Made by a program: the position numbers and the translations under genes. The notes beneath the pieces are model-generated. The model ran no database searches. It was not told the DNA's origin and saw only the letters and a list, made by a program, of their open reading frames with translations. From Planctomycetia bacterium (GTDB taxonomy: Bacteria; Planctomycetota; Planctomycetia; Pirellulales; JALHLM01), in the NCBI GenBank assembly GCA_034440135.1, contig JAWXBP010000144.1, positions 1 through 33,900 of the forward strand: 33,900 bases of DNA. The letters run 5' to 3'. Shown here in pieces: positions 1-33,900 of this stretch (position 1 is its first letter; the number at the start of each line of letters is the position of its first letter).

Positions 1-369
1 AAGCGCGGCATTGTCGCCGGCATCGTGTCGCCGCTCCTCGCGTTTCGCGTCGGCGGCGGTCAGGCGGCGCGGCTGCTGTTAACGGCCGCGACCATTGACG
101 CCAACGAGGCCCATCGCCTGGGCTTGTTTCACGAATTGATCGACGAGGATCGCCTCTGGGCGCGCGCGGTGGAGCTCGCCGGACAATGCGCGCAGAGCGC
201 GCCGCAGGCGTTGCAGCTCACGAAGCGCATGCTGAACGAAACCATCGGCGAGTCGCTATTCGGGCAACTGACGTCGGGCGCGGCAGTGAGTGCCACCGCC
301 CGCACCACCGAAGCCGCCACGGAGGGACTCAACGCATTCCTCGAAAAGCGCGAGCCGCGCTGGCCGTAG
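1..369 (+). CDS. Enoyl-CoA hydratase/isomerase family protein, C-terminal part (5' end outside window)
   Basis: The frame is open from the first base, so the initiator lies upstream of the window. 122 codons are visible before TAG. The segment GIVSPLL...LLLTAATIDANEAHRLGLFHELI matches the crotonase-fold stretch in which a conserved LLLTG-like strand precedes the I.A.EA...GLV helix. It is followed by the usual C-terminal region (LAGQCAQSAPQALQLTKRML), where a helix carries SP-A-L..TK. Crotonases hydrate or isomerise enoyl-CoA thioesters, but the active-site oxyanion-hole residues lie in the missing N-terminal half. Substrate and exact reaction therefore cannot be assigned. The gene ends 31 bases before a palindromic repeat. 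Confidence 0.85.
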   Translation, partial: KRGIVAGIVSPLLAFRVGGGQAARLLLTAATIDANEAHRLGLFHELIDEDRLWARAVELAGQCAQSAPQALQLTKRMLNETIGESLFGQLTSGAAVSATARTTEAATEGLNAFLEKREPRWP

Positions 370-400
370 TCACCCTCAATAGCATGTCTTGCCAATCAGC

Positions 401-504
401 CTGTGGGAGGCGACTCCGACGCCGATGATCGATGTCGCACAGTGAAGCGACCCCTTGCTTGCTATCCGCGGTTTCTCCATCGGCGTCGGAGACGCCTCCC
501 GCAG
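401..504. repeat. REPIN-like inverted repeat, family A copy 1
   Basis: Two 27-nt arms (401-427 and 478-504) are reverse complements with two mismatches and enclose a 50-nt centre. The right arm is itself self-complementary (GGCGTC-GGA-GACGCC), so either a long stem or a small hairpin can form. The left arm carries GGCGAC instead of GGCGTC, which weakens both pairings. A perfect second copy lies at 17859-17963. It sits just downstream of a stop codon, as copy 2 does. Confidence 0.85.
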
Positions 505-620
505 TCGTTCTACGGTTCAATTGCCGTCACTGATTCTCTATCCGTCGCCGGCGCTGCGGCCTATACTGGACGCCGCCCGATGGTTGCGGCTGTTCACTGC
601 TCAGAGGAACAAGGCCACGT

Positions 621-2606
621 ATGACCGGCAAGCGATATCCCGAAATCACCTGGAGCAGCATGGTTTTTGGGATTTTCGTCGGCGTGTTGATGAACGCGTC
701 GATGACGTACGCCGGGTTGAAAATCGGGTTTACGATCACCGGGTCCGCGATCGCGGCGGTGCTCGGGTTCGGCGTGTTGCGCGGCGTGCTGCGGCGCGGC
801 TCGATTCTGGAAGTGAACCTCGCCCAGACGGTCGCCTCGACGGTCAACACGATCACTTCCGGCATCATTTTCACGGTGCCGGTGCTGTTCTTGATCAACC
901 CAGAACAGCCGCGCGGCGGGGTTAGGCTCTGGCTCATCACACTGGCTTGCGCGGCCGGCGCGGTGATGGGCTGCGCGTTCATCGTGCCGCTCCGCAAGCA
1001 GATGATCGAAATCGACCGGCTGCGGTTTCCGAGCGGCACGGCGATGAGCGCGATTCTCCGCGCGCCCGGCGCTGGCGGGAAGAAATCCTTGGTGTTGATT
1101 GTCGCCGCGATCTTCGCGGCGATCCTGTATTATCCCACGGCGTCGACGCAGTTGAAATGGAACGGCCGACATGCACTCGGCTATTCCGACCAGGAGTGGC
1201 GACTGGCAATGCCTGAACCCGCGGCGGCGGGCGATGCCAGTGCCGAAGCGAACTATCAGGCGCAACTGCATCGCGTCGATCACAACCGCGACGGCAAGGG
1301 CGATCTAGTCCTCGACGGCGAGGAGTTTCATCTCGGGCGATTGCTCGGCATTCCTGATTTTCTCGCCCTGACACTGGCGATTTCACCGCTCTCGTTTGGC
1401 GCCGGCTACTTGAGCGGGCGACCCGGCCTAATGGTGCTCGCCGGCGGGGTGCTCGCCTATTGGGTGCTCGCCCCCGCCGCGTATCTCGGCGGCTTCATGC
1501 CGCCGACGGTACAGGACTTTCAGGTCACGGAAAGCGCGCGGATCGGCCTGACGCGACCATTGGGAATCGGCATGTTATTGGGCGGCGCCACGATGGGCAT
1601 CGTCGCCGCGCTGCCGGCGATGAGGGCCGCATTCAAAAGTATCGCTTCGGCGACGCGAATCACCAAACGGCAGGACGAAATGGACCTGCGGACGATTTTG
1701 TTGATCGCCGCGCCCTGTGCCATCGTGTTGTTCTTCGCCGCTCATTTGACGCGCACGCCAGGCGATAGCGGTTGGTTGGGCGGATTGCCGTTCCTGGCGC
1801 AGAATCTGGTGATCACGGTCGTCGGCGTCGTCTGGATTTGGTTTGCGGGAATTATCATCGCTCAATGCACCGGCATGACCGATTGGTCGCCGATCTCGGG
1901 TATCGCCTTGTTGACCGTGGTGCTGGTGATGCTGCTCGGCGGAGCGAGCGACACCGTCGGCGCGGTGATGGTGGGCGCGACTTTGTGTTGCGCGGTGACG
2001 GCCTCCGCCGACATGATGACGGATCTCAAAACGGGCCAACTCATTGGCTCGATTCCGCGCCGTCAGCAGATGTCGCAAACGCTCACCGCCGCGATCGGGC
2101 CGTTCGTCTCGATGGCCACGTTGATGCTGATCATCTCCAACAACTTGGAACAAACGAAGAGCGCCGAAATCGCCCGCCTCGCGAATGCTCCGGCCGCGGA
2201 GCGCGCGGCCGCCGGCGAACCGAAGGGAATTCCCATCGGCCCCGGGACCGAGACGCCCGCGCCCCAAGCGACGGCGCTGCTCGCCGTGATAAACGGCATG
2301 CAAGGGGGCGAATTGCCCTACGCGCTCTATGGCTGCGGCGCCGTGCTGGGGCTGCTGCTGGGCGTCGGCGCTTTTTCGGGATTAGGCGTGCTCGTCGGGA
2401 TTTCGATGTACCTGCCGTTTCACAGCATCCTCACCTACGGGCTTGGCTGTGTCACGCAGATGATCGTGGCCAAGGTCAAAGGTGACGACTGGGCCGAGGA
2501 ATGGGGCGTACCGACGTGCGCCGGATTCGTGATCGGCGAAGGCCTCCTCGCGCTCGGCATCGCGGCGCTCGCACTCGCGCTGCCGTCGCTGGAGAAGATG
2601 TTTTGA
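621..2606 (+). CDS. OPT family oligopeptide/metal-chelate transporter
   Basis: The 661-residue polytopic inner-membrane protein starts with EITWSSMVFGIFVGVLMNAS and continues through LKIGFTITGSAIAAVLGFGVLRG, the N-terminal pattern of the OPT (oligopeptide transporter) superfamily. Hydrophobic segments run throughout, consistent with more than a dozen membrane helices. The motif RLRFPSGTAMSAILRA (about residues 133-148) is typical of bacterial OPT members. The family imports peptides or metal chelates using the proton gradient; the substrate here is unknown. A soluble insertion at about residues 185-240 contains DHNRDGKGD...DGEEF, which resembles an EF-hand loop with extra residues. AGAGGA lies upstream of the ATG as a ribosome-binding site. 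A small membrane protein follows closely and may be co-transcribed. Confidence 0.85.
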   Translation: MTGKRYPEITWSSMVFGIFVGVLMNASMTYAGLKIGFTITGSAIAAVLGFGVLRGVLRRGSILEVNLAQTVASTVNTITSGIIFTVPVLFLINPEQPRGGVRLWLITLACAAGAVMGCAFIVPLRKQMIEIDRLRFPSGTAMSAILRAPGAGGKKSLVLIVAAIFAAILYYPTASTQLKWNGRHALGYSDQEWRLAMPEPAAAGDASAEANYQAQLHRVDHNRDGKGDLVLDGEEFHLGRLLGIPDFLALTLAISPLSFGAGYLSGRPGLMVLAGGVLAYWVLAPAAYLGGFMPPTVQDFQVTESARIGLTRPLGIGMLLGGATMGIVAALPAMRAAFKSIASATRITKRQDEMDLRTILLIAAPCAIVLFFAAHLTRTPGDSGWLGGLPFLAQNLVITVVGVVWIWFAGIIIAQCTGMTDWSPISGIALLTVVLVMLLGGASDTVGAVMVGATLCCAVTASADMMTDLKTGQLIGSIPRRQQMSQTLTAAIGPFVSMATLMLIISNNLEQTKSAEIARLANAPAAERAAAGEPKGIPIGPGTETPAPQATALLAVINGMQGGELPYALYGCGAVLGLLLGVGAFSGLGVLVGISMYLPFHSILTYGLGCVTQMIVAKVKGDDWAEEWGVPTCAGFVIGEGLLALGIAALALALPSLEKMF

Positions 2607-2613
2607 GTTTCGA

Positions 2614-2636
2614 ACGCCGTACGTGTTGAACGGCGT
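2614..2636 (+). promoter_or_regulatory. Short hairpin between transporter and following gene
   Basis: ACGCCGT (2614-2620) pairs with ACGGCGT (2630-2636) across a 9-nt loop, directly after the transporter stop codon. No T-tract follows, so it is more likely an RNA-stability or attenuation element than a strong terminator. Confidence 0.35.
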
Positions 2637-2662
2637 GATTGTTGGTGTATCGGAACCTCGCC

Positions 2663-3415
2663 ATGCAATGGGTTGCCTCCTTATTGATGATGCTGGGGAC
2701 GTCGCTCGGCGTGTATGGGGCGGCGAGCGCTTACTACGTGCCGATCGACGCTCCGGACGAGGTGATTCTCAATCTCACGCTCAACGATGACGCCGGCGCG
2801 AAACCTGGCGACAATGGAGTTATCGTGCCGGTGGCCAAGCGCGGCCGTCAGCTTGATGCGGCGGCGATCGCCGAGCTGCGAAAGAACGCTCCGGGTATGC
2901 CCGGGCAATCGCCCGCTTGGAAGTATGTGCGAGTGAAGGAGTTCGCCTGGTCGCGTTGGCCCGGCAAGTGGTACACCGCGGCGGGGACGTTGATGCTACT
3001 GGGCGGCGCATTGCTGGCCAGGAAGACGCGCGGCGCGGTTGTCGCGGCCGACGATGGTTCGGTGGTTCCGATCTCCGCGATGTCCGTCGCGGAGTTGGAG
3101 GCCGACATTGAAGCGATCTTAAGGCAATCGCAATCCGCAGGCGCCGCCAAGGCGATTTGCGATTTGACCGACGCGATCCAAAAGCGTTGGATCAAGCCAT
3201 TAGTGCGCAGCCAACCGGCCTTCATCTCCGCGACCGGAATCGGGCGAGCCGCGGAAGCCTTGAGCTCGTTGGCGGCAGTGGAGCGCAATCTGAACCGCGC
3301 CTGGTCGGCCGCCGCGGATGGCTATCTCGAAGAGTCCATCGAGGCCTTGGGAGACGCACGCATCTATTGTCAATCGACGCGCGAAAAGCTGCTCAAGCTC
3401 GAGCGCGGCACGTAA
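2663..3415 (+). CDS. Conserved-type hypothetical membrane protein
   Basis: I do not recognise this family. From the ATG at 2663 the product is 250 residues. TTG 2639 and GTG 2645 are in-frame alternative starts, and no strong ribosome-binding site decides between them (a weak GGA lies 10 nt before the ATG). An N-terminal hydrophobic helix (WVASLLMMLGTSLGVYGAAS) is followed by an extracytoplasmic segment of about 75 residues. A second helix (WYTAAGTLMLLGGALLA) follows, then RKTRG and a long hydrophilic, helix-rich C-terminal part ending in a coiled-coil-like stretch. The predicted topology is two membrane passes with the C-terminal domain in the cytoplasm. It follows the OPT transporter by 56 nt on the same strand, so an accessory role for that transporter is possible but purely positional. 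Its stop is only 7 nt from the convergent map stop. Confidence 0.7.
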   Translation: MQWVASLLMMLGTSLGVYGAASAYYVPIDAPDEVILNLTLNDDAGAKPGDNGVIVPVAKRGRQLDAAAIAELRKNAPGMPGQSPAWKYVRVKEFAWSRWPGKWYTAAGTLMLLGGALLARKTRGAVVAADDGSVVPISAMSVAELEADIEAILRQSQSAGAAKAICDLTDAIQKRWIKPLVRSQPAFISATGIGRAAEALSSLAAVERNLNRAWSAAADGYLEESIEALGDARIYCQSTREKLLKLERGT

Positions 3416-3422
3416 CAGCCGC

Positions 3423-4226
3423 TCAATAGGCGCCGTCCGGAGCGGCGGTCAAAACCTGCGGGCCGTTCTCGGTCAGCGCGACCGTGTGTTCAAAATGGGC
3501 GCTTAAGCTGCCGTCGGACGTCGCTTCCGTCCAGGTGTCGCGAAGCGTGCGCACACGTTTGGAGCCAATGTTGACCATCGGCTCGATGGCAATCACCAGG
3601 CCTGGCTCCAGGCGGAAGTCGGCGTCTTGGCGAATCCGCCGGCTCCAATAATTCGGCACCTGCGGTTCCTCGTGCATGTCGCGGCCAATGCCGTGGCCGA
3701 CGAGATTCTCGACGACGCTGAATCCCTGTTCCTTGACGTACTTCTCCATCTGCGTGGCGACTTCGCTCCACATCCGGCAGACGCCCAACTGTTCGATGGC
3801 CAGCAGCAACGTGCCGCGCGTGACTTCGAGCAGCCGTTGCGCCTCGGCCGAAACGGCGCCGATCGGATGCGTCACCGCGGCGTCGCCGCACCAACCCTGA
3901 TAGCGGCAACCGGTATCAACGCTAATGATGTCCCCCTCTTGCAACACGCGACGTCCCGGAATGCCGTGAACGACTTCTTCGTTGACCGACATGCAGCAGA
4001 CCGCCGGAAAGGGGATCTTCTTGCCCGGCACGCCTTTGAAGAGCGGCGTGGCGTTGTGCTTGGCGAAGAACTGTTCGACGATGGCGTCCAACTCGCCAGT
4101 CGTGACGCCGGGCGCCACCTTCGCGGCGACCAGATGATGGGCTTCCCAGACCAACAGTCCGGCCTGCCGCATCAACGAGATCTCGCGCGGCGATTTGCGT
4201 TCCTGAGGAATAGCGGCTTTCGGCAT
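3423..4226 (-). CDS. map: Methionine aminopeptidase, type I
   Basis: The 267-residue enzyme removes the initiator methionine from nascent proteins. The five metal ligands of the pita-bread fold are visible: Asp in SVDTGCRY, Asp in CGDAAVTH, His in [12 protein letters not shown], Glu in AIEPMV and Glu in FEHTV. The length matches bacterial type Ia enzymes. It is the last gene of the ribosomal cluster, 65 nt after adk, the classic secY-adk-map order. The infA-rpmJ-rpsM genes that often follow are absent. No clear ribosome-binding site precedes the ATG, so translation may depend on transcription from upstream. It ends 7 nt from a convergent gene, leaving no room for a separate terminator. Confidence 0.96.
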
Positions 4227-4271
4227 GGCGAATGGGCCAATCGGCGAAGTACGGAAGGTAAGTGAAATCCC

Positions 4272-4292
4272 GTCGACGGGAAGGCCGTCGAC
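4272..4292. repeat. Palindrome between adk and map
   Basis: GTCGACGG (4272-4279) and CCGTCGAC (4285-4292) form an 8-bp stem over a 5-nt loop, abutting the adk stop codon. An alternative perfect 12-bp palindrome, CCCGTCGACGGG, lies at 4269-4280. The compact stem with a short loop resembles the other REP-like elements of this window. No T-run follows on the transcribed strand. Confidence 0.6.
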
Positions 4293-4879
4293 TAACCAGC
4301 GGCCTTCGTGCCGCGGATTTCGTCGACTACGCCTCGGATGCGCTCGAAGACGTCGTCCGGCGTGCCCGATGCGTCAATTGTGCGCAGCAAGCCTCGCCGG
4401 GAATAGTATCCTAACAGCGGAGCGGTCAATTCGCGAAAGTGACGCAGCCGCTCGATGGCCGTCTGCATGTCGTCGTCGGGACGGGATTCATGCTTCGCGC
4501 GATAACGCAGTCGCTCCAGCACGCTCTCTTCGCTGACGCGCAACTCCAGGACTACGTCCAACGCTTGCCCGTTCGCTTCGAGCGCCGCGTCTAATGCTAC
4601 CGCCTGGTGCAGCGTGCGCGGGAAGCCGTCGAAGAGATACCCGCGTCGGCAGTCGGGCTGTTCGATCCGCTCACCGACGAGGGACAGGATAATCGGGTCC
4701 GGCACCAGCCCGCCGCCGGCCATCTGCTCGCTGATCACCAGTCCGAGGGGCGTCTGCCGGGCAATTTCTTCGCGGAGCATTTCCCCGGTCGAAATATGCG
4801 GAATCGCCAAATGGGACAACAGCCGTTTCGACTGCGTTCCTTTGCCCGCGCCGGGAGGACCGATAAAAACAATTCGCAT
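4292..4879 (-). CDS. adk: Adenylate kinase (short-LID type)
   Basis: Adenylate kinase converts ATP plus AMP to two ADP in the cytoplasm. The protein starts with [16 protein letters not shown], containing the P-loop GPPGAGKGT. The AMP-binding region [11 protein letters not shown] and the [14 protein letters not shown] motif follow, and then the catalytic arginines in [14 protein letters not shown]. The LID is short and has no zinc-binding cysteines, which explains the 195-residue length. The ATG at 4879 is chosen because the P-loop strand begins there; an in-frame GTG at 4891 would add four residues. It lies between secY and map. A terminator-like hairpin in its leader suggests partial uncoupling from secY. 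Confidence 0.95.
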
Positions 4880-4911
4880 CGCGAACCGCACTCAGCAAGC
4901 GTTCACTTCGG

Positions 4912-4943
4912 CCAGAAAATTGCCGGCGGGTTAATCGCCGGCA
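4912..4943 (-). terminator. Terminator-like hairpin between secY and adk
   Basis: On the minus strand TGCCGGCG pairs with CGCCGGCA (plus positions 4936-4943 and 4921-4928) over a 7-nt loop, followed by ATTTTCT. A short GC-rich stem followed by four T residues fits an intrinsic terminator or attenuator. It would reduce ribosomal-operon read-through into adk-map. The T-run is short, so efficiency is uncertain. Confidence 0.5.
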
Positions 4944-4968
4944 CCGGAGTGGAATCCGCCGCCACTCG

Positions 4969-4985
4969 GGGCGGATAAACCGCCC
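4969..4985 (-). promoter_or_regulatory. Second hairpin in the secY-adk intergenic region
   Basis: GGGCGG-ATAAA-CCGCCC (plus strand) is a perfect 6-bp stem with a 5-nt loop, 26 nt upstream of the terminator-like hairpin in the direction of transcription. Together they give the 206-nt secY-adk gap two stacked structures. The function is not evident. Confidence 0.4.
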
Positions 4986-5085
4986 ATGACATTCCACGCA
5001 CGGGTCACCGTGAGACGGAATGCAGACTCCCCTCCAGACCTTCGGCCGCGCGCCAAACCGGCCCACCCGGTCCGCCACCCCACCA

Positions 5086-6447
5086 CTACTCTAGCAGACC
5101 CTTGTAGTTCCGCATCACCAGGTGGCTGTCAATTTTCTGGACCAGGTCGAAGGCGACGCTGACCGCGATCAACAGGCCGGTTCCGCCATAAAACGAGGCG
5201 GTCGCAGGGTCGATTTGTACGCCAGGCGATTGGGAAATGAGGGTGGGAGCGATCGCAACGATTGCCAAAAAGCCCGCGCCCACATAGGTGATGCGGACCA
5301 TGATGCGTTCCAAATGGTCGGCGGTCCGTTTGCCTGGGCGGTAGCCGGGGATATAACTGCCGAAGTTTTTCAGGTTATCGGCCATGTCCTTGGGATTGAA
5401 CGTGATCGCCGTCCAGAAGTAGCAGAAGAAGTAGATCATGGCGACATAGCACACGCAGTAGATAAACGACGACTCGCGACTAAACGAATCTCCGATCCGC
5501 GTGAGCCAGGTGATGCCGAACGTAGAGCCCAGATAGCTAAAGATGAACGTCGGGAACATCAACAAGCTACTGGCGAAGATGATCGGCATCACGCCGGCTT
5601 GATTCACCTTGAGGGGCAGGTATTGCTTGGTGCCGCCATAAACGCGGCGCCCGCGGAAGTGTTTGGCGCTCTGCGTGGGAATGCGCAATTGCCCCTGCGT
5701 GATGAACACCACGCCGGCGATCACGCCGACGAACAGCACCGCGAGCACCAACAGCGTCTCTATTCCCGTTTCGCCGCGGCCCACGCCGAGCTGGAGGCCA
5801 TTCTCCCACAGCGGCTTGACCAACTGCATGGCAGCGGCGGGCATGCGGGCGACGATACCGGCCATGATCAACAGGCTGATCCCGTTGCCGATGCCGTACT
5901 CGTCGATCTGCTCGCCCAGCCACATCAAAAAGATGGTGCCGCACGTCATAACCATCACGGCAATAAAGTGCCAGGTGAACGTGATGGAGCCGTCCACGAG
6001 AAACTGTGGCAGCACTTTCATATTCTGGGGATCGTTATCGAGCGCGCCGACGTAGAACCAACTTTGCACAAAGCAAAGCGCAACGGTGGCGTAGCGCGTA
6101 TATTCGTTGATCTTTCGCCGTCCGCTTTCTCCCTCTTTCTGCAACTCTTCGAGCGGCTTCCACACGCTGCCCAAGAGCTGGAAGATGATGGATGCGGAAA
6201 TATAGGGCATGATGCCCAGGCCGAAGATCGTGATCCGGTTGAGGTCCGAGGCGCTCAACAAGGCGACCTTATCAAGCAGGCCGGCGAAATCGCCTTCGCT
6301 GCCGGAGAACAGCCCGGACTTGGATTGATCGACGATCAGCAACGGAATGTGGAAGCCGACGCGATAAATCGCCAGGAGAAACAGCGTCAGCAGGATTTTC
6401 TGCCGCAACTCGGGAATCGTGAAGATGACACGAATCTTTTCCCACAT
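5086..6447 (-). CDS. secY: Preprotein translocase subunit SecY
   Basis: SecY forms the protein-conducting channel of the inner membrane. The 453-residue product has about ten hydrophobic helices. GLGIMPYISASIIFQLL corresponds to the plug/TM2 region, and NLKNFGSYIPGYRPGKRT to the cytoplasmic loop that contacts SecA and the ribosome. The start is ATG 6447, giving MWEKIRVIFTIPELRQ. ACGGAG lies 8 nt upstream as a ribosome-binding site, and the in-frame TTG 15 nt further upstream is not needed. The gene occupies the canonical position after rplO at the end of the spc segment. Confidence 0.97.
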   Translation of the reverse strand: MWEKIRVIFTIPELRQKILLTLFLLAIYRVGFHIPLLIVDQSKSGLFSGSEGDFAGLLDKVALLSASDLNRITIFGLGIMPYISASIIFQLLGSVWKPLEELQKEGESGRRKINEYTRYATVALCFVQSWFYVGALDNDPQNMKVLPQFLVDGSITFTWHFIAVMVMTCGTIFLMWLGEQIDEYGIGNGISLLIMAGIVARMPAAAMQLVKPLWENGLQLGVGRGETGIETLLVLAVLFVGVIAGVVFITQGQLRIPTQSAKHFRGRRVYGGTKQYLPLKVNQAGVMPIIFASSLLMFPTFIFSYLGSTFGITWLTRIGDSFSRESSFIYCVCYVAMIYFFCYFWTAITFNPKDMADNLKNFGSYIPGYRPGKRTADHLERIMVRITYVGAGFLAIVAIAPTLISQSPGVQIDPATASFYGGTGLLIAVSVAFDLVQKIDSHLVMRNYKGLLE

Positions 6448-6543
6448 GGCTCGCTCCGTCAAACATTTACGGATGGTGGTGATGGGCGGCGCTCGAGCGA
6501 TCCTTCGCCGAGCTGAGCGGCGGTCAAAGCGGTCGGGCGTCTC

Positions 6544-7041
6544 CTACTTGGAGGGCTTTAGCTTCTTCTTCTCCGCCTTCACGACCGGCGCCGGTCCCGG
6601 AATCACCGTGGTGGTTCCGCCGGCCTTCGCGATCTTTTCCAGGGCCGACTGGCTGAACAAATGCGCGGAAACTTTGAGCTTCTTCGTCAGCTCGCCATGA
6701 CCGAGAATCTTGAGCGCGTCGTAGCGCCCCTTGCATTGGTTCTTCGCCCGCAAGGTCTCGCTATTGACTTCGTCGCCGTCGGCGAAAAATCGCTCCAGCT
6801 CGCCAACATTGATCGACATCACGGTGCGGCCGAAAGCGTTGTTAAAACCGCGCTTCGGCACCCGGCGAATCAACGGCGAATGACCGCCCTCGAAATGCGC
6901 GGGGAACGACGAACCGGACCGCGCACCCTGACCCTTGTGGCCACGGCCGGCGGTTTTGCCTTGGCCGGAGCCCGGGCCGCGCCCGAGACGCTTGGTCGCC
7001 TTGTTCTTCTTCACACCGCGGTTAACGTCATTCAACATCAT
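6544..7041 (-). CDS. rplO: 50S ribosomal protein L15 (uL15)
   Basis: The N-terminus MMLNDVNRGVKKNKATKRLG followed by GRGPGSGQGKTAGRGHKGQ is the glycine- and arginine-rich uL15 extension that threads through 23S rRNA. PKRGFNNAF is the conserved central motif. The protein is 165 residues, slightly longer than usual because of an Ala/Lys-rich tail (VVKAEKKKLKPSK). Its ATG overlaps the rpsE stop (ATGA), so translation is coupled. A second ATG follows immediately at 7038. In most bacteria rpmD lies between rpsE and rplO; the overlap leaves no space for it here. Confidence 0.96.
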   Translation of the reverse strand: MMLNDVNRGVKKNKATKRLGRGPGSGQGKTAGRGHKGQGARSGSSFPAHFEGGHSPLIRRVPKRGFNNAFGRTVMSINVGELERFFADGDEVNSETLRAKNQCKGRYDALKILGHGELTKKLKVSAHLFSQSALEKIAKAGGTTTVIPGPAPVVKAEKKKLKPSK

Positions 7042-7526
7042 GACAGGGCGACTCCTCGCAGCCGTTCTACTTCGCTCTTCGTACGCAGATTTTTCAGGGC
7101 GTCGATCGTCGCCTTCACCAGGTTCATCGGGTTCGTGCTGCCGAAGCTCTTGGTGAGGATATCCTTAATGCCCGCGGCTTCACAGACCGCTCGGACGCTG
7201 GCGCCGGCAATCACGCCGGTACCCGGCGACGCCGGGACGAGGATCACGTGGGCGGCGCCGTACCGGCCCTCGATCGTGTGGGGGATGGTGCCGCGTTCCA
7301 GGTTGATTTCGACCATGCTGCGACTGCCGTCCTTGACCGCCTTCTCGACGCTCGGCGGCACTTCGTTGGCCTTGCCGTAGCCCCAGCCGACTTTGCCGCG
7401 TCCGTTGCCAACCACGACCATGGCGCAGAAGCTGAATCGGCGACCGCCTTTGACCACGGCGGCACAGCGGCGAATCTTCACCACTTTGTCGATCAATTCA
7501 CCGCGATTCGATGATTCCGATGTCAC
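7038..7526 (-). CDS. rpsE: 30S ribosomal protein S5 (uS5)
   Basis: The 162-residue product has the uS5 N-terminal double-stranded RNA-binding domain (KVVKIRRCAAVVKGGRRFSF, then VGNGRGKVGWGYGKA). The C-terminal domain follows with PASPGTGVIAGASVRAV and GSTNPMNLVKAT. uS5 lies at the mRNA entry tunnel and affects decoding accuracy. Gly- and Arg-rich motifs are intact. The gene begins 33 nt after rplR and overlaps rplO by 4 nt. Confidence 0.97.
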   Translation of the reverse strand: MTSESSNRGELIDKVVKIRRCAAVVKGGRRFSFCAMVVVGNGRGKVGWGYGKANEVPPSVEKAVKDGSRSMVEINLERGTIPHTIEGRYGAAHVILVPASPGTGVIAGASVRAVCEAAGIKDILTKSFGSTNPMNLVKATIDALKNLRTKSEVERLRGVALS

Positions 7527-7559
7527 GTTGCGTTCCCGGGAAATCGATGAGGGTGTTGC

Positions 7560-7928
7560 TTACAGTTGCAGGCCGGCTTCGCGCGCGGCATCCGCCAGCG
7601 CTGCGACCCGACCATGGTATTTGTAGTTGCCGCGATCGAAAGCGACGGCCGTCACGCCAGCGGCCTTGGCCCGCTCGGCGATCGCCTTGCCGACGGCCTG
7701 CGCCGCAACCTTGTTGCCGCCGTACTTGACCGACGACTTCACATCCGAATCGACGGAACTGGCCGCAGCCAATGTCCGCCCGGAAGCGTCGTCGATGATC
7801 TGGCAGTAAATGTTCGCCACGCTGCGGAAGACGCTCAGACGCGGCCGGGTGGAGTCGCGTTTGATGCGATTGCGTACCCGAAAGCGACGTCGCGTGCGTT
7901 GCGCCCGAATTAGTTTTTCGTGTTTCAC
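7560..7928 (-). CDS. rplR: 50S ribosomal protein L18 (uL18)
   Basis: The 122-residue protein has a basic N-terminus ([19 protein letters not shown]). [20 protein letters not shown] and the C-terminal [20 protein letters not shown]...[11 protein letters not shown] motif of bacterial uL18 follow. uL18 binds 5S rRNA with uL5 in the central protuberance. Length is typical. It lies between rplF and rpsE in the normal spc order. Confidence 0.97.
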
Positions 7929-7995
7929 GACTGAATTCTCATTTCATGGGACCCGAGGAATAGGGTCCAAGTGCTTCCGCCCGCATCATCGGGCA

Positions 7996-8541
7996 TTACT
8001 TCGACATCGCCTTACCGGCCTTGCGACGGACGACCTCGCCGTCGTATCGCACGCCCTTGCCCTTATAGGGCTCCGGCTTGCGCACCGCACGGACTTCCGC
8101 GGCGAACTGCCCGACCAGTTGCTTGTCGGCGCCTTGCACCACGACATGCGTTTGATCGGGACACGTCACCTTCAGTCCGGCCGGGATCGGCTTTTGAATT
8201 TCGTTGGCGAACCCCACCCGCAATTGCAGGACACCGCCCTGAATCGCGGCCAGGTAACCGACGCCGACGATTTCCAGCTTCTTCTGATATCCCTGGCTGA
8301 CGCCCAGGACCATGTTTTGCAACAAGGCGCGGGACAGGCCATGCAACGCCCGCGGGAGCCGATCGTCCGACTTGCGAGCCACGGTCAAAGACTTGGCGTC
8401 CGCGTCGTGCGAAACGGTCACTTCGGGGCGAAACGTCTGTTCGAGTTTGCCGAGCTTGCCTTCCACGACCACGCGCGCACCGTCGACGGTGACTTTTACG
8501 CCATCGGGGATCGTGATTGGTTTCTTGCCGATACGGGACAT
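7996..8541 (-). CDS. rplF: 50S ribosomal protein L6 (uL6)
   Basis: The 181-residue product begins MSRIGKKPITIPDGVKV and contains two tandem uL6 folds. The second ends in the diagnostic PEPYKGKGVRYDGEVVRRKAGK, which binds 23S rRNA near the factor-binding site. Length and motif order are standard. It is separated from rpsH by 98 nt, one of the longer gaps in the cluster, in which I see no further gene. Confidence 0.97.
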   Translation of the reverse strand: MSRIGKKPITIPDGVKVTVDGARVVVEGKLGKLEQTFRPEVTVSHDADAKSLTVARKSDDRLPRALHGLSRALLQNMVLGVSQGYQKKLEIVGVGYLAAIQGGVLQLRVGFANEIQKPIPAGLKVTCPDQTHVVVQGADKQLVGQFAAEVRAVRKPEPYKGKGVRYDGEVVRRKAGKAMSK

Positions 8542-8639
8542 GGCTGCCTCGGAGTGGCGACCGCGAACGGCCGCGCTGAATTCAATACGTTGAGTTCAAT
8601 GCTTTTGGCGTGCGCCGGACAGTTCCGGTCGGCACGCTG

Positions 8640-9035
8640 CTACCACAATTCGCACAGGACCTCGCCGCCCAACTTGCGCTGGCGGGCTTCGCGGTCGCTG
8701 ATGACGCCGCGGCTCGTGCTAATGATCGAAATGCCCAAGCCGTTCAGGACGGGCCGCAGCGATTCCGCGCCACGGTAAATCCGACAGCCGGGTTTGCTGA
8801 CGCGCTTCAAGTGCCGAATGACCCGTTCGCCGTTCGGGCCGTATTTCAGGTGAATGCGCAGCTGGCTGGCTGGTTGGGCGGTTACTTCCTCCCAATCCCA
8901 GATGTAGCCTTCGCGCTTCAACACTTCGGCCAAGCCGCGCTTAACCTTGGACAGCGGCATTTCCACATGGGCGCGCTCAACGCGCACCGCATTGCGGATC
9001 CGTGTCAACATGTCGGCGATAGGGTCGGTCATCAT
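8640..9035 (-). CDS. rpsH: 30S ribosomal protein S8 (uS8)
   Basis: The 131-residue protein starts MMTDPIADMLTRIRNAVRVE and ends ISTSRGVISDREARQRKLGGEVLCELW, both strongly conserved in uS8. It is a primary binder of 16S rRNA helix 21. In E. coli uS8 also represses the spc operon by binding mRNA near rplE. I did not identify an equivalent structure here. The start is unambiguous from the conserved DPIADMLTRIRNA segment. It follows rpsN by 16 nt. Confidence 0.97.
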   Translation of the reverse strand: MMTDPIADMLTRIRNAVRVERAHVEMPLSKVKRGLAEVLKREGYIWDWEEVTAQPASQLRIHLKYGPNGERVIRHLKRVSKPGCRIYRGAESLRPVLNGLGISIISTSRGVISDREARQRKLGGEVLCELW

Positions 9036-9051
9036 CGCAGTCGGGTTCCCT

Positions 9052-9237
9052 TTACCAGCTCGCCTTCTTCACGCCGGGGATCAAGCCTTGGTCTGCTAAC
9101 TTGCGAAAGCAGATGCGGCAAATGCCGAATTTCTGGTACACAGCTCGCGGACGCCCGCAGAGCTTGCAGCGGCGCACCAGCCGGGTGGAGAATTTCGGCT
9201 TACGGGCCGCCGAGGCAATTTTGGATTTACTCGCCAT
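9052..9237 (-). CDS. rpsN: 30S ribosomal protein S14, zinc-binding type (uS14)
   Basis: This is the short 61-residue form. Four cysteines in CKLCGRP and CRICF form the zinc ribbon typical of the C+ (type Z) protein. The end [15 protein letters not shown] is the conserved uS14 C-terminus. Zinc-free, longer paralogues exist in many bacteria, so a second copy elsewhere is possible. It lies between rplE and rpsH as expected. Confidence 0.97.
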
Positions 9238-9329
9238 GGAAAAAACCGATGGGGTGCTAGCTCATTCTGACACTGGCGACGCATAAGAACAAACAATGCT
9301 CATCATGCGGCACGCATCACTTGCTGTCT

Positions 9330-9965
9330 TCAGCCTGCCTTCTCTCGCTTCTGTTGCGCCTGCGCCTCGGCCGTCTTGAACGGCATGCCGAAGCCTCGCA
9401 ACAGTTCTCGACCTTCGTCATCCTTGTCGCAAGACATCACGAACGTGATGTTCATGCCTTGCACGCGGGTGTATTTGTCTGGATTCAACTCCGGGAACAC
9501 CAACTGCTCCGAGAGCCCAAGGCTGTAGTTGCCGTGGCCGTCGAAAGCGTTTGGGTCCAAGCCGCGGAAGTCGCGCACCCGAGGAAGGGCCAGCGACACC
9601 AGCCGATCCAGGAACTCGAACATCCGGGCGCCCCGCAGGGTCACCTTGCAACCGATCGGCAGGTTCTCGCGGAGTTTGAATCCGGCGATCGCCTTGCGGC
9701 TGCGCGTGACCATCGGCTTCTGGCCAGTGATCTGGGCAATCGCCGACACGGCTTCGTCAATGTGCTTCTTTTCGGTGACCGCGCTGCCAACGCCCATGTT
9801 GACGACGATCTTCTGCAGCCGCGGCAGCGCGTGCTTGTTCTCTCGGTCGAGCGACTTGGCCAGCGCGGGCAACAATTCCTGGTGGTAACGCTCCTGCAGA
9901 CGCGGCACGGGCACAGGGCCTGCCTCCGCCTCGGGAGCCGCTTCCTTTTTCGTTTTCGCCGCCAT
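9330..9965 (-). CDS. rplE: 50S ribosomal protein L5 (uL5)
   Basis: uL5 binds 5S rRNA and contacts the P-site tRNA. The core is visible as PRLQERYHQELLPAL, LQKIVVNMGVG, KLRENLPIGCKVTLRG, LPRVRDFRGL and GMNITFVMSCD. From ATG 9965 the product is 211 residues. That is about 30 more than usual, because of an Ala/Glu/Lys-rich N-terminal tail (MAAKTKKEAAPEAEAG...) and a charged C-terminal tail. GAGG lies 9 nt before this ATG. An upstream in-frame start at 9995 is less likely. Confidence 0.95.
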   Translation of the reverse strand: MAAKTKKEAAPEAEAGPVPVPRLQERYHQELLPALAKSLDRENKHALPRLQKIVVNMGVGSAVTEKKHIDEAVSAIAQITGQKPMVTRSRKAIAGFKLRENLPIGCKVTLRGARMFEFLDRLVSLALPRVRDFRGLDPNAFDGHGNYSLGLSEQLVFPELNPDKYTRVQGMNITFVMSCDKDDEGRELLRGFGMPFKTAEAQAQQKREKAG

Positions 9966-10025
9966 ACCTAAACGCCTCGTGTTATCAACTTCCAAGCCAC
10001 TCAGCCAACCAACGCATCTCGATGC

Positions 10026-10373
10026 TTACTTCGCCACGTGCTGGACGTGGGCCGGGGCGATCGTGCCGATGCCGGCGTTGCACTTCTTGCAGAACCGCTC
10101 CTTCGAGCCGTCCGCCAAGAACCGCGCCCCCGTCCGTGTCGCCTTGCCGCACTTCGGGCAAACCAGCGCCACGTTCGACAACTGGATCGGCATTTCCTTC
10201 GACAGCCGGCCCCCTTGCGGGTTCCGCTGGCTGCGCCGCATGTGTTTGTACACGCGGTTCACGCCTTCCACGATCAGCTTGCCCTTGGTCCGATCGACCT
10301 TCACAACGCGGGCTTCCACGCCCTTGTCGTCGCCGACCAACACCTTGACTCGATCATCCACGCGAATATGCAT
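10026..10373 (-). CDS. rplX: 50S ribosomal protein L24 (uL24)
   Basis: The KOW motif region DRVKVLVGDDKGVEARVVKV is followed by GVNRVYKHMRRSQ. The C-terminal half carries a zinc-ribbon-like pair of CxxC motifs (CPKCGK and CKKC), present in many bacterial uL24 proteins. uL24 is an early assembly initiator at the exit-tunnel opening. The ATG at 10373 overlaps the rplN stop (TGATG); an in-frame GTG at 10376 is an alternative. Either implies translational coupling to rplN. Confidence 0.95.
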   Translation of the reverse strand: MHIRVDDRVKVLVGDDKGVEARVVKVDRTKGKLIVEGVNRVYKHMRRSQRNPQGGRLSKEMPIQLSNVALVCPKCGKATRTGARFLADGSKERFCKKCNAGIGTIAPAHVQHVAK

Positions 10374-10741
10374 CACACCACCTCACTGGCGAGGCTGACG
10401 ATTTTCATGAAACTCTTGTCCCGCAACTCACGCGCCACGGCGCCGAAGATGCGGGTCCCCTTTGGATTCTTGTCGTTGTCGATCAGCACCATGGCGTTCG
10501 AATCGAACCGCACATAGCTGCCGTCGATCCGTCGCGTCGGCTTGCGGCAACGCACCACCACGCCGCGGACCACGTCTCCCTTTTTCACGTTACTGCCAGG
10601 AATGACGCTCTTCACGCTGCAAATGATCACGTCGCCCAGCCCGGCCCAACGCCGGCGGGTGCCGCCTAACACCTTGATGCACATCACCTCTTTCGCGCCG
10701 GAATTATCCGCCACGTTGAGTCTGGTTTGCATCTGAATCAT
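10373..10741 (-). CDS. rplN: 50S ribosomal protein L14 (uL14)
   Basis: The 122-residue protein starts [20 protein letters not shown], a near-invariant uL14 signature. It continues with [15 protein letters not shown] and [15 protein letters not shown]. It sits at the subunit interface. Length is exactly standard. The 128-nt gap upstream, between rpsQ and rplN, contains an imperfect inverted repeat. Confidence 0.97.
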
Positions 10742-10796
10742 GGCAACTCACCTAACTGTCGATGTCCACAAGGAATTCGATTCGCCGTCGATCCAA

Positions 10797-10863
10797 GTGA
10801 TGAGTGCGGAGTGATGAATGATGACTATTTGTTGTTCATCACTGACCACTCTTCACTCATCAC
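10797..10863. repeat. Imperfect inverted repeat inside the ribosomal operon (rpsQ-rplN gap)
   Basis: GTGATGAGTG (10797-10806) pairs with CACTCATCAC (10854-10863), and the inner TGATGAA (10812-10818) with TTCATCA (10835-10841). The arms are AT-richer and more repetitive (GTGATGAGTG/AGTGATGA units) than neighbouring DNA. The element begins 7 nt after the rpsQ stop codon. It looks like an inserted repeat tolerated within the transcription unit. Confidence 0.65.
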
Positions 10864-10869
10864 TCATCT

Positions 10870-11187
10870 TCACACTTCCGCCCGTTGCGTCGCTTCCGCT
10901 TCCTTGGCTCGGATGCGAGCCCGCATCGCCGCGATGTCCACCACCTGGCTGCGGCTGACGACGCGAACCAATTCCCAACGCTTCAACTTCGACCGCGGCT
11001 GGCTTTCGACGATCTCGACCGTGTCGCCCAGCTTGGCGTCGTTGTTCTCGTCATGCACGTGGCACACGGTCCGACGGTGCAGGAACTTCCCGTACTTAGC
11101 GTGACGCACCAGGCGCGGGATCTCCACGCGGCGCGTCTTCGACGCCTTGTCGCTGGTCACGATTCCGATTGACACTCGCTTGGGCAT
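10870..11187 (-). CDS. rpsQ: 30S ribosomal protein S17 (uS17)
   Basis: The OB-fold of uS17 is shown by IGIVTSDKASKTRRVEIPRL, then HAKYGKFLHRRTVCHVHDEN, then KLGDTVEIVESQPRSKLKRWELV. At 105 residues it is about 20 longer than the common form, owing to a charged helical tail (AAMRARIRAKEAEATQRAEV). It binds the 5' domain of 16S rRNA. The stop codon lies 6 nt before the inverted repeat that fills the next gap. Confidence 0.96.
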   Translation of the reverse strand: MPKRVSIGIVTSDKASKTRRVEIPRLVRHAKYGKFLHRRTVCHVHDENNDAKLGDTVEIVESQPRSKLKRWELVRVVSRSQVVDIAAMRARIRAKEAEATQRAEV

Positions 11188-11243
11188 AGCTCTATCGTCC
11201 GTCTTGGTCGTCTAGCGGCGCCTTGCAACGCCGTTACCAGGCA

Positions 11244-11450
11244 TTACGTGGCGGCCGTCTTCAATTCACGTTCGCGAAGAATCGTCTTCACGCGGGCCAT
11301 CAGGCGCCGATTTTTCTGCAATTCACTGGGCGTATCGAGCCGCTCTGTCTGGGCCTTGATCCGCAAGTGAAACAGCGTTTCCGCCGCTTCCTTGAGAGTC
11401 AGCCCAAGCTGCTCGTCGCTCATTTCTCGAAGTTCGCTGGCTTTGCTCAT
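11244..11450 (-). CDS. rpmC: 50S ribosomal protein L29 (uL29)
   Basis: The 68-residue two-helix protein has the motif LREMSDEQLGLTLKEAAETL followed by FHLRIKAQTERLDTPSELQKNRR and VKTILRERE. uL29 lies near the peptide exit tunnel. It starts 3 nt after rplP, implying coupled translation. Confidence 0.96.
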   Translation of the reverse strand: MSKASELREMSDEQLGLTLKEAAETLFHLRIKAQTERLDTPSELQKNRRLMARVKTILRERELKTAAT

Positions 11451-11453
11451 GTC

Positions 11454-11870
11454 CTACCCCGACCGACGCTTGAGGAAGCGAACCGCGACTGGCATCTTGT
11501 GCGCGAGGCGACGCAGACAGATCCGCGCCGCTTCTTCCGAAACGCCGCCGATCTCGTACAGCACCGTCCCCGGCTTGATCACGGCCGCCCAGTATTCCGG
11601 CTCCCCTTTGCCCTTGCCCATGCGGGTTTCGAGCGGGATGGAGCTGATCGACTTGTGCGGAAACACGCGAATGAACAAGCGCCCTTCGTTGCGGAGGTAT
11701 TGTGACGCGGCGATACGCCCAGCCTCGATGGTCGAGGCGCTGAGCCAACCGCCTTGCATCGCCTGCAAACCGAAATCGCCGAAGACGACGCGGTTGCCGC
11801 GAGTCGCGTCACCTCTTATACGTCCTCTTTGGCTTTTTCGGTGCTTGACCCTCTTGGGCATCAGCGCCAT
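11454..11870 (-). CDS. rplP: 50S ribosomal protein L16 (uL16), start embedded in rpsC
   Basis: The 138-residue protein starts MALMPKRVKHRKSQRGRIRG, matching the conserved uL16 N-terminus (PKR.K.RK...GR.RG). It continues with FGDFGLQAM, RVFPHKSISSIPLETRMGKGKG and PGTVLYEIGGV. uL16 organises the A-site region of the large subunit. The start lies 62 nt inside rpsC in another frame. ATG 11861 would shorten this to 53 nt but would still leave conserved residues overlapping. GAGGGTGAG precedes ATG 11870 as ribosome-binding site. Longer in-frame extensions upstream show no uL16 similarity. Confidence 0.95.
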   Translation of the reverse strand: MALMPKRVKHRKSQRGRIRGDATRGNRVVFGDFGLQAMQGGWLSASTIEAGRIAASQYLRNEGRLFIRVFPHKSISSIPLETRMGKGKGEPEYWAAVIKPGTVLYEIGGVSEEAARICLRRLAHKMPVAVRFLKRRSG

Positions 11871-12525
11871 AGATCTCACCCTCTTCGTACATGCCTTGAT
11901 TGATCCACACCTGGACCCCGATGTGTCCCTGTGCGGTCTTTGCTTCAGTGAAACCGTAATCGATCTTCGCGCGGAGCGTTGACAATGGCATCGCTCCGGC
12001 GATCTGCTTTTCGCGACGGGACATTTCTGAACCGCCGAGGCGACCCGCCAACTGCACCTTGATGCCCTTGGCGCCCGCTTCCATGCTCTGCTCAATCGAG
12101 CGCTTCATCGTCCGACGGAAGCTGGACCGCTTGGCCAACTGCTCCGCGATATCCTCGGCGACCAGTTGCGCCTGAATTTCCGGACGATTGATCTCCTCGA
12201 TCTTGATGTTGATGCGTCGGCCGACCAGGCGTTGCAGTTCGTTCTGCAGCTCTTCGACCTTCTCTCCCTTGCGACCGATGATGATGCCCGGCCGAGCCGA
12301 GAACAGCACCACCTTCACTTCGTCCCGAGTTCGCTCGATCTCAATCTTCGCGATCGCCGGATACATCGGCTTTCCGAACTTTTCCTTGCGACCCTTAACG
12401 AACTTCCGAATCTTGTGGTCTTCCACCAGCAGACCGGCGAATTCCTTCTTCGACGCATACCAACGGCTCTTCCACCCGCACATGATGCCGGTGCGAAATC
12501 CGATTGGATTGACCTTTTGACCCAT
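11809..12525 (-). CDS. rpsC: 30S ribosomal protein S3 (uS3)
   Basis: The 238-residue product begins MGQKVNPIGFRTGIMCGWKS. It has the KH domain with RPGIIIGRKGEKVEELQNEL, and a C-terminal domain with GIKVQLAGRLGGSEMSRREK and HIGVQVWINQG. uS3 lines the mRNA entry channel. The basic tail (QAPKKPKRTYKR) is encoded by the same DNA as the conserved uL16 N-terminus in another frame. The family is otherwise intact and of normal length. Confidence 0.97.
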   Translation of the reverse strand: MGQKVNPIGFRTGIMCGWKSRWYASKKEFAGLLVEDHKIRKFVKGRKEKFGKPMYPAIAKIEIERTRDEVKVVLFSARPGIIIGRKGEKVEELQNELQRLVGRRINIKIEEINRPEIQAQLVAEDIAEQLAKRSSFRRTMKRSIEQSMEAGAKGIKVQLAGRLGGSEMSRREKQIAGAMPLSTLRAKIDYGFTEAKTAQGHIGVQVWINQGMYEEGEIYGADAQEGQAPKKPKRTYKR

Positions 12526-12579
12526 ATTCTTGGCTCCGGCTTAAAGCGCCGATCTCAGGCAATGACTCGGAAGGAATGA

Positions 12580-12921
12580 CTAGGTGTTGTCCAAACGATC
12601 GACTGCCACACGGATGTGCGCGGTCCGCTTCTTGATCTGAAACGCCATGCCGCGTGCTCGCGGACGAATCCGCTTGAACATCGGCCCCGCGTCGACGCGA
12701 GCGTCGACGACCACCAATTCATCAACGCGACGCTCGTGACGGTCCTCGGCGTTGCCCAAGGCGCTCTTCAACACCTTCTCCAGCAACCGCGCTCCGCGCT
12801 GCGGCTGGTACTTCAAGATGTCGAGCGCTTCGTCCGCAAACTTGCCGCGAATCAAATCCGCGATCGGGCGCACTTTACGGGCGCTGATGCGGATGTTGCG
12901 ATAGATGGCGTGGTATGGCAT
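12580..12921 (-). CDS. rplV: 50S ribosomal protein L22 (uL22)
   Basis: From ATG 12921 the 113-residue protein has YRNIRISARKVRPIADLIRG, FADEALDILKYQPQRGARLLEKVLKSA and RARGMAFQIKKRTAHI. The long beta-hairpin of uL22 lines the exit tunnel. The frame is open to 12975, but the additional N-terminal residues are not uL22-like. The ribosome-binding site is weak, so the exact start is a judgement from family alignment. Confidence 0.95.
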   Translation of the reverse strand: MPYHAIYRNIRISARKVRPIADLIRGKFADEALDILKYQPQRGARLLEKVLKSALGNAEDRHERRVDELVVVDARVDAGPMFKRIRPRARGMAFQIKKRTAHIRVAVDRLDNT

Positions 12922-12988
12922 GACTCGAATTTCTTTGTCGGCTTGGTTGGTCGCCTTTCGCGAAGCGAGAGGCAACTATCAGTCGAGA

Positions 12989-13267
12989 CTACCTCTCGGC
13001 CTTCTTCGTCTTCCCACCGTGACCGCGGAACGTCCGGGTCGGGGAAAACTCGCCGAGCTTATGCCCGACCATGTCCTCGGTGACGAATACTTTGATGTGC
13101 AGCTTGCCGTTATGCACCATGAACGTGTGACCGACGAACTCCGGCACGATGGTGCAACGGCGCGCCCAGGTCTTGATCGGATTCTTGGTTCCCGCCTGCT
13201 CCTGGGCGTCTACCTTCTCGTAGAGCTTCGGATCGACGAACGGGCCCTTTTTAAGCGAACGTCCCAT
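12989..13267 (-). CDS. rpsS: 30S ribosomal protein S19 (uS19)
   Basis: The 92-residue protein starts [19 protein letters not shown] and contains [39 protein letters not shown] and [11 protein letters not shown], essentially the full uS19 consensus. It lies in the 30S head near the A-site. Position between rplB and rplV is canonical. Confidence 0.97.
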
Positions 13268-13323
13268 GGCTTGCCTTCAGTTACCGTGCTGCTGCAGTTG
13301 TGTGCTGAATGAATCCGGCGCGA

Positions 13324-14181
13324 CTAGTGAATCTTCAACTGACCGTAACGGCGCGACTTGCGCCGACGCACGATCGCTGTGTTGCTGTATTTTCTCGGCT
13401 TGCGGGTGTGTCCGCCCTTGGCCAGCTTGCCGGTCGGGCTGACCGGATGCCGCCCGCCCTTCGTGCGGCCTTCACCACCACCGTGCGGATGGTCAATCGG
13501 ATTCATCGCCGTACCGCGAACGTGCGGGCGACGACCTTTCCAACGATTGCGTCCGGCCTTGCCAATCACGATGTTCATGTGATCGGCGTTGCCGATGGCG
13601 CCCATCGTGGCCCGACAGGCACTGGGCACGCGGCGAATTTCACCGCTTGGCAAGTTGATCTGCGCCCAGTCGGCATCGCGAGCCGCCAGCACGGCGCTCG
13701 ACCCGGCCGAGCGGCACAGCACGCCGCCGCGGCCCGCCCGAAGTTCGATGTTGTGAATCGTGGCGCCCAGCGGGATGTTCCGCAGCGGCATGCAGTTTCC
13801 GACTGCCGGCGGGGCCTCGGGGCCGTTCATCAATTGATCGCCGGCCTTGAGTCCGGCGGGCGCCAGGATGTAGCACTTGTCGCCGTCGGCGTAGTGCAAC
13901 AAGGCGATGCGGGCGCTGCGATTCGGATCGTACTGAATCGAATCGACGCGCGCCGGAATGCCGTCCTTCTGGCGACGGAAGTCGATGACGCGATAGTTCC
14001 GCTTGTGACCGCCGCCGCGATGCCGCGCGGTGATCACGCCCTGATTGTTGCGACCGGAGCCACGCTTCTTCGGACGGGACAAGGCCTTGAGCGGCTTGGC
14101 GCCTGGAGTCAGGTCCGCGAAGTCGCTCACGCTCGCCCCGCGGCGGCCTGGCGTAACCGGGTTGTATTTGCGAATTCCCAT
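13324..14181 (-). CDS. rplB: 50S ribosomal protein L2 (uL2)
   Basis: The 285-residue protein begins [15 protein letters not shown]. It includes [19 protein letters not shown], the SH3-like domain and the conserved [17 protein letters not shown] loop, whose histidine lies close to the peptidyl-transferase centre. Length is typical for the family. The 80-nt gap upstream contains a small perfect hairpin (14228-14244). Confidence 0.97.
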
Positions 14182-14227
14182 GACTCAATCCGATGGTTGC
14201 TCGACGATCCCTGACTGCTTTCATGGT

Positions 14228-14244
14228 CGAGGTCATCGACCTCG
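14228..14244. repeat. Short palindrome in the rplW-rplB gap
   Basis: CGAGGTC-ATC-GACCTCG is a perfect 7-bp stem with a 3-nt loop. The same core, with an ACA loop and two more base pairs, recurs at 25759-25779. This suggests a dispersed REP-like element rather than an operon-specific signal. Confidence 0.6.
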
Positions 14245-14261
14245 GCAATTGCTTCCTGCGT

Positions 14262-14576
14262 CTAGAACAAATTGATCCGATGCTCGGCGTGCAGCTTGAC
14301 GATCGCCTTCTTCCAATCTGCCGTGTTGCCTTGGCGGAAGCGCGCCCGACGCGGCTTGCCCTTGCGGTTTTGCGTCCGCACTTCCAACACCTTCACGTTG
14401 AACAATTCCTCGACCGCCCGGCGCACATCGGCCTTCGTCGCGAGGCGGCTGACCTCGAACGCGTAGGCATTGTGGCGCGTGGCGCGATGCATACCCTTTT
14501 CCGTCACCAGGGGACGGACAATCACCTGGTGCGGTTGCAACAGGCTGCCTTTGGATGTCGCGGCTTCCTCAGCCAT
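14262..14576 (-). CDS. rplW: 50S ribosomal protein L23 (uL23)
   Basis: The 104-residue protein has QVIVRPLVTEKGMHRATRHN, FEVSRLATKADVRRAVEELF and VKVLEVRTQNRKGKPRR, the uL23 pattern. uL23 at the tunnel exit is the docking site for trigger factor and SRP. It follows rplD by 13 nt. Confidence 0.96.
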   Translation of the reverse strand: MAEEAATSKGSLLQPHQVIVRPLVTEKGMHRATRHNAYAFEVSRLATKADVRRAVEELFNVKVLEVRTQNRKGKPRRARFRQGNTADWKKAIVKLHAEHRINLF

Positions 14577-14589
14577 GGCGTCGAATTCC

Positions 14590-15231
14590 CTATGCTTGCT
14601 TCGCGGCCGGCACGCGAGCCTTGAAGGCGTCGAGCGCGTCCTTGGTGACCAACAACTTCCGCGACTGCAACAAGCAGAGGGCGTTCAGGTCGGCCACAGC
14701 CGAAACTTTCACGCCTTCGATATTGCGAGCCGACTTGTAGACGTTTGCATCGTAGGCGGCGGTGGCCAGCAGCAACGTGGTGTCGTTCAATTTGAGCGCC
14801 CTGAGAACGCCCGCCACGTCCTTCGTCCGCGGGGCCGCCAGCGACAACTGGTCGATCACCACCACCTGATTGTCTCTCAACTTCGAGGCCAGCGCCATCC
14901 GGGTTGCCAACTGCAGCGCCTTGCGCGGCAGCCGGTAACCGAAGTCGCGCGGCCGTTTCTGTTTCGCATGACCGCCGCCGCGACGAATATTGGACCGCCG
15001 CGAACCGGCTCGGGCGTTGCCCGTGCCCTTTTGGCGATACATCTTCTTGGTCGTGCCGGCGACCTCGGTGCGGCTTTTGGTCTTGAACGTACCCTGCCGC
15101 AGGTTCGCCTGGTACATCACCACGGCGTCGTGCAACAGTTGCTTGTTGATGCGCGGCGCGAGGTCTTCCGGCGCGATGTCATACGCGCCGACCTCTTTGC
15201 CTGTGCGATCGAAAATGGGAATGCTGGGCAT
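14590..15231 (-). CDS. rplD: 50S ribosomal protein L4 (uL4)
   Basis: The 213-residue protein contains the extended tunnel loop GTTKKMYRQKGTGNARAGSR, then RGGGHAKQKRPRDFGYRLPRK, followed by the globular domain. In E. coli uL4 represses the S10 operon by binding its leader. The hairpin leader upstream of rpsJ makes comparable autoregulation conceivable here, but this is inference. It lies 13 nt after rplC. Confidence 0.97.
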   Translation of the reverse strand: MPSIPIFDRTGKEVGAYDIAPEDLAPRINKQLLHDAVVMYQANLRQGTFKTKSRTEVAGTTKKMYRQKGTGNARAGSRRSNIRRGGGHAKQKRPRDFGYRLPRKALQLATRMALASKLRDNQVVVIDQLSLAAPRTKDVAGVLRALKLNDTTLLLATAAYDANVYKSARNIEGVKVSAVADLNALCLLQSRKLLVTKDALDAFKARVPAAKQA

Positions 15232-15244
15232 CGCTGCGTCCGTC

Positions 15245-15931
15245 CTACAGCTTGTTCGTCTGGCGAATGATCACGTAACTGCCCGGCGGGCCCGGTACGG
15301 GGCCGCGGACCAACAGCAAGTTCTGCTCGCCGTCGACCCGCACTACCTTGAGATTTCGCATCGTGCAGCGCTCGTCGCCATAGCGACCGGCCATCTTGTG
15401 GCCCTTGAAGAGACGCCCCGGGAATGTGCGGTTACCGGTGCTGCCCGCATGGCGATGGCACTTCTTCACGCCGTGCGTGGCACGCTGACCTTTGAACCCG
15501 TGACGCTCCATCACACCGCCGGTACCACGACCGCGGGAGAAGCCAATCACATCGACGCTCTTAATTCCCTCGAAGACGCCGACGGCGACCTCTTGGCCAA
15601 CCGCCAACTCACCGACGGGACCGCGGATTTCGCGGATAAATCGCTTCGGCTCGCAATCGGCTTTGGCGAGAGCAGCCACGCCGGCTTGGGCGCGGGCCTT
15701 TTGACGCTTACTATCCAGCTTGGCAACATGACCACGCTCACTGCGGGCCGCTAAACGACGCGGCTTGTTCAGAAAGCCCAATTGCACGGCCTCATAGCCG
15801 TCTTTCTCGACCGACCGGACCTGCAGGACGTGACAGGGACCCGCCTCGATGACGGTTACCTGAATCGCCGCGCCGGCTTCGTCGAAAATCTGAGTCATCC
15901 CGACCTTACGGCCGAGTAATCCAATGGGCAT
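15245..15931 (-). CDS. rplC: 50S ribosomal protein L3 (uL3)
   Basis: From ATG 15931 the 228-residue product starts MPIGLLGRKVGMTQIFDEAG, the classic uL3 N-terminus. It contains GRGTGGVMERHGFKGQRATHG and SVDVIGFSRG. AAGG is 10 nt upstream of this ATG. An in-frame upstream start at 15955 is improbable. uL3 nucleates 50S assembly near the peptidyl-transferase centre. A 162-nt gap without visible genes separates it from rpsJ. Confidence 0.96.
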   Translation of the reverse strand: MPIGLLGRKVGMTQIFDEAGAAIQVTVIEAGPCHVLQVRSVEKDGYEAVQLGFLNKPRRLAARSERGHVAKLDSKRQKARAQAGVAALAKADCEPKRFIREIRGPVGELAVGQEVAVGVFEGIKSVDVIGFSRGRGTGGVMERHGFKGQRATHGVKKCHRHAGSTGNRTFPGRLFKGHKMAGRYGDERCTMRNLKVVRVDGEQNLLLVRGPVPGPPGSYVIIRQTNKL

Positions 15932-16093
15932 CGCAGTATCGCCTTGTGTGGTCACTTGCTCCGCGGGAGACGATCGACTATTGCGACCGCTTACCCACAG
16001 AACTTCCAGGCATTTTTCCCAACCAAACCGTGACGGCGACTGGCGTCAAACGATGGAAAAGCCACCGCCGACCAATCGCCGGAAAATGTATCG

Positions 16094-16423
16094 CTAGTGC
16101 CGCGCCGAAGCCTTGATCTTGATGTCAACGCCCGCGGGCAAACTAAGCTTATTCAGGGCCTCGATCGTCTTGGCAGTCGCCTGCACAATGTCGATCAGAC
16201 GCTTGTGCGTCCGAATCTCAAACTGCTGGCGAGCCTTCTTGTCCACGTGCGGACCGGACAGCACCGTATAGCGCTCGATCCGTGTCGGCAACGGGATGGG
16301 CCCATGCACTTCCGAACCGGTGCGCTTGGCCGTATCGACGATTTCAGCAGCGCTCTGATCGAGAACCGAATGGTCGTAGGCCTCCATTCGAATTCGGATC
16401 ACTTCGCTCGTGTGTCCAGACAC
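16094..16423 (-). CDS. rpsJ: 30S ribosomal protein S10 (uS10), first gene of the operon
   Basis: The uS10 core is clear: [40 protein letters not shown], and [20 protein letters not shown]. The start is probably GTG 16423, because GGGAG lies 9 nt upstream. TTG 16432 would directly abut that ribosome-binding site. The product is 109 residues, slightly longer than usual at both ends. uS10 also acts with NusB in antitermination. It is preceded by a structured leader and a consensus-like promoter. Confidence 0.95.
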
Positions 16424-16450
16424 CGGCAGCAACTCCCGCCAACCCTGCAG

Positions 16451-16498
16451 TTTTCCCCGTGATCTTCAACCGCGAAGATCGATTCCCAAGTGGGGAAA
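16451..16498 (-). promoter_or_regulatory. Nested hairpin leader of the S10 operon
   Basis: An inner perfect stem GATCTTC/GAAGATC (16461-16467 with 16474-16480, 6-nt loop) sits inside an outer stem TTTCCCC/GGGGAAA (16452-16458 with 16492-16498). The structure begins about at the predicted transcription start and ends 13 nt before the GGGAG ribosome-binding site. Placement fits a leader for autogenous or growth-rate control, but the regulator is unknown. Confidence 0.6.
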
Positions 16499-16504
16499 CC
16501 TCAG

Positions 16505-16533
16505 AGAATAAGGTTATCGACCTGGACTGTCAA
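16505..16533 (-). promoter_or_regulatory. Sigma-70-type promoter of the S10-spc operon
   Basis: On the minus strand TTGACA (16528-16533) is followed after exactly 17 nt by TATTCT (16505-16510). That is a perfect -35 and a five-of-six -10 at optimal spacing. The predicted start near 16498 gives a leader of about 75 nt to GTG 16423. Confidence 0.8.
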
Positions 16534-16592
16534 CGGCGCGAATCCGGAATTTCCAAATGGTTTTTGAGGAGGTAGCTGGATCGATCCCGCTA

Positions 16593-16655
16593 AGCCCAGG
16601 GAAGGCCCTAATAGTCTTAGCTATCAGCAAAGTCGATGGTGGCCTTCCCTGGGCT
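16593..16655. repeat. Palindromic element, family C copy 1
   Basis: Perfect 15-bp arms AGCCCAGGGAAGGCC (16593-16607) and GGCCTTCCCTGGGCT (16641-16655) flank a 33-nt centre. Related copies occur at 27283-27348 and 32410-32468. It lies in the 338-nt divergent region between rpsJ and the HEAT-repeat gene. That region otherwise holds only the leader, the S10 promoter and a weak promoter for the plus-strand gene. Confidence 0.85.
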
Positions 16656-16716
16656 ATTTGCGCAATCGCGCTGATTTAACGCTTATCGGCCCCTCACGCC
16701 GGATCGCTGCAAAACC

Positions 16717-16722
16717 TATAAT
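16717..16722 (+). promoter_or_regulatory. Candidate -10 element for the HEAT-repeat gene
   Basis: A perfect TATAAT lies 39 nt before the ATG at 16762. The hexamer 17 nt upstream (TCACGC) is a poor -35, so this is a tentative promoter. Confidence 0.35.
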
Positions 16723-16761
16723 TCGGCGATTTCCCATGCGCGCCCCGCGGATCACCGACCC

Positions 16762-17841
16762 ATGACCGAAATCTCGGGCAACTCCGAGCGATTTTCCCCC
16801 GACGACGCCCTGCCAAAGGTCACGCCCCCCAGCGCGAAATTCCTGATTCCGCTGTTCGTCATCCCGTTCTGCATCGTCACGATTATCGTCCTGGTCTGGG
16901 CGCTTTTCAGTTGGCTGGCCCAACAGGGGGGCGACCCGCGGATCGATATCGACGCCCTGGCCCGCGACAACGCGTTTCGCTGGCAAGCGGCGCACAATCT
17001 GGCCGACGCCTTGCGCAATCCCCGACACGCCGAGCTGCGAGAAGACCACGCGGCGGCCGGCAAAGTGGCGGAGATTCTGAAAGGCGAGTTGGCGAAACCG
17101 CTCTCGCTGGAAGAGGAAGCCCGGGGCCGCGAGGTCAATCTACAGATGTTTCTCTGCCGCGCTCTCGGTGAGTTTCACGTCACCGACGGCGTCTCCGTGC
17201 TGATCGAGGCGGCTCGTCCGTCGGAAGGCAACGTCGACGAACAAGCGAATCGTCTTCCAGTGAGACTGGCTGCGCTCGAAGCGATGGCCGTGCTGTTGGG
17301 CACTGCGCATGACCAACACGCCGATTCCACTTGGGCCGCCGTTCCGGAGCAACTCTTGCCGAGTCTTTTGACCGCGGCGGATTATCGCCTCGACGATCCC
17401 GCACACCAGGACGAAGCAACGCAAGTTCGCATGCGCGCCGCGTTCAATCTTGGGCTCGAAGGGAGTCCCACTGCGCTCGCCCGCTTGGAACGTTTGCTCG
17501 TCGATCCCAGTCCCGACGTGCGCTACAACGCGGCGGCCGGACTGGCGCGCAACGGCGATGTGCGCTCGATCCCGCTGTTGTGCGACATGCTCGACCCGGC
17601 GATCACCGAAGGAGTGCAAGCGGAAACCGTCGCCGAAGCGCAACCGGCGAAGCGCTTGATGATCTATGAGACGGCACTGCAAGCCATTGACAAGCTGGCC
17701 GAGTTAAACACGCAGGCCGATCTCGCGCCGGTGCTCGCGGCGCTTGAGCGGCTGGCCAATACCTCCTCGGCATCCGACCAGGTCCGCGTGGCGGCGAAGG
17801 AACTGGCAGAGAAGCTGGCGACGCGCCCTCCAATTAGATAG
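16762..17841 (+). CDS. Membrane-anchored HEAT-repeat protein
   Basis: The 359-residue protein has a hydrophilic N-terminus of about 26 residues and one strong transmembrane helix (FLIPLFVIPFCIVTIIVLVWALFSWL, residues about 27-52). An alpha-helical domain follows, with HEAT/PBS-lyase-like repeats. The clearest is at about residues 233-275, with SPTALARLERLLVDPSPDVR followed by NAAAGLARNGD and SIPLLCDML. Such repeats usually mediate protein-protein contacts. No catalytic motif is visible and no partner can be named. It is divergent from the S10 operon and followed 17 nt later by a family A repeat. Confidence 0.8.
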   Translation: MTEISGNSERFSPDDALPKVTPPSAKFLIPLFVIPFCIVTIIVLVWALFSWLAQQGGDPRIDIDALARDNAFRWQAAHNLADALRNPRHAELREDHAAAGKVAEILKGELAKPLSLEEEARGREVNLQMFLCRALGEFHVTDGVSVLIEAARPSEGNVDEQANRLPVRLAALEAMAVLLGTAHDQHADSTWAAVPEQLLPSLLTAADYRLDDPAHQDEATQVRMRAAFNLGLEGSPTALARLERLLVDPSPDVRYNAAAGLARNGDVRSIPLLCDMLDPAITEGVQAETVAEAQPAKRLMIYETALQAIDKLAELNTQADLAPVLAALERLANTSSASDQVRVAAKELAEKLATRPPIR

Positions 17842-17858
17842 CCGGCTACAACAACGGT

Positions 17859-17963
17859 CTGTGGGAGGCGTCTCCGACGCCGATGGAGAAGACTCTATTC
17901 GCGAAAAATGCTGGAATTGATGCCTCACGTCAACTCCATCGGCGTCGGAGACGCCTCCCACAG
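17859..17963. repeat. REPIN-like inverted repeat, family A copy 2
   Basis: Perfect 27-nt complementary arms (17859-17885 and 17937-17963) enclose 51 nt. Each arm contains GGCGTC and GACGCC separated by 3 nt, so each can fold alone. The arms match copy 1 (401-504), but the centres are unrelated. It begins 17 nt after the HEAT-repeat stop codon. The rest of 17964-18087 shows no other feature. Confidence 0.9.
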
Positions 17964-18087
17964 GCTAGCTACGCTCTTTGTCCGTTGCGGTATTGCCGAC
18001 GATTTCGCTGGACTCACCCGCCAGCACGTCATACACTCAAGCTTGTCTCCAGCCGGCATTCTCGCCAGGCCCGGCAGCGTGACGAGG

Positions 18088-18129
18088 CTTCGACAGGGGC
18101 AAATTGTCGAGGTTCGGTATCATGCGTTT
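18088..18129 (+). repeat. 42-nt direct repeat over the lectin-gene start, copy 1
   Basis: This 42-nt stretch is identical to 19998-20039. It spans TCGACA-9 nt-TGTCGA (a possible hairpin), the ribosome-binding site GAGG, and the ATG with the first codons (ATGCGTTT). Here it precedes the broken lectin gene. Confidence 0.9.
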
Positions 18130-18750
18130 TTTCATTTGTTTGTTGTGTGTGCTTGCGCTTTTGACGTCGCCCTCCATCGCGTTGGCCCAGTTTGGCTGTC
18201 AACCATTTGATCGCCTTCATCCAGACTGCCCGCGGATGAATCCAAGCAACGGTCACTGGTACGCGATCTCAGGCGTTGGAAATCAGGATCCCACCTGGGA
18301 CGCGGCAGGATCTCGGCGGAATCGCTCGAATTCATGGGCATGCGAGGTTACCTCGCCACGATCACCTCGGAAAGCGAAAACGCGTTCATCAGTGAATGGG
18401 TGCACGGCGACGCCTTAGTCTGAATTGGCGCGTCTGACAAGGATGTCGAGGGTGAATGGCGTTGGATGACGGGACCAGAGGCGGGCGAGTTGTTCTGGCT
18501 GGGCGATGAGGACGGGCAGGCCTTTGGTTACAACAACTGGCAGCCCCGGGAACCGAACGCTTGGGTCAACGAGAACTACGCTCACGTGGGCTGGCATGCT
18601 CCCGACACGTGGAACGACTACACCGACACGCACTCAACAACTCGAAACTATATCGTCGAGTTCTCGCCTGTCCCCGAGCCCAGCACCTACACATTGCTCA
18701 GCATCGGCGGAGTGGCTCTTGCACTCCACTCACGTCGCCGTGGGGGCTGA
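18122..18750 (+). pseudogene. Broken C-type-lectin-like PEP-CTERM gene
   Basis: The sequence parallels the intact gene at 20032-20673. It has a signal peptide (MRFFICLLCVLALLTSPSIALA), NPSNGHWYAISG, an EPN motif, TWNDY, and a C-terminal VPEPSTYTLLSIGG sorting tail. Two lesions are visible. After WDAA, near 18307/18308, one base is missing relative to the paralogue, and the frame changes from 2 to 1, continuing as ISAESLEF...RGYLATITSES. In that second frame, TGA at 18421-18423 replaces the TGG of the paralogue (LWIGASD versus LV-stop-IGASD). Both must be repaired to restore the protein. A sequencing error could explain one lesion but hardly both. Start and ribosome-binding site are shared exactly with the intact copy. 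Confidence 0.88.
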
Positions 18751-18826
18751 TGTCCATTGTATCTCATCAGTCGCCTTGAGGCGGCTGCCATCATTCGATC
18801 TTCCTCATTCCGTGGAGACGTAGCAT

Positions 18827-19966
18827 ATGTTCCGCTTCGTTATCGTCGTCCTTTCTCTTGTTTTGATCGCCGTGTCCGCGTCGCCGACGGTTGCCGGTTC
18901 GCCGGAAGTGAAGTTCACTTCGCTCGGCCAAGTTTATGTTGGGCGAATTTCCCCGAACGGCTCGACCGTCGTTGGGCGAACGCAGACAACGGACCAGGCG
19001 TTCCGATGGACGGCGGATTCGGGATTCGCACTATTCGATTTGGACCATTTTGTGGGCGCATCCACGGATGGCAGCCTCCTGGTTGGCGAGAGTGATAATG
19101 GAGATGTCTTCCAATGGACCCCCGCGTCCGGATTGGAACCAATGAATGTTCCAGATCATTTCACTCCGACAAACATCAGCGCGAACGGTCGTTTTCTCTC
19201 GGGTTATTCATCCCTGAACAACTCGTTTGTTCCTGTATTGTTGGACACGATCGGGTCAAGCTTTTTAGTTCCGTACCTGTCGAGCGGGAAAGCCGGTGGA
19301 ACTGCGCTCAGCGTTTCGGAGGACGGCAAGTTCGTCGTGGGATCACTCGGCTTTAAAAATCCTGCGGATTGGATTGCAAGAGCCTCAGAGGCATTTCGCT
19401 GGGACGCCGGCCACGGAACCATCGGACTCGGAGACTTGCCCGGCGGACCGTTTTACAGCCGGGCGTTCGACGTTTCGGGCGACGGGTCAGTCGTGGTAGG
19501 CGAGAGCATTTCCGGGGCGTCAGCTGCAAACTCGCCGCATCAGAACGATACCGAAGGGTTTTATTGGACTGACCCCACGGGCATGGTGGGCATCGGAGAT
19601 CTGCCCGGCGGACCTTTCTTCAGTGTTATCGATGCGGTGTCTGCGGATGGTTCCATCATGGTGGGGACTAGCATTTCGGATCGCGCCCAAGAAGCGATCA
19701 TTTACGACTTGAAGCACGGAATGCGACCACTCCAGGATGTACTCGTCGATAAGTACGGCCTCGCCAACGAACTCGCTGGCTGGCAGCTGGAAAGCGCCTT
19801 CGACATCTCCGCCGACGGCAGGACCGTTGCTGGCATGGCCAGGGATCCTCAAGGGCATTACACAGCTTGGGTTGTGACAGTCCCCGAGCCTAGCACCTAC
19901 GCCCTGCTCACGATCGGCGGAGCGGCGTTAGCGGTCTATGCGCGCCAGCGCCGTCATCGCACTTGA
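18827..19966 (+). CDS. HAF-repeat PEP-CTERM exported protein
   Basis: The 379-residue protein has a signal peptide (about 1-23, ending ASPTVAG). Repeats of the HAF type follow: GLGDLPGGPFYSRAFDVSGD then GSVVVGES, GIGDLPGGPFFSVIDAVSAD, and SADGRTVAGMA, which suggest a beta-propeller-like secreted domain. The C-terminus VPEPSTYALLTIGGAALAVY followed by ARQRRHRT is a PEP-CTERM sorting signal: motif, hydrophobic helix and basic tail. Such proteins are processed by an exosortase and placed at the cell surface or in extracellular matrix. No exosortase is in this window. GGAG lies 9 nt before the ATG. The binding or catalytic role is unknown. It is flanked by the broken and intact lectin paralogues. 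Confidence 0.85.
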   Translation: MFRFVIVVLSLVLIAVSASPTVAGSPEVKFTSLGQVYVGRISPNGSTVVGRTQTTDQAFRWTADSGFALFDLDHFVGASTDGSLLVGESDNGDVFQWTPASGLEPMNVPDHFTPTNISANGRFLSGYSSLNNSFVPVLLDTIGSSFLVPYLSSGKAGGTALSVSEDGKFVVGSLGFKNPADWIARASEAFRWDAGHGTIGLGDLPGGPFYSRAFDVSGDGSVVVGESISGASAANSPHQNDTEGFYWTDPTGMVGIGDLPGGPFFSVIDAVSADGSIMVGTSISDRAQEAIIYDLKHGMRPLQDVLVDKYGLANELAGWQLESAFDISADGRTVAGMARDPQGHYTAWVVTVPEPSTYALLTIGGAALAVYARQRRHRT

Positions 19967-19997
19967 AGTTCATCACGGCCAGGTTTGATCGGTTTCT

Positions 19998-20039
19998 CTT
20001 CGACAGGGGCAAATTGTCGAGGTTCGGTATCATGCGTTT
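19998..20039 (+). repeat. 42-nt direct repeat over the lectin-gene start, copy 2
   Basis: Identical to 18088-18129. It contains TCGACAGGGGCAAATTGTCGA, a 6-bp dyad with a 9-nt centre. The right arm runs into the GAGG ribosome-binding site, which lies 9 nt before ATG 20032. Confidence 0.9.
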
Positions 20040-20673
20040 CATCATTCATTTAGTGGCGGCACTCTGCTGCGCGGTTGTCGCTCGGCCCGCCTCGGCGGTC
20101 GAGCTGAGTTGCTTTTCCAGTCGTGGAGACATCGGGAAGCCATGTCCCCGCTTGAATCCCCTCAATGGGCACTACTATGCGATGGGAGTGCCCGCAGTCG
20201 CGACCTGGGACGACGCCCGAGCGGCGGCGGAATCGTTCACCCTCAAGGGAGTTCGGGGCCACCTGGCGACGATCACGTCCGCCGAGGAAAGCGATTTTTT
20301 GAATCGCAATTTTCATCTAGAGTCGCTGTGGATTGGCGCGTCCGACGCCGCGATCGAAGGCGAGTGGCGCTGGGTCGTGGGTCCGGAGGCCGGCGAGTTG
20401 TTCTGGCTGGGCGCGGCCGACGGCCAAGCACTTGGCTATGCCAACTGGGGAGGCAATGAGCCGAACGGATTCACCCCTGACGAGGACTACGCAGAGTTCA
20501 ATTCACTTACTACCGCGGTTCAGGGAACCTGGAACGACTACACATCGGTGCAAGACCCCAACCGGTTTCTCGTTGAATTCTCCGTTGTCCCCGAGCCCAG
20601 CAGCTACGCCCTGCTCACCATCGGCGGAGCGGCGCTGGCGATCTATGCCCGCCAGCGTCGACGTCGCACTTGA
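20032..20673 (+). CDS. C-type-lectin-like PEP-CTERM surface protein
   Basis: From ATG 20032 the product is 213 residues. The signal peptide is about 1-22 (cleavage near PASA-VELS). A C-type-lectin-like domain spans about 35-183, with GHLATITSAEESDF (77-90), LWIGASD (99-105), W-EPN (NEPN, 142-145) and TWNDY (166-170). EPN and WND are the calcium and mannose-type sugar-binding motifs of C-type lectins. VPEPSSYALLTIGGAALAIY (186-205) plus ARQRRRRT is the PEP-CTERM tail. Only two cysteines are present (27, 38), both N-terminal, so the usual disulfides are absent. The frame extends to 19963, but the ribosome-binding site and the paralogue fix the start at 20032. Confidence 0.88.
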   Translation: MRFIIHLVAALCCAVVARPASAVELSCFSSRGDIGKPCPRLNPLNGHYYAMGVPAVATWDDARAAAESFTLKGVRGHLATITSAEESDFLNRNFHLESLWIGASDAAIEGEWRWVVGPEAGELFWLGAADGQALGYANWGGNEPNGFTPDEDYAEFNSLTTAVQGTWNDYTSVQDPNRFLVEFSVVPEPSSYALLTIGGAALAIYARQRRRRT

Positions 20674-20704
20674 AGTTCATCACGGCCAAGATGTGCATTA
20701 ATTG

Positions 20705-20805
20705 TTGTGGTACGGTCTCCCGACCGTGCCACGACGGACATGGCAATGCCCGGAATGGGAGACCTTCGGTCGGGCCAGTGACACGGTCGGGAGACCGTGC
20801 CACAA
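20705..20805. repeat. REPIN-like inverted repeat, family B
   Basis: Arms of 26 nt (20705-20730 and 20780-20805) are reverse complements with two mismatches around a 49-nt centre. Each arm contains a second palindrome: ACGGTC-4 nt-GACCGT in the left, CACGGTC-GGGA-GACCGTG in the right. The sequence differs from family A, but the arm length, centre length and internal fold are the same. It lies between the lectin gene and the following plus-strand gene. Confidence 0.85.
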
Positions 20806-20934
20806 CTTTGCCGCGATGTTGTTCGAGCACTTCGGACGCCTTCCAACTCCGATTGACGCAAATTGCCCAATCGATCAGGTTAATGGCGAAATCGCTGGTT
20901 CCGTTCGCCATATTGCTCTTCCGAGGTGCTTGAG

Positions 20935-22953
20935 ATGGAACTCTCCGCCCTGGTGCTGGTAATTGCGCTCACCTCGCAAGCAGGACACCTTTCCCAGCCG
21001 TCGGCCGCCACGGCGCGGCCGACGCCGCAGGATTTGGCCGCCGAGGCGGTGCGTTTGCCTGCGCCGAAGGCCGCTAAGTATCGCGAGGTCTCGCTGACCG
21101 AAGTGCTGACCGCGGCGTCGCGCGATCCCGGCCAACGGCTGCAAGTCGTGCAGGCCTATTGGCGGCTCTGGCAGGCGTTCGCCGATCAGGTGATCGCGCA
21201 GACGATGATCGACCAGATTCAACCGGTGGCGCGCGCGGCCAAAGCGGGAACCGTCGATGGGACGCTGCTCGATGCTGAGTTGGCCTCCGCCCAGGCGGGG
21301 CTCGAAGCCGCCGAAGTCGCCATCCGCACCGCGCAAGTAGAGTTGTGTGCGCTCTTGGGCTGGAACGCGACCGGCAGCATGCCGCGGCCGCTCGATCCGC
21401 CGCACGTTGGCATTTATCACTCGCATTTCGAGAAGATCTACGCCCGTCGCGCGCCGACCGAACGCGCCCGGCTGATTCACCAGACGTTGCCGATCTATCG
21501 CGAAGCCATCGCGGCGCATGGCGTCGCGCGACAGGCGGCGGACGATGTCGTCGTCGAACAGGTGGCGGGCTATACCGCACCGACGCCGCAGATTGCCGTC
21601 GAGAGCCTTATCAACGCGTGGCAACAACGCGCCCGGCAACAGCAAGTCCTCTGCCGAGTGACCTGGGAGTACAACAACCTCATCGCCGAGTACGCCGTGC
21701 CGCTCGCCGGGCAGAGCATGGAAACGCCGAAGCTGGTGGGCATGCTGATTCGCTCCTCGACGTCGACGGCCACGCGACGTTCGCGCGATCGCGCGGAAGT
21801 GACCAGTCCCTACGACAGTGAAGTCGCGCCGGCCGGCTACAATCAGCCGATTGGAACCGTCGAGACCAGTGAGCCGGAACCGGAACCGATTGAATGGGAA
21901 GCTTCGAACGCGGAAACGACGCAACCGGCGTATCAGGATTACGGCAACGAGTTCGAAGTGGCCCCTGCTGCAGCTGAGCAATTCGAGGACTCCGCCGCGG
22001 AATCTGTGCGGGAGCTTGAAGGCGCAGTGGAAGGAGCAGTGGATGAGGCCGCGGGCGCTGCGTCGGAAGCAGCGCCAGTTGAAGATTTGTTCGGTCGTGA
22101 CCAGGCAAGCCAACGTACGGCGGCGCGTCATGTCGTCGCCAAGCCGGTCGTGAAACCGATGACGAACGCCGTTTTCGCCAAGTTCACGGCGCCCAACGCC
22201 GCGCCGCGCGCTGTGATTGAAACGATCTTCACGAGGACCAAGGTCGTCGATCAAAACGAAACTTCGGTCAATCTGCGACAATGCCTGGGCTCAACCAGCC
22301 CGACGCTGCACGGCGAGCTGCTGGACGCGTATGCCGAAGCCTGGCGGGCAGCCACGGTCTATCAAGCCTATGTCGACGCCGCGGCCCAATTGCAAGCCGC
22401 CAAAACAGCGTTGATGGCACGGCTCAACGACGGCGGCGCGGCCGCCGATATGCTCGTGGTCCGCGCCGCGGAAACGGCCAACGCCGCCGCGATGATCGAA
22501 GCGGAAGCCGCGATCTGGGAAAGCACGTTGGCGCTCGGCACCGTGGCATTGCCGCGTACTGCGGGCGGGCGGGCGCTCCCGAGCCAGGATGCACCGGTCT
22601 GGGCGGCCGCCGCTGGCCTTCCCCAGGCCAAGGCCCTGAACGCCCGAGCCCAGAGCCTGGTCATGATGGACAAAGCCCGGACGCAAGCGACGCAGGAATA
22701 TGCGGCTGGCGGCAGTTCGATCGGTTTGACGTTGCAGGCAGTGCGCAGGCAGAATGAAGAGACGCAGGATTTCGCCGCCACCGTGGCGGACGCGGCCCGG
22801 GAAAGCGGCCGAGCGATCCTGGCCCAATTGCCGCCCCACGCGAACGTTGATACCGTCCGCCAGGCGTTGTTGGGCACGCCGACCAGCACCGCGCGACCGG
22901 GCGACATCCGCACTGGTGGCGCCATCTACAGCAGAAAACCCGCGCCGCAGTGA
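20935..22953 (+). CDS. Exported helical protein with TolC-like features, function unknown
   Basis: From ATG 20935 (GAGG 8 nt upstream) the product is 672 residues and begins with a signal peptide (MELSALVLVIALTSQAG). Residues about 45-140 form long helices. GTLLDAELASAQAGLEAAEV is followed by AIRTAQVELCALLGWN, which resembles the outer-membrane-efflux/TolC repeat that ends in LxLLLG. A second helical block is near the middle (ARQQQVLCRVTWEYNNLIAEYA), and a third at about 460-620. Between them lies an acidic, Ala/Glu/Pro-rich disordered linker (about 270-400). The membrane-fusion and pump partners expected for TolC are not adjacent, so the assignment is tentative. It overlaps dusB by 4 nt (GTGA). 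Confidence 0.7.
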   Translation: MELSALVLVIALTSQAGHLSQPSAATARPTPQDLAAEAVRLPAPKAAKYREVSLTEVLTAASRDPGQRLQVVQAYWRLWQAFADQVIAQTMIDQIQPVARAAKAGTVDGTLLDAELASAQAGLEAAEVAIRTAQVELCALLGWNATGSMPRPLDPPHVGIYHSHFEKIYARRAPTERARLIHQTLPIYREAIAAHGVARQAADDVVVEQVAGYTAPTPQIAVESLINAWQQRARQQQVLCRVTWEYNNLIAEYAVPLAGQSMETPKLVGMLIRSSTSTATRRSRDRAEVTSPYDSEVAPAGYNQPIGTVETSEPEPEPIEWEASNAETTQPAYQDYGNEFEVAPAAAEQFEDSAAESVRELEGAVEGAVDEAAGAASEAAPVEDLFGRDQASQRTAARHVVAKPVVKPMTNAVFAKFTAPNAAPRAVIETIFTRTKVVDQNETSVNLRQCLGSTSPTLHGELLDAYAEAWRAATVYQAYVDAAAQLQAAKTALMARLNDGGAAADMLVVRAAETANAAAMIEAEAAIWESTLALGTVALPRTAGGRALPSQDAPVWAAAAGLPQAKALNARAQSLVMMDKARTQATQEYAAGGSSIGLTLQAVRRQNEETQDFAATVADAARESGRAILAQLPPHANVDTVRQALLGTPTSTARPGDIRTGGAIYSRKPAPQ

Positions 22954-24014
22954 TCGCTTCGTCCAACGAGTCTCCTGAATCGCCCAGCGTCGTAACGCCC
23001 CCGCCGTTGCGGATCGGCCCGCTGGTAATCGACCCGCCGATTCTCCAGGCCCCCATGGCGGGCTTCACGAACTTCGCTTACAGGCAAATCGTCCGCTCGT
23101 TTGGCGGCGTCGGACTGCAGGCGACGGAGATGATCAGCGCCCGCGGCTTTCTGGCGATCGACGAGCGCGATCACGAGTTTCCGGATCGCCTTTGGGGCGT
23201 TCGCGACGAGCCGCGTCCCTTGGCCGTGCAGATCTGGGACAACAACCCCGAGGCCATGGCGGCCGTCGGCGCGCGGCTGGCGCATGATTTTCACGTCAGC
23301 GTGGTAGACATCAATTTCGGTTGCCCAGTGAAGCAGGTCACGCAAGACGCCCACAGCGGATCGTATTTGCTCAAATGCCCGGAGCGAATCGGCGAGATCG
23401 TGGCCAGTGTCGTGAAGGCGTGCGCGCCGACGCCGGTGACGGCCAAGATTCGTCTGGGCTGCACGCGCGATAAGATCGTGGCGATTGAAGTGGCGCAGGT
23501 TGTCGAAGCGGCCGGCGCCGCGGCGCTCACCGTGCATGGCCGCACGGCGCAGGACTTCTTTCAAGGTTCCGCCGACTGGGACCGCATCTCGGCGATTAAG
23601 CCGCACTTGAAACGGATGCCGCTGATTGGCAATGGCGATCTAAACTCGCCCGAGAAAGTGGTCGAGGCGTTTCGCCGCTACGACGTCGACGGCGTGATGA
23701 TCGCCCGCGCGGCGCTCAACAGGCCGTGGCTGTTCGCGCAATCGTGCGCGGCGTTACGTGGCGAGCCGATCCCGCCCGATCCGACGCTGTCGGAAGAGCG
23801 CGCGTTGCTGTTGAATCACTACCGCTTGGTTTGCGAACGCTTCGGCGATCAAAAAGGCACGGTGTTGATGCGCAAATTCGCCTGCTGCTACGCCCAAGGC
23901 CGGGCCGGCGCGAGAGAATTCCGCACCAAAGTCTCCCGCGTCGCCACGCCGAAGGAATTCAACTCCATCGTGGAAAACCACTTTCCGCGCGAAGCGACCG
24001 TTGTAAACGATTGA
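22950..24014 (+). CDS. dusB: tRNA-dihydrouridine synthase
   Basis: The 354-residue FMN enzyme reduces uridine to dihydrouridine in tRNA D-loops. Visible motifs are LQAPMAGFTNFAYR (FMN-binding), the catalytic cysteine in NFGCPVKQV (C125), the conserved lysine in VTAKIRLG (K166), HGRTAQ (196-201) and GNGDLNS (227-233). The GTG start overlaps the upstream stop codon (GTGA), giving translational coupling to an apparently unrelated exported protein. An additional Pro-rich N-terminus of about 25 residues precedes the TIM barrel. The subfamily (DusB) is my best guess; other Dus types cannot be excluded. Confidence 0.92.
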   Translation: MIASSNESPESPSVVTPPPLRIGPLVIDPPILQAPMAGFTNFAYRQIVRSFGGVGLQATEMISARGFLAIDERDHEFPDRLWGVRDEPRPLAVQIWDNNPEAMAAVGARLAHDFHVSVVDINFGCPVKQVTQDAHSGSYLLKCPERIGEIVASVVKACAPTPVTAKIRLGCTRDKIVAIEVAQVVEAAGAAALTVHGRTAQDFFQGSADWDRISAIKPHLKRMPLIGNGDLNSPEKVVEAFRRYDVDGVMIARAALNRPWLFAQSCAALRGEPIPPDPTLSEERALLLNHYRLVCERFGDQKGTVLMRKFACCYAQGRAGAREFRTKVSRVATPKEFNSIVENHFPREATVVND

Positions 24015-24452
24015 AGCGCGGAGGCGTGGGGAAGCATGTCGAACAACGAACCAAATCCGAATGACTGAATCACGAGCATGCCGGCGTTGTGCTTCCTCGC
24101 TCAACAAAAAGAGCGGTAGGGGGGAATAGATCCTCCCATGACGGCGCCCGAAGTTCGGGCCCCGCTGCGGCACTTGCTCGGCGTGCGCCGCTGGAACGAA
24201 AAAGAAATCGTCGCCTGCTCTGCCTGGCGACAATCGCGCAACTCCATCGCCGCCCAATGTCCTGCAAAACGACGTAAAACGGCCCGGCAGAGAAAGAAAT
24301 TGAAAAGGGCGCTGTCGTATTAAGCTCCAGGTTGCGCATCCCCACACGCCACTTCGGCAACGCGAAGTTGTAACACTTTCGTCCTCCCCTCGCATTGTTG
24401 GGTAGTACGAACGAACCGCCAACTAACCGTTTTCAGGAAGTGGGATACAACA
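24015..24452. other. 438-nt intergenic region before the metzincin pair
   Basis: No convincing gene is visible. A small in-frame stretch (24138-24323, plus) has no recognisable motif and no well-placed ribosome-binding site. A hairpin ACTTCG-GCAACG-CGAAGT lies at 24351-24368. The promoter-like box described separately follows at 24370. Confidence 0.5.
24370..24397 (+). promoter_or_regulatory. Conserved box GTAACA-N16-GCATTG upstream of metzincin gene 1
   Basis: GTAACA (24370-24375) and GCATTG (24392-24397) are separated by 16 nt. The same two hexamers at identical spacing precede gene 2 at 25039-25066, while the spacers differ. Distance to the ATG is 61 nt from the start of GCATTG. The AAC core and spacing resemble ECF-type promoters, but that is inference. 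Confidence 0.45.
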
Positions 24453-25019
24453 ATGAACGACCAAGGACGACTAGACTACAAGTTACCCGGCAATAAGAAG
24501 GTGAATCTCGCACTATTTTGGGCGACGAATTCCTTCGGCGACAAGCACACTGCCGGCCTCAATAAGGCGGAGGCCATGCTGAAAGAGCACGGCATGGGTC
24601 TGAACTGCTGGCCGTCGAGCCGTATCAAGACGCCCGATCGGACGTTTGATTTTGGGCCAGAATTGATCCGCGAAGAGCAGTACACCGACATCTATCGCAC
24701 GGTAAGCGGCGTCGCCGACGGGGCAGGGTTGCGAGAGCACTTGATCGTGGTGTTTTGCAGTTTTGTCAAGCGCGCCAATGGCACCACGATTTCTCGAGGC
24801 CCGTTGCTTTGCTTCCGCAGGCCGATGGTGTTTGTCTCCTGCTCGCCAGGAGACGACGCGGTGACGCTACTGCATGAAGTCGGTCACGCCGCGGGCATGG
24901 ACCACGACCTGACCTCCACAGGAACGACTGCCCGCAATTTTATGAACGAAGCGGAGACGCGCTCCACGATGATGAAATGGCAGGTGGAGAAAATGGGGCA
25001 GGCGTTCTTTATCACCTGA
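24453..25019 (+). CDS. Minimal metzincin-like zinc protease, tandem copy 1
   Basis: The 188-residue protein has no signal peptide or transmembrane helix. LLHEVGHAAGMDHD (139-152) gives the metzincin zinc motif HExxHxxGxxH with H141, H145, H151 and catalytic E142. NFMNEA follows, with M164 13 residues after the third ligand, a plausible Met-turn. The N-terminal half (RLDYKLPGNKKVNLALFWAT, CWPSS, TFDFG, EEQYTDIYRT) matches no family I recognise. There is no prodomain. Most metzincins are secreted, so a short cytoplasmic member is unusual. AGTGGGA precedes the ATG. It is 128/188 identical, without gaps, to the next gene. Protease activity is predicted, not shown. Confidence 0.75.
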   Translation: MNDQGRLDYKLPGNKKVNLALFWATNSFGDKHTAGLNKAEAMLKEHGMGLNCWPSSRIKTPDRTFDFGPELIREEQYTDIYRTVSGVADGAGLREHLIVVFCSFVKRANGTTISRGPLLCFRRPMVFVSCSPGDDAVTLLHEVGHAAGMDHDLTSTGTTARNFMNEAETRSTMMKWQVEKMGQAFFIT

Positions 25020-25038
25020 TACGCGCCGAGCCAGTTCC

Positions 25039-25066
25039 GTAACAACCGTACCGCGGCGTTGCATTG
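25039..25066 (+). promoter_or_regulatory. Conserved box GTAACA-N16-GCATTG upstream of metzincin gene 2
   Basis: GTAACA (25039-25044) and GCATTG (25061-25066) repeat the arrangement found before gene 1. GTAGTGCGAA follows, compared with GTAGTACGAA in gene 1. The box starts only 20 nt after the gene 1 stop codon, so gene 2 may have its own promoter. Confidence 0.45.
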
Positions 25067-25122
25067 GTAAGTAGTGCGAAATCTCCGGCAACACGACCAA
25101 CCCCAAACAGTGGGACAACACA

Positions 25123-25689
25123 ATGAGCGACGAAGGACGATTGGACTACGTGGTTCCCGGCGACAAGAAGGTGAATCTCGCCTTGTTCTGGGCGACGAAT
25201 TTCTTTGGCGACAAAGACAAATTCGTCATCGACACCGCGGAATCGATGTTGAAGGAACATGGAGTCAGCCTCGTTTGTTGGCCGTCGAGCAAGTTGAAAA
25301 CGGCGGACAATACGTTCGATTTCGGCAGCGGACTGATGCGGCAGGAACAATATAGCGACATCTACCGCACGCTATCCGCAGCCGCGGAAAAGGCCGGCAA
25401 ACGCCAGTCGTTGTACGTCCTGTTCTGTCAATTCATGGGTCTCGCCAATGGAGTGACCATCTCCAACGGCCCGATGCTCTGCTTTCGCACGCCCATGGTG
25501 TTTGTCGCGCCGACGCCAGGTAACGACGGCGTGACGCTGTTACACGAAGCTGGCCACGCCGCTGGCTTGGACCACGATAAAACGTCCACCGGCAAGACGG
25601 GACGTAACTTCATGAACGAAGCCGAATCCCGGTCGACGATGATGAAATGGCAGTTGGAAAAGCTGGTGAAGGCGTTCTTTATTAGCTGA
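25123..25689 (+). CDS. Minimal metzincin-like zinc protease, tandem copy 2
   Basis: Also 188 residues, aligning without gaps to copy 1. The zinc motif is LLHEAGHAAGLDHD (H141, E142, H145, H151), with the Met-turn candidate in NFMNEA (M164) and the shared C-terminus RSTMMKWQLEK...AFFIS. Differences cluster at residues 32-38, 86-107 and 129-136, outside the active site, which suggests diverged specificity or partners with catalysis retained. No export signal is visible. The leader (62 nt versus 61 nt) is also conserved, ending in GTGGGACAACACA before the ATG. The duplication unit is about 670 bp. Confidence 0.75.
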   Translation: MSDEGRLDYVVPGDKKVNLALFWATNFFGDKDKFVIDTAESMLKEHGVSLVCWPSSKLKTADNTFDFGSGLMRQEQYSDIYRTLSAAAEKAGKRQSLYVLFCQFMGLANGVTISNGPMLCFRTPMVFVAPTPGNDGVTLLHEAGHAAGLDHDKTSTGKTGRNFMNEAESRSTMMKWQLEKLVKAFFIS

Positions 25690-25758
25690 TCCACTTCGAT
25701 GCCAACTGCCCCAGCGTCGCAATCATTGCGCACTATCGGAGTACACAATGTCCTCTCC

Positions 25759-25779
25759 GCCGAGGTCACAGACCTCGGC
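25759..25779. repeat. Perfect palindrome downstream of the metzincin pair
   Basis: GCCGAGGTC-ACA-GACCTCGGC is a 9-bp stem with a 3-nt loop, located between the metzincin pair and the convergent oxidoreductase gene. Its core recurs at 14228-14244. It could serve as a bidirectional RNA 3' end, although no T-tract is present. Confidence 0.7.
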
Positions 25780-25816
25780 CACAGAAGATGGAAGGCAAAG
25801 AATTGCCGGCGGATCG

Positions 25817-27163
25817 CTACTGCGCCCGCAATTCTTCTGGCAAGTACAGTTCGTTCTCCTTGTTTTCGGCGATTTCCGCCGGCGTGCCTGCATCCCATTG
25901 CGTCGGGTGCTGGTGCCCTTTGGGATAGAGCGATTCCATCGGTTCCCAGACGCAATCGACGCGGTCCGCGAACAGGTCGCCGATCAGCAGATCGGTGATC
26001 GTGTTCCGGAGATGGGGGAAATTCTTGACGAAGTGGCCGAAACTGAAGCCGTTGTAGTATTCGCAGACCAGGCGGCGCATGCGGTCGATGCCCCGGTTGA
26101 ACGCCGGCGCCCAGGCGCCCAGTTGCGCGGCGGATAGATCGTTCTTGGCAATGCCGTCGCAGATCGCATCGGCAGCCAGTTCGCCGGATTTGAGCGCCAG
26201 GAGCACGCCGGACGAATAGAGCGGGTCCAGGAACCCGAAGGCGTCGCCGATCATGACCCAACCGTCGCCGGCGGCCTGCGTGGCGCGGTAGGAATAGTCC
26301 TTGGTAGCAAAATAGCCCGCAGCGCGCTCCGCGCCTTCGATGCGCTTTTGAACGGCCGGACACTTTTCGACCTCTTCGTTGTAAACTTGTTCGTGCGAGC
26401 CGCGCCCTTTGAACAAATAGTCGAACGGGCCGACGACGCCCACGCTGATCGTGTCGTCGTGCTGCGGGATGTACCAGAACCAACCTTGCTTGTCCGGCGT
26501 CTGGATGACGATCGTGGCTCCCTCATCGCGGCCCGTGTCGCGGTAGGCGCCTTTCCAATAGGTCCAGATGGCGCCCTTGTTCAACTCCGGATCCCAAATT
26601 CGCAGCTTCAATCGATTCATCAACATCGCCGATTGCCCGCTGGCGTCGACGACCGCCTTGGCATGAACGTCGAGTTGCTGCCCGTCCTTGGTTTGAATGC
26701 GCACGCCGGTCGCACTGTCGCCGTCGAACAGCACTTCCAGGACGCGAGTTTCTTCATGCGCTTCGACGCCATGCTCGCGCGCGTTCTCCAGCATCATCTG
26801 GTCGAACTCGCTGCGAATCACCTGCCAGGTTTGCGAGCACTCGTGCGGCTTGTTGTCGTGGAAGTAAAACGGCGCCGATTGCTTCCCGGCCGCGTTGACG
26901 AACTGCACGCTGAACTTCTTGACGAAGCAACTCGCCTTCATCTTCGGCAGCATGTTCAGCCGCTCGAGCACCCAATACGTCTCCGGGATCAGCGATTCGC
27001 CGATGTGGAATCGCGGGAACTTATCCCGCTCGAACAGCACGACCTTGTGGCCCTGCTGGGCGATCAACGTGGAGACCGTCGCCCCGGCCGGACCACCGCC
27101 GATGACCACCACGTCCGGGTTCGTGTTGACGCTGCTTTGCCCGCCGGTTGAGTCCAAAAACAT
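25817..27163 (-). CDS. FAD-dependent halogenase-like oxidoreductase
   Basis: From ATG 27163 (AGGAG 8 nt upstream) the product is 448 residues. Features are the FAD-binding VVVIGGGPAGATVS (18-31), RFHIGESLIP (51-60), WFWYIP (228-233) and GDAFGFLDPLYSSG (306-319). The WxWxIP motif and the GDA-FxDPxxSSG segment are those of flavin-dependent halogenases and their relatives, including geranylgeranyl-reductase-like enzymes. The WxWxIP motif is associated with halogenation, but some family members carrying it are hydroxylases, so the reaction and substrate remain open. No separate flavin reductase or biosynthetic cluster is adjacent. A promoter with an overlapping dyad lies upstream. Confidence 0.8.
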   Translation of the reverse strand: MFLDSTGGQSSVNTNPDVVVIGGGPAGATVSTLIAQQGHKVVLFERDKFPRFHIGESLIPETYWVLERLNMLPKMKASCFVKKFSVQFVNAAGKQSAPFYFHDNKPHECSQTWQVIRSEFDQMMLENAREHGVEAHEETRVLEVLFDGDSATGVRIQTKDGQQLDVHAKAVVDASGQSAMLMNRLKLRIWDPELNKGAIWTYWKGAYRDTGRDEGATIVIQTPDKQGWFWYIPQHDDTISVGVVGPFDYLFKGRGSHEQVYNEEVEKCPAVQKRIEGAERAAGYFATKDYSYRATQAAGDGWVMIGDAFGFLDPLYSSGVLLALKSGELAADAICDGIAKNDLSAAQLGAWAPAFNRGIDRMRRLVCEYYNGFSFGHFVKNFPHLRNTITDLLIGDLFADRVDCVWEPMESLYPKGHQHPTQWDAGTPAEIAENKENELYLPEELRAQ

Positions 27164-27216
27164 GGCCGCCGCTCCTGGGGGACGAACGAGGGAACGCCTT
27201 AGCTGTTTCACGGATT

Positions 27217-27230
27217 GTTGTCTAAACAAC
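27217..27230 (-). promoter_or_regulatory. Operator-like dyad upstream of the halogenase-like gene
   Basis: GTTGT-CTAA-ACAAC is a perfect 5-bp dyad overlapping the downstream edge of the predicted -10 element (27229-27234). The position near the transcription start is typical of repressor sites. The regulator is unknown. Confidence 0.4.
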
Positions 27231-27258
27231 TATAATCGGCAAGTGGGGGTCGATTCAA
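27229..27258 (-). promoter_or_regulatory. Promoter of the halogenase-like gene
   Basis: On the minus strand TTGAAT (27253-27258), an 18-nt spacer and TATAGT (27229-27234) give four- and five-of-six matches to the sigma-70 consensus. The leader to ATG 27163 is about 60 nt. Confidence 0.55.
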
Positions 27259-27282
27259 CGTCTGGCGACGAGTTACGCCGCT

Positions 27283-27348
27283 AAGCCCAGGGAAGGTCGT
27301 CCTAAACCGCCCCATCGGCAGCGGTTCATTGCGACCTTCCCTGGGCTT
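27283..27348. repeat. Palindromic element, family C copy 2
   Basis: Perfect 17-bp arms AAGCCCAGGGAAGGTCG (27283-27299) and CGACCTTCCCTGGGCTT (27332-27348) flank 32 nt. It lies between the divergent halogenase-like and glnA genes. The two outermost changes relative to copy 1 are compensated in both arms. Confidence 0.85.
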
Positions 27349-27444
27349 GGGGAGGATGCATGCCTGGCAAACGGCACCTCTACTTGCCTCGCTTCCGCAC
27401 TACCGATTCACGCCCGGTGGCTGGGCGAAATCGACCTAACCCGA

Positions 27445-27472
27445 TTGATTTCCCGGCATTATGCGCTATGAT
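27445..27472 (+). promoter_or_regulatory. Candidate glnA promoter
   Basis: TTGATT (27445-27450), a 16-nt spacer and TATGAT (27467-27472) match sigma-70 elements at four and five of six positions. The resulting leader of about 190 nt contains GGGAG-CCACG-CTCCC near 27590 but no riboswitch I recognise. Confidence 0.55.
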
Positions 27473-27670
27473 GCCCGTCTAACGCAGATGTCGGCACCGT
27501 GATTGCTTTGCGCGGCCGCTTGTCGAGTGCGAACCGCCAGCGGCGCCCCGGAAGGTTCGCGCAGAGGGCTCCGCCCCGCCGCACGCCAGGGGAGCCACGC
27601 TCCCGGCGTCTAGCGGATGTCGCACTTGCTCTCAACCCTTCTGGATTCTGTTCTGAAAGGAACTCCTCAC

Positions 27671-29083
<1,413 letters not shown>

Positions 29084-29111
29084 TGCAGCGGCCTCAAGCA
29101 ATTGTATAGAT

Positions 29112-29155
29112 CAGCCGGGCGCATCACTCTGGTGGGGCGCTCGGCTGTTTTTGTT
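29112..29155 (+). terminator. Intrinsic terminator of glnA
   Basis: CAGCCGGGCGC (29112-29122) pairs with GCGCTCGGCTG (29137-29147), 11 bp including one G-U pair, followed by TTTTTGTT. It lies 28 nt after the glnA stop. Stem stability and T-tract make it a convincing rho-independent terminator. Confidence 0.9.
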
Positions 29156-29256
29156 GGCTGCGGAAGCTCGCCGACTCATTCCATCGCGACGGTCGCTACA
29201 CTCTACGAGTGAGGGTCGGCTCATCGGTGGCGACAGGCGTTGGCGGAGGGCATTCC

Positions 29257-30822
29257 ATGTGCGTGTCAAAGTCGACAGAAACGAACTCCCGTTCGAAGCG
29301 CTCGCGCCGCCGTGTTTTTCTTTGGTGTAGTGCAGCGGCGATCATATTGGTCGCCGCATTCTCGGCACGGTCGGTGGTTCATCTCGTCCGCACGGCCTGG
29401 CAGGACGTGGACGCCCGAGAACCTCTCTCTTCCGGCCAGGCCGACGACGCAAGTCGACTGAATCGCACTCGTGTGGCCGAAGTGTGGAGGATCCCCGCCG
29501 ATCGTGACGACGCTGAGCGACAACTAGCTGACCTGCTGCGCCGCGCGAAGCGCGACCAATTGCGGATTTCCATCGCCGGCGCACGGCACAGCATGGGAGG
29601 TCACACGATTTATCCTGGCGGAATAGTGATCGACATGCGGCCGTTCCGCGCCCTGACTCTGAACGCGGACAAGCGACTAATGACGGCGCAAGCGGGCGCC
29701 ACCTGGGAAGAGATTATTCCCTACTTGGACGCACAAGGCTTATCAGTCGCCGTCATGCAGTCCAACAATTCATTCACGGTGGGTGGCAGCCTCGGCGCGA
29801 ATTGTCACGGCTGGCAGTATGGTAGTGCGCCAATCGCGTCAACTGTTGAGAGTTTCCGGCTCATGTCGGCCGAGGGTTCGATCCTCCGCTGCAGCCGTCA
29901 AGAGCATGCCGAATTGTTTTCACTTACACTGGGCGGCTACGGGCTATTTGGAATTATCCTCGAGGCGGAACTGCGAGTTGTTCCGAATCAGTGTTATCAA
30001 CTCGAGCAAGCGATCGTGCCTACGACCCAAGCTTTGACGACGTTCGACAGAATTGTGGCGGAGCATCCCGATGTCGAGATGATGTATGCCAGAATGAGCG
30101 TGGCGCCTGAGCGATTTCTCGACGAAGTAATCTTGAACGCGTTCTACCCTGCTCAGAGGCCCGACGCGACCTTGCCGGAGTTGCATGCGCCCGGCATGGT
30201 CGCCATTCGACGCAGCCTATTTCGCGGTTCCGCTGGAAGCGACTATGGCAAAGCGCTGCGTTGGGAAGCAGAGACCAAATTGCAACCGCATTTGTGCGAG
30301 CAATTCTACTCGCGCAACCAGTTGCTCAATGAAAGCACGACGACGTTCGAAAACCGCTTCGCCGATTCGACCGACATCCTGCACGAATACTTTGTCCCGC
30401 GCGACGGCGTGGCGCGATTCGTCGCCGAGCTGAAAAAGCATTTGCCGCAGCCCGAGGTGGACCTGCTCAACGTCACCATCCGTGAAGTGGAGCCGGATCG
30501 CGACACTTTTCTGCGCTATGCCGAACAACCGATGTTCTCGTTTGTGATGCTCTTTCAGCAACGCCGTGATGCGAAGGCGGAAACGAGCATGAAGTCGCTG
30601 ACGCGAAAGCTGATCGACGCGGCAAATGCCTCGGGCGGGCGATATTATTTGCCATACCGACTGCATGCCACGTCGGCGCAATTGCGTCAAGCGTATCCCC
30701 AGGTGGATGATTTCTTCGCGCGCAAGCGACGGTACGATCCTGACGAGTTGTTTCAGAATCAGTTCTACGTGACTTATCGCGAGTCCCCGACGCCGCAAAC
30801 AAGCGAGTCGACCGTACCATAA
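29257..30822 (+). CDS. Membrane-anchored FAD-linked oxidase (VAO/PCMH type)
   Basis: From ATG 29257 (GGAGG 8 nt upstream) the protein has 521 residues. A very basic N-terminus (SRSKRSRRR) and a hydrophobic helix (VFLWCSAAAIILVAAFSARS, 20-39) anchor it, with the catalytic part probably periplasmic. The PCMH FAD domain shows ISIAGARHSMGGHT (104-117), where H111 occupies the position often covalently linked to FAD, then NNSFTVGGSLGANCHG (170-185) and GGYGLFGIILE (226-236). The C-terminal part ends YDPDELFQNQFY, typical of aldonolactone/alditol-oxidase-like enzymes. The substrate is likely a sugar, lactone or alcohol but cannot be specified. An upstream in-frame GTG at 29209 is less likely. Confidence 0.85.
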   Translation: MCVSKSTETNSRSKRSRRRVFLWCSAAAIILVAAFSARSVVHLVRTAWQDVDAREPLSSGQADDASRLNRTRVAEVWRIPADRDDAERQLADLLRRAKRDQLRISIAGARHSMGGHTIYPGGIVIDMRPFRALTLNADKRLMTAQAGATWEEIIPYLDAQGLSVAVMQSNNSFTVGGSLGANCHGWQYGSAPIASTVESFRLMSAEGSILRCSRQEHAELFSLTLGGYGLFGIILEAELRVVPNQCYQLEQAIVPTTQALTTFDRIVAEHPDVEMMYARMSVAPERFLDEVILNAFYPAQRPDATLPELHAPGMVAIRRSLFRGSAGSDYGKALRWEAETKLQPHLCEQFYSRNQLLNESTTTFENRFADSTDILHEYFVPRDGVARFVAELKKHLPQPEVDLLNVTIREVEPDRDTFLRYAEQPMFSFVMLFQQRRDAKAETSMKSLTRKLIDAANASGGRYYLPYRLHATSAQLRQAYPQVDDFFARKRRYDPDELFQNQFYVTYRESPTPQTSESTVP

Positions 30823-30960
30823 GAGCACGTGATCAAGCAGTCGCCAAAAGCGGCGAGCAATCAACTGCGAAACCGTGTTCGACACGATGGAGTGCCAAGG
30901 ATCTACGTCCTCTTTCCCTTACTTGCGCAACGGGTCAGTGTGATTCCTTCCGTGGGCGCA

Positions 30961-32061
30961 CTACGCGCGCGATTCCTGCAAAATCAGCGAGTGCCAGCCC
31001 GTGCGGTAGGTTTCGAAGCCTTGCGATTGGGCGTGGGCGACGCAGTGCTTCCGACCGTTGATGGTAACGTCGCGGAATTCCTTGCCCGTGCGCAACAGTT
31101 CCGCCAGTTCCGGGAACGCCAGGCGCTCCTTGAGTTGCCGGCCCGCGGAGTCCGCCAGGACGTTGCCAAGTTCATCGACGATGCAGACTCGCGAGCGTTC
31201 TTTTTCTTCCGGCAGCAGCGGCGTATTCTCCATCAGCGTTTGCGCCAAACTGTCCCAGTTGAAGATGATGCCGAGCACGCCGAGCAACTCGCCGTTGACA
31301 TCGCCGTTGGATCGCACACCGGCCGAGTAGACCAGCACGCGCCGGCCGCCCACGAGTGACGAGGCGTGAACCGATTGGAAGCCGAAGGTTTCGCCGTTGC
31401 GGGTCGCCATGGCCGAGCGGAACCATTCCTCGCCGGCATGGTTGCTGCCTTGCGAGGAAAACTGGTTCGGTCGGCCGTTGGCGACGATGTTCCCCTCAGC
31501 ATCGGCCAACACCAGGTCGTAGTAGACCGTGTAGGAATTCAAGATCACGCCCATCCGCTGCGAGGCGTATTCGCAGGCCTCGGGCGTGCGTTTGGCCAGC
31601 GCGTCGACCAGGCTCATGTCGGTCGCCCACCAGCGGCAATCGCAGGAGCGTTCGTAGAGATTGCGATCGATCAGATCGATGTTCGTCATCGCCAGATCAC
31701 ACAGCCGCGTGCCGCGCACCTGCGTGGCCAGCGTGGTGCTGATCGCCTCCAACTCTGTGCTCGCCGCGCGGGTTTCGGTGGAGACGCTCTCCGCGACCTT
31801 GGCGGTTTCGTTCGCCATTTCGCGCATCGCCAGCACGACGACTTGAAACGCCTGCCCCGCGGCGCCGGCCCGCGCGGCTTCAATTTGCGCGTTAAACGTC
31901 AGCACGCGCGTCTGCGCGTTCAGGGATTCGATCTGCTCCACGGCATGTTGAATGCCGCGAGATAACTCGCGTGAAAGCGCGGAAATGCGTTCGGGACTGC
32001 CGCTCACGGAGCGCGACGCTTGGTCGCTGCTCCCCGGGGGCGTGGCAACAGCTTGAGACAC
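30961..32061 (-). CDS. Soluble sensor with inverted layout: MCP signalling hairpin then Cache domain
   Basis: The 366-residue protein has no membrane helix. Residues about 45-90 (IESLNAQTRVLTFNAQIEAA, RAGAAGQAFQVVV, AMREMANETAKVAESV) match the tip of the methyl-accepting chemotaxis signalling hairpin, which contacts CheA/CheW. It is followed by NLYERSCDCRWWATD (134-148) and a Cache-like sensor domain (about 150-365, with YYDLVLADAEGNIVANGRP, WFRSAMATRNGETFGF and LLGVLGIIFNWD). Normal chemoreceptors have the sensor first, flanked by membrane helices. The hairpin here is short and lacks obvious methylation helices. It starts with GTG and a weak ribosome-binding site. No che genes are adjacent. 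The ligand is unknown. Confidence 0.8.
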   Translation of the reverse strand: MSQAVATPPGSSDQASRSVSGSPERISALSRELSRGIQHAVEQIESLNAQTRVLTFNAQIEAARAGAAGQAFQVVVLAMREMANETAKVAESVSTETRAASTELEAISTTLATQVRGTRLCDLAMTNIDLIDRNLYERSCDCRWWATDMSLVDALAKRTPEACEYASQRMGVILNSYTVYYDLVLADAEGNIVANGRPNQFSSQGSNHAGEEWFRSAMATRNGETFGFQSVHASSLVGGRRVLVYSAGVRSNGDVNGELLGVLGIIFNWDSLAQTLMENTPLLPEEKERSRVCIVDELGNVLADSAGRQLKERLAFPELAELLRTGKEFRDVTINGRKHCVAHAQSQGFETYRTGWHSLILQESRA

Positions 32062-32496
32062 GGCGTGTGCTCGCTTTCTAGTTTAACGATGTCGTGAACT
32101 CCGCACGGTTGACGAGATTCCATTGGTCGCCTCAACGAGGTCGCCGCCAGCCTGGCGACGTCGCCTATCCTCGTCTTTTAGGATGTAGCACACATACTTC
32201 TTGGGGGTGCGGGGAACCGATCGAAACCAAGCGGGATTCTTCCCTTGAAAACAACGGCCCGGAAACGTGATGGCGCGATTGCGCCGGTTTTACGGCGAGA
32301 TTGGGCTACATCAGGCGACGCGAACGGCCGCAAAGCAACGTGGCGCAGCGGTCGCCAGCAGAATCGCGCGTCATTTGGCCGCGACTACAAATCGCGAGCG
32401 GCGCTCAGACCCAGGGAAGGCCGTCACAAATCGAGCGATCGGCGACGCTTCGGACGGCCTTCCCTGGGCTTTCCGAAAGAAACCGTGCTCAGGCAA
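32062..32496. other. 435-nt intergenic region between sensor and DUF1559 genes
   Basis: No gene is apparent. A nested structure lies at about 32128-32166: ACGAGG and CCTCGT enclose GTCGCC...GGCGAC, followed by CTTTT on the plus strand. There is no plus-strand gene upstream for it to terminate. The family C repeat copy 3 occupies 32410-32468. Confidence 0.5.
32410..32468. repeat. Palindromic element, family C copy 3
   Basis: Perfect 16-bp arms CCCAGGGAAGGCCGTC (32410-32425) and GACGGCCTTCCCTGGG (32453-32468) enclose 27 nt. It lies 28 nt downstream of the DUF1559 stop codon, so it could stabilise or end that transcript. No T-tract follows. Confidence 0.85.
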
Positions 32497-33645
32497 CTAG
32501 TACTCGCCAATCAATTTCGTATAGGGTGTGCCGATTTTCAGCTTCGCATCGTCGCGATTTCCCAGGCGGCCATGCGTTGTGTTGTTGATCGTATACGAAA
32601 TGCCACGAGCGGAGCCATCCGCGAAGACCACGTTCCAGGATCCGGTGTGAGCGCTGCCGAACGCGTAGTCATTGGATACGCCTGGAGTGTCCTGGCGCGG
32701 CATGCGCGCACTCGTATTGTCGACGTTGGGATCGGGTCCAGGGTACGTGCAGCGATAAATATCGTTGTCGTAGCCTACATACATGTGTTCATTGTCGGCG
32801 CCGTCCAGGCCGGTAGCATACTGATCCGCAACTACGTACCGTTCGCCGAACAGATACGTATTGCTGGTGCCGTCCTTCACTTGGTTGATCTTGACTGTGC
32901 TGCGTAAATAACACATTCCGGAGTGCAAAGCCGGGTTCGGTGAGGAGCCGGAGCGCCCGCCGGCGACTGTCGCCCGATCGGCTTGCCTTGAATTGCCATT
33001 TCCGTCCCTGGTTGTTACCCACCATTGCGGGTTGAGACCATCTGTCCAGCTTCGCGGCCCGCCGTCCATTTGCGTAAAGTTCTGATCCCCACAATTTGCA
33101 GCGTAGTCTGTCCTCGCCACGGTCGTGAGGCCGATCGCATTAATCGCAAAGCCAGCGCCCACAAAGCGGTTCTGATAGACAGCCGCCGGTCGGCGCGTCG
33201 GGCAATTGAACGTGGGGATCGGGGTGGCAGCCATCTGCCCCAGAAGCACCTTCTTGCCGGTCGGCGATGTATCGTCCGGCGCTCCTTTGCCAAGCTTGCG
33301 CAGCGCGGGCTGTTCGATGTACGCCAGGATTGCGTAGACCCAGCCGCCGGGTTGGTCCTTGCCGTAGCCTTGATCGGGGTCGCCGATCCAGTCCCAGCCC
33401 CAGCCGCCCGTGGGGAAATGCTTGTGCGAGTTCTCATGCGTATGAGCGCCGAGGCCCATCTGCTTCAAGTGATTCAAGCACTCCGCCTTACGGGCCGCCT
33501 CGCGGGCCACTTGCAGCGCCGGCAGCAACAAGGCGATCAGGATCCCGATGATCGCGATGACCACCAGCAACTCCACCAGTGTGAAGCCGCGCCGGGCGCG
33601 GAGAGGAGCGGACGCGGCATTTGCGCTAGTCAGGGGCGAGTTCAT
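32497..33645 (-). CDS. DUF1559 family protein with prepilin-type N-terminus
   Basis: From ATG 33645 the product is 382 residues. [20 protein letters not shown] (18-37) is a type IV prepilin/pseudopilin signal with cleavage after G20 and a hydrophobic assembly helix. The DUF1559 body follows, with [20 protein letters not shown] and the terminal H-x9-DG motif ([12 protein letters not shown]), both hallmarks of this family, which is greatly expanded in planctomycetes. Its role is unknown; assembly into pilus-like or secretion structures is inferred from the signal. The open frame extends to 33831, but the extension does not look like protein of this family. The ribosome-binding site is weak. Confidence 0.92.
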
Positions 33646-33820
33646 GACGTTTCGCTTGTCGCGAGAGGAATAGAGATCGACGACCGAGTAGGAACGAACA
33701 TTTCGGGCGGCGCGATTGACCGAAATCCACGACCGCGAGGGCAGGAAGTCGCTCCTGATTATTCCACGAACCCGCGTCCAGGTCCAGCGCACGGAGAGAT
33801 TCCTCAGGACAACTGCAAAG

Positions 33821-33900
33821 TCATTTGGCACGCATTAGGGTCAGGCCGAGGGTGGGATTCCAGGCGATTTGGTCGGCGCGGCCGCGGATGGGAAGTTGGG
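33821..33900 (-). CDS. Possible C-terminal end of another gene (5' part outside window)
   Basis: On the minus strand one frame stays open from the right edge to TGA at 33821-33823, reading [20 protein letters not shown] then LMRAK. It has protein-like composition and normal codon use for this DNA, but only 25 residues are visible and no family can be recognised. It is 175 nt upstream of the DUF1559 gene on the same strand. Confidence 0.3.

What the first reader, a model, noticed from the sequence alone, without database searches (positions are those of the whole stretch)
24453..25689. Tandem minimal cytoplasmic metzincins
Two adjacent 188-residue proteins share HExGHxxGxDHD and a downstream Met (M164), the zinc and Met-turn signature of metzincins. 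They lack a signal peptide, prodomain and any N-terminal domain I recognise. They are 128/188 identical by direct count, with variation in three surface-like blocks and complete conservation of the active site. Metzincins are normally secreted and kept latent by a propeptide. A short intracellular pair suggests a distinct family, possibly with diverged substrates, or non-classical export.
Basis: partly seen in the sequence, partly recalled or inferred. Interest (0 to 1): 0.75.

Follow-up and report, generated by a model that had tools for sequence, protein, structure and literature searches.

The report
Tandem signal-less adamalysin-like metzincin pair
A planctomycete carries two neighbouring genes for small zinc proteases that are predicted to fold like snake-venom metalloproteinases but have no export signal; relatives joined to toxin-loading modules suggest they are weapons fired by a contractile secretion machine, though this is not proven.

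Summary
Two tandem 188-residue ORFs (24453-25019 and 25123-25689, +) in a Pirellulales MAG are 128/188 identical, under strong purifying selection (dN/dS about 0.1), and carry HExGHxxGxDHD plus M164. They have no signal peptide or prodomain.

The metzincin reading is supported for this pair. A nine-sequence alignment gives an AlphaFold model with pLDDT 81 and pTM 0.84. Its 50 best structural matches are all metzincins, led by adamalysins (Z 13.1, 162 residues aligned). Sequence matches to reprolysin families stay below Pfam cut-offs. In distant relatives only HExxH is invariant: the third His shifts and the Met is lost.

The family is rare (8 genomes found, all Planctomycetota). In two relatives the domain follows a PG_binding_1-like module and in one a LysM module, none with a signal peptide. 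LysM and PG_binding_1 have been described as T6SS effector-loading domains. All 8 carriers encode TssC, against 10 of 19 non-carriers. The PG-binding-like module also precedes a DUF3289-like (colicin M-type T6SS toxin) domain and lipase-like domains.

Most likely these are stand-alone T6SS-type cargo effector proteases. The fold is well supported. The delivery route is inferred: the window has no vgrG or immunity gene.

The parts
24453..25019 (+). Metallopeptidase copy 1 (P0001), 188 aa, ATG start, stop included
   Evidence: no signal peptide
25123..25689 (+). Metallopeptidase copy 2 (P0002), 188 aa, ATG start, stop included; the copy modelled (pLDDT 81, pTM 0.84)
24873..24905 (+). HExxHxxGxxH zinc motif of copy 1 (residues 141-151)
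25543..25575 (+). HExxHxxGxxH zinc motif of copy 2 (residues 141-151)
24942..24944 (+). Met-turn methionine M164 of copy 1 (in RNFMNE)
25612..25614 (+). Met-turn methionine M164 of copy 2 (in RNFMNE)
24366..24452 (+). 5' leader of copy 1, resembling the leader of copy 2, so the duplicated unit probably included upstream sequence
   Evidence: local score 33; best of 300 shuffles 29
25033..25120 (+). 5' leader of copy 2, in the 103-base gap between the genes

Best explanation
The two genes encode active, minimal zinc metallopeptidases of the metzincin clan with an adamalysin-like catalytic domain and nothing else. H141, H145 and H151 should hold the zinc, E142 act as general base, and M164 form the Met-turn (motif and predicted fold shown; activity inferred). 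They are stand-alone members of a rare planctomycete effector-domain family. Other members carry the same domain behind a PG_binding_1-like or LysM module with no signal peptide (shown). The most likely delivery route is a type VI secretion system as cargo loaded through VgrG: the fused relatives carry their loader in cis and the window pair would use one in trans (inferred). The target is then a protein in the envelope or cytoplasm of a neighbouring cell (inferred). Duplication followed by divergence of the amino-terminal two thirds, with the active-site third conserved, fits diversified substrate or loader recognition (inferred).
For: Fold: pLDDT 81.3, pTM 0.84 from nine sequences. Foldseek hits to fragilysin 1.5e-6, snake-venom metalloproteinase 1yp1 1.4e-5, ADAM17 and archaemetzincin. 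VIA-align Z 13.1, rmsd 3.3, 162 aligned to 4j4m, and all 50 listed rows are metzincins. The family profile aligns colinearly with ADAM8 17-155 to 17-155, though only at E 0.011. Selection: dN/dS about 0.1. E142, H141 and H145 are invariant in nine homologues. Delivery: the domain is C-terminal to a LysM (Pfam E 3.7e-6, G958) and to PG_binding_1-like modules (G260, G1027; sibling modules hit PF01471 at up to 3.1e-8; alignment A5), none with a signal peptide. LysM and PG_binding_1 are two of six domain families found N-terminal to T6SS toxins or as separate genes in vgrG loci, and LysM was shown to bridge VgrG and effector (PMC10673891). TssC in 8/8 carriers against 10/19 non-carriers (p 0.02). 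The PG module is in 5/8 carriers and 0/19 non-carriers, with other C-termini: DUF3289-like, a colicin M-type T6SS toxin (PMC11148199), and sequences that look like alpha/beta hydrolases. Neighbours in G958 and G941 are toxin-like (YwqJ deaminase 2.2e-5; PF03497 0.001, both below cut-off).
Against: No vgrG, PAAR, adaptor or immunity gene lies beside the pair: upstream is a dus gene, downstream a convergent FAD halogenase-like gene, in a region rich in housekeeping genes. The window genome itself has no PG module at E<=1e-5. No member found lies in a T6SS cluster; TssC is on other contigs or megabases away. The TssC comparison is small, the non-carriers were hand-picked from the listing and are phylogenetically clustered, and T6SS is common in this group. 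The PG-module comparison is biased because the module alignment came from three carrier genomes (only G941 and G958 are independent). The Met and third His are not conserved in the module-fused members, so inference from those to the window pair is indirect.
Confidence: 0.5

Rival explanations
1. Intracellular housekeeping or regulatory proteases: small prodomain-less metzincins that act on the cell's own proteins, as archaemetzincin-like or Spartan-like enzymes do.
For: No signal peptide, housekeeping neighbourhood, no immunity or secretion gene nearby, weak profile hits to SprT/Spartan over the motif, archaemetzincin among Foldseek hits.
Against: Very patchy distribution: 8 genomes found in several overlapping sets of 241 to 397 planctomycete genomes. 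A housekeeping enzyme should be widespread. Relatives are fused to LysM or PG-binding-like modules.
Confidence: 0.25
2. Cargo of another injection or non-classical route, such as an extracellular contractile injection system, or release by lysis.
For: LysM proteins are also core parts of eCIS particles (PMC10673891); metallopeptidase toxins are frequent in PVC/eCIS loci (PMC3482391); no signal peptide.
Against: eCIS genes were not searched for; TssC is present in every carrier. The LysM here is fused to the effector, the arrangement described for T6SS.
Confidence: 0.12
3. A metzincin fold without proteolysis: a pseudo-peptidase or other zinc-dependent enzyme.
For: Third His, Gly and Met vary among relatives, and toxin loci often hold decayed domains (own knowledge).
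Against: In the window pair every catalytic and structural position is intact, E142 is invariant in all nine, and dN/dS is about 0.1.
Confidence: 0.08

Closest known systems
Adamalysin/reprolysin catalytic domains (MEROPS M12B; snake-venom metalloproteinases, ADAM8, ADAM33, TACE)
   Same: Predicted fold over 162-168 residues, HExxHxxGxxHD motif, downstream Met
   Different: 8-15% identity, no signal peptide or prodomain, bacterial, below all Pfam reprolysin cut-offs
Fragilysin / BFT (M10C) of Bacteroides fragilis
   Same: Best Foldseek hits (E 1.5e-6); bacterial metzincin with adamalysin-like catalytic domain
   Different: Fragilysin is secreted as a proenzyme with a prodomain (own knowledge; proBFT entries)
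Archaemetzincin (M54)
   Same: Small metzincin of about 180-190 aa; Foldseek hit 2x7m at E 2.2e-3
   Different: Archaemetzincin signature HEXXHXXGXXHCX4CXMX17CXXC (PMC3427221) is absent here
Tpe1 / VgrG2b C-terminal metallopeptidase T6SS effectors
   Same: HExxH zinc peptidase as T6SS cargo or VgrG-fused toxin (PMC6899460)
   Different: Classed as M35 (PMC10673891), not metzincin; paired with an adjacent immunity gene
Tox-MPTase1-5 and PVC-metallopeptidase of polymorphic toxins
   Same: Zincin domains used as toxins, some in planctomycetes (PMC3482391)
   Different: Described there as Wss1-like or as HExxHxxQ-E, not as HExxHxxGxxH with Met-turn; carried behind RHS repeats or in eCIS toxins

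Membership tests
Metzincins (clan MA(M)) | HExxHxxGxxH zinc motif | tested here: met
   Both window copies and G941; not met as a family-wide feature: G001 lacks the Gly, and G026, G070, G958, G1027 and G260 have a shifted His
Metzincins (clan MA(M)) | Met-turn methionine | tested here: met
   M164 in both window copies, G001, G026, G070, G941; replaced by other residues in G260, G1027, G958
Metzincins (clan MA(M)) | Metzincin fold | tested here: met
   Predicted model, Z 11.7-13.1 to 50 metzincin entries
Metzincins (clan MA(M)) | Three His converging on one zinc above the Met | tested here: inconclusive
   Implied by the fold match; coordinates not available, and no metal in the model
Reprolysin / adamalysin (M12B; Pfam PF13688, PF13583) | Match above the curated cut-off | tested here: not met
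   22.3 and 18.7 bits against cut-offs of 27 and 22
Archaemetzincin (M54) | HEXXHXXGXXHCX4CXMX17CXXC | tested here: not met
   D152 follows the third His; the Cys pattern is absent
T6SS cargo effector | No Sec/Tat signal peptide | tested here: met
   Hydropathy, all eight family sequences tested
T6SS cargo effector | T6SS present in the genome | tested here: met
   Four VipB/TssC matches in the window genome; 8/8 carriers
T6SS cargo effector | Loading or adaptor module in cis or next door | tested here: inconclusive
   Fused LysM in G958 and PG-binding-like module in G260 and G1027; absent in the window pair and its neighbours
T6SS cargo effector | Adjacent immunity gene (antibacterial effectors) | tested here: not met
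   No candidate gene beside the pair
T6SS cargo effector | T6SS-dependent secretion | not testable with these tools
   Needs an experiment
Tpe1 / VgrG2b (M35) effectors | M35 Asp-zincin fold | tested here: inconclusive
   The model matches metzincins, and HxxGxxH fits metzincins, not Asp-zincins; an M35 structure was not compared directly

The most novel reading that the evidence does not exclude
A previously unnamed adamalysin-like metzincin family serves as cargo toxin of planctomycete T6SSs. It belongs to an undescribed polymorphic effector set in Planctomycetota in which a constant PG_binding_1-like or LysM loader is combined, in cis or in trans, with exchangeable C-terminal enzymes (metzincin, colicin M-like, lipase-like).
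Probability: 0.4. Interest if true: 0.65.

Novelty: new variant of a known kind. Interest (0 to 1): 0.5.

Why it matters
A search of the held library for metzincin together with type VI secretion returned no effector of that kind; the T6SS metallopeptidase effectors found are of the M35 type. If the reading holds, an adamalysin-like protease joins the injected arsenal. It gives a concrete, testable set of candidate effectors in Planctomycetota, where the library searches turned up little on T6SS effectors.

Tried and rejected
The first structure job with five sequences gave pLDDT 42, and its structural search returned only 4-OT/MIF-like noise; both discarded.

Homologue searches in phages, plasmids and viral contigs found nothing, so there is no sign of a mobile or phage origin. 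The first genome-contig scan found nothing; the second, with alignment A1, found only two relatives already known.

Weak hits in glutamine synthetase (L010), flavin reductase (L015), oligopeptidase-like and SprT-like proteins were dismissed as motif-only or spurious. PHROGs and PADLOC gave nothing above noise, so a defence-system reading has no support.

T6SS loci of the window genome, G001, G260, G941 and G1027 were fetched to look for the loader modules or the peptidase; none was there. eCIS genes were not searched for. No M35 chain appears in the structural-match rows shown.

Full report
The window lies in contig C144 of a 7.3 Mb Pirellulales genome in 534 contigs; the same-genus relative is a Pirellulales MAG. 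Two ORFs of 188 codons lie in tandem at 24453-25019 and 25123-25689. They are 128/188 identical in protein and 395/567 in DNA, with differences concentrated at codon position 3 and dN/dS about 0.1. The 5' leaders are also similar (score 33, best of 300 shuffles 29), so the duplicated unit probably included upstream sequence. The same-genus relative G001 has a copy, cut by its contig end, that is 83% identical to copy 2 and groups with it (99/97 support). The duplication therefore seems to predate the split of the two species. G001's contig shares no other DNA with the window, so the locus is not syntenic there.

Neither copy has a signal peptide, and none can be added by an earlier start.

Family searches give only sub-threshold hits over the motif: Reprolysin_5 22.3 bits against a cut-off of 27, Reprolysin_4, Peptidase_M66, and nothing useful in NCBIfam. 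Iterated searches of planctomycete genomes found the domain in eight genomes: the window's G000, G001, G026, G070, G260 and G941, G958, G1027. Phages, plasmids and viral contigs gave none. The family is thus rare and patchy within the order and class.

Across nine sequences P124, D135, T138, H141, E142, H145, R170 and F186 are invariant. The full HExxHxxGxxH with a downstream Met is kept by the window pair and G941. G001 keeps the third His and Met but has His in place of the Gly. G026, G070 and G958 have a His one position later. G1027 and G260 have one several positions later, and the three module-fused members (G958, G1027, G260) have lost the Met. So the window pair are canonical metzincins by motif, but the signature is not family-wide.

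A structure predicted from five sequences failed (pLDDT 42). With nine sequences, P0002 reached pLDDT 81.3 and pTM 0.84, with strands 15-23, 48-55, 97-101, 110-113 and 125-128, an active-site helix 138-146 that ends just after H145, and a C-terminal helix 175-185. Foldseek returned fragilysin, a snake-venom metalloproteinase, ADAM17, PAPP-A and archaemetzincin. VIA-align gave Z 13.1 (162 aligned, rmsd 3.3) to the venom protease 4j4m, and all 50 rows shown are metzincins. A profile of the family aligned to ADAM8 colinearly from 17-155 to 17-155, at a marginal E of 0.011. Coordinates are not exposed by the tool, so the three-His geometry is implied and was not measured.

The most informative evidence on function comes from the relatives' architecture. 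In G260 (L040) and G1027 (L067) the domain is C-terminal to a module of about 105 residues whose siblings match PG_binding_1 above the Pfam cut-off; these two proteins themselves scored no such Pfam hit. In G958 (L066) it follows a LysM (27.2 bits, cut-off 20.9). None has a signal peptide, which is odd for cell-wall-binding modules unless they leave by a route that needs none. A survey of 130,825 vgrG loci found LysM and PG_binding_1 among six domain families that occur either fused N-terminally to T6SS toxins or as separate genes, and showed that LysM bridges VgrG and effector (PMC10673891).

The same PG-like module, searched in 27 genomes, occurs in 5 of 8 carriers and 0 of 19 non-carriers. 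Three of those five supplied the query, so only G941 and G958 are independent. Its other C-terminal partners include a DUF3289-like domain (sub-threshold, E 2.4e-4), a family shown to be a colicin M-type T6SS toxin (PMC11148199), and sequences that by eye look like alpha/beta hydrolases. In G941 the module is a separate gene directly upstream of such a hydrolase. That gives a precedent for the module being fused in one genome and free in another. TssC/VipB is found in 8 of 8 carriers and 10 of 19 non-carriers (one-sided p 0.02), with the sampling caveats given under evidence against. The window genome has four VipB matches on three contigs.

Taken together, the best reading is that these are stand-alone effector metallopeptidases of a T6SS-type system. 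Shown: genes, selection, motif, predicted fold, family, modular relatives, T6SS presence. Inferred: activity, loading in trans, delivery, target. Weak points are the lack of any vgrG or immunity gene beside the pair and the lack of family members inside T6SS clusters. Some polymorphic-toxin systems lack immunity genes, which has been taken to mean distant targets (PMC3482391). The known T6SS metallopeptidase effectors, VgrG2b and Tpe1, act in the prey periplasm (PMC6899460); VgrG2b is M35-type (PMC10673891), so this would be a different protease class doing a similar job.

Noticed in passing
L067, L040, L062, L094, L096, L098, L099, L100, L093, L061: A PG_binding_1-like N-terminal module (MxLxSxLF...DxAHI...NIVGKMT...LD) without signal peptide, fused to varied C-terminal enzymes in five planctomycete genomes: a candidate polymorphic effector set.
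   Followed up: partly
L102:9035-10542: In G941 a gene of two PG-binding-like modules ends where an alpha/beta-hydrolase-like gene begins; in G1027 a similar combination is one fused gene.
   Followed up: partly
L070:8016-9557: Gene beside the LysM-metallopeptidase in G958 has a YwqJ-like deaminase domain (just below the Pfam cut-off).
   Followed up: partly
L069:3805-5388: A 527-aa toxin-like protein near the stand-alone member in G941, with a weak PF03497 match.
   Followed up: no
window 24453-25689: G+C of the pair (0.57, 0.55) is lower than the window mean (0.61); for copy 2 only 2% of equal-sized stretches are as low. Weak hint of horizontal acquisition.
   Followed up: no
window 25820-27229 (-): FAD-dependent tryptophan-halogenase-like protein convergent with the pair.
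   Followed up: no
window 19963-20673: A C-type-lectin-like protein with an apparent PEP-CTERM tail; a similar partial ORF lies at 18466-18747.
   Followed up: no
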